The notes beneath the pieces were generated by a model. That model was given only the letters and a program-made list of their open reading frames with translations, was not told the DNA's origin and made no database searches. The translations under genes and the position numbers were made by a program. A DNA stretch of 64,000 nucleotides from Lacisediminihabitans profunda. GTDB lineage: Bacteria > Actinomycetota > Actinomycetes > Actinomycetales > Microbacteriaceae. Positions 1-64,000 of this stretch are shown in pieces; position 1 is the stretch's first letter, and every line of letters starts with the position of its first letter. The DNA is taken from the NCBI RefSeq assembly GCF_008040105.1, contig NZ_VRMG01000008.1, positions 186,001-250,000 on the forward strand, in the 5' to 3' direction.

Positions 1-296
1 GCCACACCGACATCGTCTCCCCACCACGCCCAGCCTCACCCGCTCGCCCCCAGCCCGGGCGGCCGCTCAGCCTGCCCGACGTCGCGCCGGCACCAGAACT
101 GCTCGAGGTGGTCGGCGAAGGATTCATCCCCGGCGAGGATGTCGGCGTTGCAGTGATCCTCCGTCAGAATTCCGCCCGGGTGGACGGTCGAGCGCGCGGT
201 GTCGTCGACCGCACCGAAGCTCCAGGGGGGATCACGGACATGATCTTGTTCGGGATGATCTCCGGCACCGTCGTCCGAGGCGACCACGACTCGTGA
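1..296 (+). CDS. 3' end of an unidentified element gene (partial)
   Basis: An open frame runs from the left edge of the window to the TGA at 294-296, so the gene begins outside the window. The visible tail is Pro-rich at first and then reads LLEVVGEGFIPGEDVGVAV and RTEAPGGITDMILFGMISG, with no recognisable motif. Its stop overlaps the GTG start of the coupling-protein gene as GTGA, which implies translational coupling and a shared operon. By position it should be part of the conjugation or mobilisation module of the integrated element. I do not recognise the family. Confidence 0.55.
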   Translation, partial: HTDIVSPPRPASPARPQPGRPLSLPDVAPAPELLEVVGEGFIPGEDVGVAVILRQNSARVDGRARGVVDRTEAPGGITDMILFGMISGTVVRGDHDS

Positions 297-2053
297 GCGG
301 ACAGCAGGTCAGACCAACAAACGACCATCTGTTGAACCTGGGGATCGGGGTAATGGCCGCCGGCTTCGCGTTCGCCCTCGTTCTCCGCGGGGCGGGCACT
401 GTCACCGCCTGGCTGACCGGGCTTCCGGCGCCGACGGGCGGGATCGGTTCCGGCCTCGGAGTGTTCACCCACCCGTTGAGCCCCGGGACTCCGCTCGGCG
501 CGCAGGGCCTGAACTGGGTCCTGTACTGGGGTGTCGTTGCGGTGACCCTGGCCGTCATCCTGGTGCCGACGATCTGGGCGGTGACGAAGATCCGCGCCCA
601 CCGGCGGCAAGTCGACCCGCGAAAACTCGACGGCACCGCCAGCAGCGCCGAGGTTGCGCAGGTCGCATCGCCGAAGCTGCTGGTGAAACGAGCGCGAACG
701 CTCCGCCCGTCCCTCGAGCACCCCACGGCGGCAGAAGTCGGATACCTTCTCGGGACAGCCCGGGGCAGGCAGGTATGGGCAACGGTCGAGGACTCCATCC
801 TCCTCATCGGGCCACCACGCAGCGGCAAGGGACTCCACATCGTCATCAATGCCATCCTCGACGCCGCCGGCGCCGTCATCACCACCAGCACCAGACCCGA
901 CAACCTCGCCGCCACCCTCCACGCCCGGGCACGGTCGGGACCGGTCGCGGTGTTCGACCCGCAACAGCTCGCCCCAGGACTCCCGGTGGGGTTGCGGTGG
1001 TCACCGGTGCGCGGCTGCGAAGACCCGCTCACTGCGATGATCCGCGCGACCGGCCTCGCCGCATCTACAGGACTCGGTGGCGGCGGGGTCGACAACGGAT
1101 CGTTTTGGGAAGGCAAAACGAGGGCAGCGATTCAATCCCTCCTGCACGCCGCAGCTCTCGACGGGAGAGACGCCCGCACCCTTTACCAGTGGGCGCTGAA
1201 CCCCACAGCAGCATCCGATGCCGTCCGCATCCTGCAAACCCACCCCAGTGCGGCGGACGGGTGGGCGGACTCCCTCGACTCGATGATTCAATCCGACCCG
1301 AGGACCCGCGACTCCATCTGGCAGGGCGTCGGCCTGGCTTTCCAAGCTCTCGCCGACCCCCGTGTCCTCGATGCCGTCACCCCACGCCCCGGCGAGGAAT
1401 TCGACCCCACCGACTTCCTCCAACACCACGGCACCCTCTACCTCCTCGCCACCGGCGCCGGGGCCGGCGCATCCGCGGCACTCGTCGCCGCGTTCATCGA
1501 GGACCTCGTCGAAGTCGCCCGGAAACTCGCCGCCCGCTCCCCCGGCGCACGACTCGACCCGCCGGTCCTGATGGCGCTTGACGAAATTGGCAACCTTGCA
1601 CCGCTGCCATCGTTGCCGACTCTGATGGCAGAGGGCGGCGGCACCGGGATCACGACCATGCCGGTCCTTCAATCCCTCGCCCAGGCGCGGGAGAAATGGG
1701 GCGACAACAACGCCAACGCCCTCTGGGACGCCAGCATCGTCAAAATCATCCTCGGCGGCGCCTCCAACAGCCGTGACCTCCAAGACCTCTCGACCCTCAT
1801 CGGTGAACGTGACGAGCAAACCGACTCCGTGTCCACCGACCAATACGGTGGCTACTCGTCCCAACGCTCACTGCGCCGAGTCCCCGTGATGCCACCGGAC
1901 ATCCTTCGCACCCTCCCGTTCGGCACCAGCGTTGTCATGCTCCGCACCTCCAGGCCCATCGTCGTCGATCTGCGCCCCTGGACCGCCCGACCCGACGCGC
2001 ACCAGTTGCAGACGGACAGATCCGAGGTTGAGGGACAACTTCGAGCCGGCTGA
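293..2053 (+). CDS. VirD4/TraG-type conjugative coupling ATPase
   Basis: This 586-residue protein fits type IV coupling proteins, the inner-membrane ATPases that deliver relaxase-bound DNA to a transfer channel. Two hydrophobic segments lie near residues 12-40 and 75-98, followed by a basic linker. The Walker A motif GPPRSGKG is at about 173-180, and the Walker B region MALDEIGNLAPLP near 428 is followed by the TraG-type EGGGTGI stretch. The C-terminal third matches the TraM-recognition part of TraD/TraG proteins (DLQDLSTLIGE, then LPFGTSVVMLRTSRP). The GTG start overlaps the upstream stop. It is the clearest evidence that the left-hand DNA is a conjugative or mobilisable element. Confidence 0.85.
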   Translation: MSGQQVRPTNDHLLNLGIGVMAAGFAFALVLRGAGTVTAWLTGLPAPTGGIGSGLGVFTHPLSPGTPLGAQGLNWVLYWGVVAVTLAVILVPTIWAVTKIRAHRRQVDPRKLDGTASSAEVAQVASPKLLVKRARTLRPSLEHPTAAEVGYLLGTARGRQVWATVEDSILLIGPPRSGKGLHIVINAILDAAGAVITTSTRPDNLAATLHARARSGPVAVFDPQQLAPGLPVGLRWSPVRGCEDPLTAMIRATGLAASTGLGGGGVDNGSFWEGKTRAAIQSLLHAAALDGRDARTLYQWALNPTAASDAVRILQTHPSAADGWADSLDSMIQSDPRTRDSIWQGVGLAFQALADPRVLDAVTPRPGEEFDPTDFLQHHGTLYLLATGAGAGASAALVAAFIEDLVEVARKLAARSPGARLDPPVLMALDEIGNLAPLPSLPTLMAEGGGTGITTMPVLQSLAQAREKWGDNNANALWDASIVKIILGGASNSRDLQDLSTLIGERDEQTDSVSTDQYGGYSSQRSLRRVPVMPPDILRTLPFGTSVVMLRTSRPIVVDLRPWTARPDAHQLQTDRSEVEGQLRAG

Positions 2054-2128
2054 CCGCGGTGCGGCGGTCGCTCCTTCTCAGTGACGTCATCGATCCGATG
2101 CCGCCCACTCACATGAAGGAGAAGTCCC

Positions 2129-2689
2129 ATGGCTATCCGCACACAACAGTCCCTTTCCGGGTTCATCGTCGGCGATCCGGAACTGACCACCACCAGCAAC
2201 GGTGACTCCCGATTCCACGCCCGAATCGGGCAGGAGCACTTTCAACGCAACGAGGACGGCTCATTCACCCAGCTGGAGTCGACCTTCCACGACCTCGTCC
2301 AATACAGGAAAGCCGCCGAACGCACCTTCGAACGATTCCAGAAGGGCGACAACTTCGTCGCCGAAGGCTACGTCCGCGAATACGACTACGACGTCGACGG
2401 ACAGTCCCGGCGCGGCGAAGAATTCGTCGCCAAGAAGATCGGCCACGACACCGCCCGCCACACCTACACCGTCAACCGCAAGACCCCGACCGTGGAGGGA
2501 TCAGCGGGGCACGGAGCCGATGCCGTGAGCGCGTCGCCGCAGGCCGCCGGCACGGGCTCAGCGGATCCGGCACCGTCCCCACATCGCAGCAACCAGGCGA
2601 AGCCTCGACGAAGCCAACTCGCCAACATCGGGACAGGCTCAACCAGCAGCAGCCCGACCCCCGCAGCCTCGGTCGACGTTCCCTTCTAA
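2129..2689 (+). CDS. ssb: Single-stranded DNA-binding protein of the integrated element
   Basis: A 186-residue SSB-type protein. Residues 1-115 fit an OB fold (SGFIVGDPELTTT, the RFHARIG strand, then DLVQYRKAAERTFERFQKGD and FVAEGYVREYDYDVDG). A long Ser/Pro/Ala-rich linker follows and the chain ends in DVPF, close to the DIPF partner-binding tip of bacterial SSBs. The start has a good Shine-Dalgarno (AAGGAGAAG) upstream of ATG 2129. It follows the coupling-protein gene by 75 nt. Its likely role is protection of transferred single-stranded DNA; a housekeeping SSB is presumably elsewhere on the chromosome. Confidence 0.85.
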   Translation: MAIRTQQSLSGFIVGDPELTTTSNGDSRFHARIGQEHFQRNEDGSFTQLESTFHDLVQYRKAAERTFERFQKGDNFVAEGYVREYDYDVDGQSRRGEEFVAKKIGHDTARHTYTVNRKTPTVEGSAGHGADAVSASPQAAGTGSADPAPSPHRSNQAKPRRSQLANIGTGSTSSSPTPAASVDVPF

Positions 2690-2780
2690 CCGCAATTCCG
2701 ACGGCTGGTGGCGGTCGCATCGTCCCTCGACCCGATGACGACCGCCACCAGCGCCGCACACCATCGCGAAGGAGCACCCC

Positions 2781-3368
2781 ATGGACGAAGACTCGGTTCC
2801 GCTCTTTGAATCCCCCGACTCGGACGAACCAGAATCCCTCGACAATGAAGTCGGCGACCCGACAGACTCGCTCCTCCTGCCCGAGCCGCCCCATCCCATC
2901 AACTGGAGAGTTCTGAGCTCAGAAGACGCGGAAGCCGAATGGTTGGAACTGAACGGATGGGTCAACTGGCTCCGCCGAACCTACGGACTACCGGCAGCAA
3001 TCATCCCGCCGTACTGGCACCGACACCCCGAGCTCCTCTGGGAACTGAGCGCCCTGCACCTGCATTGGCTCGGCGCATACGACCCCGAACAGAACGGATC
3101 CGCGCCGATCGGCTGGCATGCCGACTTCGCCGCAGCCCGCGAACGCCTCCGCGATTGGGTCGCGGCGTCCGGCTCCAAACTCGACCGCGACCGCCCGACC
3201 CGGCAAACCATCTGGCCCGGCGAAGAAACGCCGCCAGACACCGGTGAGAGCAACATTTCCGACCGAGATGAGGACTTCGTCCAGTTCGTCGCTGCGGACG
3301 CGGAACGCCGTCGAAAGGCCGAGGAAGAGTTCTATCGCGGCATTGCCGACGACTCGGGGAGTCGATAA
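2781..3368 (+). CDS. Hypothetical element protein, acidic N-terminus
   Basis: A 195-residue protein of unknown function with a GAAGGAG Shine-Dalgarno just before ATG 2781. The N-terminal 45 residues are very acidic. The middle is rich in Trp and Tyr (NGWVNWLRRTYGLP, YWHRHPELLWELSALHLHW, WHADFAAARERLRDW), suggesting a compact helical domain, and the C-terminus is charged (ERRRKAEEEFYRG). It lies directly behind ssb in the same direction, so it probably belongs to the transfer module. No catalytic motif is visible. Confidence 0.6.
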   Translation: MDEDSVPLFESPDSDEPESLDNEVGDPTDSLLLPEPPHPINWRVLSSEDAEAEWLELNGWVNWLRRTYGLPAAIIPPYWHRHPELLWELSALHLHWLGAYDPEQNGSAPIGWHADFAAARERLRDWVAASGSKLDRDRPTRQTIWPGEETPPDTGESNISDRDEDFVQFVAADAERRRKAEEEFYRGIADDSGSR

Positions 3369-3562
3369 TGTCGGCCGGGCCCGAATCTGCGGAGCCGTTG
3401 CCTTCGTTCATTGGCACACGCGCTCGTGGCGCATTCAACTCCGGATGGACAGCAGGCTTCACACGCCAGACGGTCAGTCCCGTTGCGGAAGACGTTCTCG
3501 ATGAAATTGTGCTCGTGATCGAAGCAACCAACCAATCCACGATGCTCACCCAACCGGAGTGA
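3368..3562 (+). CDS. Small hypothetical protein (64 aa)
   Basis: A 64-codon frame whose ATG overlaps the upstream stop codon by one base (TAATG), a coupled arrangement that argues for a real gene. The product contains TRARGAFNSGWTAGFTRQTV and a C-terminal helix-like DVLDEIVLVIEATNQ. Its 3' end overlaps the convergent integrase gene by about 17 nt. Function unknown; it could be the last gene of the transfer operon. Confidence 0.4.
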   Translation: MSAGPESAEPLPSFIGTRARGAFNSGWTAGFTRQTVSPVAEDVLDEIVLVIEATNQSTMLTQPE

Positions 3563-5189
3563 TCGTCAGCCGATCTTGCGACGGCGCATTACCGGGGAGC
3601 GCATCGATGCGGTGAATGAGTCGACGCAGATACCCCCGCTTCTCCCCGATGGTCAGGCCGGGCCATGCCGCTACCAAGCCAGAGCCATCTCTGATTGGAA
3701 ATTCCTCCAACGCGAGAACGTCCAGTCGTCTTTGGAGGTCCTCGATTCGGAGCTGCGTGTCCTCGATCAGCTGGAGTAAGACCGTGACCATCGACCCGCG
3801 ATAGTCGGCCGATCCCTGCTTACGGATGAGGGCTTGTCGTTCCTGCTTTGTCTGTTCCAACTCGGCGAGTATGGTCGCCGCCTCAGATCCCGTGCGTCCT
3901 ACGCGCCGCCGTGCGCGGGCATTTGCCAGCGACTCATCGGTTACCTGTGCGAAGAACCAACCCAGGACGAATGCTTCGGCCTTCTCCGCGTCCACCGTGC
4001 ACGAGCCGGGGCAGTTTCCTGGCCCTCGGTTCCGATTCGCCATGCATCGGTAGGCGTATGCCTGAATTCTCTCGCCATGATTGTTTCTCCTAGACTTGTT
4101 GTGTCCATAAAGTCGATTCCCGCACTGACAAAACGCGAGACCCGTGAGCAGCCATTCATGTGATCCCCAAGGCTTGCGCACGTTCGAGGTTCTCGCTTGC
4201 TCGAGCAAGTGCCGAACTCGCATCCAGGTCACCAGATCACATACCGGCTCCTGTGACACGACGGGGTTGCCGGTCGCGTCAAGAGCGATGTGGTTCAGCA
4301 GGTCGATCTTGATGCCGCGCTGATGCTCCGGAACCTGCCGCATTCGATATCCGACCATTCGTGGCGAAACCAACGAGCGATAGATCGAGGCTTCGTACAC
4401 GAAGCCCCCTGAGGCTGTCGTTATCTCGTAGCGGTCTTTCCAATATTTCCCGATTGCAGACAGGCTCTTCCCCGCCAGCACCATCGTCACAGCATCCCGC
4501 AATGCGGGAAACTCAATCGGGTGCGGCACCAGCCGTACGCCTGAACGTCCCAAGTGATCAGTTACGCGGGGGCCCGGCTTCCATCCGAACGGCGAGGTCC
4601 CGCCGTGATGGAAACCAGCCTCGGCCAAATGTCGTTTTGCAGCGAGCTGTCTCTCGCTCATCGAATCAGTTTCGACCTCAGCCAGAAGCGCCTTGATCCC
4701 CATAACGAGCTTCGCGCCCGCGGTTGCCGTATTCAATTCCTCTGCTGAATCCTGATGCGACACCAGATAGACACCCGACCGCTGACACTCTCCGATCCAC
4801 TCGATGCACCGAGAAGCGACACGGTTAGTGCGATCAAGTTTCCAGAACGCTACGGCTTTGACTAATCCTGACCGAATGTCATTGTTCAGTTGACGCCACG
4901 CCTTGCGACTCCGAACTGCCGATGAACTCGCAGAGTCGTTATCGATGTACTCCCCCATGACGGTCCACCCACCATCTGCGAGAAGCTTACGGTGAAGATC
5001 GATTCGCTGCCGCTCGATCGCGTCGGCCCCGTCGCGATGATACTTTGACAGCCTCAAATACAGGTAAACGGGCTTCGTTCCTCTTGCCGGCTCCTGAGGA
5101 CCTGTTCTTGCGAACGCCGGATATATCACTGTCCGGCCCGTGCGACCGGGGCGAGCATTAGCCCCAATCGCTCCTTGCTCGACAACCAT
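3546..5189 (-). CDS. Large serine integrase (serine recombinase)
   Basis: This 547-residue protein is a large serine recombinase of the phage/ICE integrase type. The N-terminal resolvase domain carries the catalytic serine in YLYLRLSKYHRDG (Ser48) and the FWKLDRTNRVASR active-site segment. A recombinase domain follows (GFHHGGTSPFGWKPGPRV, then SIYRSLVSPRMVGYR). A zinc-ribbon region near 350-400 has FCQCG and later Cys residues in YRCMANRNRGPGNCPGSC, and a coiled-coil-like stretch follows (LEQTKQERQALIRKQ). The start has a perfect AAAGGAGG Shine-Dalgarno. The gene lies in tandem directly behind the truncated comM, as expected for the enzyme that inserted the element at this site. Confidence 0.93.
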   Translation of the reverse strand: MVVEQGAIGANARPGRTGRTVIYPAFARTGPQEPARGTKPVYLYLRLSKYHRDGADAIERQRIDLHRKLLADGGWTVMGEYIDNDSASSSAVRSRKAWRQLNNDIRSGLVKAVAFWKLDRTNRVASRCIEWIGECQRSGVYLVSHQDSAEELNTATAGAKLVMGIKALLAEVETDSMSERQLAAKRHLAEAGFHHGGTSPFGWKPGPRVTDHLGRSGVRLVPHPIEFPALRDAVTMVLAGKSLSAIGKYWKDRYEITTASGGFVYEASIYRSLVSPRMVGYRMRQVPEHQRGIKIDLLNHIALDATGNPVVSQEPVCDLVTWMRVRHLLEQARTSNVRKPWGSHEWLLTGLAFCQCGNRLYGHNKSRRNNHGERIQAYAYRCMANRNRGPGNCPGSCTVDAEKAEAFVLGWFFAQVTDESLANARARRRVGRTGSEAATILAELEQTKQERQALIRKQGSADYRGSMVTVLLQLIEDTQLRIEDLQRRLDVLALEEFPIRDGSGLVAAWPGLTIGEKRGYLRRLIHRIDALPGNAPSQDRLTITPVG

Positions 5190-5194
5190 CTGCG

Positions 5195-5212
5195 CCTCCT
5201 TTGATCAGGAGG
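5195..5212 (-). promoter_or_regulatory. Hairpin that overlaps the integrase Shine-Dalgarno and the comM remnant stop
   Basis: On the minus strand CCTCCT (5212-5207) can pair with AGGAGG (5200-5195) across a six-base loop. The right arm is the integrase Shine-Dalgarno and the TGA that ends the comM remnant (5207-5205) sits at the foot of the left arm. The direct observation is the inverted repeat. The inference is that ribosomes finishing comM would melt the hairpin and couple integrase translation to comM. Confidence 0.5.
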
Positions 5213-5245
5213 TGTGCTTTCCATCACCCAACTCGTCGAGAAAGA
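5205..5245. other. Integration junction (attL or attR) inside comM
   Basis: The comM reading frame is normal through VLFLDE (Walker B) and then diverges to LGDGKHTS and a stop at 5205-5207. The crossover of the serine integrase therefore lies within roughly 5215-5240, in or next to the Asp-Glu codons. Serine integrases typically leave only a very short core shared by both ends, and the other junction is outside the window, so the exact core cannot be set here. Confidence 0.7.
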
Positions 5246-6155
5246 GCACGCCGTGCGACGCACGAGCCGCGGCGCCCGGCCTGATGACCCCGGACCCACC
5301 ACCAACGAGGGAGGCCGCGGTCGCCGTGTGGTGGGGAGCCTCCAGCGGCGGACGAGTCACGAGCGTCGCCCCGACCGGCAGTCCGGAGAGCGAGCGGATG
5401 CAGCTGACCTCGAGGGCCGCCGCCGCATCGAGGTCGGGAAGCAGCCCGGGAAGGCGAGCGGCGAGCATCGTCTTGCCGGCCCCCGGCGGCCCGAGCAGGA
5501 ACATGTGGTGACCGCCGGCGGCCGCGATGACCATCGCCTCAATGGCGTCCTCGTTGCCGACGATGTCCGAGACATCGAGCTGTTCGACCGGGTCGAGAGT
5601 GGCGGCAGAGGCCAGGATGGGCTCCACCACGACGGGCTCGAACTCACCGCCGTGCCAGATCGCGGCGTCTCGAAGAGAGGCGACTCCAACGACCCGCACG
5701 CCGGGGACGAGGCTCGCCTCCTCGGCGTTTCCGGTCGGGACCATGACGGTCGCCGCACCCCCGCGCGCCGCCGCGAGCACGGCCGGGAGGATGCCGGGGA
5801 TGGGTCGAAGGCGACCGTCCAGCCCGAGCTCGCCGAGATGCACGACGTTGCCCACCGACTCCACTCCGACGATTCCCGCCGCCGCGAGAGTCGCCAGCGC
5901 AATGGCGAGGTCGAAACCCGATCCGTGCTTGGGCAGCGCCGCCGGGGAGAGGTTGACGGTGATCTTGCGGTTGGGCAGACCACACCCCGAGTTCGTCGCC
6001 GCCGCCCGCACCCTGTCCTTCGCCTCGTTGAGCGCGGCATCCGGAAGCCCGATGAGCACGAACGCGGGGAGGTTGCTCGAGATGTCGGCCTCGACGTCGA
6101 CGAGGGCGCCGGTGAGCCCGAGCAGCGCCACCGAGCTGGTGCGACCCAGGGGCAT
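5205..6155 (-). pseudogene. comM: ComM/YifB Mg-chelatase-like AAA+ ATPase, 3' part cut off by the element
   Basis: The visible 316 residues are the N-terminal part of a ComM (YifB) protein, an AAA+ helicase family member usually about 500 residues long. ComM promotes branch migration during natural transformation in Gram-negatives. The N-terminal Lon-like domain reads ISSNLPAFVLIGLPDAALNE and NRKITVNLSPAALPK; Walker A is GPPGAGKTM near 221 and Walker B VLFLDE near 301. The frame ends eight residues later in foreign sequence. ATG 6155 overlaps the yraN stop (TGATG). The missing Mg-chelatase C-terminal part should lie beyond the left edge, on the other side of the element. Confidence 0.88.
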
Positions 6156-6526
6156 CAGAACACCCGCCGGAGGTGCTCGACCTGCGGGCTCGCCCCCGCC
6201 GGCGCGAGGATCGCGATGGCATCGATGCGGATGCGGCTGTGGTTGCCCGGGTGGTCCTCGCACCAGGCCGCGGCGAGGCGGCGGAGCCTCGCAAGCTTCT
6301 GCGCGGTGATCGCCTCGAGCGGATGCCCGAACGCGACGCTCGAACGGGTCTTGACCTCGACGAACACGGTTTCGTCGCCGTCGATCGCCACGATATCGAT
6401 CTCGCCCTGCGCACACCGCCAGTTGCGGTCGACTATGCGGTACCCGGACTCGGCAAGCGCCGTCGCCGCAATCTCCTCACCGAGCGCTCCGAGCACATCC
6501 TTCGCGGCCATGGCCACCTCCGACAT
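6155..6526 (-). CDS. yraN: UPF0102 / YraN-family endonuclease-like protein
   Basis: A 123-residue protein of the YraN (UPF0102) family, which shares the restriction-endonuclease-like fold. Diagnostic segments are LGEEIAA, GYRIVDRNWRC, GEIDIVA and VFVEVKTRSS; the Glu/Asp/Lys pattern fits a PD-(D/E)xK core. A second ATG five codons in (MAAKDVLG) is an alternative start. It is one nucleotide from translational fusion with comM (TGATG overlap), the usual actinobacterial pairing. The cellular role of the family is not settled. Confidence 0.88.
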   Translation of the reverse strand: MSEVAMAAKDVLGALGEEIAATALAESGYRIVDRNWRCAQGEIDIVAIDGDETVFVEVKTRSSVAFGHPLEAITAQKLARLRRLAAAWCEDHPGNHSRIRIDAIAILAPAGASPQVEHLRRVF

Positions 6527-6622
6527 CGAGGATGGCGCCGGCGGCGGGTCGGCGGTGCCCCGCGCGGAGAGCGGTCGAATAACGCTCGCGACGTGACACC
6601 AGGAGGGAGTGGACGAGTCGCC

Positions 6623-8650
6623 TCAGCCGGCCAGCCGACTCCACAGGAACTCGTAGATGAGCGCATTCAGCCGTGCGGTGTGCGCGTTGTCGACGGCGCC
6701 GCCGTGACCGCCGTCCGAATTCTCGAAGTAGAACACCTCGGGGATTCCCATCCCCTGCATGCGCGCGGCCATCTTGCGCGCCTGCACCGGGCCCACGCGG
6801 TCGTCGCTGGTCGCCGCGTAGAACAGCACCGGCGGGTAGTGGCCGTCCTCGCGCACAAGTTGGTACGGCGAGAAGGTGCGGATGTAGTCCCACTCGGCCG
6901 CGTCGTCCGGGTCGCCGTATTCGGCGATCCAGGACGCGCCGGCCGAGAGGTGGGTGTACCGCTTCATGTCGAGGAGCGGCACACCGCAGACCACCGCCCC
7001 GAAGAGCTCCGGGTAGCCGGTGAGCATGTTGCCCACGAGCAGGCCGCCGTTCGAACGCCCTTCGCAACCGAGGCGCGACGGCGTGGTGACGCCGCGGGAG
7101 ACGAGGTCGCGGGCGATCGCGGCGAAGTCCTCGAAGGCGCGAGGCCGGTTCGCCTTGAGGGCCGCGGTGTGCCAGCCCGGCCCGAACTCGCCGCCGCCGC
7201 GGATGTTCGCGAGCACGAACACCCCGCCGCGCTCGAGCCACGCGCGGCCCACGATGCCGCCGTACTCCGGGAGCCGCGAGACCTGGAAGCCGCCGTAGCC
7301 GGACAGCAGGGTGGGATGCGAACCGTCGAGCGCGAGCCCCGCGGCCGCGACCTGGAAGTACGGCACCCTGGTGCCGTCATCCGACACCGCCCAGTGCTGC
7401 CGAACCTCGAGTCCCTCGGCGTCGAAGAAGGCGGGGGACGACCGGATCAGCTCGGGCGCGACGGAGCCGATCACCCCGCGGAGAACGCGCGACGGAGTGG
7501 TGAAACCGGTCGAGTGCAGCCAGAACTCGTCGGACTCGTCCGGGTCGGTGTCGATCACCCGAACGGTGCTGAGGGAGGGAACCCCGGCCAGGGGCGACCG
7601 CGACCAGCCGGCCCCCGGATCCAGCACCACGAGGCTGGAGGCGACATCGACGAGCAGCGTGAGGATCAGCCGGCTCTCGGTAAAGTCCCAGCTCTCGAGC
7701 GCGGTGTGCTCGTCCGGCACGAAGAGAACGTCGAACGCGCGGTCGCCCGTGAGGAAGGCCTCGAGGCGGATGGCGAGCAGCGCTCCGGTGGGATGGACCA
7801 CCCCGCCGACGGCCCAGTCCGATCGGACATGCACGAGCAGCCACTCGCGGCGCAACGTGACGTCCGCGTCATCCGGAACGTCGATGTGCACGAGGACGCC
7901 GTCCACGAGCAGCAACGTGCGCGAGCGGTAGAAGTCGAGGTGTTCGATCACGAGGTCGCGCTCGAAGCCCGGCGTGTGCTGGTGGATGCCGCTGACCGAC
8001 AGGTCGTCGGTCGTCACCTCGTGCACGAGTTCCGCCGCGGCGACGGGCTGGCCGCGGCGCAGCCGCCGCACCGTGCGGGGATAGCTCGAGTCGGTCATGC
8101 TCCCCGGCCCGAAGTCGGTGCCGAGGAAGATGGTGTCGCGGTCGATCCAGGAGTACGAACTCTTCGCCGTCGGGATGGTGAAGCCGTCGGCGACGAACGC
8201 CCGCGTCTCGAGGTCGAACTCGCGCACCGCCGCCGCGTCGCCGCCGTCGGGAGAGAGTGCAACGAGGGCGCGGCCGTAGTCGTTGGGCAGCAGGCGGGCA
8301 CCCGAAAAGACCCATTCGCGCCCCTCGGCGCGGCCGAGCTCGTCCACGTCGAGCAACACGTCCCACTCGGTGTCCGCCGACCGGTAGCTCTCGAGCGTCG
8401 TGCGCCGCCAGAGGCCGCGCGGGTGTTCGCGGTCCCGCCAGAAGTTGTAGTAGTGGCCGCCACGGTGGCTGACGACCGGGATGCGGTCGTCCGAATCGAT
8501 CACCTCGAGCAGCCTCGCGGTGAGGGCGTCGAACTGCGGCGAGGCGAACCTGGCGAGCGTCTGCGCGCTCTGCTCGGCGGCCCAGGCCAGCGGCGCCTCG
8601 CCGTGGATATCTTCGAGCCAGAGGTTCTCGTCGTGCTGGTCGGCGCTCAT
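6623..8650 (-). CDS. Prolyl oligopeptidase family serine peptidase (S9)
   Basis: A 675-residue S9-type peptidase, expected to cleave short proline-containing peptides in the cytosol; no signal peptide is visible. The N-terminal part is the seven-bladed propeller region (NLWLEDIHGEAPLAW, then HYYNFWRDREHPRGLWRRT). The C-terminal hydrolase has the nucleophile in CEGRSNGG (Ser near 530), the Asp in ATSDDRVGP near 613 and the His in DGGHGG near 648. A TAGGCT hexamer lies exactly six bases before the ATG and there is no Shine-Dalgarno, so the mRNA is probably leaderless. The gene is wedged into the otherwise conserved DUF2469-yraN interval. Confidence 0.9.
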   Translation of the reverse strand: MSADQHDENLWLEDIHGEAPLAWAAEQSAQTLARFASPQFDALTARLLEVIDSDDRIPVVSHRGGHYYNFWRDREHPRGLWRRTTLESYRSADTEWDVLLDVDELGRAEGREWVFSGARLLPNDYGRALVALSPDGGDAAAVREFDLETRAFVADGFTIPTAKSSYSWIDRDTIFLGTDFGPGSMTDSSYPRTVRRLRRGQPVAAAELVHEVTTDDLSVSGIHQHTPGFERDLVIEHLDFYRSRTLLLVDGVLVHIDVPDDADVTLRREWLLVHVRSDWAVGGVVHPTGALLAIRLEAFLTGDRAFDVLFVPDEHTALESWDFTESRLILTLLVDVASSLVVLDPGAGWSRSPLAGVPSLSTVRVIDTDPDESDEFWLHSTGFTTPSRVLRGVIGSVAPELIRSSPAFFDAEGLEVRQHWAVSDDGTRVPYFQVAAAGLALDGSHPTLLSGYGGFQVSRLPEYGGIVGRAWLERGGVFVLANIRGGGEFGPGWHTAALKANRPRAFEDFAAIARDLVSRGVTTPSRLGCEGRSNGGLLVGNMLTGYPELFGAVVCGVPLLDMKRYTHLSAGASWIAEYGDPDDAAEWDYIRTFSPYQLVREDGHYPPVLFYAATSDDRVGPVQARKMAARMQGMGIPEVFYFENSDGGHGGAVDNAHTARLNALIYEFLWSRLAG

Positions 8651-8656
8651 GCTCCG

Positions 8657-8662
8657 AGCCTA
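8657..8662 (-). promoter_or_regulatory. -10 hexamer of the S9 peptidase gene (leaderless)
   Basis: TAGGCT on the minus strand with six bases before ATG 8650 would place transcription start on the A of the start codon. No clear -35 is seen. Confidence 0.55.
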
Positions 8663-8677
8663 GGCGGAGCAGACGGG

Positions 8678-9001
8678 CTACTCGTCGAGCGCGAGTTCCT
8701 TGGGCAGTTCGAGTTCCTTCGCGGAGAGCTCCTCCACGTTCACGTCCTTGAAGGTGAGCACCCGCACCGATTTGACGAAACGGTCAGAGCGGTAGACGTC
8801 CCACACCCAGACGTCGTTCATGGTGAGCTCGAAATAGAAGTCGTGCTCCGTGTCCTGGCGAACGAGTTCGACCTCGTTCGCGAGGTAGAACCGTCGCTCG
8901 GTCTCGACGACGTAGCGGAACTGGGACACGACATCCCGGTACTCCCGGTACAACGCCAGCTCGACCTCTCGGTCGTAGTCTTCGAACTCGTCTTCTTCCA
9001 T
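8678..9001 (-). CDS. DUF2469-family protein
   Basis: A 107-residue, strongly acidic protein beginning MEEDEFEDYDREVELALYRE, followed by YRDVVSQFRYVVETERRFY and VELVRQDTEHDFYFELT. This matches DUF2469, a family found next to rnhB and lepB in actinobacteria. Here it sits 63 nt downstream of rnhB on the same strand. A weak GGAG is present just before the ATG. No biochemical role is established. Confidence 0.85.
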   Translation of the reverse strand: MEEDEFEDYDREVELALYREYRDVVSQFRYVVETERRFYLANEVELVRQDTEHDFYFELTMNDVWVWDVYRSDRFVKSVRVLTFKDVNVEELSAKELELPKELALDE

Positions 9002-9064
9002 GCTCCGACAATCCTAGTTCGCTTTTGCGGACCCTTGTGCTGCCCGCCCCGGCCGCAGGATCGG

Positions 9065-9724
9065 TCAGTCGTCGGAGAGCTCGACGTCGCCGTGCAGCCA
9101 GGTGCGACGGTGAAAGTCCGTGGCTCCGAGCTCGGCGATCGCGGCGAAATGGTCGGCGCTGCCGTACCCCTTGTTCGAAGCCCAGCCGTAGCCGGGGGTG
9201 CGATCGTGCGCCGAGATCATGAGCCGGTCGCGGTGCACCTTCGCCACCACGGAGGCCGCGGCCACCGATGCGCAGTCGCGATCGGCCTTCGCCCTGGTCT
9301 TCACCGCGAGCTTCGTCGTGAGGGCCGGCGAGAGCCAGTCGTGGCTTCCATCGAGCAGGATCACCGACTGCCGCACGGCCGCCCCGTCGACGTGCAGTTT
9401 CGCGAGAGCGCGCTTGCCCGCGAGACCGAGAGCGGCGATGATGCCCACGCTGTCGATCTCGGTCGCCGTCGCGAGGCCCACGGCGGAATACAGCGCCCAC
9501 TCGACGGCGAGCGGCGCGAGTTCCTCGCGCCGCTTCTCGGAGAGGAGCTTCGAGTCGCGCAGGCCAGTTGGCATGACGCCGATCCGCGCATCCACGACGC
9601 ACAGCCCGACCGCCACGGGTCCGGCGATCGCCCCGCGCCCCACCTCGTCGCAGCCGATGACGAATCGGGCTCCCCCGTCGTGCAGGAGGGCCTCGATCTC
9701 GAGAGTCGGCTCGGCGACAGCCAT
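9065..9724 (-). CDS. rnhB: Ribonuclease HII
   Basis: A 219-residue RNase HII, which nicks RNA in RNA-DNA hybrids and at misincorporated ribonucleotides. The active-site strand GCDEVGRGAIAGP supplies the Asp-Glu pair; other family segments are LRDSKLLSEKRREEL, VILLDGSHDW, SVAAASVVAKVHRD and the GYGWASNKGYG loop. The ATG directly abuts the lepB stop codon (TAG then ATG on the minus strand), so the two genes are one transcript. Confidence 0.95.
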   Translation of the reverse strand: MAVAEPTLEIEALLHDGGARFVIGCDEVGRGAIAGPVAVGLCVVDARIGVMPTGLRDSKLLSEKRREELAPLAVEWALYSAVGLATATEIDSVGIIAALGLAGKRALAKLHVDGAAVRQSVILLDGSHDWLSPALTTKLAVKTRAKADRDCASVAAASVVAKVHRDRLMISAHDRTPGYGWASNKGYGSADHFAAIAELGATDFHRRTWLHGDVELSDD

Positions 9725-10471
9725 CTAGTGGGCGGCGCCCACGCCGCCGAACACGTTCGGATAGTTGTCGAGCCAGGTCCAGTGGCTCGCCGGCCAGGTG
9801 ATCACGAACGCCCGGCCTACCACGTCGTCCATCGGCACAAACCCCTTGCTCGGGGTGTCGGTGTTCAACCGCGAATCCGCGGAGTTGTATCGGTTGTCGC
9901 CCATCACCCAGAGCGAGTTCTTCGGCACGGTGACCGAAAAGTCGTTGCCGGCCACCTTGGTGACTCCGGCGGGAAGCTTGAGGTACTGCTTCTCGTCGAG
10001 CGGCACGCCGTTGACCGTCATCTGACCGAACGCGTTGCAGCATGCGACCTTGTCGCCGGGGAGTCCGATCACCCGCTTGATGAGGTGGTCGTTGCTGTCC
10101 GGGGCGCTCAGGCCCACGATGGAGAGCACCCAGTCGACACCGGCAACGAAGCCGTTCTGGTGCACGGGCGGGGCAGCCGGCAGCCATCCGCCCGGATCCT
10201 TGAAGACGACGACGTCGCCGCGCTGCACGGGCACGAGCTTCGGCACCAACTCGTTCACGATGATGCGGTCGTTGACCTCGAGGGTGTCCTGCATGGACTC
10301 CGAGGGGATGTAGAACGAGCGGATGAGGAACGCCTTGATGCCCACGGAGATGATGATGGCGGCAAGGAAGATCAGCACGATGTCCCGGATGAAGAGCCTG
10401 ACGCCCTTCGACCGGCCGCGCCTCTGGTCCCGCACGTCGTCGGTCGACGTGGCTGGATCGATGTGTGTCAT
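9725..10471 (-). CDS. lepB: Signal peptidase I
   Basis: A 248-residue type I signal peptidase that removes signal peptides on the outer face of the membrane. After a basic cytoplasmic tail there is one membrane segment (about 30-46), then the catalytic serine in FYIPSESMQDTL (Ser59) and the general-base lysine in HLIKRVIGLPGD (Lys132). Box E is WVMGDNRYNSADSR. The order lepB-rnhB-DUF2469 is conserved, but rplS, normally directly upstream of lepB in many relatives, is 7.6 kb away because a galactoside locus lies between them. Confidence 0.95.
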   Translation of the reverse strand: MTHIDPATSTDDVRDQRRGRSKGVRLFIRDIVLIFLAAIIISVGIKAFLIRSFYIPSESMQDTLEVNDRIIVNELVPKLVPVQRGDVVVFKDPGGWLPAAPPVHQNGFVAGVDWVLSIVGLSAPDSNDHLIKRVIGLPGDKVACCNAFGQMTVNGVPLDEKQYLKLPAGVTKVAGNDFSVTVPKNSLWVMGDNRYNSADSRLNTDTPSKGFVPMDDVVGRAFVITWPASHWTWLDNYPNVFGGVGAAH

Positions 10472-11086
10472 TAAACCCCTGAGCTCCCCCTCATTTTAGG
10501 TGCTGGGGAGCTCGGCGAAAACTGCGGTGGAACGGCGCGTCTAGTTGGACTGCCCAGGCAGGTTGGTTGTGACTCCAAACACCGTTACGGACGTTCGCGT
10601 GTGGCCGTCGGCGACGTTACGGATGTCGCGATCGTGGACCTCGGCCCTCTGGCGGTGCCGCCCGCGTCGGTCGGGCCGTGTTCTGCAGGACGGGCCCCGG
10701 TGGTGTGGGACGGGCACCGGTGGAGGGTGTCTGCCCCGCAGACTCTGGTTATGCAGGACAGCTTGTGCAGGACACGGTAGGGGTGTGGCGATCCGAACAG
10801 TCCCGGTCCGCAGGACGCTCCCGTCGATTCTGCACCTATCGTCCTCGCCATCCGCCCGAGGCGTCCTGCACAACGCGTCCTGCACAACTGGAGCCTGCGG
10901 AGCGGGCACCCGTGGACGGCGGCGCCGTCCTGCACAACGCGCGCCAGAGGCAAGGGAGTGCCGCACCGTGGCGGGGACACAGGCCCCACACCGCAATCGG
11001 AGCCCGCCCACCCATCAGCTGGTTAACCAACGTCCCTTGGGCAGTACAGCTGGTCGGTGCCGTTCAGCCGGGCGACATCGAGCGGA
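10472..11086. repeat. Gene-free stretch with clustered GTCCTGCACAAC repeats
   Basis: About 615 bp without a credible gene. GTCCTGCACAAC occurs three times in direct orientation (near 10863, 10877 and 10927). Inverted relatives carrying TGCAGGAC occur near 10681, 10751 and 10766, giving nested inverted-repeat potential. The open frames across it lack ribosome sites and protein-like composition. It lies between the 5' end of lepB and the 3' end of the ROK regulator gene, so it must also hold the lepB promoter. Confidence 0.5.
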
Positions 11087-12238
11087 CTACGGAGCCGTCG
11101 CCAGCGTGTCCAGCGTCCGCTGGATGGCGATGGCCGCCGCGCCGCGGGCCCACGACACGAAGCCGTCCTCGTCGACTCGAAGGTCGATCGGGGAGGCCTC
11201 AGGGTCACGGTCCGCACTGATCGCCACCCTCATCGCCTCGTCGGCGACGGAGAGGATGCCCAGGCCCTCGCCGGCCAACACCACGTGCTCGACCATCGCC
11301 AGGTTGGCGACCGCGGCGATCAGGCGACCGAGGGACCTGCCCGCCGACTCCACGACCTGGCGCGCGACCGGGTGGTTCTCCCGAGCCATCTGCAGCACCT
11401 CGGCATAGGTGACCGGTGCGCCGATGCCCACCTCGACCTGGGCCCGGATGCTCGGGATGGTGAGCATGGCGGTGGAACACCCGCGGTGGCCGAGAAAACA
11501 CAACGGCCCGGTCGCGTCGAGAGGGAAGTGGCCGGCCAGCCCCAGTCCGGTGTCTGCGGTGCTCACCACCTGGTCGTGCATCACCAGCCCGTAGCCGACC
11601 CCGGCCCCGATGGTGATCACGGCGAAATTGGAGAGCCCCCGGCCGAGCCCGAACCAGTGCTCGGCGGCCGTGAGCGACACCACGTCGTTCTCCACGGTCA
11701 CGGACACCCCGAGCCTCGCCTCGACGGCCTCCGCGAGATGGGTCGAGCGCCAGCCCAGGAAGGGGGCACGGTCGACGACCCGGTGGTTCGACACGTTGCC
11801 GCCGAGGCTGATCCCGACGGCCGAGATCTCCTGGCCGTTCGCGAGATCCGCGGCCAGCTCGGCGATCACGTCGACGACCGTGGCGAGTTCGTGGTTGGCA
11901 AGCGGCCGTTCGGCGCGTCGCCCCTCGGTGGCGCGGAGGTCGGTCGTGACGGCGACCGCCTCGTCGCCCGTGAGCTTGACCCCCATGAACTGTCGAGCAC
12001 CCGCGCGCACGTCAAGCGGTCGCGCCGGCCGCCCCATCGCGCCATCCGACTGCTCGGCCATCTCGACGAGCAGGCCGCGATCGAGCAGCGGGCGGCTCAG
12101 CCGCGTGACCGTGGCGAGTGACAGGCCGAGTCGCTGGGCCAGGTCACTGCGCAGAATCGGCCCGTGGATGAGCACCTCCCTCGCCAGCTCGCTCGATGGA
12201 GCGCGAAATCGGGGCTCGTAGGCCTCAGCGGGAGGCAT
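11087..12238 (-). CDS. ROK-family transcriptional regulator
   Basis: A 383-residue ROK regulator, probably the repressor of the adjacent galactoside operon. An N-terminal winged helix (residues 15-70: GPILRSDLAQRLGLSLATVTR) is followed by a sugar-kinase-like domain with ISAVGISLGGNVSN, VENDVVSLTAAEHW and GAGVGYGLVM. The zinc-binding region is FLGHRGC, with fewer cysteines than the classical CxCGxxGC motif. ATG 12238 was chosen because it directly precedes the helix-turn-helix; upstream codons read antisense to alpha-galactosidase. It is the last gene of the operon, 17 nt after the alpha-galactosidase stop. Confidence 0.87.
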   Translation of the reverse strand: MPPAEAYEPRFRAPSSELAREVLIHGPILRSDLAQRLGLSLATVTRLSRPLLDRGLLVEMAEQSDGAMGRPARPLDVRAGARQFMGVKLTGDEAVAVTTDLRATEGRRAERPLANHELATVVDVIAELAADLANGQEISAVGISLGGNVSNHRVVDRAPFLGWRSTHLAEAVEARLGVSVTVENDVVSLTAAEHWFGLGRGLSNFAVITIGAGVGYGLVMHDQVVSTADTGLGLAGHFPLDATGPLCFLGHRGCSTAMLTIPSIRAQVEVGIGAPVTYAEVLQMARENHPVARQVVESAGRSLGRLIAAVANLAMVEHVVLAGEGLGILSVADEAMRVAISADRDPEASPIDLRVDEDGFVSWARGAAAIAIQRTLDTLATAP

Positions 12239-12255
12239 CGTGGTCGTGCTCCTGT

Positions 12256-14385
12256 CTAGAGGCGGTCTAGTTCGATCAGGATAGCGTTCTCCGGCAGCAG
12301 GATCGGCGGACGGAGCCCGATTTCGGCCAACGCCAGTCCGCTCGCCTCGATTCCGGCCAGCCACGGCGGGGTCTGCGCCTGCACGGAGAGCGCCGCTCCC
12401 GCCGGCTCGACCAGGCGAACCCGGTACCGGGATTCCGGGTCGAGACCGGGGATCAGGAACCGCGCAGGAGAACTGCCCCGGGCGGCCGAGAGTTGCACGT
12501 AGGCGAAGATCGCCTCCGAGCGGTCGTGCGCGACCACGCCGTGCACGAACGAGGTGTCGTCCGGCTGCTGCACGCGAACCACCTGCCCCGAATGGAGCAG
12601 GCCGCGCTTGCGTTTGTAGTACCCGGACCAGGAGGCGAGGGCCAGTCGCTCCTCGAGGGTGGCCTCGGTGATGTCCCATTCGATTCCGGCGTGCCCGAAG
12701 AGGGCCGTCGTCGCCCGGAATGCGAGACTGTGCACCCGGCCGGTGGTGTGCGAGTGGGTCGGCCCGACGTGGCTCCCGAGAAGCTCCGGCGGGATCGCGA
12801 ACTGCGTGTAGCGCTGGATGTACTGGCGTTCGAGCGCGTCGTTGCAGTCCGAGGTCCAGAATCTGTCGACGTGGCCCGCCATGCCCAGGTCGACGCGGCC
12901 CCCGCCCGACGCACAGGACTCGATTTCCAGTCCAGGGTGGCGCAGCTTCAACTCGTCGAACAGCCGGTAGATCGCCTGGGTCTGACGCCGGACACCGGCG
13001 GCACCGAGGTGCGCCGCCTCGGTGAGCACCCGATTGTGATCCCACTTGATGTAGGAGATGTCATAGACGGTGAGGAGCGCGTCCACCTGGCCCAGAACGT
13101 GCTCGTATGCCCCCCGATGCCCGAGGTCGAGCACCTGCTGGTGCCGGCCCTCCGGGGGAATGCGTCCGCCGGCCTGGAAGATCCACTCGGGATGCGCGCG
13201 GTAGAGGTCGGAGTCCGCGTTCACCATCTCGCCCTCGAACCAGAGCCCGAACTGCATTCCCGCCGAGGTCACGCGGTCGATGAGCGGATCGAGGCCGTCC
13301 GGCCAGACGGCAGGGTCCACGACCCAGTCGCCGAGGCCCGCGAAGTCGTGGCGACGGCCGAGGAACCAGCCGTCGTCGAGGACGAACCGCTCGACGCCGA
13401 TCTCGCTCGCGGCATCCACCAGCTCCGTGAGCTTGGCAAGGTCGTGGTCGAAGTACACGGCCTCCCACACGTTGAGGGTGAGTGGCCTGGCGGTGGTCGG
13501 ATGCTCGGGCCTGGCCCGGAGCCAGCGATAGAGCCGGTCGGTCATGCCGTCGATGCCGGTCGAGGAGAACGTGGCAGCGACGGTGGGCGCCTCGTAGGTC
13601 TCCCCGGCCTGCAGGATGCCCTCGCCCGGCAGCAGGAGCTCCCCGGCGCCCATCGACGTGTGCCCGGACGGCAGCCGTTCGACAAGGTGCCTGGTGTTGC
13701 CGCTCCAGAGCAGGCCGGTGCTCCACACCGATCCGTCCTGGTAGCCGGCGCCCGCCGTCAGCGCGAGCTGCACCACGGTGTAGTCGTGGCTCGTGCGACC
13801 CTCGCGCACCTCGCGGGCCCAGGTGCCGGACTGGATCGGCCGACTCTGCGGCTGGCGTTCCTTCACCCACCGGCCCGTGAAGTCCAGGGTCTCGACGGCG
13901 TGGTCTGGCAGGGGCAGCCAGGTGGTCAGTTCGGCCAGATCGAAGGCGTCGGCGCCGACGTTGGTCACGGTCTGGGAGATGAGGACGACACCGGCCGGCT
14001 GCATCCGGAAAGAGACAGAGACCCTGAGCCCGGCCGCCTCGTCGACGGACTCGACGACGAGGGAGGTGGGTGACGACTCGAGGCTCGTCACGGTGAAGAG
14101 CTGCGACCAGTCTTGTCCGCGACGATGGCCCAGTATGGCCGGGCGACCGAGGAACCCGCGGGCATTCTCGCGCCAGATTCCGGGGACCAGCGGGGCGTCG
14201 ATATTGCTCTGCGGCACTCCCTCGGCCGTCATCGAGGCCAGATCCTCCCCGCGCGAGGCGCCGAGGTCCCTCCCCCAGTGCACGACGGCCGGGGTTCCCG
14301 ACGACACGTCCACCTGAAAAGAGACCCCGTCGGCGACGAGGGTGATCAGGGTGTTCTTCTGGGTGGCGGTGTCGAGCTGCGTCAC
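12256..14385 (-). CDS. GH36 alpha-galactosidase
   Basis: A 709-residue alpha-galactosidase of glycoside hydrolase family 36, releasing galactose from raffinose-type oligosaccharides; there is no signal peptide, so it acts on imported sugar. After an N-terminal beta-sandwich the barrel has FVLDDGWFLGRR, the nucleophile in SYIKWDHNR (about residue 445), ESCASGGGRVDLG and the acid/base in WTSDCNDALERQ (about 513). It starts at GTG 14385 with GAGGAAAA upstream. It follows the sugar-binding protein gene by 97 nt in the same operon. Confidence 0.93.
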   Translation of the reverse strand: MTQLDTATQKNTLITLVADGVSFQVDVSSGTPAVVHWGRDLGASRGEDLASMTAEGVPQSNIDAPLVPGIWRENARGFLGRPAILGHRRGQDWSQLFTVTSLESSPTSLVVESVDEAAGLRVSVSFRMQPAGVVLISQTVTNVGADAFDLAELTTWLPLPDHAVETLDFTGRWVKERQPQSRPIQSGTWAREVREGRTSHDYTVVQLALTAGAGYQDGSVWSTGLLWSGNTRHLVERLPSGHTSMGAGELLLPGEGILQAGETYEAPTVAATFSSTGIDGMTDRLYRWLRARPEHPTTARPLTLNVWEAVYFDHDLAKLTELVDAASEIGVERFVLDDGWFLGRRHDFAGLGDWVVDPAVWPDGLDPLIDRVTSAGMQFGLWFEGEMVNADSDLYRAHPEWIFQAGGRIPPEGRHQQVLDLGHRGAYEHVLGQVDALLTVYDISYIKWDHNRVLTEAAHLGAAGVRRQTQAIYRLFDELKLRHPGLEIESCASGGGRVDLGMAGHVDRFWTSDCNDALERQYIQRYTQFAIPPELLGSHVGPTHSHTTGRVHSLAFRATTALFGHAGIEWDITEATLEERLALASWSGYYKRKRGLLHSGQVVRVQQPDDTSFVHGVVAHDRSEAIFAYVQLSAARGSSPARFLIPGLDPESRYRVRLVEPAGAALSVQAQTPPWLAGIEASGLALAEIGLRPPILLPENAILIELDRL

Positions 14386-14482
14386 GGTGGTTTTCCTCGA
14401 TTGTCGGCTGTGCTGCCCATGGGTCTGGCCCGGTGCGCCTTCACGCTCCGGGCCAGACCGACCGGCGATTACTTGATGGCGG

Positions 14483-15829
14483 CTATTTGAAGAGGGCGTT
14501 GATCTGCGTGTTCACCGCGGAGAGCGAGCTCGCCTTGGCCTTGCCGGACATCACGGCCTCCATCGCCGGGGTGATGAGGGCGTTGACGTCCGAGCGGTGG
14601 TCGGTGATCGGATACAGGAACGTCGTCTTGTCCTTGACCTGGATGGTGAAGGGGCTCACGTCGATGCCCTTCGCCTTGAAGGACGCCACGGCGGCGTCGG
14701 TCGCGGCCGGGATGGCGGGGAAGACGACGCCGGCCTTGGCCACCACCGACTGGCAGGCGAGCGAGCCGAGGTACTTGACCCACTTCCAGGCCTCGGCGGG
14801 GTGCTTCGTTCCCGCCCAGATGTTGTCCGCGAGCCCATTGAACATCGACGCGCGCTTGCCGTTCGGTCCGGTGGGAGTCGGGGCGAGGGCCGGGGTGAAG
14901 GTGGCGCTCTTCGCCCCGAACACGGCTCCGGTCATCCACGAGCCGTTGCTGGCGATGGCCACCTTTCCGGCGGCGAGCTGGTCGGACCAGCCGATGCCCG
15001 TCTGCGCCTCGAACGACGGCATGTAGCCCTTTCCGACCAGAGACTGCCACCAGTCGATGGTCTTCTGGAACTTCGGGTCGTTGTAGTTGTACTTGTTGCC
15101 CCACACCCCGTTGGTGGACTTCCAGCCCGTCGTTGCGGCGAGGAAGCTCCACTGGGTCTGGCCGTCGCCGCCGCCCGAGTTCTCCATCCAGATTCCATAA
15201 GTCGCCACGTTGTTCTTGTCGAAGCCGGCCTCGTCGCCGCGGTGACCGTTCTTGTCCACCGTGAGGTGCGCGATGGCCGCCTCGTAAGTTCCGCCGTTGT
15301 CGGGGTTCCACTTGAGGTTGGCGAGCTGGTCGGCGGAGAGCCCGGCGGCGTCGGTGAGCTGCTTGTTGTAGAACAGTGCGATCGTGTCGAAGTCCTTCGG
15401 CAGGCCGTACTGCTTGCCGTCACTGCCCTTCCAGAGTTCGGCGAGGCCGGGCTGGTAGGCCTTGAGATCGACTCCATCGGCCTTGATGTAGCTGTCGAGC
15501 GGGAGGATCTGCTTGTTGAGCATGAACTGCGGGAACTGCGAGAGGTGGCTCGTGAACACGTCGTAGTTGGAGCCCGAGACGAACCCGGTGGTGATCTTGC
15601 TCCAGTAGTCGTCCCAGCCGAGCTGCTCGACCTTCACGGTGATCTTGGGGTTCGCCTTGTGGAAGTCGGCGGCGCATTGCGTGTAGGCGGGCGCCTGGTT
15701 GGCGTCCCAGAGTCCGTAGCTCAGCGTGGTCGCCGTGCTGGTCGAGGCGGCCGGTGCGGTTGCCGCACACCCGGCCAGCAGTAGGGGCACAGCGGCGATG
15801 AGGGCGATCGCCACTCGATTCTTCTTCAT
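14483..15829 (-). CDS. Sugar ABC transporter substrate-binding lipoprotein
   Basis: A 448-residue family 1 extracellular solute-binding lipoprotein. The signal peptide MKKNRVAIALIAAVPLLLAG ends at lipobox Cys21, so the mature protein is anchored outside the membrane. Internal features typical of oligosaccharide binders include NPKITVKVEQLGWDDYW, GKQYGLPKDFDTIALFYNK and GSWMTGAVF. ATG 15829 is preferred over upstream codons because the signal peptide starts there and AGAGAA lies just upstream. With GH36 next to it, the ligand is probably an alpha-galactoside such as raffinose or melibiose (inferred). Confidence 0.92.
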   Translation of the reverse strand: MKKNRVAIALIAAVPLLLAGCAATAPAASTSTATTLSYGLWDANQAPAYTQCAADFHKANPKITVKVEQLGWDDYWSKITTGFVSGSNYDVFTSHLSQFPQFMLNKQILPLDSYIKADGVDLKAYQPGLAELWKGSDGKQYGLPKDFDTIALFYNKQLTDAAGLSADQLANLKWNPDNGGTYEAAIAHLTVDKNGHRGDEAGFDKNNVATYGIWMENSGGGDGQTQWSFLAATTGWKSTNGVWGNKYNYNDPKFQKTIDWWQSLVGKGYMPSFEAQTGIGWSDQLAAGKVAIASNGSWMTGAVFGAKSATFTPALAPTPTGPNGKRASMFNGLADNIWAGTKHPAEAWKWVKYLGSLACQSVVAKAGVVFPAIPAATDAAVASFKAKGIDVSPFTIQVKDKTTFLYPITDHRSDVNALITPAMEAVMSGKAKASSLSAVNTQINALFK

Positions 15830-15925
15830 GGGTTCTCTTTCTTCCGTGACTATCTCTTGGGTGCAGACGACGCCGTCCGGCGTCGTCATTCGCTCTACGG
15901 TGAGCGAAACTCTGGGAGTGCCGGG

Positions 15926-16870
15926 CTACTTGACCCCGGACGATTGGATGGATCCGACGATTCGGCGGCCGAACACGAGCAGCAGGATGAAGATCGGCAC
16001 TGCGGACACGAGCGCTCCGGCCATGAGGCCCGCCCAGTCCGGGTTGCCCTGCGGTGTCTGCGACTTGAAGATCCCGAGACCGACCGTGAGCAGTTTGGAC
16101 TGTTCGGTCTGGCCGATGAGGAAGGGCCAGAGGTAGTCGTTCCAGTACTGGATGAACTGCAGGATGGCCAGCGTGATGATCTGCGGCCAGGCGAGCGGCA
16201 CGACGATGGTTCGGAAGATGCGCCACAGGTTCGCCCCGTCGATGACCGCCGCCTCGATGATGCTGCGGTTCACCCCCAGGAAGAACTGGCGGAGGAAGAA
16301 GATGGCGAACGGCGTCATGAACATCGAGGGGAGGGCGATGCCCACGATCGTGTTGAGCAGCCCGGCATCCTTCACGAGGATGAAATTGGGCAGCAGGGTG
16401 AAGATTCCCGGCACCATGAGCGCGATGAGGAAGACGCTGAAGACCTTGTCGCGCCCCCTCCAGTTGAGGAGGGCGAATGCGTAGGCCGCCATGGCGCTGA
16501 ACGTCACCTGCAGCACGGTGATGAGCGTGCAGGTCATTATCGAGTTGAGCATGTACTGGGCGAAATTGATGGACGCCCCCGACCCGCCCTCCGCGAGTGC
16601 CTCCGCGGTGGTGGACAGCCCGAGCACCCGGCGCAGCGGGCCGAACGTGAAGTCGACCGGGAGCAGGTTGAGCGGCTCCCCGAACATCGCGCGGTTGTTG
16701 CTGAAGGCCGTGCGGAACATCCAGTAGATCGGAAAGAGCGTGATGAGGATCACGATGAGGAGCGCGAGACGGCCGAAGAAGATCGAGACCTTCGACTTCG
16801 CAAGCGCCGGGTCGCTTTCGAGCGAGGTGCTGCGCGCCCGGCGGGTTGTCTTGAGAGCGAGGATTGCCAT
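15926..16870 (-). CDS. Sugar ABC transporter permease, MalG type
   Basis: A 314-residue inner-membrane permease with about six transmembrane segments, beginning at IFFGRLALLIVILITLFPIYW. The EAA loop that docks the ATPase reads EAAVIDGANLWRIFRTIVVP, and WPFLIGQ is typical of CUT1 permeases. It starts four bases after the stop of the MalF-type gene with GAGGTA as Shine-Dalgarno. No ATPase is encoded in the locus, as is common for actinobacterial CUT1 systems that share one MsiK-type ATPase. Confidence 0.92.
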   Translation of the reverse strand: MAILALKTTRRARSTSLESDPALAKSKVSIFFGRLALLIVILITLFPIYWMFRTAFSNNRAMFGEPLNLLPVDFTFGPLRRVLGLSTTAEALAEGGSGASINFAQYMLNSIMTCTLITVLQVTFSAMAAYAFALLNWRGRDKVFSVFLIALMVPGIFTLLPNFILVKDAGLLNTIVGIALPSMFMTPFAIFFLRQFFLGVNRSIIEAAVIDGANLWRIFRTIVVPLAWPQIITLAILQFIQYWNDYLWPFLIGQTEQSKLLTVGLGIFKSQTPQGNPDWAGLMAGALVSAVPIFILLLVFGRRIVGSIQSSGVK

Positions 16871-16874
16871 GGTG

Positions 16875-17762
16875 CTACCTCTCCAGGTCTGATTCGTTGG
16901 CGCGAAGGAGCTTGTTCTGCAGGAGCGCGACTCCAGCGAGGATGATCATGAGGATCACCGCGAGCGCCGACGCGTATCCGAAGTCCAGCCGCTCGAACGC
17001 GCGTTGGTAGATGTAGTAGTTGATGGCCCGGGTGGCGTCGACCGGCCCGCCCTTGGTCGTCACGGCGATGGTGTCGAAGACCTGGAAGGAGCCGACGACC
17101 GTCACGACGAGCACGAAGGCCAACACGGGGCGCAGCAGGGGAAGCGTCACGCTGCGGAACACTCGCCACTCGCCGGCGCCGTCGACCTCGGCGGCCTCGT
17201 AGACGTCCCTCGGTATGGCCTGGAGGCCGGCGAAGAGCAGGAGCGAGGTGTAGCCGAGGTGGCGCCAGACGTTGACCATGGCGATGGTCACCATGGCGAT
17301 GTTCTGGTTGCCGAAGAATCCGATCTTGTGGATCCCGAAGAAGTCGAGCGCCGCGTTGATGATTCCGAGGTTGTAGTCGGCCAGCCAGTACCAGACCAGC
17401 GCCACGATCACGTTGGCGATGAGGTACGGAAGCATGATGACCCCGCGAACGACCATCGTTCGGGTGAAGCGCTGCATGAGCACGGCGAGCACCAGGGCGG
17501 CGGCCGTCTGCACCCCGACGTTGATCACCACGTATTCGAGCGTCACCCGCAGCGAATTCCAGAACACCGGGTCTGACCAGATCTTGATGTAGTTCTCGAA
17601 GCCGACGAAGACCGGCGGTCGGAGCAGGTTGTAGTCGGTGAAGCTGAGGAAGAGGCCCCTGACCGCCGGCCAGGCGAAGAAGACCACGAATCCGATGCTG
17701 GCCGGGATGAGGAACAGCACCGCTGCCCTGAACTGCGATCCCTTGCGGGCGGTCACCGCCAT
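16875..17762 (-). CDS. Sugar ABC transporter permease, MalF type
   Basis: A 295-residue CUT1 permease and the first gene of the galactoside operon. Hydrophobic segments begin with AAVLFLIPASIGFVVFFAWP, and the EAA motif is EAAEVDGAGEWRVFRSVTLP. ATG 17762 is chosen because AGGAGG lies six bases upstream and a strong promoter -10 at 17794-17799 overlaps the alternative start at 17795. Together with the next gene it forms the membrane channel. Confidence 0.92.
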   Translation of the reverse strand: MAVTARKGSQFRAAVLFLIPASIGFVVFFAWPAVRGLFLSFTDYNLLRPPVFVGFENYIKIWSDPVFWNSLRVTLEYVVINVGVQTAAALVLAVLMQRFTRTMVVRGVIMLPYLIANVIVALVWYWLADYNLGIINAALDFFGIHKIGFFGNQNIAMVTIAMVNVWRHLGYTSLLLFAGLQAIPRDVYEAAEVDGAGEWRVFRSVTLPLLRPVLAFVLVVTVVGSFQVFDTIAVTTKGGPVDATRAINYYIYQRAFERLDFGYASALAVILMIILAGVALLQNKLLRANESDLER

Positions 17763-17999
17763 GGTGGGCCTCCTAACGTCCTTGTCAGAAGACATAATTG
17801 CAGTACGGAAGTAAAGAAGTCAAGGGAGTCGGCATTTTCGTGACGCGCTGTGACATTCGGACCACAAAATTGGGAAAATGGCGCCAATTTCTTCGGGTTT
17901 AATTTGCTAATTGCAAAGAATAACGACGTTTCGACCGTGAAGGGCGGCCGCACCCTCCCGGGGTGAGGCGGCCCTCGGAGGGGAACTCGGCGCCAGAAA
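17763..17999. promoter_or_regulatory. AT-rich control region upstream of the galactoside operon
   Basis: This region between the operon and the rplS terminator holds the promoter and a perfect inverted repeat TTTGC-N5-GCAAA (17903-17917), a possible operator for the ROK regulator, though it lies about 80 bp upstream of the -35. No gene is seen in it. Confidence 0.4.
17794..17823 (-). promoter_or_regulatory. Sigma-70-type promoter of the alpha-galactoside operon
   Basis: On the minus strand TTGACT (17823-17818), an 18-nt spacer and AATTAT (17799-17794) preceded by TGC form a good promoter with an extended -10. It predicts a leader of about 25 nt with AGGAGG in front of the first permease gene. 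The surrounding DNA is unusually AT-rich for this window. Confidence 0.65.
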
Positions 18000-18000
18000 A

Positions 18001-18044
18001 TCACAAAAGCCGGGACGCGCGTGTCGCGCGTCCCGGCTTTGTGA
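18001..18044 (-). terminator. Rho-independent terminator of rplS
   Basis: A near-perfect hairpin with arms containing AAGCCGGGACGCGCG and its complement around a two- to three-base loop, directly behind the rplS stop. On the minus strand it runs into TTTTGTGATTTTC. It separates rplS from the galactoside operon downstream. Confidence 0.85.
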
Positions 18045-18054
18045 AGATTATTCT

Positions 18055-18405
18055 CTAGTGCGCGTCGCGCTTTTCCTTGATCTTGGCCTTCTTGCCGCGG
18101 AGGTTGCGGAGGTAGTAGAGCTTCGCGCGGCGCACGTCGCCGCGGGTGACGACCTCGATGTGGTCGATGACCGGGGAGTGCACGGGGAAGGTGCGCTCGA
18201 CGCCGACCTGGAAGCTGACCTTGCGAACGCAGAACGTCTCGCGCACGCCCTCGCCGGAGCGGCCGATGACGACGCCCTGGAAGACCTGGATGCGGGAGCG
18301 GGTGCCCTCGACGATGTTTACGTGGACCTTCACGTTGTCGCCGGCACGGAAGTCCGGGATGTCCGAGCGGAGTGAGGCCGCATCTACGGCGTCAAGAATG
18401 TGCAT
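18055..18405 (-). CDS. rplS: 50S ribosomal protein L19
   Basis: A 116-residue L19, a large-subunit protein at the interface with the 30S subunit. Family-typical stretches are [51 protein letters not shown] and [20 protein letters not shown]. Length is normal. It is a single-gene transcript here, ending in a strong terminator; in many relatives it directly precedes lepB. Confidence 0.97.
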
Positions 18406-18484
18406 GGTGGTTCGCTCTCTGCAACCGCCACAGGTCGATCACGATATAGGTGAATCTCAGAAGGAAGTGGTGCCCGGTCTGTGA

Positions 18485-18508
18485 CGGCTCCCCTGTGGCA
18501 GAGCCGTG
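18485..18508 (-). promoter_or_regulatory. Hairpin upstream of rplS
   Basis: ACGGCTC (18485-18491) and GAGCCGT (18502-18508) form a perfect seven-base stem with a ten-base loop. It lies between the membrane-protein gene stop (18572) and rplS, about 80 bp before the rplS ATG. It may be a terminator for the upstream gene or part of an L19 leader; the sequence alone does not decide. Confidence 0.3.
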
Positions 18509-18571
18509 CTGAAGGCACAAGGGGTAATTCTGCCACATCGGCCGGGTCTGTGCCACTCGCCGGGCGACGGG

Positions 18572-19138
18572 TCAGCGCGTCCCGGCGGCGGCGGCATCCG
18601 GCGAGTCCCCCGCGCGGGGTCGCTCGGCCTGGTTGACCGCCGCCCGCAGCTCGTCGTAGTCGAGGCCGGTGAGGCGGGTCACCACCCCTTGGCGAGACTC
18701 CACGAGGTACTCGATGAGCACGACCCAGAGTGTGGTGAAGGCGAGGATGATGATCACCCCGCCCGAGATGTCCGCGATCGTGAACGACGCATCCCGGAAC
18801 GACTGCCCGAAGAGGTGCGTGGCGATCGAGGTGCCCTGCTCGTAGCTGTGCACCGAATCGACGACGAAGAAGCCGTAGGACAGCACGGCGACGTACCAGG
18901 CAGAGAGCAGCCACGCGTCGGTTCTCGACACGGCGCCGGATTGCCTGACACGTTTGCGCGCCCAGGTGATGGTGGTCACCACCGCGAGGAACACGAAGAG
19001 CAACGGAGCCAGGAAGAGGCCGATGGCGTAGTGCCAGCCAAGGATCACGCCGAAGAAGACCCGCCCGATCAGCAGCCACAGGGGCAGCACGATGGTTGCG
19101 GCGAACTGCGTATTGAACACAGCCCGGCGATACCACAT
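18572..19138 (-). CDS. Four-TM integral membrane protein of unknown function
   Basis: A 188-residue protein with four likely membrane segments: NTQFAATIVLPLWLLIGRVF, WHYAIGLFLAPLLFVFLAVV, the AWYVAVLSYGFFVVDSV region, and GGVIIILAFTTLWVVLIEYL. The tail is hydrophilic and Ala-rich. It diverges from map. TAAGCT lies seven bases before ATG 19138 and there is no Shine-Dalgarno, so it is probably nearly leaderless. I do not recognise a family beyond a small actinobacterial membrane protein. Confidence 0.75.
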   Translation of the reverse strand: MWYRRAVFNTQFAATIVLPLWLLIGRVFFGVILGWHYAIGLFLAPLLFVFLAVVTTITWARKRVRQSGAVSRTDAWLLSAWYVAVLSYGFFVVDSVHSYEQGTSIATHLFGQSFRDASFTIADISGGVIIILAFTTLWVVLIEYLVESRQGVVTRLTGLDYDELRAAVNQAERPRAGDSPDAAAAGTR

Positions 19139-19195
19139 GGGTAAAAGCTTACGCTCGCCGCGCGGGAGAATAAGTCGTACGAGACGAGGAGACGC

Positions 19196-19960
19196 ATGAT
19201 CGAGTTGAGAACACCCGCGGAAATCGACGAAATGAGGCCCGCCGGCCGTTTTGTCGCGAGCGTGCTGGAGGAACTCGTCGCCGCCTCGGCGGTGGGCGTC
19301 AATCTGCTGAAGCTCGATTCGATCGCCCAGTCCCTGATCCAGAAGGCCGGAGCGGAGAGCTGCTACGTCGACTACCACCCGTCGTTCGGCGCGATGCCGT
19401 TCGGCAAGGTGCTCTGCACGTCGGTCAACGACGCGGCCCTGCACGGCCTTCCGTTCGACTACCGCCTCGCCGACGGCGATGTGGTGAGCCTCGACTTCGC
19501 GGCATCCCTCGGCGGCTGGGTGGCAGACTCCGCCGTCACGATCGTCGTCGGCTCCGCCCGCGACGAGGATCTTCGCCTCATCGAGACCACCGAGCGCGCC
19601 CTCGCCGCCGGGATCGCCGCCGCGCAGCCGGGCGGCCGGATGGGCGACGTCTCGGCCGCGATCGGTGCGGTCTGCCGGGCGGCCGGCTTCGGGGTGAACA
19701 CGGACTTCGGCGGGCACGGGGTCGGGCACACGATGCACGGTGACCCCCACGTGCCCAACGACGGGCGGCCGGGGCGCGGGATTCCGCTACGCGCCGGACT
19801 CGTCTTCGCGATCGAACCCTGGCTCATGCAGTCGACTGACCGGATCTTCACCGACCCCGACGGGTGGACCCTGCGAAGCCTCGACGGGTCTCGGGCCGCC
19901 CATTCCGAGCACACGATCGCGATCACCGAGGAGGGCCCGCTCGTTCTCACCGCCCGCTGA
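19196..19960 (+). CDS. map: Type I methionine aminopeptidase
   Basis: A 254-residue methionine aminopeptidase that trims the N-terminal Met of nascent proteins. The pita-bread metal ligands are visible: Asp in VVSLDFAASLGGWVADSA (two Asp), His in GHGVGHTMHGDP, Glu in FAIEPWL and Glu in SEHTIAI. The YHPSFGAMPFGKVLCTSVN stretch shapes the substrate pocket. ATG 19196 has GAGGAG upstream. It stands alone, divergent from the membrane-protein gene, and its 3' end is followed by a repeat element. Confidence 0.93.
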   Translation: MIELRTPAEIDEMRPAGRFVASVLEELVAASAVGVNLLKLDSIAQSLIQKAGAESCYVDYHPSFGAMPFGKVLCTSVNDAALHGLPFDYRLADGDVVSLDFAASLGGWVADSAVTIVVGSARDEDLRLIETTERALAAGIAAAQPGGRMGDVSAAIGAVCRAAGFGVNTDFGGHGVGHTMHGDPHVPNDGRPGRGIPLRAGLVFAIEPWLMQSTDRIFTDPDGWTLRSLDGSRAAHSEHTIAITEEGPLVLTAR

Positions 19961-19992
19961 GGGCGGCGCCCCGCATCCATTCCATGGGCAGG

Positions 19993-20075
19993 CCGAAAAT
20001 GCAGGAGATTCGCCGCCGAATCGCAGGAACAGCGCTCCAGGAAACGTTCCCGTACCGAAAGTCCTGGCTTTTCAG
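19993..20075. repeat. Palindromic repeat, family D, copy 1
   Basis: CCGAAAATGCAGGAGATTCG at the left end and, on the other strand of the right end, CCTGAAAAGCCAGGACTTTCGG-like sequence form an imperfect inverted repeat about 83 bp long. It lies between the convergent map and trmD genes. The ends match the copy in mutM and a solo end near 31912. Confidence 0.55.
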
Positions 20076-20110
20076 GTCGGGCCGCGAATACACCGCGGGA
20101 TCGTCGCGCG

Positions 20111-20812
20111 CTACTCGGCGAGCAGGTCGGGCCGCACCCGCCGGGTGCGCTCGAGCTGCTGCTCGTGCCGCCACGCGGCGATCGCACCGTGGTTTCCGCT
20201 CAGCAACACCGGCGGCACCTCGAAGCCCCGCCACTCGGCCGGCTTGGTGTAGCTCGGATACTCGAGCAGGCCATCCGAATGGGACTCCTCCACGAGACTC
20301 TCGGGGTTGCCCACGACGCCGGGGATGAGCCGGCCGATCGCCTCGATCATCGCCATCGTGGCCACCTCGCCGCCGTTGAGCACGTAGTCGCCGAGGCTCA
20401 CGAGCCGAACCGTCGCGCGCGTCGAGGCGTAGTCGACGACTCTCTGGTCGATCCCCTCGTACCGGCCGCAGCCGAACACGAGCTGCCGCTCCACCGCGAG
20501 CTCGCGCGCCATGGACTGGCTGAACAGCTCGCCGGCCGGAGAAGGGAAGATGATCACGGGCGGCGCGGCATGCTGCGCCTCGCTGGCGTACAGGATGCTG
20601 TCCAGCGCGTCGCCCCAGGGCTCCGGGCGCATGACCATGCCGGCTCCCCCGCCGTACGGGGTGTCGTCCACCGTGCGGTGCCTGTCGTAGGTGTAGTCCC
20701 GCAGGTCGTGCACGGCGAGATCGATGAGTCCGTTCTGCCGCGCCTTGCCGAGCAGTGACACATCCAGCACGGAGAAGAACTCCGGAAAGATCGTCACGAT
20801 GTCGATGCGCAT
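20111..20812 (-). CDS. trmD: tRNA (guanine37-N1)-methyltransferase TrmD
   Basis: A 233-residue TrmD, the SPOUT methyltransferase that makes m1G37 in tRNAs to prevent frameshifting. [13 protein letters not shown] opens the protein, [13 protein letters not shown] and [13 protein letters not shown] are signature segments, and the SAM-binding trefoil knot is [15 protein letters not shown] 20812 is chosen for homology; the frame upstream is antisense or rimM shadow. It follows rimM by 11 nt in the rpsP-KH-rimM-trmD transcript. Confidence 0.96.
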
Positions 20813-20823
20813 CGACGGACTCC

Positions 20824-21471
20824 TTAGTCGGTGACGGTTTCTGGCCCGACGGCAGCGTCGGTCGGCTCGTCTGGCTTGCCTGGCTCGATCGGTTCGCCCG
20901 GCTCGTCTGGCTCGTCTGGGAGTTCCTCGAACAGTCCGGCGGGCGGAGTCACGGTGAGGGTGCCGGCGGCGATGTCGACCGTCGGAACGATCGCCTTCAC
21001 GAACGGAACGAGCACCTCGCCGGTCTCGGTCGTGACGTGGATGAGGTCTTGGGCCGGCAGGTGATCCACCAGGCTGACGGTGCCCACCCGCACGCCGTCG
21101 CGCATCACGGCGAGTCCGACGAGCTGGTGGTCGTACCAGGCGTCTTCCTCGTCGGAGGGCTCGCTCAGGTCCTGGTCCACCCAGAGAATGGCCTTGACCA
21201 GGGTCTCGGCGACGCTGCGGTCCGGCACATCCTTGAAGAACGCGACAGGCTGCGCGTTGTACCACTTGAGCTCGGTCAGCTCGAGGGTCTTGCCGTGCCA
21301 GTCGGAACTGGTCGGCACCTGAAGGGTGAACACGGCGCCCGGAACGAAACGACGTTCCGGGGCATCCGTGTACATCTCAACTTTGATCGCTCCCTTGAGG
21401 CCGTGAGCCTTGGTGAGTCGACCGACCCTGAGCTGGTCGTGGGGCTGTGTCTCTCTAGAAATCGGTATCAA
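20824..21471 (-). CDS. rimM: Ribosome maturation factor RimM
   Basis: RimM, a 16S processing factor that binds S19. The RimM domain ([20 protein letters not shown], then [11 protein letters not shown]) is followed by the PRC barrel ([17 protein letters not shown]). The C-terminus is extended by repeated acidic-Pro units ([18 protein letters not shown]) encoded by a short DNA repeat at about 20860-20930. No ATG fits the start; a TTG at 21471 inside the KH gene is the most economical choice, and a start further upstream at 21504 is possible. Confidence 0.9.
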
Positions 21472-21691
21472 CCACGTCAACGCGCACCTTGCGGCCGTCG
21501 GCAAGCGCCGACACGAGGGTGCGAAGCGCCTTGGCGGTGCGACCCGCGCGACCGATCACGCGACCGAGGTCCTCGGGGTGCACGCGCACCTCGAGCACGT
21601 CGCCTCGCGGCGAGGTCTTCGCCACAACCTGGACGTCGTCCGGGTTGTCGACGATCCCCTTGACGAGATGTTCGAGCGCGGCTGCGAGCAT
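21455..21691 (-). CDS. KH-domain RNA-binding protein (KhpA type)
   Basis: A 78-residue single KH domain protein. The GxxG loop region is VIGRAGRTAKALRTLV, preceded by EVRVHPEDLGR. The gene sits between rpsP and rimM, three bases after the rpsP stop, its standard position in actinobacteria and firmicutes. KhpA proteins bind RNA, often with KhpB. Its 3' end overlaps the probable rimM start. Confidence 0.92.
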   Translation of the reverse strand: MLAAALEHLVKGIVDNPDDVQVVAKTSPRGDVLEVRVHPEDLGRVIGRAGRTAKALRTLVSALADGRKVRVDVVDTDF

Positions 21692-21694
21692 TCC

Positions 21695-22246
21695 CTACGC
21701 CTTGTCGGCTTTGGCGTCTTCTGCCTCGGCCTCTTCGGTGACGTCGGCCTTGGCCTCCGCCTCGTCAGACGTGGCTTCGACCACCGCGGCGTCGGCCGGG
21801 GCGATGTCCTCGACCGCGGGTGCGATCTCGGCGTCGGCCTCTGGGGCCTCGGCGGCTTCGGCCTTGGCCGGGGCCTCGACCTTGGCGGCAGGCGCCTCGG
21901 CCTTGGGCTTCAGCACGGGCTTCTTCTTCTCGTCGGCGACGTACTCGACCTTGGATTCCTTGGTCTTCACGGTGCTGACTGCGTTCTTGTCACCCTTGAA
22001 GATTCCCCAGTCGCCCGTGAGCTTCAGGAGGGCTTCAACCTGCTCGGTCGGCTGGGCGCCGACGCTGAGCCAGTACTGGGCACGCTCCGAGTCGACCTCG
22101 ATGAACGAAGGCTCCTCGGTGGGGTGGTACTTGCCGATCTCCTCGATGGAACGACCATCACGCTTCGTGCGTGCGTCGACAACGACGATTCGGTAGAAAG
22201 GAGCGCGGATCTTGCCCATGCGCTTCAAACGAATCTTTACAGCCAC
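21695..22246 (-). CDS. rpsP: 30S ribosomal protein S16 with long acidic C-terminal extension
   Basis: A 183-residue protein whose first 85 or so residues are ordinary S16 ([56 protein letters not shown]). About 90 residues follow that are rich in Ala, Glu, Lys and Asp, beginning with [20 protein letters not shown] and ending KADKA. S16 is usually 80-100 residues; extended forms occur in actinobacteria. GGAGAATT precedes the ATG. It heads the rpsP-KH-rimM-trmD transcript. Confidence 0.95.
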
Positions 22247-22398
22247 AATTCTCCGTAGTTAATGTGTTGGGGCGAACTGCTTGCCGTGAGCGTGGGGTGC
22301 ACACTCGGCAGAAAAGCTCTGATGGGAGTCGGTGCCGACTGATTAGAGGGTCGGACGGCCAAAGACTCGACTAATCATTCTTGCAGATTTCGAGCGGT
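22247..22398 (-). promoter_or_regulatory. rpsP leader and promoter region
   Basis: This gap between the DMT transporter stop and rpsP holds a perfect inverted repeat AGTCGG-TG-CCGACT (22327-22340) and, nearer rpsP, a weaker pairing of TGCCG with CGGCA (about 22284-22312). These could be a terminator for the transporter gene plus an rpsP leader hairpin. I cannot assign a known leader family. Confidence 0.35.
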
Positions 22399-23346
22399 TC
22401 AGGAACCAGTCTGCGAAACCGCCGCCCGAGAACCCGTGCGGGCCGCCCTGCGGGGCCTCCGGCGAGAGAGCGCCACGCCGACCAGGCAGATGACGCCGCC
22501 GACGATGGCGAGAGGCGCCGGGATCTCCCCGAAGAACGCGAGGCCGAGCAAAACAGCGATGGCCGGCACGACATAGGTCGTGACGCCGAGCTGCCCGGCC
22601 GGCATCTTCGACAGGGCGAACGCCCAGGTGCTGAAGGCGAGCGCCGTGGGCACCGCTCCGAGATAGACGGCGCCGAGGATGCTCGCCACCGGCGCGCGCC
22701 CGAGGTCGTGAACGAGCTCGCCGAGGAACGGTGTGCAGGCGACCATGCCGATGACGCAGCCCATGAAGGTCGTCTGGCGGGCGGGGATGCGGCGCAGCAG
22801 CGGCTTCTGACAGAGCACGCCGGTGGCATAGGTCAGGGCGGCGAGCAGGGACCAGAGCACTCCGGTGCCGTCGCCGAAGCCGGAGATTCCCGTGCCGAGG
22901 CCGATCAGCACGACGCCGAAGAACGCCACCCCCGCTCCGATGGCGAGCCACTTGGGGATGCCCTCGCCGAGGAAGATCCCCGCCCCGAGCGCGATGAGGA
23001 TGGGGCCGATGTTCACGATCATCGCGGTCGTGCCCGCGTCGAGGCTGTGCTCGGCGATGTTGAGCGCCACGTTGTAGGCGCCGAACCACGCGACGCCGAA
23101 GACGATCACGAGCACCCACTCGCGTCGTGTCGGCGCGACCCAGCGGCGCCCGATCACCAGGGAAGAGAGCAGGATGGAGCCCACGGTCAGCCGCAGAAGC
23201 GCGAGCGCTCCCCCGCCGAAGTGCGGCGCCACGCCCCGGATCACCACGAAAGCGCTCGCCCAGGCGAGAACGGTCACGACGATCGCGGCGAACACCGGGG
23301 TCGAGAGCCTGCCGGCAGTGCTGACACGGTCCGATGTTGTGGTCAT
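22399..23346 (-). CDS. DMT-superfamily (EamA) transporter
   Basis: A 315-residue membrane protein with ten predicted segments in two EamA repeats. The first starts at FAAIVVTVLAWASAFVVIRG and the second with LWSLLAALTYATGVLCQKPL; GAVPTALAFSTWAFALSKMPA and YVVPAIAVLLGLAFFGEIP are hallmark segments. Such proteins export amino acids, bases or drugs, but the substrate cannot be read here. TAGCGT exactly six bases before the ATG suggests a leaderless mRNA. Confidence 0.9.
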   Translation of the reverse strand: MTTTSDRVSTAGRLSTPVFAAIVVTVLAWASAFVVIRGVAPHFGGGALALLRLTVGSILLSSLVIGRRWVAPTRREWVLVIVFGVAWFGAYNVALNIAEHSLDAGTTAMIVNIGPILIALGAGIFLGEGIPKWLAIGAGVAFFGVVLIGLGTGISGFGDGTGVLWSLLAALTYATGVLCQKPLLRRIPARQTTFMGCVIGMVACTPFLGELVHDLGRAPVASILGAVYLGAVPTALAFSTWAFALSKMPAGQLGVTTYVVPAIAVLLGLAFFGEIPAPLAIVGGVICLVGVALSRRRPRRAARTGSRAAVSQTGS

Positions 23347-23352
23347 GTGCCC

Positions 23353-23358
23353 ACGCTA
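23353..23358 (-). promoter_or_regulatory. -10 hexamer of the DMT transporter gene (leaderless)
   Basis: TAGCGT on the minus strand, six bases before ATG 23346; no Shine-Dalgarno is present. Confidence 0.5.
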
Positions 23359-23490
23359 ACCGTCGCCACCGCCATTCTTCTCGCGGAATACGGACCTGAC
23401 TGTTTCTGCCCGAAGGTTGTCCCTTAAGCGCCGCCGCGGCATCCGCATCTCCCGGCGCACCACCCGTCCAACCGAGTCTCCCGTCGGCCA

Positions 23491-23585
23491 GCGCTTCTCC
23501 GGAGGTTTGTCCGCAATCCGCCATCTGGAACCCAAAAACTGGTGCTCAGGGCGCGATTCCGGAGAAACCTCCGGAGAAACGCGTG
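23491..23585. repeat. Palindromic repeat, family A, copy 1
   Basis: About 95 bp bounded by GCGCTTCTCCGGAGGTTTGT on the left and AACCTCCGGAGAAACGCG on the right, an inverted repeat of roughly 18 bp. The interior contains CCATCTGGAACCC, which copy 2 nearly repeats. It lies in the 435-bp gene-free gap between the DMT transporter start and the LLM pseudogene end. Confidence 0.75.
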
Positions 23586-23639
23586 CCGCCGATGGCTGGT
23601 GCCGCCTCGTCGCTGCGGGGCTTAGCCTCCGGCAGGCCG

Positions 23640-23733
23640 GCGCTTCTCCGGAGGTTTGTCTACAAACCGCCTTCTGGAACCCAGCACCGGGACTCAGAGC
23701 CCGATTCTGGCGCAAACCTCCGGAGAAACGCGT
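23640..23733. repeat. Palindromic repeat, family A, copy 2
   Basis: About 94 bp with the same termini (GCGCTTCTCCGGAGGTTTGT and AAACCTCCGGAGAAACGCG) and a similar interior (CTTCTGGAACCCAG) as copy 1, which ends 55 bp away in the same orientation. A third copy is inside smc. Confidence 0.75.
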
Positions 23734-23781
23734 GGGCGCCGGCGGGCGCTGCTCGCGTGGGCGCCGGCGGCGCTGCTCCCG

Positions 23782-24515
23782 TCAGCCGGCGTTCTTCGCG
23801 TCGCGCCAGGCCAGCCAGTCGCGAACCGGGGCGAGATCGTAGGCGGGGCCGGAGAGTCCGATGGTGAAGAGGCTGGTGCCGAGCGCGTGAAGCTCGTCGG
23901 CCTGATCGTGGTTGCGGCCGCGCAGCTCGGTCGAGATCTCGATCTGCGAGACGTCGCGACCCACCTCCGATCCGTGCTCCGCGAGGATGCCGAGCTTGCG
24001 CTCCAGAGTCTCCGGGTCGCTGAACGAGTGCCAGATGTCCGCGTGCTTCGCCACGATCCGCAGGGTCTTCTTCTCGCCGCCTCCGCCGATCAGCACGGGG
24101 ATGTGCCGGGTCGGCGCCGGGTTGAGCTTCGCCCACCGCGCCTCGATCACCGGCAGGGCCTCCGCGAGTGCATCGAGCCGCTTGCCGACCGTGCCGAACT
24201 CGTAGCCGTATTCCAGGTAGTCCTTCTCGAACCAGCCGGACCCGGTGCCGAAGATGAACCGGCCGGTTCCGGTGCCCTTTGCGCTGATGTGGGCACCCGC
24301 GAGGTCTGCTCGGCCAGGGCGGCGAGCATCGTCCAGGACTCGAAGTGCAGGCCGTCCGGGTCGCCGGACAGCGGGTAGAAGTGGTCCCAATTGAAGAGGA
24401 TGTCGACGCCGAGGTCTTCAAGCTCGGCCGCGGTCTCGCGGATCTTCTCGTACGTGGCGTGTTGGGGGGCGATCTGCACGCCGAGGCGCACCGGACGGTT
24501 GTGTGCTGAGGTCAT
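23782..24515 (-). pseudogene. LLM-class F420-dependent oxidoreductase gene with an internal frameshifting deletion
   Basis: Two frames together make one luciferase-like oxidoreductase. The first (24515 to about 24300) reads VRLGVQIAPQHATYEKIRE, GVDILFNWDHFYPL and MLAALAEQTSRV. The second, from about 24300 down to 23782, reads RFIFGTGSGWFEKDYLEYGY and PVLIGGGGEKKTLRI. Where family members have about 30 more residues (a region ending in DHIS), the DNA jumps from SRV to the HIS codons and changes frame, so the product is lost. TAGGCT six bases before ATG 24515 shows an intact leaderless start. A sequencing or assembly error is less likely than a deletion, since whole codons are missing. Confidence 0.75.
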
Positions 24516-24521
24516 GACTCG

Positions 24522-24527
24522 AGCCTA
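24522..24527 (-). promoter_or_regulatory. -10 hexamer of the LLM pseudogene (leaderless)
   Basis: TAGGCT on the minus strand, six bases before ATG 24515. Confidence 0.5.
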
Positions 24528-24557
24528 GAACGACCGGGAGCCCGGTGCCTTTCTCCG

Positions 24558-24599
24558 ACTCGGATCGACTCCGAGTGTTCTCATTCGGGGTGTTCTCAT
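24558..24599. promoter_or_regulatory. Inverted and direct repeats in front of the SGNH lipoprotein gene
   Basis: A perfect inverted repeat ACTCGGA-N5-TCCGAGT (24558-24576) is followed by two copies of GTGTTCTCAT 15 bp apart (24575-24584 and 24590-24599). They sit between two divergent starts and just upstream of TAACCT, the likely -10 for ATG 24626. They look like binding sites for a regulator, which is an inference. Confidence 0.4.
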
Positions 24600-24625
24600 A
24601 GGGTCTGGGACGTAACCTATCGACC

Positions 24626-25315
24626 ATGCCCCTGCGCCAGCCACGATTCGTCGCGCTTGCCGCGATACTCGTCGCTGCCCTCGCCCTGGGCGGATGCGCG
24701 TCGGATGACCTCGACACGAACACGACCAGCGCAGCGACCTCCGCCCATTCGAGTCCCGTCGTCGTGGCGATCGGGGACTCGATCATGAAGGGCCACGGAC
24801 TTACTCCGGCCCAGTCGTGGCCGGCGCTGCTCGCCAAGACCAACGCGTGGTCACTCGACAACCTCGCCTGCGACGGCGCCGGTTTCGTGAAGGCGGGAGA
24901 CGCGGATGATTGCGGAGGCGATTTCTCCGGCCTGGTCGCCGAGGCGGTGGCTGCCAAACCGTCCCTCATCCTGATCTCGGGCAGCAGCAACGACCTGGGC
25001 ATCAGCAACAGCCAATTGCAGGAGCAGACGATTCAGGTCGTGACGGCGCTGCGTGCCGCCCTCCCCACGACGACGATCGTCGGAATCAGCACCGTCTGGA
25101 ACGACACAGCAGCACCCGACCAGATGGACGACATCAATGAGCAGGTGCGCCAGGCCCTGAAGGGAGTGGGCGGCGTGTACCTCGACATCGGGCAGCCGCT
25201 CGCCGGCCACCGCGCGTGGCTGCAGAGCGACGACGTGCACCCCACCGCGAAGGGCCAGCGGGAGCTCGCGAAGGCGATCGCCGGTGCCGTGCGCAGCGCG
25301 AAGCTGAAGCTCTAG
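24626..25315 (+). CDS. SGNH/GDSL-family hydrolase, lipoprotein
   Basis: A 229-residue secreted esterase-like protein. The signal peptide ends at lipobox LGGC (Cys24). Block I is AIGDSIMKGHG with the nucleophilic Ser, block III is GSSNDLG, and block V is SDDVHPTAKG with the catalytic Asp-His. Likely anchored outside the cell and acting on esters or acyl sugars; the substrate is unknown. TAACCT lies seven bases before the ATG. Its stop shares the palindrome CTAG with the convergent ffh stop. Confidence 0.88.
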   Translation: MPLRQPRFVALAAILVAALALGGCASDDLDTNTTSAATSAHSSPVVVAIGDSIMKGHGLTPAQSWPALLAKTNAWSLDNLACDGAGFVKAGDADDCGGDFSGLVAEAVAAKPSLILISGSSNDLGISNSQLQEQTIQVVTALRAALPTTTIVGISTVWNDTAAPDQMDDINEQVRQALKGVGGVYLDIGQPLAGHRAWLQSDDVHPTAKGQRELAKAIAGAVRSAKLKL

Positions 25316-26910
25316 CCGCGGCCGAGCAGCTTCTGCAGGCTCGCGAGCTCTTCCTCAGATGGGCCAGCCTTGCCGGCACCGCCGAGGCCGAATCCGGAGC
25401 CCGCGGCGGCCGTCGCCGGCTTGGCACCGGCCGCGAGGGCGGCGTTCTCCGCCGCGCGCTTGGCCGGGTTGCCCGACTTTGAGCCCTTCTTCTGCTGCAC
25501 CTTCTTCGCGCCGCCGAACTTGGCGCCCGGGATCGGCCCCATGCCTGGCACCTGGGGCACCCCACCCTTCGCCACCGTCTTCATCATCTTCGCGGCCTGC
25601 TCGAATCGGTTGACGAGCGCGTTGACCTCGGTGACGGTCGTGCCGGAGCCGCGCGCGATGCGCACCCGCCTCGAACCGTTGAGCACCTTCGGCTGGCGAC
25701 GCTCGGCGATCGTCATGGACTGGATGATCGCCTCGGTGCGCGTGATCTCCGACTCGTCGAAGTTGTCGAGCTGCTCGCGCATGCCCTTCGCCCCGGGCAG
25801 CATGCCGAGCATGCTCTTGATCGAGCCCATGTTCTTGAGCTGCTGCATCTGGCCGAGGAAGTCCTCGAGCGTGAAAGTGTCGGTGAGGAACTTCTCCGCG
25901 ACCTTGCGCGACTCCTCCTCGTCGAAGTTCTTCTGCGCCTGCTCGATGAGGGTGAGGATGTCGCCGAGGTCGAGGATGCGGCTCGCCATGCGGTCGGGAT
26001 AGAACGGCTCGAAGTCGTCGAGGCCCTCGCCGGTGGACGCGAAGATGATGGGTCGGCCGGTGACGGACGCCACGGACAGCGCCGCTCCACCGCGGGCGTC
26101 GCCGTCGAGCTTGGTGAGCACGACGCCGGTGAAGTCCACACCCTCCTGGAACGCCTTCGCCGTGGCGACGGCGTCCTGGCCGATCATGGCGTCGATGACG
26201 AAGAGCACCTCGTCCGGGTCGATCGCCTTGCGGATGTCCGACGCCTGCTTCATCAGCTCGGCGTCGACGCCGAGTCGGCCGGCGGTGTCCACGATCACGA
26301 TGTCGTACTGCTTGTCCCTGGCGAACTTGATCCCGTCCTTGGCCACCTTCACCGGGTTGCCGCCGCCTCCGCCGAAGAACGACTTGGGGGCGGCATCCTC
26401 CGCGCCGACGTTTCCGGGTTCCGGCGCGAACACGGCGACGCCGGCCTGCTCGCCGACGACCTTCAGCTGGGTGACCGCGTTGGGGCGCTGGAGGTCGGCG
26501 GCGACCAGCAGCGGGGTGTGGTTCTGAGCGGCGAGCCACTTCGCGAGCTTGCCGGCGAGGGTTGTCTTTCCCGCGCCCTGGAGGCCGGCGAGCATGATCA
26601 CGGTCGGCGGATTCTTGGCGAACTGGATGCGGCGGGCCTCGCCGCCGAGGATCGTCACGAGCTCGTCGTTGACGATCTGCACCACCTGCTGGGCGGGATT
26701 GAGCGCCTTGGAGACCTCGTCGCCCATCGCCCGTTCGCGCACTCGGGCAGTGAAGTCCTTCACCACCTCGAGGGCGACGTCGGCGTCGAGCAGCGCCCGG
26801 CGGATCTCGCGGACGGTGCCGTCCACATCCGCCGCGCTGAGCTTGCCCTTGCCGCGAAGGTTCTTGAAGGTGTCGACGAGTCGATCGGTGAGATTTCCAA
26901 AGGTGGCCAT
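25312..26910 (-). CDS. ffh: Signal recognition particle protein Ffh
   Basis: A 532-residue Ffh, the GTPase that binds 4.5S RNA and signal sequences of nascent membrane proteins. After the N-domain four-helix bundle the G domain shows MLAGLQGAGKTTLAGKLA, LLVAADLQRPNAVTQL, VIVDTAGRLGVD and VLTKLDGDARGGAALS. The M domain begins with FTLEDFLGQMQQLKNMG and contains RRVRIARGSGTTVTEVN. A G-rich loop (KSFFGGGGGNPVKVA) is inserted in the G domain. It works with FtsY at 44 kb. It converges on the SGNH gene, sharing CTAG at the stops. Confidence 0.97.
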   Translation of the reverse strand: MATFGNLTDRLVDTFKNLRGKGKLSAADVDGTVREIRRALLDADVALEVVKDFTARVRERAMGDEVSKALNPAQQVVQIVNDELVTILGGEARRIQFAKNPPTVIMLAGLQGAGKTTLAGKLAKWLAAQNHTPLLVAADLQRPNAVTQLKVVGEQAGVAVFAPEPGNVGAEDAAPKSFFGGGGGNPVKVAKDGIKFARDKQYDIVIVDTAGRLGVDAELMKQASDIRKAIDPDEVLFVIDAMIGQDAVATAKAFQEGVDFTGVVLTKLDGDARGGAALSVASVTGRPIIFASTGEGLDDFEPFYPDRMASRILDLGDILTLIEQAQKNFDEEESRKVAEKFLTDTFTLEDFLGQMQQLKNMGSIKSMLGMLPGAKGMREQLDNFDESEITRTEAIIQSMTIAERRQPKVLNGSRRVRIARGSGTTVTEVNALVNRFEQAAKMMKTVAKGGVPQVPGMGPIPGAKFGGAKKVQQKKGSKSGNPAKRAAENAALAAGAKPATAAAGSGFGLGGAGKAGPSEEELASLQKLLGRG

Positions 26911-26992
26911 GGTGCCCCCAGTTTAACCCGACCGCGACCGCTCTCGCCGTGCGTGTCATCCGGTGCGCCTCGCCCCGCGCAGTTCGCGCTCC

Positions 26993-26998
26993 TAGGCT
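26993..26998 (+). promoter_or_regulatory. -10 hexamer of the LLM oxidoreductase gene (leaderless)
   Basis: TAGGCT exactly six bases before ATG 27005, with no Shine-Dalgarno. Confidence 0.55.
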
Positions 26999-27004
26999 GG
27001 GCCC

Positions 27005-27886
27005 ATGCGCTTCGGAATCGTGATCCTGCCCCAGGAACCGTGGGCGAAGGCCCGCTACACCTGGGCGGCGGCGGAGAACCTGGGATTCGACCACGCCTGG
27101 ACCTACGACCACCTGTCCTGGCGCACCCTCGCCGACCAGCCGTGGGGCGCGACCATCCCCACCCTCACCGCGGCGGCGACGGTGACGACCCGGATCCGCC
27201 TGGGCACCTTCGTCTCGTCCCCCAACTTCCGGCATCCGGTCACGTTCGCCAAGGATGTCGCGACGGTCGACGACGTCTCCGGCGGCCGGTTCCTTCTCGG
27301 GATCGGCTCGGGAGGCACGGGCTTCGACGCCTTCGTGCTCGGCCAGCCGGAGCTCTCGGCCCGGGAGCGACACGAGCGGTTCGCCGAATTCGTGCAGCAG
27401 CTCGACGGGCTGCTGCGCTTCGAGCAGCATGGGCCGATCTCCTTCGCCGGCGAGTGGTTCACCGCCCACGAGGCGCGCATGGTGGGGGTGCCCGCCCAGC
27501 AGCCCCGCGTGCCGTTCGTGATCGCCGCGAACGGGCCCCGCGGCCTCGGGGTCGTCGCCCGCTACGGGCAGGGCTGGGTGAGCACCGGCAAGGAGGGCGC
27601 CACCGGCGAGGAGTGGTGGGCCTCCGTCCAGTCGCTCGTCACCCGCCTCGACGACGCGGCGGCGACCGCCGGACGCGACCCGGCAACCATCGACAGGCAC
27701 CTCTCGCTCGACTCCGGCGGGCGGTTCTCTCTGGAGAGCGTGGGCGCGTTCGAGGATCTCGTCGGGCGGGCGGCCGGGCTGGGCTTCACCGACGTCATCT
27801 CGCACTGGCCGCGGCGCGACGGCATCTATGCCGGATCGGTCTCGGTGCTCGAAGAGGTGGCCGGCCGGCTCGACTCCCTCCGCTGA
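27005..27886 (+). CDS. LLM-class flavin-dependent oxidoreductase
   Basis: A 293-residue luciferase-like TIM-barrel protein. MRFGIVILPQEPWAKARYTW opens it, GFDHAWTYDHLSW supplies the residues next to the cofactor, IRLGTFVSSPNFRHPVTFAK and GGRFLLGIGSGGTGFDA are the phosphate-binding region, and PFVIAANGPRGLGVVARYG is typical. It could use F420 or FMN; the substrate is not evident. It stands between ffh (divergent) and the pnt operon, without tight linkage to either. Confidence 0.87.
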   Translation: MRFGIVILPQEPWAKARYTWAAAENLGFDHAWTYDHLSWRTLADQPWGATIPTLTAAATVTTRIRLGTFVSSPNFRHPVTFAKDVATVDDVSGGRFLLGIGSGGTGFDAFVLGQPELSARERHERFAEFVQQLDGLLRFEQHGPISFAGEWFTAHEARMVGVPAQQPRVPFVIAANGPRGLGVVARYGQGWVSTGKEGATGEEWWASVQSLVTRLDDAAATAGRDPATIDRHLSLDSGGRFSLESVGAFEDLVGRAAGLGFTDVISHWPRRDGIYAGSVSVLEEVAGRLDSLR

Positions 27887-27924
27887 CGATCCGCGGCGGT
27901 GTAACCGGGATTTTCCGCTTGGAA

Positions 27925-27949
27925 GCGATACGTTGGCGATACGTTGACA
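27925..27949 (+). promoter_or_regulatory. Tandem 11-bp repeat upstream of pntAA
   Basis: GCGATACGTTG occurs twice head to tail (27925-27946), the second copy running into TTGACA (27944-27949). It lies 33-57 bp before ATG 27982. It may be the operator or promoter of the transhydrogenase operon; a matching -10 is not clear. Confidence 0.35.
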
Positions 27950-27981
27950 GAGGTCGCTCGCGAGGGCCCACAGGGAGTCAG

Positions 27982-29154
27982 ATGAACATCGGTGTTCGGC
28001 GCGAGATCGAGCCAGGGGAACGCCGGGTCGCGGCCACTCCCGAATCCGTGGTCCAACTCGTCGCCACGGGCCTCGACGTATCGGTCGAGCGGGGAGCTGG
28101 TGCCGCGGCGGGCTACCCGGACGGCGAGTACGCGAAGGCCGGCGCCCGGCTCGTCGACACCCTCGATATTGAGCGCTGCGACGTTCTCACCCACGTTCGA
28201 CCGCTCGATGCGGGCACCGTCGCCCGGCTCGCCCCGGGCACGATCACGGTCGGCCTCGCCGCCCCCGCGGCGAACCTCCCCGTCGTCGCGGCCCTGAGGG
28301 ATGCCGGGATCACGTCGTTCGCGCTGGAGCTGGTGCCGCGGCTCTCCCGGGCCCAGTCCATGGACGCCCTCACCTCGCAGGCCCTCGTGGCCGGCTACCG
28401 CTGCGTGCTCGAGGCGGCGATGCGGCTGCCCCGCTTCTTCCCCCTCTACATGACGGCGGCCGGGACGATCCCGCCGGCCAGGGTGCTCGTGCTCGGCGCC
28501 GGAGTCGCCGGCCTCCAGGCGATCGCCACGGCGAAACGCCTCGGTGCCCGCGTGTCCGCGTACGACGTGCGCGCGGCATCCGCCGACGAGGTCGCGTCGA
28601 TGGGCGCGACCTTCATCAGTCTCGACGTGGACACCGCCGACGGCGCAGGCGGCTACGCGACCGAGCTCGCCGAGGACCGGGCCGCCCGCCAGCGCGAGCT
28701 CCTCCGGCCCCACATCGAGGCCGCGGATGTCGTGATCACCACGGCGGCGATCCCCGGCAAGCCGGCGCCGCGGCTCGTCGGCTCCGACATGCTGCGGGGC
28801 ATGCGCTCCGGATCGGTCGTGATCGACCTCGCCGCGGAGTCCGGCGGAAACGTCGAGGGAAGCGTGCCGGGATCCGACATCCCGATCCCCCTCGACGGCG
28901 ACCGAGGCACGATCACGCTCGTCGGCATGAAGGACGTCGCCTCCGCGATGCCGTACGACGCCTCGAGGCTCTACGCGAAGAACGTCTCGAACCTCCTCGC
29001 CCTGATGACCGTCGACGGCGAGGTCGTGCCCGACTTCACCGACGAGGTCGTGGGTGGCGCCTGCCTCACCCACGACGGGATCGTGACCCACCAGCCGACG
29101 CTCGAGGCGATGTCGCCGAGCGCGGGGACACTCGAGACGGGACTCCTGCGATGA
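27982..29154 (+). CDS. pntAA: NAD(P) transhydrogenase subunit alpha part 1 (NAD-binding)
   Basis: A 390-residue domain I of the proton-translocating transhydrogenase, which binds NAD(H) in the cytosol. MNIGVRREIEPGERRVAATP starts it, the RQD-loop equivalent is SRAQSMDALTSQA, the Rossmann motif is VLVLGAGVAGLQAIATAKRL near residue 175, and VITTAAIPGKPAP and DLAAESGGNVEGS are signature stretches. ATG 27982 has GGGAG upstream. The gene overlaps pntAB by four bases (ATGA). Split alpha subunits are the usual actinobacterial arrangement. Confidence 0.94.
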   Translation: MNIGVRREIEPGERRVAATPESVVQLVATGLDVSVERGAGAAAGYPDGEYAKAGARLVDTLDIERCDVLTHVRPLDAGTVARLAPGTITVGLAAPAANLPVVAALRDAGITSFALELVPRLSRAQSMDALTSQALVAGYRCVLEAAMRLPRFFPLYMTAAGTIPPARVLVLGAGVAGLQAIATAKRLGARVSAYDVRAASADEVASMGATFISLDVDTADGAGGYATELAEDRAARQRELLRPHIEAADVVITTAAIPGKPAPRLVGSDMLRGMRSGSVVIDLAAESGGNVEGSVPGSDIPIPLDGDRGTITLVGMKDVASAMPYDASRLYAKNVSNLLALMTVDGEVVPDFTDEVVGGACLTHDGIVTHQPTLEAMSPSAGTLETGLLR

Positions 29155-29495
29155 ATGCCATCACCCTCCTGACCGTGTTCGTGCTGGCGGTGTTCATCGG
29201 CTTCGAGGTCGTCTCGAAGGTGTCGAGCACCCTGCACACCCCGCTCATGTCCGGGGCGAACGCCATCCACGGCATCATCCTCGTCGGCGCGATCATCGTG
29301 GCGGGCTCCGCCTCCGAGCCCTGGCTGCTCGTCACGGCTCTCGTCGCCGTGCTTCTCGCCACCATCAACCTCGTCGGCGGATTCGTCGTGACGGACCGGA
29401 TGCTCAGCATGTTCGGCGGACGCGCGGCCCCCCCTCGGAGACGGCCGTCCGGCCCGAAACGGCCGTCGTCCCGCACCGAGAGGGACGCCCTGTGA
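29151..29495 (+). CDS. pntAB: NAD(P) transhydrogenase subunit alpha part 2 (membrane)
   Basis: A 114-residue membrane subunit with three hydrophobic segments, including LLTVFVLAVFIGFEVVSKV, a middle segment after TPLMSGANAIHGIILVGAI, and LVTALVAVLLATINLVGGF. SGANAIHG is the conserved proton-path motif, and the chain then enters FVVTDRMLSMF. The C-terminal 25 residues are unusually basic (PPRRRPSGPKRPSSR). Start and stop both overlap neighbours (ATGA, GTGA), so the three pnt genes are translationally coupled. Confidence 0.93.
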   Translation: MNAITLLTVFVLAVFIGFEVVSKVSSTLHTPLMSGANAIHGIILVGAIIVAGSASEPWLLVTALVAVLLATINLVGGFVVTDRMLSMFGGRAAPPRRRPSGPKRPSSRTERDAL

Positions 29496-30865
29496 CTGCG
29501 CTCACGGCCGAATGGACCGCCGGACTCTACCTGCTCGCCGCGGTCTGCTTCATCCTCGCCCTCAAGGGGCTCAGTTCGCCCAGAACGGCCAGGCGCGGCA
29601 ACCTGATCGGTGCCGCCGGCGCCGTGATCGCCGTGGCCACGGTGTTCCTCTCGGTTCGTCTCGACAATCTTCCGTGGATCATCGCGGCGATCCTCGTCGG
29701 CTCCGCGATCGCGGCCCCGGTCTCGCGCCGGGTGAAGATGACGCAGATGCCCCAGCTGGTGGCCCTCTTCAACGGCGTGGGCGGCGGCGCCGCGGCGATC
29801 GTGGCGATTCTCGAACTCGCCCACGCCGAATCCCCCTGGTCGGGCCTGGCGATCGCCTTCACGATTCTGATCGGCGCGGTCTCCTTTGCCGGTTCGGCGG
29901 TCACCTTCGCCAAGCTCCAGGAACTCATCTCGACCAGGCCCCTCATCTTCCCCGGGCAACGCTGGGTCATGATCCTCGTGCTCGCCGGCGCCGTCACGTC
30001 GGGCGGCTTCGTGGTGGCGACCGGGTCTCTCCTTCCCGCGCTGCTCCTCCTCGGCCTTGGACTGCTCAGCGGCTTGCTGCTGGTGCTTCCCGTGGGCGGT
30101 GCGGATGTGCCGATCGTGATCTCGCTCCTCAACGCGTTCACCGGACTCGCGGTCGCGGCATCCGGCCTCGTGCTCGGCAACGTGCTGCTGCTCGTGGCCG
30201 GCACCCTGGTGGGGGCGAGCGGCACCATCCTGACCAGGGCCATGGCGGCGGCGATGGGACGCAGCGTCAGCGGGATCATCTTCGGCGCGTTCAAGGGCGG
30301 CTCGACCGCCGGGTCGACGATGATCTCCGAGCGTCCGGTGCGCTCGGTGTCCGCCGAGGATGTCGCGATCCTGCTGGGATACGCGCAACGGGTGGTCGTG
30401 GTGCCCGGCTACGGGCTCGCGGTCGCCCAGGCGCAGCACACCATGGCCGAGCTCGCGACCGTGCTCGGGGAAAAGGGCATCGAGGTCGTCTTCGGCATCC
30501 ACCCGGTGGCCGGTCGCATGCCGGGGCACATGAACGTTCTTCTCGCCGAGGCGAACGTGTCGTACGAAGTGCTTCGGGAGATGGACGAGGTGAATCCGCA
30601 GTTCAAGACCACCGACGTCGTGCTCGTCGTCGGCGCCAACGACGTCGTCAACCCCGCCGCGAAGACCAGCCCGGGCTCGCCGATCTACGGGATGCCGATC
30701 CTCAACGTCTCCGAGGCCAGGCAGGTGGTCTTCCTCAAGCGGTCGATGCGCCCCGGATTTGCGGGAATCGAGAACGAGTTGCTCTACGAGTCGCAGACGA
30801 CCCTGCTGTTCGGCGACGCCAAGGAATCGCTGACCAGGATCCTCGGCGCCGTCAAGGCCCTCTGA
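29492..30865 (+). CDS. pntB: NAD(P) transhydrogenase subunit beta
   Basis: A 457-residue PntB: eight or nine membrane helices followed by the NADP(H)-binding domain III. Signatures are MTQMPQLVALFNGVGGGAAA (near residue 80), ISLLNAFTGLAVAASGLVLG, VVVPGYGLAVAQAQHTMAEL, FGIHPVAGRMPGHMNVLLAE and VVLVVGANDVVNPAAK. The GTG start overlaps the pntAB stop. The complex drives NADPH formation from NADH with the proton gradient. Confidence 0.95.
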   Translation: MTALTAEWTAGLYLLAAVCFILALKGLSSPRTARRGNLIGAAGAVIAVATVFLSVRLDNLPWIIAAILVGSAIAAPVSRRVKMTQMPQLVALFNGVGGGAAAIVAILELAHAESPWSGLAIAFTILIGAVSFAGSAVTFAKLQELISTRPLIFPGQRWVMILVLAGAVTSGGFVVATGSLLPALLLLGLGLLSGLLLVLPVGGADVPIVISLLNAFTGLAVAASGLVLGNVLLLVAGTLVGASGTILTRAMAAAMGRSVSGIIFGAFKGGSTAGSTMISERPVRSVSAEDVAILLGYAQRVVVVPGYGLAVAQAQHTMAELATVLGEKGIEVVFGIHPVAGRMPGHMNVLLAEANVSYEVLREMDEVNPQFKTTDVVLVVGANDVVNPAAKTSPGSPIYGMPILNVSEARQVVFLKRSMRPGFAGIENELLYESQTTLLFGDAKESLTRILGAVKAL

Positions 30866-30890
30866 ACCGGCAGCGACCCGGCTCGGCGCC

Positions 30891-30896
30891 TAGGCT
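30891..30896 (+). promoter_or_regulatory. -10 hexamer of the aldo/keto reductase gene (leaderless)
   Basis: TAGGCT exactly six bases before ATG 30903, with no Shine-Dalgarno. Confidence 0.55.
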
Positions 30897-30902
30897 GCAG
30901 GG

Positions 30903-31895
30903 ATGGCCGACACCGCGATTCGTTCAGTTACCCTCGGCTCGACCGGGATTGCCGTAACCGAGTTCTTCTTCGGCGGCGCCGCGATCGGCGGGATCGGCTC
31001 GGCCCCGTCGCGGATCGGGCTCGGGATGGCCACCGACGAGGCGCTCGAGCGGCTCGACGAGGCGTACGAGGTGGGCATCCGGGTGCTCGACACGGCCAAC
31101 AGTTTCGCGGGCGGCGAGAGCGAACGGGTGATCGGCCGCTGGCGGGAGGAACGCGAGCGGGACGACGTGCTCGTCTCGACCAAGGTCGGAAACGTCGTGG
31201 AGCGCGGCCAGGAGACCATCTCGCTCTCCGCCGACCACATCGCCCGCCAGCTCGCGCTCAGCCGCTCGAGGCTCGGCACCGTCGACCTGTACGTCACGCA
31301 CGGCGTCGACCCGTCAACGCCGCTCGAGGAGACCATCACCGCGTTCGCCGCGGCCATCGACACCGAGCAGATCCGGGCCTACGGATGCTCGAACCTCTCG
31401 GTGCGCCAGGTGGAGGCCTGGCTGCTCGCCGCCGACCGTGCGGGGCTCCCCCGCCCTGGCTGGATGCAGAACGGCCTCAGCCTGCTGTCGCGCGGGGTCG
31501 AGCGGGACCTGCTGCCGCTGCTCGCGGAGGAGGGACTCGGCTTCGTGGCGTACTCGCCGCTCGCCGGCGGCATCCTGTCGAACCGGTTCCTCGGAGCCGA
31601 CCTGGAGACGCTCCCGGAGCCCGCCGCCGGAAGCCGGCTCGCGCTCGCCCCCGCGATGTACGGCGACGCGTTCACCCTGCCGAACCTGGCCGCGGTCGCC
31701 GCCCTCGAGCCTCTCGCCCGCGAACGCGAGGTGAGCATCGCCGGCCTCGCCCTCGGCTGGCTGCGCCGGCATCCGCTCGTCACGGCGACGATCGTCTCGC
31801 CCAGGCGCACCGCGCAGTGGGACGCCGTGACGGAGGCGGCGGCGCTGGACTTCGACGACGCCCTCGCGGAGCAGGTGGGCGCGCTGTTCGCCTGA
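30903..31895 (+). CDS. Aldo/keto reductase-family protein with Phe at the catalytic Tyr position
   Basis: A 330-residue AKR TIM barrel. The tetrad region reads VLDTANSFAGGESE, so Asp is present but the usual catalytic Tyr (DTAxxY) is Phe; Lys is in VLVSTKVGN and His in LYVTHGVDPSTPLEET. The NADPH-binding end is TIVSPRRTAQWDAV. The domain is otherwise complete (FVAYSPLAGGILSNRF). It may have altered activity or an inactive, binding role. It lies 37 nt behind pntB but has its own leaderless start. Confidence 0.85.
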   Translation: MADTAIRSVTLGSTGIAVTEFFFGGAAIGGIGSAPSRIGLGMATDEALERLDEAYEVGIRVLDTANSFAGGESERVIGRWREERERDDVLVSTKVGNVVERGQETISLSADHIARQLALSRSRLGTVDLYVTHGVDPSTPLEETITAFAAAIDTEQIRAYGCSNLSVRQVEAWLLAADRAGLPRPGWMQNGLSLLSRGVERDLLPLLAEEGLGFVAYSPLAGGILSNRFLGADLETLPEPAAGSRLALAPAMYGDAFTLPNLAAVAALEPLAREREVSIAGLALGWLRRHPLVTATIVSPRRTAQWDAVTEAAALDFDDALAEQVGALFA

Positions 31896-31911
31896 GCGGC
31901 CCTCGGCCACA

Positions 31912-31950
31912 CCCGAAAACGCAGGAGATTAGGAGTCGGGCAGTCAGGGA
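31912..31950. repeat. Solo end of palindromic repeat family D
   Basis: CCCGAAAACGCAGGAGATTA matches the left end of the family D repeats in mutM and after map. No matching right end is seen before the next gene, so this is a truncated or solo copy. Confidence 0.4.
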
Positions 31951-31975
31951 TCGTGAGCGCGGATGCTCGCCGCGA

Positions 31976-31981
31976 TAGCCT
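31976..31981 (+). promoter_or_regulatory. -10 hexamer of the carbonic-anhydrase-like gene (leaderless)
   Basis: TAGCCT exactly six bases before ATG 31988. Confidence 0.5.
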
Positions 31982-31987
31982 GAACGG

Positions 31988-32500
31988 ATGTCACTCATTC
32001 TCGACTTCGACGGACACACTCCCGCAGTTTCCGACACCGCCTGGGTCGCCCCGAATGCCACGCTCATCGGTCGCGTCACCATCGCCGACGACGCGAGCGT
32101 CTTCTATGGATCGGTGCTGCGCGGCGACACCGACACCATCTCGATCGGCGCGGGCAGCAACATCCAGGACAACGTCTCCGTGCACTGCGACACGGGCATC
32201 CCCACCACTGTCGGCGCCCGAGTGAGCGTCGGTCACTCGGCGGTGCTGCACGGCTGCACCGTGGAGGACGACTGCCTCATCGGCATGAGCGCGACGGTGC
32301 TCAACGGCGCCGTCATCGGCGCCGGTTCCCTCGTGGCGGCGGGCGCCGTCGTGCTCGAGGGCACCATCGTGCCGCCGGGGTCCCTCGTGGCCGGGGTACC
32401 GGCGAAGGTGCGCCGCGAGCTGACCGCGGAGGAGCGGATCGGGGTCACCGCCAACGCCACACACTATGTGGAGCTCAGCCGGCGGCACGCCGCGATCTGA
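31988..32500 (+). CDS. Gamma-carbonic-anhydrase-like hexapeptide protein
   Basis: A 170-residue left-handed beta-helix protein of the gamma-CA/YrdA/PaaY group. The zinc-site histidines are all present: NVSVHCD (His66), VSVGHSAVLHG (His83 and His88). The SVLRGDTDTISIGAGSNIQD stretch carries the conserved Arg-Asp-Asp and Gln-Asp residues, and VPPGSLVAGVPAKVRREL is the standard C-terminal helix entry. Trimeric cytosolic enzyme; CO2 hydration is possible but many members are inactive or untested. It converges on the dehydrogenase operon. Confidence 0.88.
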   Translation: MSLILDFDGHTPAVSDTAWVAPNATLIGRVTIADDASVFYGSVLRGDTDTISIGAGSNIQDNVSVHCDTGIPTTVGARVSVGHSAVLHGCTVEDDCLIGMSATVLNGAVIGAGSLVAAGAVVLEGTIVPPGSLVAGVPAKVRRELTAEERIGVTANATHYVELSRRHAAI

Positions 32501-32510
32501 CCGGCACCGC

Positions 32511-33995
32511 TCAGGCGTCGGCGAACGGGTCCGCGATTCCTACGTATCGCGTCTCCAGGTACTCTTCGATTCCCTCAAGGCCTCCCTCGCGGCCGAGCCC
32601 GGACTGCTTGACGCCGCCGAACGGCGCGGCCGGATTCGAGACGATGCCCGTGTTGATGCCGAGCATGCCCACCTCGAGTTCCTCTGCGAGGCGAAGGGTT
32701 CGGTTGAGATCCCGTGTGTAGGCGTACGCAACGAGGCCGAACTCGGTGTCGTTGGCGAGCCGAATGGCGTCGGACTCCGTCGTGAAAGTCGTGATCGGTG
32801 CAACGGGTCCGAAGACCTCCTCGTGCATGATCCTGGCGTGCGCCGGAACGTTGGTGAGCACTGTCGGTTCGTAGAAGTACCCGGCCCCGTCGACGGCCCT
32901 GCCGCCGAGGGCGAGCGTCGCGCCCGCCTCCACCGAGGCGGTGACGAGTTCGTGCACCTTCGCCCGGGTTGCCTCGTCAACGAGCGGCCCGATCTTGGAC
33001 TCCGGCTCGGTGCCGCGGGCGACGGTGTGGGCCCGCATCCGTTCGACGAGCCTGGCTGTGAACTCGTCGGCCACCGACTCGTGAACGAGGATGCGGTTGG
33101 CCGCGGTGCAGGCCTCTCCGCCGTTGCGCATCTTGGCGATCATCGCGCCGTCGACGGCCTTGTCCACGTCCGCGTCGTCGAAGACGAGGAACGGGGCGTT
33201 GCCGCCGAGCTCCATCGAGACTCGAAGAACCTGGTCGGCGGCATCCGCGATGAGGCGCCGCCCCACCTCGGTCGACCCGGTGAACGAGAGCTTGCGCAGG
33301 CGCGGATCCTTGATGAGAGGCGCCGTCACCGCGCCGGCCCGTGTGGTCTGGACGACGTTGAGCACGCCCTCCGGGAGGCCGGCCTCTTGCAAAAGCTGAG
33401 CGAAGAAGAGGGCGGTGAGCGGCGTGAGGGCGGCGGGCTTCAACACCATGGTGCAGCCCGCCGCGATCGCCGGCGCGATCTTGCGTGTGGCCATGGCCAG
33501 GGGAAAGTTCCACGGGGTGATGAACAGGCATGGTCCGACCGGACGCTTGGTGACGAGCAGGCGGCTGTTGCCGTCCGGGGAGGTCGAGAACCGACCGGAG
33601 ACGCGCGCGGTCTCCTCGGAGAACCAGCGCAGGAACTCCGCACCGTACGCCACCTCGCCGCGGGCCTCGGCGATCGGTTTGCCCATCTCGAGCGTCATGA
33701 GCAGGGCGAAGTCGTCGGCGCGCGTCGTGAGGAGTTCGAAGGCCCTGCGCAGGATCTCCGCTCGCACCCGAGGCGCCGTCTTCGCCCAGCCGCGCTGAGC
33801 GGCTGCCGCCGCGTCGAGAGCCGCGGCACCGTCGGCCGGGGTCGCATCGGCAATGGCCAGGAGAACCTCGCCGGTGGACGGGTCGTGCACCTCGAAGGTG
33901 CCGCCGTCGGCGGCCGGGCGCCATGCCCCACCGATGAACAGGCCCGTCGGAATGCGCGCGAGCAGGGACTTCTCGATCGTCGTCGTGATGATCAC
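32511..33995 (-). CDS. NAD(P)-dependent succinate-semialdehyde dehydrogenase-type ALDH
   Basis: A 494-residue aldehyde dehydrogenase most like GabD-type enzymes. LFIGGAWRPAADGGTFEVHD opens it, FITPWNFPLAMATRKIAPAI carries the oxyanion Asn, FTGSTEVGRRLI the cofactor loop, and the catalytic Glu and Cys are in MELGGNAPF and NGGEACTAANR. The GTG at 33995 overlaps the upstream iron-ADH stop (GTGA) and has AAGGAG in front. It is the last gene of the ten-gene operon. Together with the iron-ADH it could turn a hydroxyacid via a semialdehyde into a dicarboxylate, which is an inference. Confidence 0.92.
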   Translation of the reverse strand: MIITTTIEKSLLARIPTGLFIGGAWRPAADGGTFEVHDPSTGEVLLAIADATPADGAAALDAAAAAQRGWAKTAPRVRAEILRRAFELLTTRADDFALLMTLEMGKPIAEARGEVAYGAEFLRWFSEETARVSGRFSTSPDGNSRLLVTKRPVGPCLFITPWNFPLAMATRKIAPAIAAGCTMVLKPAALTPLTALFFAQLLQEAGLPEGVLNVVQTTRAGAVTAPLIKDPRLRKLSFTGSTEVGRRLIADAADQVLRVSMELGGNAPFLVFDDADVDKAVDGAMIAKMRNGGEACTAANRILVHESVADEFTARLVERMRAHTVARGTEPESKIGPLVDEATRAKVHELVTASVEAGATLALGGRAVDGAGYFYEPTVLTNVPAHARIMHEEVFGPVAPITTFTTESDAIRLANDTEFGLVAYAYTRDLNRTLRLAEELEVGMLGINTGIVSNPAAPFGGVKQSGLGREGGLEGIEEYLETRYVGIADPFADA

Positions 33996-35194
33996 AATGA
34001 CTCCTTGAGGATGCGCACGACGTCGTCGGCGGTGGGCTGGATGGGGTTGTTGACCGTCACGGAGTCGGCGATCGTGTCGGCGGCGAGAGACGGAAGAGCC
34101 TCGGGAGTCACCCCGAACGAGGAGAGCGGGCCGGTCATGCCCACACGAGCCGCGAGCGCGGCGATCGCCCTGATCGCCGACTCGGCGTTCTCCTCCTGGG
34201 AAGCAGCGGTGTCCCCCACCCCGAGGGCGAAGGCGACCCGGGCGATGCGCTCCACCCGCGCCGGCAGGTTGAACCGCAGCACGCTCTCGATCACGATGCA
34301 CAGGGCGAGCCCGTGCGGGATGTTGAACTGGCCGCCCAGGGGATGCGCGATGCCGTGCACGAGCCCGAGACCCGTGTGCGAGAACCCGACGCCGGCGATG
34401 TGGCTCGCAAGCAGCAGTTCGGCACGGGCCTCGATGTCCGAACCGTCATCGACGGCCCGCGGGAGGTACTCGGCCACCGTGGAGATCACCTGGAGGGCGA
34501 GTCCGTCGCTGTACGGGTTCGCGCGCACCGAAAGGTAGGACTCGAGGGAGTGGGTGAGGGCGTCCATGCCGGTGGCTGCGGTGGCCCCGGCGGGCAGGCC
34601 CACCGTGAGGTCCGGGTCGAGGATGGCGGCCCTGGCAAGGGCGCTATTGTGTCCGACGTAGAACTTACGGTGACTCACGACGTCGGTGATCACCCCGAAG
34701 GCATTCACCTCCGCCCCGGTGCCGGCGGTGGTGGGGATCGCGACGATCGGGAGCGCGGGGTGGACGAAGGTCGTGGTGTAATCCAGGCCGACGCCGCGCT
34801 CCGGGTTGACCGCGCCGAGGGATATTCCCTTGGCGGCATCCATTGAGGACCCGCCTCCGACGGCGACGATGGCCTGCGCTCCGACGGCGGCGGCGAGATC
34901 GCTTCCCTCGTCGACGCAGGTCGTGGTCGGATTGGGCGTCACGCCCCCGTACACCGTCACGACGAGTCCGGCCGATTCGAGCGACTCGCGCACGCTCGCC
35001 ACAATCGGGGATGAGGCGAGGAACGGATCCGTGACGACCAAGGCACTCGTCGCGCCGGTTGCCGCAGTGGTCTGGCCCACCCTCGTCACCGCGCCGCGAC
35101 CGAAGTGGGCGATCGGCTTCTGGTCTATCGTAAGTTCGATATCGGCGAGGGGTCGTGGCAGGGGGGCCAGACCGGTGGGGACGATGGTCTTCAT
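33992..35194 (-). CDS. Iron-containing (group III) alcohol dehydrogenase
   Basis: A 400-residue group III alcohol dehydrogenase. The NAD-binding GGGSSMDAAKG is near residue 110, PTTAGTGAEV follows, and metal ligands are in GMDALTHSLESY (Asp, His), GLVHGIAHPLGG (His) and NIPHGLALCIV (His). Relatives oxidise 4-hydroxybutyrate, lactaldehyde or similar alcohols. The ATG overlaps the preceding stop as ATGA, so it is coupled to the hydroxyisobutyrate-dehydrogenase-like gene. Ninth gene of the operon. Confidence 0.93.
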   Translation of the reverse strand: MKTIVPTGLAPLPRPLADIELTIDQKPIAHFGRGAVTRVGQTTAATGATSALVVTDPFLASSPIVASVRESLESAGLVVTVYGGVTPNPTTTCVDEGSDLAAAVGAQAIVAVGGGSSMDAAKGISLGAVNPERGVGLDYTTTFVHPALPIVAIPTTAGTGAEVNAFGVITDVVSHRKFYVGHNSALARAAILDPDLTVGLPAGATAATGMDALTHSLESYLSVRANPYSDGLALQVISTVAEYLPRAVDDGSDIEARAELLLASHIAGVGFSHTGLGLVHGIAHPLGGQFNIPHGLALCIVIESVLRFNLPARVERIARVAFALGVGDTAASQEENAESAIRAIAALAARVGMTGPLSSFGVTPEALPSLAADTIADSVTVNNPIQPTADDVVRILKESL

Positions 35195-36120
35195 GCGAAC
35201 TCCTTCTGAACGCGAAACTCGATGCCGAGAAGGTCCTCGTAGAGTTTCACCGGGGTCATTTCACCGGCGCGGTCGCCGTACTGGGCTCTCGCCCGGCGGT
35301 AGATCTGCTCAACGAGGGCGCTGAGTTCGGACGGCGCCCCCACGGCCCGGGCGAGATCGATCGACAGGCCGAGGTCCTTGCACGCGAGAGCGATCGCGAA
35401 GCCCTCGTCGTAGTCGCCGTTGTCGAGGATCGACAGCAGGTCGTTCTGCACGAAGTTGCTGTTGGCCGGGCTCGCGATGAGCGAATTGCGCAACACGCCG
35501 AGGTCGACGCCGGCACGCACTCCGATGGCGAGCACCTCCGCCGTCGCCACCAGGTGCGAGAACCAGAGCTGATTGATCATGAGCTTCACGGCGTAGCCGG
35601 TGCCGGCGGAACCCACGTGCAGGATGCGCTCCGGGTCGCCCATCGCCTCGAAGATCGGGCGCAGGCGGGCCACGTCATCCGACTCTCCCCCGATGAAGAT
35701 CTGCAGCATTCCATTCGCCGCCCCGACCGACATTCCGCTGACCGGCGCGTCGAGGATGTGAAGGTTGCGATCCGCGTAGTCAGAGCGGACTCGCTGGGCG
35801 AGTTCCGGCACCGAGGTGGACATGTCCACCCAGGTGCCGTTGTCGGCGATCCCGGCAAGGATGCCCATCGTCGGGTCGCACACCACGGTCTCCACGTGGC
35901 GCGGTGTCGGCAGCATGGTGATGACGACCTCGCTCTGGGCCGCCACCTCCGCCGGGGTGTCGGCCCAGAGGGCTCCGGCTGCGACGAGCTCGTCGGCCGA
36001 TTCCCGCCGGATGTCGTTGACCACGAGGTCGAAGCCCGCCTTCTGCAGGTTTCGGGTCATGCCGGAGCCCATGTTTCCCAGGCCGATGAAGCCGACGCGC
36101 GTCGGAGTGTTGGTACTCAT
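35191..36120 (-). CDS. 3-Hydroxyisobutyrate dehydrogenase-like NAD(P)-dependent oxidoreductase
   Basis: A 309-residue beta-hydroxyacid dehydrogenase. The Rossmann motif is RVGFIGLGNMGSGMTRN, the substrate loop is LDAPVSGMSVGAANGML, and the catalytic Lys is in GYAVKLMINQLW. Relatives reduce tartronate semialdehyde or oxidise 3-hydroxyisobutyrate. ATG 36120 is chosen at the Rossmann start. Eighth gene of the operon, 14 nt after the aldehyde dehydrogenase and overlapping the iron-ADH start. Confidence 0.92.
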   Translation of the reverse strand: MSTNTPTRVGFIGLGNMGSGMTRNLQKAGFDLVVNDIRRESADELVAAGALWADTPAEVAAQSEVVITMLPTPRHVETVVCDPTMGILAGIADNGTWVDMSTSVPELAQRVRSDYADRNLHILDAPVSGMSVGAANGMLQIFIGGESDDVARLRPIFEAMGDPERILHVGSAGTGYAVKLMINQLWFSHLVATAEVLAIGVRAGVDLGVLRNSLIASPANSNFVQNDLLSILDNGDYDEGFAIALACKDLGLSIDLARAVGAPSELSALVEQIYRRARAQYGDRAGEMTPVKLYEDLLGIEFRVQKEFA

Positions 36121-36134
36121 GTGTTCGTGCGTTC

Positions 36135-37640
36135 TCAATCGTTGTTCAGGGGCGAATCGCCCAGGTTGATCCAGGTGGTCTTGAGCGCCGTGTAGGAGTC
36201 GAAGGCGTGCAGCGACCGATCGCGGCCGCTGCCCGAACTCTTGAACCCGCCGAACGGCGTGATGACGTCGGCGACGTCGTAGGTGTTGATCCACACGGTT
36301 CCGGCGCGCAGGTCGCGCGCCACGGCGTGGGCCGTCGTGAGGCTGGCCGTCCAGACACTCGCCGCGAGGCCATACGCGCTGTGGTTGGCCACGCGCACCG
36401 CCTCGGCCGCGCCGCGCACCGTGCTCACAGCGAGCGCGGGACCGAAGATCTCCTCCTGGCCGATGCGGCCCGCGTTGTCGACCCCCACGAACACCGTTGG
36501 CTCCACGTAGAAGCCCTCGGTCAGGCCCTCCGGTCGCACGCGCTGCCCGCCGTGCACCGTGACCCCTTCCGAGCGCGCGACCTCGGTGTATTCGAGAACG
36601 CGGTCGAGCTGGGTCGCGCTCGCGATCGTGCCGATCTGGGTCGCGTCGTCGAGAGGGTCGCCGAGGACGAGCGAGTCACCCACCCGGCGCACCTCCTCCA
36701 CCAGCTCATCGTGTACCCGCTCGTCCACGATGAGGCGGCTGCCGCCGTGGCAGGTCTGCCCCGCGTTGTAAAAGATGCCCCACGCGACGGCCGAGGCGCA
36801 GGCCGCGATGTCCTCCACATCGGAGAGCACCACCTGGGGCGACTTGCCGCCGAGCTCGAGCGCCACCTGCTTGCCGTTGGACTCCCCGGCGTAGCTGAGG
36901 AAACGGCGGCCGACAGCCGGTGAGCCGGTGAATGTGATCTTGTCCACCAGGTGGTGGCGGCCGAGTGCCTGGCCGGCGACCGCGCCGAGGCCGGAAACCA
37001 CGTTGAACACCCCGGGCGGGATCCCCGCCTCGGCGGCGAGCTCCGCGAGTTTGAGGGCCGAGAGGCTCGTGAGCTCCGCCGGCTTGAGCACGACGGAATT
37101 GCCGGCGGCGAGCGCGGGCGCGACCTTCCACGCCGTGATGATCAATGGGTAGTTCCAGGGGACGACCGCCCCGATCACGCCGAGCGGCTCCCGTGTCACG
37201 AGAGCGAGGGCACTCTGGGGGGCCGGAGCGACCTCGTCGTAGATCTTGTCGATCGCCTCGGCATACCAGCGCACGGTGCGGGCGGCGTTCGGCACGTCGA
37301 CCCGTCGCGAGTCGCCGATGGGATGCCCCGAGTCCATCGCCTCGAGAAGGGCGAGCTCATCGAGGTTCTCGAGCATGAGTTCGCTGAGCCGCAAGAGCAC
37401 GCGCTGACGCTCCCGACGGTCGGCTCGCGACCACACCCCGGAGTCGAAGGCCCTGGCGGCCGCGCGCACCGCCGCATCCACGTCGGCCTCGCCCGCGGCG
37501 CTCACGCTCGTGATGAGCGAACCGTCGCGCGGTGAGATCGTGTCGAAGGTCGCGCCGTCGATGGACGGGCGGAACTCGCCGTCGATGAACAGCCGGTTCT
37601 CGGGGGTGAGCGCCGCCGCGCGGCCAGCCCAGTTCGTCAT
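36135..37640 (-). CDS. Aldehyde dehydrogenase (betaine-/gamma-aminobutyraldehyde-type)
   Basis: A 501-residue ALDH with NRLFIDGEFRPSIDGATFDT, VVPWNYPLIITAWKVAPALA, FTGSPAVGRRFL, catalytic Glu in ALELGGKSPQVV and Cys in FYNAGQTCHGGSRL. FYNAGQTC is typical of betaine-aldehyde and PuuC-like enzymes. ATG 37640 was chosen over upstream codons because it overlaps the enolase-superfamily stop as ATGA and has GAGG upstream. Seventh gene of the operon. Confidence 0.93.
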   Translation of the reverse strand: MTNWAGRAAALTPENRLFIDGEFRPSIDGATFDTISPRDGSLITSVSAAGEADVDAAVRAAARAFDSGVWSRADRRERQRVLLRLSELMLENLDELALLEAMDSGHPIGDSRRVDVPNAARTVRWYAEAIDKIYDEVAPAPQSALALVTREPLGVIGAVVPWNYPLIITAWKVAPALAAGNSVVLKPAELTSLSALKLAELAAEAGIPPGVFNVVSGLGAVAGQALGRHHLVDKITFTGSPAVGRRFLSYAGESNGKQVALELGGKSPQVVLSDVEDIAACASAVAWGIFYNAGQTCHGGSRLIVDERVHDELVEEVRRVGDSLVLGDPLDDATQIGTIASATQLDRVLEYTEVARSEGVTVHGGQRVRPEGLTEGFYVEPTVFVGVDNAGRIGQEEIFGPALAVSTVRGAAEAVRVANHSAYGLAASVWTASLTTAHAVARDLRAGTVWINTYDVADVITPFGGFKSSGSGRDRSLHAFDSYTALKTTWINLGDSPLNND

Positions 37641-38740
37641 ATCGTGAACCTCTTCACTGCATCCCAATCGATGGTGGCGCCGAGTCCCGGTGCCGTCGGA
37701 ACCACGAGATTACCCTCGCCGTCGATGTCCAGCGGCTCCATGAAGAAGTCACGGCGCTCGGGTGTCCATCCCGGCGGATCATACGGAAACTCGAGATACG
37801 GGCCGGCATCGACACCAGCCGCCACGTGCAGGTTCGCCAGCAGACCGAGTCCGTTGCTCCAGGTGTGCGGGGTGAACAGTCGGTGCCTGAGGTTGGCCGA
37901 TTCGGCGACCTGGCGGGCGCGATACATGCCGACGGCGAGCACGACATCCGGCTGGTAGATGTCGTAGGCGTCCGCCTCGATCAGGGCGGCCAGCTCCGGC
38001 ATGCTACGCACCATCTCGCCTCCGGAGATCTGGATGCCGGTCTGGGCACGTACCCGGCGCGCGCCAACGACATCGGCCTGGGGCAGCGGTTCCTCGAGCC
38101 ACAACACGCCCAATTCCATCAGCTGGGCGGCGATCGCCTGAACCCGCGCGAGCGGCAGCGCGGCCTCGATGTCCCCACTCATCCGCCACATCTGATTGAG
38201 GTCGACCATGAGGTCGAAGTCCGGCCCGACAGCCTCTCGTGCGGCCCTCACGGCGGCGATCCCCTCGTCGATGTTGTGCCGCGCGATTCGAATCTTCATC
38301 GCCTTGAAGCCACGCTCCCGGGCCGCGAGGGCGGACTCCGCCCGAGCCTCCGGCGACTTGAGCTCACCGCTCGACGCGTAGCTGACGAGTCTGTCCCGCG
38401 CCCCGCCGAACAGAACGCTCACGGGCAGACCGGCCACCTGGCCGATGATGTCCCAGAGAGCCGACTCGAGCGGCCAGTATCGGCCTCCATGGAAGTTGAT
38501 CGTCTCGATGCGTCGAACCTGGTTGAGGATCTGCATCGGGTCGGTGCCGAGGAACAGGTGCTCGTACGCCTCGAATCCGTCCATCGTGTCGCCGGAACCG
38601 ACGCCCACGAGACCACTGTCGGTCTCCACCTCCACGAGCGTGGCCGGAAAGTCGCGTCGCGGTTCAGGGTCCCACGCCGCGTGGAACGGCGGGTCGAGCG
38701 GCAGGCTCAGCCGCGTGAGCCGGATGGCGGTGATCTTCAT
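37637..38740 (-). CDS. Mandelate racemase/muconate-lactonising-type enolase-superfamily enzyme
   Basis: A 367-residue enolase-superfamily protein. The barrel shows KAMKIRIARHN (K-x-R base strand), metal ligands in LMVDLNQMWR, LWLEEPL and ISGGEMVRS, an Asp in IYQPDVV and a His in FTPHTWSNGLG. That is the His-Asp dyad pattern of the mandelate racemase subgroup: a dehydratase or epimerase of a hydroxyacid. The substrate is not evident. Sixth gene of the operon, between the Fae homologue and the ALDH. Confidence 0.9.
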   Translation of the reverse strand: MKITAIRLTRLSLPLDPPFHAAWDPEPRRDFPATLVEVETDSGLVGVGSGDTMDGFEAYEHLFLGTDPMQILNQVRRIETINFHGGRYWPLESALWDIIGQVAGLPVSVLFGGARDRLVSYASSGELKSPEARAESALAARERGFKAMKIRIARHNIDEGIAAVRAAREAVGPDFDLMVDLNQMWRMSGDIEAALPLARVQAIAAQLMELGVLWLEEPLPQADVVGARRVRAQTGIQISGGEMVRSMPELAALIEADAYDIYQPDVVLAVGMYRARQVAESANLRHRLFTPHTWSNGLGLLANLHVAAGVDAGPYLEFPYDPPGWTPERRDFFMEPLDIDGEGNLVVPTAPGLGATIDWDAVKRFTI

Positions 38741-38764
38741 TCGTGACTTCCTGATCGGTGTGGA

Positions 38765-39274
38765 CTAGGCCCGCGGTGTGAAGAAGGGGTTCGACGGCGA
38801 GTTACGCGCCGCGATCACCTCCTCGGTGCTCGGGAGTGACCTGGCGCCGTTTTCGAGCGCCGTGCGCACTGAGAGGCGGTTGTTGGCGAACACGGCCTCG
38901 GCGTCATCCGCTGCAGGGTTCACCCATACGGCGGCGATGATCACATGGCTGTCCGCCTCGTCGACGGAGATCACGCCATCCGCGAGCGCGTCCGCGACAC
39001 CGGCGGCGATTCCGGCCTGCGCCGGCCCCCAGATCAGGAGCCCGTGGCCGTCGCCGGCCGGGGCCGCCTTGGTCACGAAGAGGGTGAGCGGCTTGACGGG
39101 CAAGGACGGCCGCAGCACGGCCACGAAGGGCACGTGCCCCTGGCTCGGGGTGGCGAGGGCCGAGGCCCACGCCACCCCCGCCGGCCCCTCGCGGTGACCG
39201 AAAACGGTGTTGACATGGGCGGCGTTGACGCCGTCCCCGTCAAAACTCTCACCAATCTGAAGGGCCTGGGTCAT
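38765..39274 (-). CDS. Formaldehyde-activating enzyme (Fae) homologue
   Basis: A 169-residue Fae-family protein. IGESFDGDGVNAAHVNTVF carries the catalytic histidine position (His20), GHVPFVAVLRPSLPVKPLTL follows, and WGPAQAGIAAGVADALADG and DEADSHVIIAAVWVNPAADD are strongly Fae-like. Fae condenses formaldehyde with tetrahydromethanopterin in methylotrophs; homologues without that cofactor exist. The ATG directly follows the binding-protein stop (TAGATG). In a betaine-type transport operon it suggests that formaldehyde is released during catabolism of the imported compound, which is an inference. Confidence 0.87.
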   Translation of the reverse strand: MTQALQIGESFDGDGVNAAHVNTVFGHREGPAGVAWASALATPSQGHVPFVAVLRPSLPVKPLTLFVTKAAPAGDGHGLLIWGPAQAGIAAGVADALADGVISVDEADSHVIIAAVWVNPAADDAEAVFANNRLSVRTALENGARSLPSTEEVIAARNSPSNPFFTPRA

Positions 39275-40216
39275 CTAGATCAGTCCCTGCTTCACGAGCC
39301 AGTCGTGGGCGATCGTCTTCGGGTCGTCGCCGTCGACATCCGCCTGCGCGTTGAGCGTCTGCATCTCGGTGGTCGTGAGCTTCGGGGCCATCAGCGCGAT
39401 GACCTTGGCGATTCCCGGGTATTTGTCCAGCGTGGCCTTCTTGACCGTGAACGCTCCCTGGTATACAGGGAAGAACTCCTTGTCGTCCTTCATCACCGTC
39501 AGGTCGAGGGCCTTGATGCGGCCGTCGGTCTGGAAGACCTCGCCGAAGTTGCAGTCCGTGCCCTTCTGGGTGGCGGTGTAGATCACCCCGGTGTCGAGCA
39601 GCGCCACGTTGGAATCCGGAACGTCGATGCCGTATGCCTTCTTGAGGCCCGGCCATCCGTCATCGCGGGTCGAGAACTCGCTCTCGATGCAGAACGTCTG
39701 CTCCTTGACCGGGAGCTTGGCGATGTCGCTCAGGGACTTCACCCCAAGCTTCTTCGCCTTGTCGGAGCGGATCGCGAACGCGTACGTGTTGTTGAGAGGA
39801 GCCGGATCGATCCAGGCGATGCCATTCTTCGCGTCGGCGGTCTTCGTCGCCGCGAACTGGGCGGCTTCGCCCTTCACGGGAGCGGTGTTCTTGTTGTACG
39901 TGATCCAGGATGTGCCCGTGTACTCCCAGTAGCCCATGAAGTTGTCACTCTCGAGCGCCGCCCGAACGTTCGCCGAGCCGACGACCTTGATGTTCGCCGT
40001 GGTCTTGGCGCCGTGGGCGTTGAGCAGGTCGCTCGTGAGATAGGCGAGGATGAACTGCTCGGAGAAGTCCTTCGCCCCGATCGTGCCGGTGAGGCCGGCG
40101 ACCTCGGTGCCCTTGCCAGACGACTTCGTCGTGCTTCCGGCGCCCGAGCACGCGCTGAGCGCGAGCACGCCGACGGCCGCGAGGGCCAGCAGCGACGTGG
40201 TGGTGCGTTTGTTCAT
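39275..40216 (-). CDS. Betaine/osmoprotectant-type ABC substrate-binding lipoprotein
   Basis: A 313-residue OpuAC/OpuCC-type binding protein. The signal peptide ends at the lipobox LSAC (Cys23). IGAKDFSEQFILAYLTSDLL, ESDNFMGYWEYTGTSWITYN, TFCIESEFSTRDDGWPGLKK and LDTGVIYTATQKGTDCNFGE are characteristic, with aromatic residues able to cage a quaternary amine. TTCTCC on the plus strand before the ATG reads as a GGAGAA Shine-Dalgarno. Fourth gene of the operon. Confidence 0.92.
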   Translation of the reverse strand: MNKRTTTSLLALAAVGVLALSACSGAGSTTKSSGKGTEVAGLTGTIGAKDFSEQFILAYLTSDLLNAHGAKTTANIKVVGSANVRAALESDNFMGYWEYTGTSWITYNKNTAPVKGEAAQFAATKTADAKNGIAWIDPAPLNNTYAFAIRSDKAKKLGVKSLSDIAKLPVKEQTFCIESEFSTRDDGWPGLKKAYGIDVPDSNVALLDTGVIYTATQKGTDCNFGEVFQTDGRIKALDLTVMKDDKEFFPVYQGAFTVKKATLDKYPGIAKVIALMAPKLTTTEMQTLNAQADVDGDDPKTIAHDWLVKQGLI

Positions 40217-40269
40217 TGTTTCTCCTTGTGCGGTGATGGGTGGGTGCTGTGCGGGTGAAGATCGGGAAA

Positions 40270-41055
40270 TCAGGTTCCGCGCGGGCGGAGCAGGTCTTCG
40301 GCGATGCCGGCGACCCAGTCGATCAGCAGGGCGATGCAGGCGACGAGGACCGCTCCGGTGATGAGCACGGGGTAGCGCTGCAGCTTGAGGCCATTCACGA
40401 TCATGTCGCCGAGGCCGCCCGCATTGATGAAGGTGGCAATGGTCGCGACGCCGACGCAGAAGACGAGCGAGGTGCGCAGCCCGGCAAGAATCACCGGCAC
40501 GGCGAGGGGAAGCTCGACGTGCAGTAGCACCTGGTTGGGCGTCATCCCCATTCCCCGCGCGGACTCGCGCACGCTCTCGTCCACCTGCTGCAACCCGATC
40601 AGGGTGTTGCGCAGAACCGGCAGGAAGGAGTAGATCACGAGCGCCATGAGCGCGGTCGTGTAGCCGGTCTGCCAGACGATGGCGAGAAGGATGATCACCC
40701 CGACCGCCGGAGTCGCCTGCCCGACGTTCGCGACGCCCAGAACGATGCCCCGCACGACCTTCGACCGGGTGCGGCTGAGAGCGATCCCGAGCGGGATGGC
40801 GAGCACGGCGACCAGCGCGGAGGCCACGATCGTGAGTCCGAGGTGCTCACGCGTGCGGTTGATGATGTAGTCGATGTTGAGGGTGCGCCGCTCGATCGAG
40901 TCGAGCTGGAGGCTCGAGAGCCAGAGCAGCAGAATGCCGAGCACGAGGACCACGAGGACCGGCGTGACGAACCGCTTCGCGGTGAAGAACCGGCCGCGCA
41001 CGCTCGGCTGCCGGCTGTAGGACACTGCCATGTCCCCGGTGGCTTGGCCGGTCAT
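40270..41055 (-). CDS. Betaine/osmoprotectant-type ABC permease 2
   Basis: A 261-residue permease of the OpuCB/OpuCD type with about six segments, the first being PVLVVLVLGILLLWLSSLQL. VANVGQATPAVGVIILLAIV and RNTLIGLQQVDESVRESARG (with GMGMTPNQVLLHVELPLAVP, the EAA loop) are signature stretches. It overlaps the ATPase stop as ATGA. Third gene of the operon. Confidence 0.92.
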   Translation of the reverse strand: MTGQATGDMAVSYSRQPSVRGRFFTAKRFVTPVLVVLVLGILLLWLSSLQLDSIERRTLNIDYIINRTREHLGLTIVASALVAVLAIPLGIALSRTRSKVVRGIVLGVANVGQATPAVGVIILLAIVWQTGYTTALMALVIYSFLPVLRNTLIGLQQVDESVRESARGMGMTPNQVLLHVELPLAVPVILAGLRTSLVFCVGVATIATFINAGGLGDMIVNGLKLQRYPVLITGAVLVACIALLIDWVAGIAEDLLRPRGT

Positions 41056-42095
41056 GGCCGGCTCGCCTGCACGGTGGGTGTGGCGACATCGGCCCCGAGC
41101 ACAGCCGAGATCCGGTCGACACTGATGGATCCGATCGGCCGGCGTGCCTCATCGACGACGGTGAGCGCGGCGAGTCCGGTGAGCACGAGTGAGTCCAGCG
41201 CGTCGCGGAGGGTGTCGGTGTCGCACACGGTGATGGGACCGCCCGACGACTCGCTCACTGGACCGAGCACGGCGTCGGTGACGGGAATGAGGGTGAGCCT
41301 CTTGATGGCCGCTCCGTGCCCGATGAAGGAGGCCACGTAGTCGTTGGCCGGCGACGCGAGGATGTTGGCCGGGGTGTCGAACTGCTCGATCTGGCTGCGA
41401 TCGCTCAGCACCGCGATTCGGTCGCCGAGACGCACGGCCTCGTCGAAGTCGTGGGTGACGAAGATGATCGTCTTGCCGAGAGAGTCCTGCAGCCGCAGGA
41501 ACTCGGCCTGCAGTTTTTCGCGGGTGATCGGGTCGGTGGCGCCGAACGGTTCATCCATGAGCATGACGGGCGGATCGGCGGCGAGCGCGCGGGCAACGCC
41601 GACTCGCTGCTGCTGACCACCGGAGAGTTGCTTGGGGTAGCGGTGCGCGAAGTCCCTCGGGTTGAGCTCAACGGTGGTGAGCAGCTCGTCGATACGGTCC
41701 CCGATGGCGTTCTTGCTCCATCCGAGCAGTTTGGGCACCACGGCGATGTTCTCCGCAATGGTCATGTGCGGAAACAGGCCGATCTGCTGGATCACATAGC
41801 CGATGTGACGTCGGAGCTCGTGCGGGTTGAGCGAGAGCACGTCGCGACCGTCGATCGAGATCGAGCCGCTCGTCGGTTCGATGATGCGGTTGATCATCTT
41901 CATCGTGGTGGTCTTACCGCATCCGCTCGGTCCCACGAACATGATCAGCTCGCCCGGCTCCGCCGTCATGGAGAAGTCCTCAACAGCTGCGACAGGCTGG
42001 TTGGCGTAACTCTTGGTGACGTGGTCGAGCACGATCCGGGCGCCGCTGGTGTTGCGGGCGATCTGGATGATGGCGGTGTCTGGTGTTTTAGGCAC
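41052..42095 (-). CDS. Betaine/osmoprotectant-type ABC ATPase with CBS domain
   Basis: A 347-residue OpuCA/ProV-type ATPase. Walker A is FVGPSGCGKTTTMKMINR, the Q-loop VIQQIGLFPHM, the signature YPKQLSGGQQQRVGVARALA, Walker B VMLMDEPFGATDP and the H-loop IIFVTHDFDEA. A C-terminal CBS-like region follows (VCDTDTLRDALDSLVLTGLA, then VVDEARRPIGSIS), likely sensing ionic strength or nucleotides. The GTG at 42095 has AAGGGGA upstream and overlaps the preceding permease by eight bases. Second gene of the operon. Confidence 0.93.
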   Translation of the reverse strand: MPKTPDTAIIQIARNTSGARIVLDHVTKSYANQPVAAVEDFSMTAEPGELIMFVGPSGCGKTTTMKMINRIIEPTSGSISIDGRDVLSLNPHELRRHIGYVIQQIGLFPHMTIAENIAVVPKLLGWSKNAIGDRIDELLTTVELNPRDFAHRYPKQLSGGQQQRVGVARALAADPPVMLMDEPFGATDPITREKLQAEFLRLQDSLGKTIIFVTHDFDEAVRLGDRIAVLSDRSQIEQFDTPANILASPANDYVASFIGHGAAIKRLTLIPVTDAVLGPVSESSGGPITVCDTDTLRDALDSLVLTGLAALTVVDEARRPIGSISVDRISAVLGADVATPTVQASRP

Positions 42096-42753
42096 GGAGT
42101 CCCCTTGACGTCGTGTAGCGGGTGATGGTGACGAAGAGCGCGTCGACGAGGAGCGCGAGGATGACGACGCCGAGAGTGCCGGTGAGCGCGAAGTTGAGCG
42201 CATTCACGGAGCCGAGGGACGACAGTCCCTGGAAGATGTACGAGCCCAGCCCCGGACCGGCGACGTACGCGGCGATGGCGGCGATGCCGATGGTGAGCTG
42301 CGCCGCGACCCGCACCCCGGTGAGGATGATCGGCCAGGCGATCGGCAACTGAATGCGCAGGAGCACCGAGAACTGGTTCATCCCCATCCCGGTCGCCGAC
42401 TCCATGACGGCCGGCGGCACCTCACGAAGCCCGACCACGGTGTTGCGCACGATCGGCAGCAGCGAGTACATGACCAGCGCGATGACGGTGGGCGTCCAAC
42501 CGAGCCCAAAGGTGGGGATGAGCAGCGCCAGCATGGCGAGGGAGGGGATCGTGAGGGCGACACCAGCGGCGGCGATTACCACGGAGCGCGGAATCGGGCG
42601 GTTCCAGACGAGCATGCCGATTCCGACACCGACAACCATGGCGATGAGCAGCGAGATGGCGACGACCGCGATGTGTTCGACGATCAGACCGAGGATGTCC
42701 GGCCACCGCTGTGACCAAAAATGCAGCAGCCGACTGAAATCGAATCCGGTCAC
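42088..42753 (-). CDS. Betaine/osmoprotectant-type ABC permease 1
   Basis: A 221-residue permease of the OpuCB type with about five segments (DILGLIVEHIAVVAISLLIA, ALTIPSLAMLALLIPTFGLG). Its EAA-like loop is RNTVVGLREVPPAVMESATG followed by MGMNQFSVLLRIQLPIAWP. It is the first gene of the ten-gene operon, divergent from the IclR regulator gene across a 138-bp control region. Confidence 0.92.
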   Translation of the reverse strand: MTGFDFSRLLHFWSQRWPDILGLIVEHIAVVAISLLIAMVVGVGIGMLVWNRPIPRSVVIAAAGVALTIPSLAMLALLIPTFGLGWTPTVIALVMYSLLPIVRNTVVGLREVPPAVMESATGMGMNQFSVLLRIQLPIAWPIILTGVRVAAQLTIGIAAIAAYVAGPGLGSYIFQGLSSLGSVNALNFALTGTLGVVILALLVDALFVTITRYTTSRGLRA

Positions 42754-42891
42754 GGTTGCGTCCTCCTCACTCTTCGTTGAGTTGCCGTCGCCGCTTGTGG
42801 TGCAGCGGCCGACTAGAGGAACACTACGAGTTGGTTCTTATTTGAGCAACCCCGGTTGCGCAAATGGCAACCATCCACTAGCGTGGGCGGC
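42754..42891. promoter_or_regulatory. Divergent promoters of the Fae operon and the iclR-type gene
   Basis: Rightward: TTGCGC (42856-42861), 17 nt, TAGCGT (42879-42884), then seven bases to ATG 42892, so the regulator mRNA looks nearly leaderless. Leftward: TTGCTC on the minus strand (about 42850-42845), 17 nt, TAGTGT (about 42827-42822). Both -35 boxes lie in or next to the palindromes at 42846-42872. Confidence 0.55.
42846..42872. promoter_or_regulatory. Probable IclR operator with three GCAACC half-sites
   Basis: GCAACC-CC-GGTTGC (42846-42859) is a perfect palindrome and its right half is shared with GGTTGC-N7-GCAACC (42854-42872). The three half-sites cover both divergent -35 boxes, so one bound regulator could repress itself and the operon. 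No other site of this kind was noticed in the window. Confidence 0.6.
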
Positions 42892-43764
42892 ATGACGACC
42901 GACAGTGAAGCGGCAGTTACGGCCCCCCGGCGCAATTCGGCCGGTCTCCGCAGGGATCTCGAGCTGCTCGAGATCCTCGGCTCGCCCGAGGCGGAGTCGG
43001 CCGGCGGGCTCGGCGTCGTGCGTGTCTCCGAACTCGCCGGACGCGACAAGGGCGCGGTCTCGCGAACACTCGCCACTCTCGCCGACTCCGGACTCGTCTC
43101 GCGCGACTCCGTGACGCAGAGCTACCGGCTCGGCTACCAGCTCTACGCCCTCGCGGCGCGCACGCTCGAATCCCGACTGGTGCGGGCATCGGTGCCGTAC
43201 CTGCGTCGCATGGTGACCGCCACGCACGAGACCACCCACCTCTGCGTGCTCCGCGGCGGCAATGTGCTCACTCTCGCGAGCGAGCTGAGCGAGTACGCCT
43301 TTCGCGGCCTCGGCTGGGAGGGCGTGAGCACCGCGGCCTGGCAGACCTCGTCCGGGCGCGTGCTCGTGAGCGACTGGGCGGAGGATGACCTGCGGCGCTG
43401 GTACGAGGCCCACGGCCACGACGCCGCGGTCACGGGTCCCGTCAGTCCCCCGCTGCAGGCGTCCGGCGTCCCGATGGCGTCGCCCACTGGGGTCACCCCC
43501 CTCGTGACGGACTTCGACAGTCTCACGGCCGAAATCGCCCGGATCAGGCGTCGCGGCTTCGCGACCGTCGACGAGGAGTTCGAGACGGGCGTGGTCGGCG
43601 TCTCGGCGCCCGTGTTCGACTTCAGGCAGAACATCATCGCCGCCATCAACGTGAGCGCTCCCAAGCCCCGGCTGGGGGCGCATCTCGACGAGGCGGGCGC
43701 GCTGGCCGCCCGCGTCGCGGCGGAACTCTCCGCCCAGCTGGGCGCGAACTCGCGCGGGCGCTGA
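42892..43764 (+). CDS. IclR-family transcriptional regulator
   Basis: A 290-residue IclR regulator: N-terminal winged helix (LRRDLELLEILGSPE, VRVSELAGRDKGAVSRTLAT), then the effector domain (YRLGYQLYALAARTLESRLV, TATHETTHLCVLRGGNVLTL, WQTSSGRVLVSDW, VVGVSAPVFDF). ATG 42892 is preferred to 42856 because a promoter -10 ends eight bases before it. It presumably controls the divergent ten-gene operon through the operator between them. Confidence 0.92.
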   Translation: MTTDSEAAVTAPRRNSAGLRRDLELLEILGSPEAESAGGLGVVRVSELAGRDKGAVSRTLATLADSGLVSRDSVTQSYRLGYQLYALAARTLESRLVRASVPYLRRMVTATHETTHLCVLRGGNVLTLASELSEYAFRGLGWEGVSTAAWQTSSGRVLVSDWAEDDLRRWYEAHGHDAAVTGPVSPPLQASGVPMASPTGVTPLVTDFDSLTAEIARIRRRGFATVDEEFETGVVGVSAPVFDFRQNIIAAINVSAPKPRLGAHLDEAGALAARVAAELSAQLGANSRGR

Positions 43765-43789
43765 CCGGCGGGTGCGCCGGAGCGGGCTC

Positions 43790-44119
43790 CTAACGCCGGT
43801 TGGCGAGCACCACGACGAGGAGCCCGGCGATCGGGAGCAGCCCCACCGCGAGGGCGATCGTCGGCATCATCTTCGCGCTCGATCGCACGAGAGCGATGAT
43901 CGCGAGCACGAGCGAGGCGACGACGATCCCCGCCCCGACGAAGAACACGATGAGGCTCGGACCCGGTCCACTTCCCGAGCCGTTGAGCGCGTAGTCGATG
44001 CCGCTCACGAAGCCCCAGAAGCCGACAGCCGCACCGACGACCGCCAGGGCGAGTGCCACCAGCGAGAGGCGGCTGTACGGGCGCGGCGCGCGCGTCGGGG
44101 CGGGATCCGAACCTGCCAT
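43790..44119 (-). CDS. Small three-TM membrane protein
   Basis: A 109-residue protein with three membrane segments: LSLVALALAVVGAAVGFWGF, PSLIVFFVGAGIVVASLVLA and TIALAVGLLPIAGLLVVVLA. The N-terminus is Pro/Arg-rich. ATG 44119 is chosen because AGGAGG lies five bases upstream; an ATG at 44140 overlapping the ftsY stop is the alternative. It is cotranscribed downstream of ftsY. Function unknown. Confidence 0.7.
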   Translation of the reverse strand: MAGSDPAPTRAPRPYSRLSLVALALAVVGAAVGFWGFVSGIDYALNGSGSGPGPSLIVFFVGAGIVVASLVLAIIALVRSSAKMMPTIALAVGLLPIAGLLVVVLANRR

Positions 44120-44136
44120 GGTGCCCTCCTGGCTCA

Positions 44137-45009
44137 TCATCGTCCTATCAGGTTCTGCACGAAGACGTGAGGCGTGAATCCGGTGAGATCATTGATCCCC
44201 TCGCCCTGGCCCACGAGCTTGATCGGGATTCCCGTCTTCTCCTGCACCGAGAGCACGAACCCGCCCTTCGCCGACCCGTCGAGCTTGGTGAGCACGAGTC
44301 CCGTGACCCCGGCATGCTCGATGAAGGCTTCCGCCTGCGCGAGGCCATTCTGCCCCGTTGTCGCGTCGAGCACGAGCAGCACCTCCGCGATCTCCGTCTG
44401 TTTCTCCACGACCCGCTTCACCTTGGCCAGCTCGTCCATGAGCCCGCTCTTGGTCTGCAGGCGGCCGGCCGTGTCGATGAGCACGATGTCCACGCCCTCG
44501 CGTTGGGCCCGCTCGATCGTCTGGAAGGCGACGGATGCCGGATCCTGGCCCTGCTGCTGCGGCTTCTGGATGGACGCGCCCCCGCGTTCGGCCCAGGTGG
44601 CCAGCTGCTCGACCGCCGCGGCCCGGAACGTGTCGGCCGCACCGACGATAACCGTGCGCCCGCGCGTCGTGAGGAACTTCGCGAACTTGCCGATCGTCGT
44701 TGTCTTGCCGACGCCGTTGACTCCGACGACGAGCACGACGGCCGGTCGCGCGCTGAGGGTGAGGGTGGGGTCGAGCCTGGCGAGGCGCTCCTCGAGGGTC
44801 TCCCGCAGCATCCGCCGCAGGTCTTCCGGGTCGGTCGTGGAGTACTTGCGCACGTTCTCGCGCAGCTCGGCGACGATCGAATCGGTGATGTCAGAGCCGA
44901 AATCGGCGGTGATGAGAGCGTCCTCGAGGTCGTCCCAGGTCTCGTCGTCGATGGTCTTGCGCGAGAACATTCCCTTGAGCGCACCCGACAGGGACCACGG
45001 AGTTGCCAT
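44137..45009 (-). CDS. ftsY: Signal recognition particle receptor FtsY
   Basis: A 290-residue FtsY, the SRP receptor GTPase at the membrane. It has only the NG domain, without the long acidic A domain of E. coli. N-domain DDETWDDLEDALITADFG; G-domain VLVVGVNGVGKTTTIGKFAK, ADTFRAAAVEQL, IVLIDTAGRLQTKSGLMDEL, LVLDATTGQNGL and LTKLDGSAKGG. TAGCAT lies exactly six bases before the ATG, a probable leaderless start. Partner of Ffh at 25-27 kb. Confidence 0.96.
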   Translation of the reverse strand: MATPWSLSGALKGMFSRKTIDDETWDDLEDALITADFGSDITDSIVAELRENVRKYSTTDPEDLRRMLRETLEERLARLDPTLTLSARPAVVLVVGVNGVGKTTTIGKFAKFLTTRGRTVIVGAADTFRAAAVEQLATWAERGGASIQKPQQQGQDPASVAFQTIERAQREGVDIVLIDTAGRLQTKSGLMDELAKVKRVVEKQTEIAEVLLVLDATTGQNGLAQAEAFIEHAGVTGLVLTKLDGSAKGGFVLSVQEKTGIPIKLVGQGEGINDLTGFTPHVFVQNLIGR

Positions 45010-45015
45010 TCCCCC

Positions 45016-45021
45016 ATGCTA
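45016..45021 (-). promoter_or_regulatory. -10 hexamer of ftsY (leaderless)
   Basis: TAGCAT on the minus strand, six bases before ATG 45009. Confidence 0.5.
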
Positions 45022-45081
45022 CCCAGCGGGGCGCACACCGCCCGTGCACTCTCCAGGCGGGGCCGCGTCACCCGCCGCAAT

Positions 45082-45170
45082 AGTTCCCGTTCGTAGGGTC
45101 TGTGCCCGCGCGACCCGTCACGAACGCTACAAACGGGCACAGACGCGGGAATTCGTCGGCGCAACGGGCA
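45082..45170. repeat. Palindromic repeat, family F, copy 1
   Basis: The left end AATAGTTCCCGTTCGTAGGG resembles the left end of the copy at 62037. Inverted segments include GTCTGTGCCCG with CGGGCACAGAC and CCCGTTCGTAG with CTACAAACGGG. Degenerate extra units of GGGCACAGACGCGGG type follow to about 45195. It fills the gap between ftsY and the phosphatase gene; no gene is seen there. Confidence 0.45.
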
Positions 45171-45272
45171 CGGACGCGGGGCACAGACGCGGGCTGGCTC
45201 TCCCGCGTTCCACGCGGGGCTCGGGTTGCTCGCGCGACAGCCGCCCGCGCCGGGGCAGGGCAGACTAGAGGG

Positions 45273-45854
45273 GTGACTTTCGCCTTCATCCGCCACGGCC
45301 AGACCGACTGGAATCTCCAACTTCGTCTCCAGGGCTCGTCCGACATCCCCCTCAACGACACCGGGCGGCAGCAGGCCCGAGACGCGGTCGCCGTGCTCTC
45401 CGGCACTCGGTGGGACTGCGTGGTGAGTTCCCCCCTCAAGCGGGCCCGCGAGACCGCGCAGATCATCGCCGACGGGCTCGGCATCACACTGGGACCGAGC
45501 TATCCCGAACTCGTCGAACGCGACTACGGCGACGGGGAGGGCGCGACCGAGGAGGACATCGAGGCTCGGTGGCCGAACCGTGACTACCCCGGACTCGAGA
45601 GTCTCGATTCGGTGGTCGCCCGGGGCCTCGCGGCACTGAATCGCATCGCCGACGACTACGGGGACGCGAACGTCGTGATCGTCTGCCACGGCACGATCAT
45701 CCGGTACACCCTCAGCGCGCTCGCCGGACGCAAGCTCGATCAGATCAACAACGGATCGACGGCCACCTTCGACCGGATCGGCGAGGGCTGGCGCGTGCAC
45801 ACCGTCAACGACGAGCCGCTCGCCCCGCTTCTGCCCGAGGAACAACTCGCCTAG
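45273..45854 (+). CDS. Histidine phosphatase (phosphoglycerate mutase-like) family protein
   Basis: A 193-residue histidine phosphatase. The catalytic core is FIRHGQTDWNLQLRLQG (phosphorylated His at position 7), VVSSPLKRARETAQII, the acid in VERDYGDGEGAT and the second His in VIVCHGTIIRYTL. Likely a small-molecule phosphatase; the substrate is not evident. It starts at GTG 45273. It converges on smc with eight bases between stops. Confidence 0.88.
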   Translation: MTFAFIRHGQTDWNLQLRLQGSSDIPLNDTGRQQARDAVAVLSGTRWDCVVSSPLKRARETAQIIADGLGITLGPSYPELVERDYGDGEGATEEDIEARWPNRDYPGLESLDSVVARGLAALNRIADDYGDANVVIVCHGTIIRYTLSALAGRKLDQINNGSTATFDRIGEGWRVHTVNDEPLAPLLPEEQLA

Positions 45855-45862
45855 CGGGCTGC

Positions 45863-48800
45863 CTAGCCTGCCTGCTCCTGCTTCACCCGCTGGCCGACGA
45901 CCGCGCTGATGCCGTCGGCGCGCATCGAGACCCCGTAGAGGGCATCCGCGATCTCCATCGTGCGCTTCTGGTGCGTGATGATGATGAGCTGCGACGACTC
46001 GCGCAGGTCTTCGAAGATGGTGAGCAGACGACCGAGGTTGGCGTCGTCGAGCGCCGCCTCCACCTCGTCCATGATGTAGAACGGGCTGGGCCGCGCCTTG
46101 AAGATGGCGATGAGCAGCGCGACGGCGGCGAGGGAACGCTCCCCGCCGCTCAGCAGCGAGAGCCGCTCGATCTTCTTGCCGGCCGGCTTCACGGTGACCT
46201 CGATGCCGGTCGTGAGCAGGTTGTCCGGATCGGTGAGATGGATGCTGCCTGTGCCCCCCGGAAAGAGCACCGGGAAGACGGCGTTGAACGCGGTCTTCGT
46301 GTCTTCGAACGCGCTCCCGAAGATGTCCTGCATCTTCTCGTCGATCTCGTCGATGATCGTGAGGAGGTCTTTGCGCGTCGAGGTGAGGTCGGTGAGCTGC
46401 TCGGTGAGGAACTTGTGCCGCTGCTCCAGCGCGGCGAATTCCTCGAGCGCGAGCGGGTTGACCCGGCCCAGCTGCGCGAACTTGCGCTCCGCCCTCGCCA
46501 GCCGCGCCTCCTGCTCGGCCCGCACGAATCGCTTGCCCTCGGGAATCGCCCCCGCGGCATCCGACTCGCGCTTCTCCTCGAGTTCCTCGTCGCGCTCGCG
46601 TTTCTCCGGAGCATCCGCCAATTCCGTCTCGGATATGGCCATTTCGGCCCCATTTGCGCTCTCCGCGACCGAAACCTCCGGAGAAACGCGTGCGGGCAGA
46701 AGGTCGCCATCGAGCGGCACGAGCTGTTCGGGGCCGTACTCGGCCACGAGCACGTCCTCGACGAGGCCGAGCTCCTCGCCGGCGCGCTCGAGCAGCGTCG
46801 AGAGGTGCAGTTTCTTCTCGTAGACCTGCATCTCGAGGCCGTGCACGCTCTCGCTGATGGCGGTGAGCCGCTCCCGCAACGCGTTCTCGCTGCGACGCAG
46901 CTCGGCGAGTTCCTCGTTCTGCGCCGAGCGCTCGGCCTCGCGGGCGGCGAGCTCGAGCCGCGCCTGGGACACCGACCGGTCGACGGAGTCGAGCACCGCG
47001 GGGAGCGCCTCGAGCACCCGCTGGGCCGAGGCGACCTGGCGTCGGCGGATCACGGCGCGTCGGGCGGCCTCCTCGGCCTGAACCCGGTCCGCCTCCATCT
47101 GGCGCTTCAGCTGTTCGGCCCTCGCCTGCTGGGCGCGCACTCGCTCTCGCGCGGTCTCCACCTGCAGGCGCGCCTCGATCTCGTTCTCCCGCGCCGACTC
47201 GAGGTCGGCGAGCACGCCCTCGCGCGCGGCGACATCGAGGATGGGGCGGGGGCGTGACGACGCCGTCTCCAGTTCCTGGCGGGCCCGGTCGGCCTGGGCT
47301 GCGGCATCCGCCACCGCATCCGTCGCCAGGGCGAGCCCCTTTTCGAGCCGGTCGGCCTCCGCCTGGGCCGCCTCGACCTGCACGCGCACGCGGTTGAGCT
47401 TCTCGGTCTGGGCGGCGAGCTGCGAGTCGAACTGACGCAGGGCGGTGAGGGCGCGCGCCGACTGCTCCTTCGCCACCTGATGACGCCCCCGCTGTTCGGC
47501 GAGCGCGAACTTGGCGCGGTCGATGAGGGAGCTCACCTCCTCGAGCCGGTGCTTCGCCGCATCGCGGTCCGCAACGAGTTCGAGCCGCGAACGCTTGGCC
47601 CCCGAGCCGCCGCGGAGCACGTATTCGGACAGCACGTCGCCGGACTTCGTGATGATCGTGACGGCCGAGCCCGCGGCGAGACCGGTCCAGCCGGCGCGCG
47701 CCGTGGCGAGGTCGTCGGCGATCAGAATTCCGCTGAGCAGGTGCCGCACGCCGTCCGGCGCGGTGACGACGCTCTCGGCGCTGACGATGCCGTCGCCGAG
47801 GTCGAGGGCGCTCGCGGTCGGCGCCCCGGACTCCGCGATCACGATCTCGACCCGCCCATAGTCGTTGCTGCCGGAGTGCTCGATCGCGTCGAACGCCGAC
47901 GAGCGATCGTCGGCCAGAACGGCGTCGGCGAGCGAACCGAGGGCGGCAGCGATCGCAGCCTCGAACCCGGGCTGCACCTGCACGTGTTCGGCGACGAGTC
48001 CGCGGATGCCGGCGAGCCGCGCGGAGACGAGCGCGCTCGAGCCGTCCTTCTGGTCGAGGGCCGACGACAGCGCGCTCGTGCGGGCGGCGAGGGCGTCGCG
48101 TTCGCGTTCGTGGCCGTGAAGCTGTTCGCGCAGGCGCTCGATCTCGGCCTCGGCATCCAGAACCTCGGCCTGCGCGGTCTCGTAGGCGGCGTCGAGGTCG
48201 GTCTCGCCGGAGTCGGTGAGCGCCGCCTCGGCCTCCAACTCGACGAACGAGGCCTGGGACTTCTCCCGCCGGTCGCGGGCCGCGTCGAGCGCGTTCTGCT
48301 GGCGGAGCACCTCGCCGCGCACCGCGGCGAGACGGGACAGCGCGGTGTCGGCCTGGCCGCTGAGCTTGGACATCTCGAGGTCGTGCCGGGAGACGAGGGA
48401 GGACTGGTACGCGATCTGCTCGTCGAGCCCGTCGAGGTTCGCTCGGGCGACGGCGGTCGCGGCCTGGGCCTCCTGCCACGCGGCCTGCGTCTCGGTGACC
48501 GCGGTCAGGAGGCTCTCGATCTCGTCTTCGGCGTCGGCCACCATCTGGCGGGTGACGCCCTGGCCGGCATCCGGAGCGTCGGTCTGCTGCCCGAGCAGGG
48601 CCAGGCGCTGGTTGGCGAGCGTGTAGAGGCTGCGCAGCCGTTCCTGCACCGACTCGAGGCCGAAGGCGGTGCGGCGCGCGAGATCCACGGCATCGCCCTC
48701 CTGCGACTGCTCGATGCGGTGCTCGCGAAGCTTGTTCTGGTCGAGCTGTTCCTGCAGCACGATCCGCTCGGTCTTGCGTTCGCTCTCGCTGCGGGCCGAC

Positions 48801-49528
48801 GCGGTGATGGCGGCGCGGAGCGTGACGACCTCGTCGGCGAGCAGTCGCGCGCGGGCATCCCGCACGATCGACGCGATCGACTGGGCCTCCTTGGCGATCT
48901 CGGCCTGATGGCCGAGCGGCTTGAGCTGGCGGCGGATCTCCCCGGCGAGATCGCTCAACCGGGTGAGGTTGGCCTGCATCGCGTCGAGCTTGCGGATGGT
49001 CTTCTCTTTGCGACGACGATGCTTGAGGATGCCCGCGGCCTCTTCGATGAAGCCGCGGCGGTCCTCGGGGCTCGCGCGCAGCACGGCGTCGAGCTGGCCC
49101 TGGCCCACGATCACGTGCATCTCCCGGCCGAGGCCGGAGTCGCTCAGCAGCTCCTGCACATCGAGGAGGCGGCAGGTGTCTCCATTGATCGCGTACTCGC
49201 TGCCGCCGTTGCGGAACAGGGTGCGGCTGATCGTGACCTCGGCGTAGTCGATCGGCAGGGCGCCATCCGCGTTGTCGATCGTGAGGATCACCTCGGCCCG
49301 TCCGAGCGGGCCCTTGGTGGCCGTGCCGGCGAAGATGACGTCTTCCATCTTGCCGCCGCGGAGCGTCTTGGCGCCCTGCTCCCCCATGACCCAGGCGAGG
49401 GCGTCGACGACGTTGGACTTGCCGGAGCCGTTCGGTCCGACGACGCACGTCACGCCCTGCTCGAAGGCGAAGGTAGTCGGCTGGGCGAACGACTTGAACC
49501 CCTTGAGGGTAAGGCTCTTGAGATACAC
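45863..49528 (-). CDS. smc: Chromosome segregation ATPase SMC, with a repeat element in its coding sequence
   Basis: A 1221-residue SMC. The GTG 49528 start gives MYLKSLTLKGFKSFA; Walker A VVGPNGSGKSN is at 31-38. The first coiled coil is followed by the hinge region (AALGSLADAVLADDRSSAFD, then the glycine-rich VLRGGSGAKRSRLELV). The signature RLSLLSGGERSL is near 1126, followed by Walker B FYIMDEVEAALDDAN. Residues about 944-978 (ARVSPEVSVAESANGAEMAI and beyond) are encoded by a family A palindromic repeat and have no counterpart in ordinary SMC proteins, where GPEQLVP is followed closely by EGKRFVR. SMC organises and segregates chromosomes with ScpAB. Confidence 0.95.
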   Translation of the reverse strand: MYLKSLTLKGFKSFAQPTTFAFEQGVTCVVGPNGSGKSNVVDALAWVMGEQGAKTLRGGKMEDVIFAGTATKGPLGRAEVILTIDNADGALPIDYAEVTISRTLFRNGGSEYAINGDTCRLLDVQELLSDSGLGREMHVIVGQGQLDAVLRASPEDRRGFIEEAAGILKHRRRKEKTIRKLDAMQANLTRLSDLAGEIRRQLKPLGHQAEIAKEAQSIASIVRDARARLLADEVVTLRAAITASARSESERKTERIVLQEQLDQNKLREHRIEQSQEGDAVDLARRTAFGLESVQERLRSLYTLANQRLALLGQQTDAPDAGQGVTRQMVADAEDEIESLLTAVTETQAAWQEAQAATAVARANLDGLDEQIAYQSSLVSRHDLEMSKLSGQADTALSRLAAVRGEVLRQQNALDAARDRREKSQASFVELEAEAALTDSGETDLDAAYETAQAEVLDAEAEIERLREQLHGHERERDALAARTSALSSALDQKDGSSALVSARLAGIRGLVAEHVQVQPGFEAAIAAALGSLADAVLADDRSSAFDAIEHSGSNDYGRVEIVIAESGAPTASALDLGDGIVSAESVVTAPDGVRHLLSGILIADDLATARAGWTGLAAGSAVTIITKSGDVLSEYVLRGGSGAKRSRLELVADRDAAKHRLEEVSSLIDRAKFALAEQRGRHQVAKEQSARALTALRQFDSQLAAQTEKLNRVRVQVEAAQAEADRLEKGLALATDAVADAAAQADRARQELETASSRPRPILDVAAREGVLADLESARENEIEARLQVETARERVRAQQARAEQLKRQMEADRVQAEEAARRAVIRRRQVASAQRVLEALPAVLDSVDRSVSQARLELAAREAERSAQNEELAELRRSENALRERLTAISESVHGLEMQVYEKKLHLSTLLERAGEELGLVEDVLVAEYGPEQLVPLDGDLLPARVSPEVSVAESANGAEMAISETELADAPEKRERDEELEEKRESDAAGAIPEGKRFVRAEQEARLARAERKFAQLGRVNPLALEEFAALEQRHKFLTEQLTDLTSTRKDLLTIIDEIDEKMQDIFGSAFEDTKTAFNAVFPVLFPGGTGSIHLTDPDNLLTTGIEVTVKPAGKKIERLSLLSGGERSLAAVALLIAIFKARPSPFYIMDEVEAALDDANLGRLLTIFEDLRESSQLIIITHQKRTMEIADALYGVSMRADGISAVVGQRVKQEQAG
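46595..46695. repeat. Palindromic repeat, family A, copy 3, inside smc
   Basis: About 100 bp with ends CGCGTTTCTCCGGAG and CTCCGGAGAAACGCG. The right end shares 22 or more bases (GAAACCTCCGGAGAAACGCG and the following TGC) with the intergenic copy at 23491-23585. It reads through in frame in smc, adding about 34 residues. Confidence 0.75.
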
Positions 49529-49657
49529 CGGCCAGCCCTCTCCGACGCCCCAGAAACGTCTGGGTCTACGGTACCGGACGGCGGCGGCTCTCCCCGGCAA
49601 CCGGGCGAGGCGCGCGTCTCGGCCTCGGCTGCGGGTCCGACCCTCGCGTTGACCCTG

Positions 49658-49755
49658 CGCACAACTCCTGCAATTCGCCGCCGTCCGCTACGGCGACCCG
49701 GGAATCCCGGCGGCCGACGCACCACCGACCGGCAATCCGCAGGAGTTATGCACGC
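49658..49755. repeat. Palindromic repeat, family C, copy 1
   Basis: GCGCACAACTCCTGCAATTC on the left and CCGCAGGAGTTATGCACGCG on the right form an inverted repeat of about 16 bp around a 60-bp interior. The same termini recur at 52906-53006. Confidence 0.7.
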
Positions 49756-49834
49756 GTGCGCGGCGGAACAGCCGGCGCGCCGCCTCGGTGGTCCCGCGGT
49801 CGGATGACTCGTTGTGGTGCGCCGCCGGCCGGGC

Positions 49835-49840
49835 AAGACT
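49835..49840 (+). promoter_or_regulatory. -10-like hexamer of the HEAT-repeat gene (leaderless)
   Basis: AAGACT lies exactly six bases before ATG 49847, a variant of the TANNNT pattern at other starts. Confidence 0.35.
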
Positions 49841-49846
49841 TGAGGA

Positions 49847-50584
49847 ATGCACGCACGGCGCGAGGACGAGCTCAGGGCCGTGCCGGAGGCGGAGCTGGCC
49901 GGCTATCTCACCGAGCGGTCGGGCCTGCCTGGCCCGCGCGGCAACCTGGAGCTCGCCGACGCGTTCGCGGCGGTCGCCGACCGCGAGACGATCCTTCGGT
50001 TCGCCCACCTCGACGACGAGTACCTGCGCTTCTGCGGCACGGAGGCGGTCGGCCGCCTCGTCACCGCCGAGCCCGGGGATTCCTCGCTCGTGCCGCTGCT
50101 GCGCGAACGGGCCGCCGACCCGCTCTGGCGCGTGCGCGAGGCCGCGGCGCGCGCCCTCCAGCTCATCGGCGACGCCGAGCCGGCTCGGCTGCGGGCGATC
50201 GTGGCCGACTGGCTGACGGATGCTGACGGCTACGTGCGCCGGGCCGCCGTCGCCGGGATCTGCGAGCCCCGACTTCTCTCCGACCCCGCCACGGCGAGCG
50301 CCGCGCTCGACGCGTGCTCGAGCGCGACCGACTGGATCGGCTCACTTCCCGCCGACCGGCGCAGGGACCCGGCGGTGCGCAACCTGCGCCAGGCCCTCGG
50401 GTACTGCTGGAGCGTCGCGGTCGCCGCGTCACCGGCCGCCGGACTGGTCGCGTTCGAGCGGCTCCGCACGGTCGACGACCCGGACATCCGCTGGATCGTC
50501 TCCACCAACCTCACCAAGGCGCGACTGCGCAGGATTCTCGAAGCGGAGGAGCTCACGCCGCTCCCGCCCGACGAGTCGGCCTGA
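49847..50584 (+). CDS. HEAT-repeat protein
   Basis: A 245-residue all-helical protein. Helix pairs such as FAHLDDEYLRFCGTEAVGRL, DPLWRVREAAARALQLIGD and ADGYVRRAAVAGICEP have the HEAT-type pattern, with the conserved D-x-x-V-R-x-x-A-A-x-A. HEAT arrays usually serve protein binding; no catalytic site is seen. It lies upstream of the two-component genes on the same strand, 87 nt before the regulator, without firm functional linkage. Confidence 0.75.
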   Translation: MHARREDELRAVPEAELAGYLTERSGLPGPRGNLELADAFAAVADRETILRFAHLDDEYLRFCGTEAVGRLVTAEPGDSSLVPLLRERAADPLWRVREAAARALQLIGDAEPARLRAIVADWLTDADGYVRRAAVAGICEPRLLSDPATASAALDACSSATDWIGSLPADRRRDPAVRNLRQALGYCWSVAVAASPAAGLVAFERLRTVDDPDIRWIVSTNLTKARLRRILEAEELTPLPPDESA

Positions 50585-50671
50585 ACCGCGTCGAGGAGCC
50601 CCGTGTTCGGGGAATGTAAGGGCGCGCCGTCGGTGCCCGGTTTGTGGCCGCCGATCCGCTTGAATGATCAC

Positions 50672-51367
50672 ATGGGCGAGTCGGATGCGAGGGGCCAGTC
50701 GCGGGGTCTCGTCGTGATCGTCGAAGACGAGCGCGCGATCGCGGACCTCGAGCGCCTCTACCTCGCCGAGGCGGGCTTCGGCGTGCACGTGGAGGGCGAC
50801 GGGGAGGCCGGGCTCGCGAGCATCCGACGCCTGCGTCCCGTCGCGATCGTGCTCGACGTTGGCCTGCCCGGCATCGACGGCATCGAGATCTGCCGTCGGC
50901 TCCGCGCCGCCGAGGACTGGACGCCGGTGATCTTCGTCACGGCGCGGGACGACGAGGTCGACCGCATCCTCGGCCTGGAGCTCGGCGCCGACGACTACCT
51001 CACCAAGCCGTTTTCGCCCCGGGAGCTCGTCGTGCGGATCAAGACGATCCTGCGCCGGCACGACGGACCGGTGGCCGGGCGCGTGCTCACCGTCGGGGTC
51101 ATCGTCCTCGACCCGCTTCGGCGCCGGGTCGAGGCATCCGGGGTGCCGGTCACGCTCACGAGCACCGAATTCGATCTGCTGGCCAAGCTGATGAGCTCGC
51201 CGGGGCAGGTGTTCACCCGCGAGCAGCTGCTGTCGTCGGTGTGGGGCCAGGCCGACTACGGTCTCGGGCGCACGGTCGACGTCCACGTCGCCCAGCTGCG
51301 GTCCAAGCTCGGCGAGTCGAGCCCCATCGTCACGTCCCGTGGGGTGGGCTACTCGGTGTCGGCATGA
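50672..51367 (+). CDS. OmpR-family two-component response regulator
   Basis: A 231-residue response regulator. The receiver domain has the acidic pocket VVIVEDERA, the phosphorylated Asp in AIVLDVGLPGIDG (about 62), FVTARDDEV and the Lys in DDYLTKPFSPREL. The DNA-binding winged helix is LTSTEFDLLAKLMSSPGQVF, TREQLLSSVW and TVDVHVAQLRSKLGE. ATG 50672 is used because the receiver starts there. It overlaps the kinase gene by four bases (ATGA). Confidence 0.94.
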   Translation: MGESDARGQSRGLVVIVEDERAIADLERLYLAEAGFGVHVEGDGEAGLASIRRLRPVAIVLDVGLPGIDGIEICRRLRAAEDWTPVIFVTARDDEVDRILGLELGADDYLTKPFSPRELVVRIKTILRRHDGPVAGRVLTVGVIVLDPLRRRVEASGVPVTLTSTEFDLLAKLMSSPGQVFTREQLLSSVWGQADYGLGRTVDVHVAQLRSKLGESSPIVTSRGVGYSVSA

Positions 51368-52710
51368 GGGCCTACCTCCGATCCTTGCGCGGTCGCATCA
51401 CCCTCGTCACCGTGAGTGTCGCGATGCTCGCCGTTCTCGCCACCGGCCTCATCTCCCTGCAACTCGTACGGGTGTCGACCATCAACGAGGCGAAGGCCCA
51501 GCTTGCCGCCCAGGCGGAGGTGCTGAGCAAGCTTCGCGCGGCGGCCACCATCGGCGACCTGAGCGATCGGGTGAAACTCGCCCTCGGCGACACGGATGTG
51601 GCGCTCGTTCGCCGAAACGGTCAGGTGGTCGGCGGAGCGGCCGCCTACATCGACCGGGCGATGGTGCGGCGACTGCTGCGCGGGAATCCGGTGTCCACGG
51701 TGCGGCGCAGCGACGGCGAGACGGTGGTGATCGAGGGCCGGGCGACGCCGTCCGGAGCGGCGATCGTGCTCGTGCGCTCGCAGGCGAGCCTCGAGCGCAC
51801 GACCCAGCAGACGGCCGGTCGCATCCTGATCGCCCTCCTCGTGGGGATCTTCCTCGCGGTGATCGCCGGTGCCCTGCTCGCCCGGTGGATCGCGAAACCG
51901 CTGGTGACGACCGCGGCGACGGCGCGAAGAATGGCCGCCGGCGAACGCGGCCTGCCGATCACCGCGCACCGTCCGACCGAGATCGCCGATGTCGCGGATG
52001 CCCTGGCCAGCCTCGACCATGCCCTCACCACGAGCGAGGGCCGGCAGCGGGAGTTCCTGCTGTCGATCTCGCACGAGCTGCGCACACCGCTCACGGCCGT
52101 GCGCGGGTACGGGGAGGCGATGACCGACGGCCTCATCCACGAGGCGGACATCGCCTCGGTGGGCGCGACCCTCGTCGCGGAGACCGAACGCCTCGATCGC
52201 TTCGTGGCCGATCTGCTCGAGCTTGCGAGGCTCGAGGCCGACGACTTCGTGATCCACCGTCAGGCGCTCGACGTCGCCGCCCTGCTCGACGAGGCCGGCC
52301 AGGCGTGGCTCGGCCGCTGCGCGACCCTCGGCGTGGCGCTGGCGGTCACCGCCGACCACACGACGATCGTCACGGACGGACGGCGGGTGCGCCAGGTGCT
52401 CGACGGGCTCGTCGAGAACGCGCTCCGGGTGACTCCGGCCGGCGCCGGAGTGCAGTTGCACGCCCGCACGGAGGGGACGGATGTCGTGCTCGAGGTGCGC
52501 GACGGTGGCCCCGGCCTGAGCGCCGACGACCTGCGGGTCGCCTTCGAACGCGGGGCGCTGCACGCGCGATACCGCGACATCCGCCCGGTGGGCACCGGGC
52601 TCGGGCTCTCGATCGCCTCGCGGCTGGTGTCCCGGCTGGGCGGCAGCATCGTCGCGGGAAACGCGCCGGGCGGCGGAGCGGTCTTCATCGTGCGGCTCCC
52701 CGCGGCGTAG
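51364..52710 (+). CDS. Sensor histidine kinase
   Basis: A 448-residue membrane kinase. Two membrane segments (about 12-34 and 155-178) flank a roughly 120-residue extracytoplasmic domain. A HAMP linker (WIAKPLVTTAATARRMAAGE) leads to the dimerisation domain with SISHELRTPLTAVRGYG (phospho-His near 236) and the ATPase domain (VLDGLVENALRVTP, VRDGGPGLS, GTGLGLSIASRLV). It is translationally coupled to the response regulator. The signal is unknown. Confidence 0.94.
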   Translation: MRAYLRSLRGRITLVTVSVAMLAVLATGLISLQLVRVSTINEAKAQLAAQAEVLSKLRAAATIGDLSDRVKLALGDTDVALVRRNGQVVGGAAAYIDRAMVRRLLRGNPVSTVRRSDGETVVIEGRATPSGAAIVLVRSQASLERTTQQTAGRILIALLVGIFLAVIAGALLARWIAKPLVTTAATARRMAAGERGLPITAHRPTEIADVADALASLDHALTTSEGRQREFLLSISHELRTPLTAVRGYGEAMTDGLIHEADIASVGATLVAETERLDRFVADLLELARLEADDFVIHRQALDVAALLDEAGQAWLGRCATLGVALAVTADHTTIVTDGRRVRQVLDGLVENALRVTPAGAGVQLHARTEGTDVVLEVRDGGPGLSADDLRVAFERGALHARYRDIRPVGTGLGLSIASRLVSRLGGSIVAGNAPGGGAVFIVRLPAA

Positions 52711-52735
52711 GCCCGCCCTTGCACTCTCGGCGTGG

Positions 52736-52905
<170 letters not shown>

Positions 52906-53006
52906 CGTGCATAACTCCTGCAATTCACCTGGCGTAGCCGACCAACACCCCGAATACGCGGGAGCGTCACGACCCTGCCCGCCGAACTGCAGGAGTTATG
53001 CACGCC
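52906..53006. repeat. Palindromic repeat, family C, copy 2
   Basis: CGTGCATAACTCCTGCAATTC-type left end and CTGCAGGAGTTATGCACGC right end form a perfect 14-bp inverted terminus around a 60-bp interior. The ends match copy 1 upstream of smc. Confidence 0.75.
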
Positions 53007-53090
53007 GCGGCGGCGGGATGCCGCACAGCGGCACTCCGCGGCGGCGGGATGCCGCACCGGCGAGATGCCGGGGCGGCGGGATACCTCAGG
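53005..53090. repeat. GC-rich tandem repeat downstream of mutM
   Basis: CCGCGGCGGCGGGATGCCGC and two further bases occur at 53005-53026 and again at 53036-53057, a 31-bp period, with a degenerate third unit. It lies between family C copy 2 and the mutM stop. Confidence 0.6.
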
Positions 53091-53102
53091 CCAGTTCGCC
53101 GC

Positions 53103-54161
53103 TCAGCGCAGCCGCTGGCAGAAGGCGCAGAGATGCGAATTGCGGTTCATGAACGACTCGCGCACCATCAGCCGTCCGCAGCGCGGGCACTCCTCGCCCT
53201 GCCGCCCGTACGCGTTCAGCGAGTGCGAGAAGTAGCCGGATGCCCCGTTCACGTTCACGTACTGGGCGTCGAAGCTCGTGCCGCCCTCCGCGAGCGCCTT
53301 GCCGAGCACGAGCCGCACCTCGGCGAGGAGCGAGCGTGCGCGGGCGCGGCTCAGGCTGGCCGTCGGCTGGTCGTAGTGGATGCGGGCCGCCCAGAGCGAC
53401 TCGTCCGCGTAGATGTTGCCGACGCCGCTGATGAGGGTCTGGTCGAGCAGGGCGCGCTTGATGCCGGTCTTGCGTTTCGCGAGGGCCGTGAAGAACTGCG
53501 CGTCGGAGAATGCCGGGTCGAGCGGATCACGGGCGATATGGGCGACCTGGCTGGGCACCAGAGCCGCCTCGCCGCCGAACCCGCCCGGGCGCCCGTCCGG
53601 CGTGCGCACGAGGTCGTCGATTGCCATCGATCCGAAGATCCGCTGGTCCACGAAGTCGACGCGCAACGAACCGAGTCGGTCCTGGTCCAGATCCAGCCTG
53701 ATTCGCAGGAGCGCGTCATCCGGTTGCCCGACATCGCGCAGAAGCACCTGCCCGCTCATGCCGAGGTGCACCACGAGAGCCTCTGCCCCCGCCGAAAACG
53801 CAGGAGATTCTTCGTCGACGGCGGCGTATGCCGGCTGGGGCGCCGTTTCGAGGCGAATCTCCTGCGTTTTCAGAGAGCCGGGAGCCGCGGGACCCGCGAG
53901 AGAGCCGGGAGCCGCGGGAGAGCCGGGAGCCGCGGGAGACGCGGCAGCGGATGCGGCGGCCAGCGGCAGCCAGAGGAACTTGCCGCGGCGAACCGCCCCG
54001 GTGATAGTGCGTCCGGTGAGCCGGTCGATGAAGTCCTCGCTCGGGCCGTTGTGGCGGCGAAGCGAGCGCTCATCGAAGACGGTCACGGCGCGAACTGTCG
54101 CCCCGGTGACCGCCGGCTCGAGGCCAGCCCGAACCACCTCTACCTCGGGAAGCTCCGGCAC
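53103..54161 (-). CDS. mutM: Formamidopyrimidine-DNA glycosylase with an internal repeat-encoded insert
   Basis: A 352-residue Fpg/MutM, longer than the usual 270-300. It removes 8-oxoguanine. GTG 54161 gives PELPEVEVVRAGLEP (catalytic Pro and Glu); the beta-sandwich lysine is in RRGKFLWLPL. The H2TH region is DQTLISGVGNIYADE and the zinc finger is CPRCGR with HLCAFCQR. Residues about 72-123 are extra: AAPGS-type repeats followed by LKTQEIRLE, encoded by an 18-bp tandem repeat and a family D palindrome. Family members go directly from LWLPL to ALVVHLGMSGQ. It is two bases downstream of rnc. Confidence 0.94.
   Translation of the reverse strand: MPELPEVEVVRAGLEPAVTGATVRAVTVFDERSLRRHNGPSEDFIDRLTGRTITGAVRRGKFLWLPLAAASAAASPAAPGSPAAPGSLAGPAAPGSLKTQEIRLETAPQPAYAAVDEESPAFSAGAEALVVHLGMSGQVLLRDVGQPDDALLRIRLDLDQDRLGSLRVDFVDQRIFGSMAIDDLVRTPDGRPGGFGGEAALVPSQVAHIARDPLDPAFSDAQFFTALAKRKTGIKRALLDQTLISGVGNIYADESLWAARIHYDQPTASLSRARARSLLAEVRLVLGKALAEGGTSFDAQYVNVNGASGYFSHSLNAYGRQGEECPRCGRLMVRESFMNRNSHLCAFCQRLR
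53791..53873. repeat. Palindromic repeat, family D, copy 2, inside mutM
   Basis: GCCGAAAACGCAGGAGATTC (53791-53810) and GAATCTCCTGCGTTTTCAG (53855-53873) form an inverted repeat of about 18 bp. It is in frame in mutM. The ends match those after map (19993) and near 31912. Confidence 0.75.
53873..53940. repeat. 18-bp tandem repeat inside mutM
   Basis: Three copies of GAGAGCCGGGAGCCGCGG, one interrupted by a few bases, directly abut the family D element and encode PAAPGS-type repeats in MutM. Confidence 0.7.
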
Positions 54162-54163
54162 GC

Positions 54164-54859
54164 TCAGTCGGACTGCGACAGGGCGGTCCAGGCGTCGAGC
54201 GCCGCCGCCATTTCCGCTTGCTTCTTGCTCGTGCCGTCGCCCTCGGCCACGTCTATACCGCCGAGGGACACGGTGGCGTGGAAGCGCTTCGAGTGATCCG
54301 GTCCGCTGTCCGTCACCTCGTAGCGCGGGAGGCCACGGCCTGTCCGGGCCGCCAGTTCCTGCAGGCTCGTCTTGGGATCCATCGCCGCGCCGAACCGCTC
54401 CGGGTTGGTGAGCAGTGGACGGATGAGCCGCAGCACGAGTTCGGTGGCGGCCTCGCCGCCGGCGTCGATGTACGCGGCACCGATCACCGCTTCCACCGTG
54501 TCGGCGAGAATCGAAGACTTGTCGCGACCGCCGGTGAGCTCTTCACCGCGGCCGAGACGGATGTGCCTGCCGAGCCCGATCTCGCGGGCCACCTCGGCGA
54601 GCGCCAGGGAACTCACCAGGCTGGCCCGACGCTTGGCGAGTTCGCCCTCGTCGAGGTCGGGGTTCTCCCGAAACAGCATCACCGTGACGGCCTGGCCGAG
54701 AATCGAGTCGCCAAGGAACTCGAGGCGCTCGTTGTGCGCGACGCCACCGTGCTCGTACGCGTACGAGCGGTGCGTCAAGGCGAGCTCGAGTAGGTCCGGA
54801 CTGACGCTGACGGCGAGGAACTCGACGAGTTCGCCCCGTGTTTCGCTAGTGCCCGGCAT
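54164..54859 (-). CDS. rnc: Ribonuclease III
   Basis: A 231-residue RNase III that processes rRNA precursors and double-stranded RNA. The signature [12 protein letters not shown] (with [10 protein letters not shown]) and the second acidic cluster [15 protein letters not shown] define the nuclease. The C-terminal dsRNA-binding domain runs [20 protein letters not shown] to [18 protein letters not shown] 54859 follows a GGAG. Gene order yceD-rpmF-rnc-mutM is conserved, as is its usual position upstream of smc. Confidence 0.95.
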
Positions 54860-54888
54860 CGATCGCTCCGTCAGAGCAAGCGAGTGGA

Positions 54889-55092
54889 CTAAACGTCCGC
54901 TACCTTGCGACCCTTGTACTCCATGTACAGCGGGGCGCCGGTGGAGTCTTCGACAACCTTCGCGCGGTGCGGGAGGCTGTAGGTGGTCTTGCCGCCTTCG
55001 ACGGTCTTGACCAGGGTCGGCGGGGTGGCCTTCCACTGGGCGCGACGCGCACGGGTGCTGGCGCGTGACATCTTGCGCTTCGGAACTGCCAT
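54889..55092 (-). CDS. rpmF: 50S ribosomal protein L32
   Basis: A 67-residue L32: [20 protein letters not shown] is diagnostic. It lacks the paired cysteines of zinc-binding L32, as usual in many actinobacteria. AGAGATAGT precedes the ATG. It lies between yceD and rnc, its standard context. Confidence 0.96.
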
Positions 55093-55107
55093 GACTATCT
55101 CTTTTCT

Positions 55108-55665
55108 CTACTCGACGCCGCTTGCAGCATCGGTTACATCTGGGGTGGTGGTGTCTGCCAAGTCACCGAGCGCAGCCCACCGTGGATCGATGGGAGCCTC
55201 GTGCTCGTGGCCCGGGTTGTCGAGTAGTCGCACCCCACACTGCGGGCACAGACCGAGGCAATCTTCTTGACAGACCGGTTGGAACGGCAGTGAAAGCACC
55301 ACCGCATCCCTGACTACGGGTTCGAGGTCAATCGTGTCCTCGTGAACCTCGTATTCAAAAGCTTCGTCTGAAGAATACGCGAAAAGCTCCTGGATTTCGA
55401 CCTGAACGGGTTGTTCGATGTCGATCAGGCAGCGACCGCACTCGCCGGCGGCCGTTCCCTCGATGTCCGCGCTCACCAGAATGCCGTCGTGGAGAGACTC
55501 CATGCGCAGGTCGATTCGCAGCTCGCTGCCCTGTTTCACGCCGATCATGGCGTTGCCGAAGGACTCGGGCACGATCACGTCGAGGGTACGCTCACGCATC
55601 TCGCCGGGGCGGTGCATGAGGTCGTACACGTCGACGGTGTATGGGGTCTTGATCACGTGAGGCAC
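55108..55665 (-). CDS. yceD: YceD/DUF177-family protein
   Basis: A 185-residue DUF177 protein. Segments [20 protein letters not shown] and [19 protein letters not shown] are diagnostic, the two Cys pairs suggesting metal binding. In plants and bacteria the family is linked to 23S rRNA and L32 biogenesis. GTG 55665 is preceded by TAAACT and exactly six bases, a probable leaderless start. Confidence 0.92.
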
Positions 55666-55671
55666 CCAACG

Positions 55672-55677
55672 AGTTTA
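55672..55677 (-). promoter_or_regulatory. -10 hexamer of yceD (leaderless)
   Basis: TAAACT on the minus strand, six bases before GTG 55665. Confidence 0.5.
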
Positions 55678-55704
55678 CGCGAGCCGCGGGTCCGACCTTC
55701 GTCC

Positions 55705-55792
55705 CCTTCCGAAATCCATGCATTCCTGCCCGACTCGCCGCTTGCCGACGCATCCGGGCGGCGTGTCGCCGGAATTGCATGGATTTCGGAAG
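55705..55792. repeat. Palindromic repeat, family E
   Basis: CTTCCGAAATCCATGCATTC and, at the right end, GGAATTGCATGGATTTCGGAAG form a nearly perfect inverted repeat of about 20 bp around a 45-bp interior. A purine-rich GAAGCA/GAAGCG run follows to about 55830. It fills the gap between yceD and the aminotransferase stop. Only one copy is in the window. Confidence 0.7.
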
Positions 55793-55873
55793 CAGAAGCG
55801 GAAGCAGAAGCGGAAGGAGAAGCGAAAGTCGGGCGGAACTCGGAACGCGGACCTCGGAACTCGGCGGGCGACG

Positions 55874-57202
55874 CTATTCGACCGCGGTGAACGCCTCGTC
55901 GTAGATCTCGAGGGCGCGAGCCACCTCGTCCGCCGTCACGATGCACGGCGGCACGACGTGGATGCGGTTGTCCGCCGCGAACGGCAGCAGCCCGCGCGAC
56001 ATGAGTTCGCCCTTGAGCCGGGCGATCACGGCCCCGGAGACGGGATTGCGGGTGTCCGGGTCGTCCACGAGGTCCAGGGCCCAGAAGACGCCGAGGCCGC
56101 GCACCTCGCCGATCATCGGATGCTTGCGCGCCAGCTCCGCGAGTCCGGGCTCGAGGTGGTCGCTGCCGATCACCCGGGCGTGGTCGATGATCCCCTCGTC
56201 GTCCATCGCGTCGATCGAGGCGACGATGGACGCCATGGCGAGCGGATGCCCCGAGTAGGTGAGCCCGCCGGGGAACACGACGTCGTCGAACGCGTTGGCG
56301 ATCGACTCCGAGATGATCACCCCGCCGGTGGGCACGTAGCCGGAGTTGACGCCCTTCGCGAAGGTGACGAGGTCGGGCTTCCAGTTGCCCTCCTCGCGCG
56401 AGAATCCCTGCCAGGAGAACCACTCGCCGGTGCGGCCGAACCCGGACATCACCTCGTCGAGGATGAGCAGGATGCCGTACTTGTCCGCGAGCGCCCGCAC
56501 GCCCTCGAGGTAGCCGGGCGGCGGCACGAGCACGCCGGCCGTTCCCGGGACCCCCTCGAGCAGGATCGCCGCGATCGTGGACTGGCCCTCGGACACGATC
56601 ATCCGCTCCAGGTGGTGCAGCGCGCGCTCGCACTCCTGCTCCGGCGAGTCAGACCAGAACTCGGACCGGTAGGCGAACGGCCCGAAGAAGTGCACGTGTC
56701 CGCGGGCGAACTCGTTGGGCATCCGTCGCCAGTCCCCCGTTGCCACGATCGCCGCTCCGGTGTTGCCGTGGTACGACCGGTATTGCGAGAGCACCTTGTC
56801 GCGTCCGGTCACGAGCCGCGCCATGCGGATGGCGTTCTCGTTGGCGTCGGCACCACCGTTGGTGAAGAAGACCTTGCTGAACGGCCGGCCGGCCTTGGCC
56901 AGGATGCGCTTGGCCGCCTCGCCGCGCGCGAGGTTCGCGTGGGCCGGGGCGACCATCGTGAGGGTGTCGGCCTGCGCCTTGATGGCCGCGACGACCCTCG
57001 GATGCTGGTGCCCGATGTTCATGTTCACGAGCTGGCTCGAGAAGTCGAGATAGTGATTGCCGTCGAAGTCCCAGACGGTGGAGGCGAGCGCCCCCGCGAT
57101 CACGAAGGGCTTCAGCGCCCCCTGGGCGGACCAGGAGTGGAAGACGTGGGAGCGGTCGAGTTCGTAGGCGTGTTCGCCGGCCGCGGGGTCGAGAATGTTC
57201 AT
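55874..57202 (-). CDS. Class III (omega) aminotransferase, probably beta-alanine:pyruvate type
   Basis: A 442-residue PLP-dependent aminotransferase. FVIAGALASTVWDFDGNHYL opens the catalytic part; FFTNGGADANENAIRMARL, SYHGNTGAA, ILDEVMSGFGRTG and the PLP lysine in LVTFAKGVNSGY (about 280) are signature stretches. It is the last gene of the pyrimidine cluster, so beta-alanine (the uracil product) or 3-aminoisobutyrate (from thymine) is the likely donor, giving malonate or methylmalonate semialdehyde. ATG 57202 was chosen at the conserved N-terminus. Confidence 0.9.
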   Translation of the reverse strand: MNILDPAAGEHAYELDRSHVFHSWSAQGALKPFVIAGALASTVWDFDGNHYLDFSSQLVNMNIGHQHPRVVAAIKAQADTLTMVAPAHANLARGEAAKRILAKAGRPFSKVFFTNGGADANENAIRMARLVTGRDKVLSQYRSYHGNTGAAIVATGDWRRMPNEFARGHVHFFGPFAYRSEFWSDSPEQECERALHHLERMIVSEGQSTIAAILLEGVPGTAGVLVPPPGYLEGVRALADKYGILLILDEVMSGFGRTGEWFSWQGFSREEGNWKPDLVTFAKGVNSGYVPTGGVIISESIANAFDDVVFPGGLTYSGHPLAMASIVASIDAMDDEGIIDHARVIGSDHLEPGLAELARKHPMIGEVRGLGVFWALDLVDDPDTRNPVSGAVIARLKGELMSRGLLPFAADNRIHVVPPCIVTADEVARALEIYDEAFTAVE

Positions 57203-57262
57203 GGCTGCCTTTGTGAGCGGTGCGGGGGCCGAAGACGGCCCCCGCACCAGACTAGTGAGTTG

Positions 57263-58414
57263 TTACTTGCCACCCTCGGCGAGGGTGACGTCGATGGGCT
57301 TGAAGTTCGCGCCCGTGGTGTCGACGTTCTCGGACTTGAGTTCGCCGAGCGCCTTCTTGATGTAGGTGTTGGTGTAGGCGTCGGAGTCCGGCGCCTTGGT
57401 GATCACTGTCGAGCCCTCGAGGTTCTTGGCATCCATCGCGACCCCGACCGTGCGCTTCCAGTCGGCGGCGTTGATGACCCCGATTCCGTCCGGGGACGGC
57501 CAGATGAGCTTGTTGACCTCGTTGGTCTGCCAGAGCTGGTGGCTAGTGCCGAGCTTCGTTCCGTAGGAGACCACGATGTCCGCGGCCTTCTGCGGGTTGT
57601 CCCTGGCGTAGATCCAGCCCTTGATCACGGCCTTGAGGAACTTGACCGTTGTCGCCTGGTACGCCTTGTCGCTGGAGAGTTTCGCGGTGTTGGCCCAGAT
57701 CGCGTCCTGAAGCATCGCCGTTCCCTCCTTGTTCCAGTCGATCACGTTGAGGTCGCTCGCCTTGTAGAGCTCGCCCGTCGCCGGGTTCTTCGTCTCCAGG
57801 ATCTGCGCGTACTCGTTGTAGACCATGGCCTGCGCGGCATCGATGTCGCCGGAGAGCAGGGCGCTCTCGTCGAAGTTCTGCTGCACCAGGGTCACGTCCT
57901 TGGCCGGGTTGAGCTTCGCCTTTGTCATTCCAGCGAACAGCTCGAACTCGTTGCCGAAGCCCCAGTTGCCCACCTTCTTGCCCTTGAGATCGGCGGCGCT
58001 CGTGATGTTCGCCTTCTTCATCGACACCTGGAGGGTTCCCGAGCGCTGGTAGATCTGGCCGACGTCGGTAATGCCGGCGCCCTGCTCGCGGGACGCAAGC
58101 GCCTTCGGAACCCAGGCGATCGCGAAGTCGGCCTGGTTGTTGGCGAGGACGGTCTGCGGCACGATGTCCGTTCCGCCCTCGAGGATGGTGACGTCGAGTC
58201 CCTCATCCTTGAAGTAGCCCTGCTTGAGCGCCGCGTAGTACCCGGCGAACTGCGCCTGGGCGAACCACTGGAGCTGCAGCTTCACCGGGGTGAGCGCCCC
58301 GGATGTCGCGCTGGACGAAGCGGATGGTGTTGACGTGGAGCATGCGCTGAGCATCAGGGCGGCGGTTGCGGCCATCGCCGCAGCGCCGAGCACGACTCTT
58401 CTGCTGGGTTTCAT
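57263..58414 (-). CDS. NMT1/ThiY-type ABC substrate-binding lipoprotein (pyrimidine importer)
   Basis: A 383-residue lipoprotein; lipobox LSAC, Cys25. VKLQLQWFAQAQFAGYYAAL, GYFKDEGLDVTILEGGTDIV, VGNWGFGNEFELFAGMTKAK and the C-terminal TNTYIKKALGELK match the ThiY/RutA-cluster type binders for pyrimidines or their precursors. AAGGAGA precedes ATG 58414. Ligand inferred from neighbours: uracil, thymine or a hydantoin. Confidence 0.88.
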   Translation of the reverse strand: MKPSRRVVLGAAAMAATAALMLSACSTSTPSASSSATSGALTPVKLQLQWFAQAQFAGYYAALKQGYFKDEGLDVTILEGGTDIVPQTVLANNQADFAIAWVPKALASREQGAGITDVGQIYQRSGTLQVSMKKANITSAADLKGKKVGNWGFGNEFELFAGMTKAKLNPAKDVTLVQQNFDESALLSGDIDAAQAMVYNEYAQILETKNPATGELYKASDLNVIDWNKEGTAMLQDAIWANTAKLSSDKAYQATTVKFLKAVIKGWIYARDNPQKAADIVVSYGTKLGTSHQLWQTNEVNKLIWPSPDGIGVINAADWKRTVGVAMDAKNLEGSTVITKAPDSDAYTNTYIKKALGELKSENVDTTGANFKPIDVTLAEGGK

Positions 58415-58500
58415 TCGATCTCTCCTTGGCTGTGATGGAAGGTGCTGGTGCTTTCTTTCTGGTGCCCCCTGACGCCGTCGGCAGGGTGACGCTGGGGAGG

Positions 58501-59259
58501 TCAGGTCCTCCGACGCGAGGCGAGCCTCTCGAGGACGAGCGTGACGCCGTAGAAGACGACACCGAGCAGAATCGCGGCGAACACGTAGGCCCAGGCCCGC
58601 GGGTACGCGCTGTTGGCCGCCGCGGAGGTGATGCGCGAGCCGAGCCCGTTCTGCAGGCCACCGAAGTACTCGGCCACGATCGCGGAGATCACCGCGAGCG
58701 ACGACGCGATGTTGAGGCCGGTGAACACGTACGGCAGGGCCCCCGGGATGGTCACGGTGCGGGAGATCTGCCAGTTGGAGGCCGCATAGGCCCGCATCAG
58801 GTCGCGATGCACCGGCTTCACCTGGCGCAGCCCGCGAACGGTGTTGATGAAGACCGGCACGAACACGACGATCGCCACGATCACCCGCCGCGGTGTCTCG
58901 CTCGTGGCCCCGAACATGCTGCCGAGGATGGGCGCGAGAGCCACGATCGGCACGACGGCGACGGCCGCCACGATGGGGGCGATGAGCTCGTCGACCACCG
59001 GCAGGCGGGAGGCGAGAAGCGCGATGAGGATGGCGATCACCGCCCCGATGACAAGCCCGACGAGGGCATTCGTGCCGGTCGCCACCGTGGCGGGCACGAA
59101 GAGCGGACCGATGAGCTGCACCTGCGTCCAGATGGCGAGCGGCGACGGGAGCAGGTAGGGCTGGATGCCCGCGAGCTGCACCACGAGCTGCCACGCGATC
59201 AGCGCGAGCACGCCGAGCAGCACGGGCGGCAGCACCCGGCGCACGATCACCGAGTTCAT
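58501..59259 (-). CDS. ABC transporter permease 2 (SsuC/TauC type)
   Basis: A 252-residue permease with about six segments (VLPPVLLGVLALIAWQLVVQ, LVGLVIGAVIAILIALLASR). The EAA region is GLRQVKPVHRDLMRAYAASN followed by WQISRTVTIPGALPYVFTGL. The ATG overlaps the ATPase stop (ATGA). Works with the 60 kb permease as a heterodimer. Confidence 0.91.
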   Translation of the reverse strand: MNSVIVRRVLPPVLLGVLALIAWQLVVQLAGIQPYLLPSPLAIWTQVQLIGPLFVPATVATGTNALVGLVIGAVIAILIALLASRLPVVDELIAPIVAAVAVVPIVALAPILGSMFGATSETPRRVIVAIVVFVPVFINTVRGLRQVKPVHRDLMRAYAASNWQISRTVTIPGALPYVFTGLNIASSLAVISAIVAEYFGGLQNGLGSRITSAAANSAYPRAWAYVFAAILLGVVFYGVTLVLERLASRRRT

Positions 59260-60095
59260 CGAGACTCCACCCCGCGCACCGCGGACGCCGCCGGCGCGCC
59301 GTGCAGGGCCTCGCGAACGGCCGTGACCCCGGCGAAGAACCGCGAGTCTTCGCGCAGCAGTTCGCCGCGGTCGTCGCCGAGGGCCACGGGCACGATCTCG
59401 CGGATGCGGCCGGGGCGCGGGCTCATCACGACCACGCGGTCACTCAGGAAGACCGCCTCGGGGATGGAGTGGGTCACGAAGACGACGGCCGCCCCGGTCT
59501 CGGCGCAGATGCGCACGAGCTCGGACTGCATCCGCTCCCTCGTCATCTCATCGAGCGCGCCGAACGGCTCGTCCATGAGCAGCAGTCGGGGCTTCTCGGC
59601 GAGCGACCTCGCGATGGCCACTCGCTGCTGCATCCCGCCGGAGAGCTGCTCGGGGTATTTGTCACCGAAGTCGGAGAGCCCGACGAGGGAGAGCAGCTCC
59701 GCCACCCGGTCGCGGCGCTCGCGGGCCCCGAAGCGATGCAGCGCGAGCGGCAGCTCGATGTTCGCGGCGACCGAACGCCACGGCAGCAGGCCGGCGCTCT
59801 GGAATGCGATGCCGTAGTCCTGATCGATGCGCGCCTGGCGGGCGGTCTTGCCGAACACCGACACCGTGCCGGCCGTCGGCTCGTCCAGATCCCCGATCAG
59901 GCGGAGGAGCGTGGACTTGCCGCACCCGGATGGGCCGATGAGGGAGACGAATTCGCCGGGCGAGACGGTGAGGCTCACGTCGTCGAGGGCGACGACGGTG
60001 CCGTCGCCCTGGCTCTTGGCGCGCTTCGACCCCGTTCCCGCGAAGGTCTTCGTGACGCCGACGATCTCCACGGCGTGCTGGCTGGAGTCGGTCAT
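59256..60095 (-). CDS. ABC transporter ATPase (SsuB/TauB type)
   Basis: A 279-residue ATPase. Walker A LIGPSGCGKSTLLRLIG, signature YPEQLSGGMQQRVAIARSLA, Walker B LLLMDEPFGALDEMTRERM and H-loop VVFVTHSIPEAVFLSD. A roughly ten-residue insert rich in charged residues (GSKRAKSQGDG) sits before the core. It overlaps both permease genes by four bases. Confidence 0.93.
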   Translation of the reverse strand: MTDSSQHAVEIVGVTKTFAGTGSKRAKSQGDGTVVALDDVSLTVSPGEFVSLIGPSGCGKSTLLRLIGDLDEPTAGTVSVFGKTARQARIDQDYGIAFQSAGLLPWRSVAANIELPLALHRFGARERRDRVAELLSLVGLSDFGDKYPEQLSGGMQQRVAIARSLAEKPRLLLMDEPFGALDEMTRERMQSELVRICAETGAAVVFVTHSIPEAVFLSDRVVVMSPRPGRIREIVPVALGDDRGELLREDSRFFAGVTAVREALHGAPAASAVRGVESR

Positions 60096-60976
60096 GACTG
60101 GGCCTCGTTCCTTCGATAGCGGCTGAGCGCGAGGCCCATGATGGAGACGATCCCGGCGGCCGCGAGCCCCATGAGCACCGCTCCGGCGATCGGCGAGTAT
60201 GCCTTGGCCGGATCGCTCGAGCCGGACTGCGCGAACTCGATGATGAGTCGCCCGATGCCCCCCTCGGTGCCTGTCGACACCTCGGCGACGACGGTGCCGA
60301 TGATGGCGCTCGCGGCGCCGAGCCGCATGGCCGGCAACAGGTAGGGCACGCTCGCCGGAAGCCTCAGGTAGAACAGGGTCTTCCACCAGCCGACCGCGTA
60401 GCTGTGCATGAGCTCGGTGTGCGCGACCTCGGGCGACTGGAACCCGCGCAGGGCACCGATCGCCACCGGGAAGAAGGCGAGGTAGCTCGCGATCACGGCC
60501 ACCGACATCCAGCGCTGCCAGCTGAAGCTGCCGAACTGCAACTGGCCGCCCCAGGTGACCACGAGCGGAGCGAGCGCGATGAGCGGCACGGTCTGGCTGA
60601 GCACGAGCCACGGCAGAACCGCCGCCTCCGCGACGCGGAAGCGGAGCATGACGAGAGCGAGGCCGATGCCCACCACCGCCCCGATGAGCAGCCCGAGGAA
60701 GGCGGTGCCGAGGCTCGACACGCAGCCGAGCAGCACGATGAGCCAGACCGGCTGCGAGTCCGCGGCGGAGGTGAGAGGCTCGGCCGTCCGGGCGAGCATG
60801 GCGCCGAGGTGCGGCATCGAGATGTCGTCGGTGCGCGGCAGCAGCAGCACTCCCCCGACGCCCCAGCCGGCGAGCGGTCCGAAGCTCTTGTAGAGCTCCC
60901 AGGCCAGGGCGAGCAGCAACACGCCCGCCGTCCCGAGCGCGATCGCGCGAGCCCGCTTGCCCGCCGTGCGCCTCAT
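60092..60976 (-). CDS. ABC transporter permease 1 (SsuC/TauC type)
   Basis: A 294-residue permease: RAIALGTAGVLLLALAWELY is the first segment, FLGLLIGAVVGIGLALVMLR a later one, and the EAA loop is GFQSPEVAHTELMHSYAVGW followed by WKTLFYLRLPASVPYLLPAM. It is coupled to the ATPase gene by an ATGA overlap and lies 13 nt after the LLM oxidoreductase. Confidence 0.91.
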   Translation of the reverse strand: MRRTAGKRARAIALGTAGVLLLALAWELYKSFGPLAGWGVGGVLLLPRTDDISMPHLGAMLARTAEPLTSAADSQPVWLIVLLGCVSSLGTAFLGLLIGAVVGIGLALVMLRFRVAEAAVLPWLVLSQTVPLIALAPLVVTWGGQLQFGSFSWQRWMSVAVIASYLAFFPVAIGALRGFQSPEVAHTELMHSYAVGWWKTLFYLRLPASVPYLLPAMRLGAASAIIGTVVAEVSTGTEGGIGRLIIEFAQSGSSDPAKAYSPIAGAVLMGLAAAGIVSIMGLALSRYRRNEAQS

Positions 60977-60989
60977 GCGGCCTCTCCGG

Positions 60990-62006
60990 TCATGCCTTGG
61001 CCACGATCTGTTCGCGCAGGGCAGGCATCACGGTCTCGCCGTACACCCGAAGTGTCTCTTCCTTGTTGTCGTGCTGCAGGTAGCCCGCGAATTGGTCGAC
61101 GCCGAGCTCCTTCAGCGCGCCGAGCTTGGCGATGTGGTCGCTCGCGCTGCCGAGCAGGCAGAACCGGTCGACGATGTCGTCCGGCACGAAGGCGGCGTGG
61201 GTGTTGCCGCTTCGCCCGTGCTGGTTGTAGTCGTAGCCCTCGCGCGCCTTGATGTAGTCGGTGAGCGCGGCGGGTACCGACGAGGACTCGCCGTACTTGG
61301 CCACGATGTCGGCCACGTGGTTGCCGACCATGCCGCCGAACCAGCGGCACTGGTCGCGCATGTGGGTCCAGTCGTCGCCGATGTACATCGGCGCCGCGAC
61401 GCAGAACTTGACGGCGGCCGGGTCGCGGCCCGCCTTCTCGGCCGCGTCGCGAACGGTCTTGATCATCCACTCGGCGATGTCGAGATCGGCGAGCTGCAGG
61501 ATGAATCCGTCCCCCACCTCCCCGGTGAGTTTGAGGGCGAGGGGGCCGTACGCGGCCACCCACACCTCGAGCTCGGAGCCGTGGCTCCAGGGAAACTGCA
61601 ACTGCGCGCCGTTGTACTCGACGGACCGCGAATTCGCCAGTTCGCGGATCACGTGGATCGCCTCGCGCAGAGCCTTGAGCGTCGTCGGCGCCCCGTTCGT
61701 CACCCGCACCGCCGAGTCGCCCCGTCCGATGCCGCAGATGGTGCGGTTGCCATACATCTCGTTGAGCGTCGCGTAGAGCGAGGCCGTCACCGTCCAGTCG
61801 CGTGTTGCCGGATTGGTGACCATCGGGCCGACCTTGATCCGGTGCGTCTCGGCCAGGATCTGGCTGTAGATCACGTACGGCTCCTGCCAGAGCAGGTGCG
61901 AGTCGAACGTCCACACGTACTCGAATCCGTGCTGTTCCGCGAGCTTGGCGAGGTGCACCGTGCGGGACGCCGGCGGGTTGGTCTGGAGTACTGCTCCGAA
62001 TTCCAT
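60990..62006 (-). CDS. LLM-class F420-dependent oxidoreductase linked to pyrimidine catabolism
   Basis: A 338-residue luciferase-like protein: MEFGAVLQTNPPASRTVHLA, YVWTFDSHLLWQEPYVIYSQ, IKVGPMVTNPATRDWTVTAS, ICGIGRGDSAVRV. It resembles the TIGR03842 group, which occurs beside dihydropyrimidinase genes. It could catalyse an F420-dependent step on a pyrimidine or a side reaction; no dihydropyrimidine dehydrogenase is seen in the window. It sits between hydA and the transporter genes on the same strand. Confidence 0.85.
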   Translation of the reverse strand: MEFGAVLQTNPPASRTVHLAKLAEQHGFEYVWTFDSHLLWQEPYVIYSQILAETHRIKVGPMVTNPATRDWTVTASLYATLNEMYGNRTICGIGRGDSAVRVTNGAPTTLKALREAIHVIRELANSRSVEYNGAQLQFPWSHGSELEVWVAAYGPLALKLTGEVGDGFILQLADLDIAEWMIKTVRDAAEKAGRDPAAVKFCVAAPMYIGDDWTHMRDQCRWFGGMVGNHVADIVAKYGESSSVPAALTDYIKAREGYDYNQHGRSGNTHAAFVPDDIVDRFCLLGSASDHIAKLGALKELGVDQFAGYLQHDNKEETLRVYGETVMPALREQIVAKA

Positions 62007-62036
62007 GGCTACTGTGCTCTCTTCTTCGCCCGCGAA

Positions 62037-62097
62037 TGTTCCCGTTTGTCAGGATTGGACCCGCTCGCCGGGGAACAATCGTGACAAAGGGGAACAA
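62037..62097. repeat. Palindromic repeat, family F, copy 2
   Basis: TGTTCCCGTTTGTCA on the left and TGACAAAGGGGAACAA on the right form an inverted repeat of about 14 bp in the short gap between the LLM gene and hydA. The left end resembles that at 45082. Confidence 0.55.
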
Positions 62098-62115
62098 CCG
62101 CGGAGTTGGGGTTCA

Positions 62116-63549
62116 TCAGATCAGGTATTGGGAGAGGCCGCGCTTGAAGTACTTTCCGTCGCCCTTCGTTCCGACGTAGCGGTTGTCGTCGACGATGACC
62201 TTGCCGCGGGAGATCACGGTGTCGACGTGCCCGTCGATCTCGAAGCCCTCCCAGGCGGAGTAGTCCATGTTCATGTGGTGGGTCTTGTTCAGGCCGATCG
62301 AGGTGTGCCCGTTCGGGTCGTAGATCACGACGTCGCCGTCCGCGCCGGGCTGGATCACACCCTTCTTGCCATACATGCCGAACATGCGGGCGGGGGTCGT
62401 GGAGGTCACCTCCACCCAGCGCTCGAGCGAGATCTTCTTGTCGACCACGCCCTGGTAGAGCAGGTCCATGCGGTGCTCGACCGAGCCGATGCCGTTCGGG
62501 ATCTTCGAGAAGTCCCCGAGCCCCATGTCCTTCTGGCCCTTCATGCAGAACGGGCAGTGGTCGGTGGAGACCATCTGGATGTCGTTGGTGCGCAACGCCT
62601 GCCACATGTGGTGCTGGTGGCCCTCCTTGCGCGAGCGCAGGGGGGTGGAGCACACCCACTTGGCCCCCTCGAAGGCTCCCCACTCCCCGCTCTGGGCGCC
62701 GAGCTGCTCCTCGAGCGACAGGTACAGGTACTGGGGGCAGGTCTCGCCGAACACGTTCTGGCCGTTGTCGCGGGCGGCGGCGATCTGGTCGACCGCCTGC
62801 CTGGCGCTCACGTGCACGACGTAGAGCGGCGCGCCGGTGAGGTTGGCGAGCATGATGGCACGGTGGGTGGCCTCCTCCTCCGCCTGCCACGGCCGGGTGA
62901 GGCCGTGGTAGAGCGGCGAGGTGTTGCCAGCGGCCACCGCCTGCTGCACCAGCAGGTCGATCACGCTGCCGTTCTCGGCGTGCATCATGATCATCGAGCC
63001 GTTGCTCGCCGCCTTCTGCATCGCCTTGGTGATCTGGCCGTCATCGGAGAGGAAGACGCCCTTGTAGGCCATGAACAGTTTGAAGCTCGAGACGCCCTCG
63101 GCGAGCAACTCGTCCATCGCCACGAGCGACGAGTCCTGCACGTCGCTGAGGATCTGGTGGAAGCCGTAGTCGATCGCGCAGTTGCCCGCGGCCTTCTCGT
63201 GCCAGAGGTGGTACTGGTCGAGGATGTTCTCTCCCGCGTACTGCACGACGAAGTCGACGATGGATGTCGTGCCGCCCCATGCGGCGGCGCGCGTTCCCGT
63301 CTCGAAGGTGTCGCTCGCGTTCGTGCCGCCGAACGGCATCTCCATGTGGGTGTGCGCATCGATCCCGCCGGGGATCACGTACTTGCCGCGGGCGTCGATC
63401 ACGGTGTCGACGTTCGACTCGACGTCGAAGCCGAGCAGGCTCGACCCGGGGGCGAGCACCGCGGCGATCGTCTCGCCATCGATGAGCACGTCGGCCGTGG
63501 CGGTGCCGGTCGAATTGACGACCGTGCCGTTCTTGATCAGGGTCTTCAT
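62116..63549 (-). CDS. hydA: Dihydropyrimidinase / D-hydantoinase
   Basis: A 477-residue cyclic amidohydrolase that opens 5,6-dihydrouracil or hydantoins to N-carbamoyl-beta-amino acids. Binuclear zinc ligands: GGIDAHTHMEMPFGG (two His near 65), the carboxylated Lys in SSFKLFMAYKG (about 156), MIMMHAENGSV, LYVVHVSARQAV and the Asp in VSTDHCPFC. GADGDVVIYDPNG is the C-terminal signature. GGGAAG lies ahead of ATG 63549, 19 nt after the preceding nitrilase-family stop. Confidence 0.94.
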   Translation of the reverse strand: MKTLIKNGTVVNSTGTATADVLIDGETIAAVLAPGSSLLGFDVESNVDTVIDARGKYVIPGGIDAHTHMEMPFGGTNASDTFETGTRAAAWGGTTSIVDFVVQYAGENILDQYHLWHEKAAGNCAIDYGFHQILSDVQDSSLVAMDELLAEGVSSFKLFMAYKGVFLSDDGQITKAMQKAASNGSMIMMHAENGSVIDLLVQQAVAAGNTSPLYHGLTRPWQAEEEATHRAIMLANLTGAPLYVVHVSARQAVDQIAAARDNGQNVFGETCPQYLYLSLEEQLGAQSGEWGAFEGAKWVCSTPLRSRKEGHQHHMWQALRTNDIQMVSTDHCPFCMKGQKDMGLGDFSKIPNGIGSVEHRMDLLYQGVVDKKISLERWVEVTSTTPARMFGMYGKKGVIQPGADGDVVIYDPNGHTSIGLNKTHHMNMDYSAWEGFEIDGHVDTVISRGKVIVDDNRYVGTKGDGKYFKRGLSQYLI

Positions 63550-63568
63550 CGCGATTCTTCCCGCCGCT

Positions 63569-64000
63569 CTACGGCGCCACCGTCGCGGTGTACGACTCCG
63601 GCCGGCGATCCCGGTAGAACTGCCAGGCGTTGCGCACCTCGCGCAGCACGTCGAGGTCGAGGTCGCGGATCACGATCTCGGTCTTGTCGGTGCTCGCGAC
63701 ATCCCCCACGAAGTTGCCCCGCGGGTCGACGAAGTACGAGCTGCCGTAGAAGGTGACGGCGGCGTCGCCGAACTCCTCCGTCTCGGTGCCGATCCGGTTG
63801 TTGGCCCCGATGAAATACTGGTTCGCCGCCGCAGCGGCGGGCTGTTCCAGCTCCCACAGGCGGTTGGAGAGGCCGGGTTTGGTGGCCGAGGGATTGAAGA
63901 CGATCTGCGCGCCGCCCAGCCCCAGTTCGCGCCATCCCTCCGGAAAGTGCCGGTCGTAACAGATGTACACGCCGACCTTGCCGACGGCGGTGTCGAAGAC
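63569..64000 (-). CDS. Beta-ureidopropionase / N-carbamoyl amidohydrolase (partial, C-terminal part)
   Basis: The frame continues past the right edge of the window, so only about 144 C-terminal residues are seen. The nitrilase-family catalytic cysteine is in VGVYICYDRHFPEGWR, followed by GAQIVFNPSATKPGLSNRLW, FIGANNRIGTE, TFYGSSYFVDPRGNFVGD and DLDLDVLREVRNAWQFYRDR. It hydrolyses N-carbamoyl-beta-alanine to beta-alanine, CO2 and ammonia, the step after dihydropyrimidinase, which is directly downstream. Confidence 0.92.
   Translation of the reverse strand, partial: VFDTAVGKVGVYICYDRHFPEGWRELGLGGAQIVFNPSATKPGLSNRLWELEQPAAAAANQYFIGANNRIGTETEEFGDAAVTFYGSSYFVDPRGNFVGDVASTDKTEIVIRDLDLDVLREVRNAWQFYRDRRPESYTATVAP

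Follow-up and report, generated by a model that had tools for sequence, protein, structure and literature searches.

Short palindromic elements with conserved ends, hypervariable cores and lengths in steps of one helical turn, one of them in frame in smc of a Microbacteriaceae genome

The gene encoding the chromosome segregation protein SMC lies within the window, the stretch of 64,000 nucleotides that was analysed, which is part of a 4.02-Mb Microbacteriaceae draft genome in 171 contigs (G000 among our G-numbered genomes). The open frame of smc extends to 49600, and its likely start, as judged from the sequence, is at 49528 (VYLKSLTLKGF). The nearest named matches are SMC proteins of Microbacteriaceae MAGs, Herbiconiux, Rhodoglobus, Leifsonia and Salinibacterium. 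A palindromic element of 90 bp, equal to 30 codons, is inserted in frame in this gene; its inverted-repeat match can be traced outward to 46597-46690, and the core lies between the arms. Two further copies are located between genes (Table 1), bearing out the preliminary description of a palindromic repeat with two intergenic copies and one in smc. We refer to these elements as family A.

Table 1. Position and structure of smc and of the palindromic elements in the window
Feature	Position	Strand	Details
smc, chromosome segregation protein	45863..49528	-	TIGR02168 SMC_prok_B, 850.5 bits (curated cut-off 567)
Family A palindromic element in smc	46599..46688	.	17-bp arms 46599-46615 and 46672-46688; spacing class 74
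Family A, intergenic copy 1	23492..23581	.	arms 23492-23508 and 23565-23581; spacing 74
Family A, intergenic copy 2	23641..23730	.	arms 23641-23657 and 23714-23730; spacing 74
Family B element	53796..53869	.	arms AAACGCAGGAGAT / ATCTCCTGCGTTT; 74 bp; design as family A, other ends
Family C element	52905..53005	.	18-bp arms GCGTGCATAACTCCTGCA; 101 bp
Candidate family D element	55706..55792	.	17-bp arms CTTCCGAAATCCATGCA; 87 bp; phased core

In the window, six matches to the family A arm were found at up to three mismatches as compared to 0.12 expected, a number reached in none of 100 shuffles. The genome-wide search for copies that the preliminary description had proposed returned 88 arm matches at up to one mismatch (47 forward, 41 reverse), and the control, the arm pattern read backwards, had no match in the whole genome. 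Arms were paired at 55-110 bp in the window and in 29 stretches around arm matches; the 55 first-pass pairs were corrected by hand to 53 (four mis-pairs removed, one re-paired, two added). These 53 paired copies in one genome are a lower bound, as degenerate copies are missed, and correspond to 40 non-redundant copies when cores are collapsed at 70% identity. According to a home-made gene caller based on codon scores, 45 of the 53 copies are intergenic (26 between co-directional, 12 between convergent and seven between divergent genes), and eight overlap predicted genes, some just at the gene ends. Tandem arrays occur as well. At L035:2358-2992, four tandem copies follow each other with a period of about 184 bp including flanking DNA, and similar arrays are present in L046, L039 and L033; at L042:4080-4140, the 17-bp right arm is repeated four times head-to-tail, and L038 has two such arms. 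Paired family A ends were present in 5 of 398 Microbacteriaceae genomes and the exact arm in 4 of 13 genomes of the genus, the copy number varying widely among congeners and being zero in most. No match to the paired patterns of family A, or of family B described below, was obtained in viral_contigs, and a link to phages was rejected on this basis.

In family A, the ends alone are conserved, over about 17-22 bp, and the cores are hypervariable. Outward, the arms continue as CNCGCG. Among 17 representatives of the class with an end spacing of 74 bp, the ungapped core identity was 0.391 compared to 0.309 in shuffles (reached by 0 of 200), which points to hardly more than a weak shared consensus. 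The right end (CTCCGGAGAAACGCGTG and its neighbours) is common to all three window copies. The smc copy has the ends and the length of the two intergenic copies, but the resemblance of its core to theirs just reaches the level of this weak family consensus. The core of intergenic copy 2 is related to that of its tandem neighbour, copy 1.

The end spacings of the 40 non-redundant copies were 64 (three copies), 65, 73, 74 (19 copies), 75 (six), 76 (two), 84, 85, 86 (five) and 96 bp. They form classes about one helical turn apart, at 64-65, 73-76, 84-86 and 96 bp. A Rayleigh test at 10.5 bp yielded R = 0.912 and p = 3e-15, a value that overstates the case because copies of the same class may share ancestry; the length argument therefore rests on the empty ranges between the classes. 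In other genomes (G009, G010, G012, G021 and G118), 21 pairs, counted without two overlapping mis-pairs of 107 and 109, had spacings of 64-66, 73-76, 85 and 95. The A/T content of family A cores displayed a spectral peak at 10.5-10.75 bp (z of about 24 against base shuffles) and autocorrelation peaks near lags 10-11 and 20-21, and a weaker one near 31. Over whole elements, the A/T period was 10.3-10.4 in each of the four length classes; the last class has one copy. The mean power at 10.5 bp was 1.007 for family A compared to 0.218 for 462 intergenic and 0.184 for 1542 genic segments of the same loci, and that of the smc copy, 1.39, was above all 1542 genic control segments. In other genomes, 20 copies were paired correctly and scored, three mis-pairs and one unscored G118 pair being excluded from this number. 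Of the 20, 14 reached the 95th percentile of 3342 control segments, namely 13 of 16 copies within the genus (orthologues in G010 and G012 counted separately) and 1 of 4 outside it, where the phasing is weak.

The design of family A recurs in the window with other ends. In addition to the family B element listed in Table 1, a degenerate one was seen at 19997-20071. Family B comprises 114 paired copies across 9 of the 13 genus genomes and occurs in 4 of 169 Microbacteriaceae genomes, that is, in 3 of 85 genera. Of the 114 copies, 90 were analysed and yielded 66 non-redundant cores, all of them from elements of 74-76 bp, in a search that allowed 68-98 bp. The A/T period of family B is 10.0-10.25 (z = 42; z = 34 at 10.5), and the style of the cores is species-specific, as seen in G004, G006 and G010. 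Contigs L143 and L147 of G012 stop inside elements of family B. This would be expected if assemblies break at palindromes, in which case copy counts in drafts would be too low. Family C has five further copies in G000 and G002; on the same arms, the lengths are 81 (four times) and 82 elsewhere as compared to 93 in the window, i.e. one turn longer. Candidate family D is represented by a single copy within the stretches examined.

According to the preliminary description, it is as if the element were shaped so that it can be translated. Of the six frames, the 40 family A copies had on average 4.90 open, compared to 3.74 in base shuffles and 4.63 in dinucleotide-preserving shuffles (sd 0.13, z = 2.1). 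Family B openness was mildly higher than that of dinucleotide shuffles in G000, G004 and G006 (z = 2.3 to 3.4) and lower in G010 (z = -5.2). Being close to dinucleotide shuffles, the openness argues at most weakly for such shaping; it accompanies a scarcity of TA steps and a high GC content, and translatability is mostly a matter of composition. The apparent shaping looks instead like DNA geometry, consisting of quantised length and helically phased A/T tracts.

Among 17 pairs of family A copies in G000 with cores at least 80% alike, six have both flanks unrelated, and four of these six dispersed pairs lie within about 1 kb of each other. For family B, cores at least 80% alike stood between unrelated flanks in 4 of 5 pairs in G004 and in 7 of 7 pairs in G010. 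Near-identical cores between unrelated flanks make family A look mobile, and the view of a mobile-looking, dispersed repeat placed in frame in smc thus stands. A clear target duplication was found in neither family A nor family B; the best direct-repeat signal of family A was 0.78 versus 0.72 over 3 bp (z = 4.0, the best of many offsets), and that of family B had z = 2.3. Insertion-empty sites in relatives, which the preliminary description had proposed as a check, did not turn up in clean form among 15 G010 loci sought in G012 by their flanks. Eight of these loci were located: five gave element sequence, which in one case was truncated where the contig ends, and the other three consisted of just flank, a contig ending before the site, and unrelated sequence without the element. 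No autonomous parent, in the form of family A arm pairs around a gene, was seen in the stretches around arm matches. Two exact arms 1.4 kb apart in G012 were considered as a parent element and rejected, as they belong to two separate elements.

Identity between G010 and G012 is about 92-97% at shared loci. At the five loci found by flank, substitutions between them amounted to 3 in 133 positions of the ends, 22 in 246 of the cores and 139 in 1923 of the flanks, the ends having changed less than the cores (p = 0.015) and the flanks (p = 0.031). For this end conservation we used flank-found loci, since family B loci chosen by exact arms are biased by requiring the arms in both genomes. Family A loci chosen by exact arms had ends (7/140) no more conserved than cores (16/281). 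In 18 aligned elements, indel events numbered 2 in 513 bp of ends, 4 in 885 bp of cores and 105 in 6636 bp of flanks, and retention of phase in place between the two genomes was not significant (14 cores, p = 0.15). We read the G010/G012 pattern as a constraint that acts mainly during movement of the element.

On balance, we favour as moderately probable that the elements are miniature non-autonomous mobile elements whose ends are synapsed via a tight double-stranded loop, and we read family A as a MITE/REPIN-like element with DNA shape selected. Most probably, a transposase acting in trans would join the two ends, inverted and conserved over about 17-22 bp, through a double-stranded loop of about six to nine turns. 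Such a loop would require that the two ends be oriented alike and that the DNA be easy to bend. The core would be free to change in sequence and would have to hold a length near whole helical turns, with its A/T tracts aligned along a single helical face. Because synapsis would proceed through a very short loop, DNA shape, including the phasing, would be what is selected, and transposition would place copies mostly between genes.

The closest bacterial anatomy is that of REPINs, which are described as two invariant inverted 16-mers, the first residues of which are 71 bp apart in the GI class, around a variable spacer of set length, mostly extragenic and in tandem clusters, in Pseudomonas and others (PMC3116915). 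By that description, the elements reported here are alike in their inverted conserved ends, set spacing, variable core, mostly extragenic position, clusters and non-autonomous nature. This very close anatomy would suit an inverted-end pair that moves as a single-stranded hairpin via a RAYT-like or other single-strand transposase, with the core length mattering for the hairpin. In line with a hairpin, family B cores pair with their mirror positions above chance (e.g. in G006, 47/64 for A/T-A/T and 113/157 for G/C-G/C). In family A, however, mirror pairing is at chance for A/T (86/170) and weak for G/C (357/607), its cores apparently not being selected for pairing, and a hairpin does not demand 10.5-bp phasing. 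The RAYT profile Y1_Tnp (PF01797), the one transposase family covered by the search, matched none of the 13 genus genomes, some of which are just 64-92% complete, as compared to 5 of 14 controls. The several classes one turn apart and the phased A/T tracts of family A likewise differ from REPINs as these are described. Where REP ends are reported to carry a GTAG or CGTC tag (PMC3733652), inspection of the outer ends of the family A and B consensus arms revealed neither. We consider movement as a single-stranded hairpin unlikely.

Quite unlikely, in our view, is that the ends bind a chromosomal protein (a nucleoid protein, gyrase or a repressor) that wraps or loops DNA, and that copies are kept for the cell. 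Helical spacing and phased A/T would fit a wrapped complex, and the smaller change of ends than of cores and flanks between G010 and G012 points the same way, but this protection is slight and comes from five loci. A site serving the host also sits poorly with copy numbers that differ so widely among congeners, with dispersal between unrelated flanks and entry into smc, and with several unrelated end sequences sharing one design. That the transcript folds as a long hairpin ending or stabilising mRNAs is very improbable: as RNA, each of the 55 first-pass pairs forms a strong hairpin closed, or almost closed, by the arms, and many copies lie just downstream of genes, but no Rfam match was found within the window, seven of 45 intergenic copies are between divergent genes, and the 10.5-bp phasing and the kept arms with weakly paired family A cores would be left unexplained.

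Returning to mobile elements synapsed through a double-stranded loop, we compared them with other known systems as far as the published accounts describe these. They share with prokaryotic MITEs the terminal inverted repeats, small size, lack of coding capacity and many copies (PMC10969869), and depart from classical MITEs in that neither a parent insertion sequence nor a clear duplication of the target was found, in their quantised length, and in lacking the usual core homology. Rickettsia palindromic elements, of about 150 bp and encoding a conserved peptide, likewise form several palindromic families and enter genes of known function in frame (PMC10969869); by comparison, family A copies are mostly intergenic, and their hypervariable cores differ between copies and encode no conserved peptide. 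The lengths of Paramecium IESs follow the helical repeat, which has been read as a DNA loop (PMC3464196, PMC3408717). The periodicity of length classes in family A is like that of IESs, though copies of one class may share ancestry, and unique-looking cores and entry into coding DNA are further likenesses. Unlike our elements, IESs are eukaryotic, are excised in development by a domesticated transposase and have TA boundaries (PMC3464196, PMC3408717); such boundaries were not seen in our elements. By analogy, they are the documented parallel for the proposed short-loop synapsis. For bacterial cut-and-paste transposons, a minimum of 64-70 bp is given (PMC3464196), and the shortest family A class is 64.

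More tentatively, and with some doubt, the families may represent bacterial mobile elements in which DNA shape, not sequence, is the inherited payload, such that any core of whole turns with phased bends would serve. Movement would then involve either a tiny loop of duplex DNA or excision as a minicircle of about 75-120 bp, by a design common to several unrelated end families, and such elements would escape repeat finders because their cores cannot be aligned. They would constitute a natural helical-twist experiment in bacteria: much as with the lengths of IESs in Paramecium, the geometry of a synaptic complex that has never been isolated could be read from the lengths and A/T phase of the elements. 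REPINs and further short palindromic repeats would also be worth examining for a 10.5-bp phasing. Literature searches outside subscription journals returned no account of these elements among the papers listed; the arm strings appeared just in nine papers on unrelated subjects, in each case as the family B string.

The copy in smc occupies a linker of 76 residues. The smc genes of the 12 further genomes searched in the genus lacked family A, which was likewise not seen in the 76 linkers parsed from 80 named loci, which were kept from 587 relatives. Conservation of the inserted residues in SMC of other genera, which had been named as speaking against an insertion, was thus not found. A conserved SMC segment in place of an insert was rejected, as the linker is unalignable in length and sequence. 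An AlphaFold2 model (321 residues, 35 sequences; mean pLDDT 78, pTM 0.37) predicted disorder for the residues encoded by the element (122-152), with pLDDT below 50 at 119-152, although an insert without homologues scores low anyway. That SMC tolerates the insert is better accounted for by its location, since this linker varies and disorder is predicted for it; the copy would have survived because of this linker together with a length that keeps the frame.

Linkers of eight of the 12 other genus genomes have 29-53 residues and contain no inverted repeat of at least 11. Three of the remaining four (G004, G006 and G011) carry a palindrome with the family B ends CCGAAAACGCAGGAGAT in frame at the linker, and G009 carries another inverted repeat. 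By inspection, the SMC copies of G004 and G006 match the core style of their own species, which suggests separate entries. Four of the 76 named linkers contained an inverted repeat of 11 or longer. One is the G009 record and another that of Rhodoglobus sp. RYN_77, with an arm of 15 and a span of 87; in the other two, with arm 11 and span 139-149, the repeat may be due to chance. In related species, one and the same linker of a core protein of the chromosome thus contains palindromes of several end families, and such cases let the effect of an insert on SMC and the rate of entry be measured. The RYN_85 linker contains, by inspection, a degenerate relative of the RYN_77-type repeat, and in the SMC linker of G009 (L062 / L211) a four-fold DLSGLSSAE-type repeat adjoins the GGTTTCGATACGCGC palindrome.
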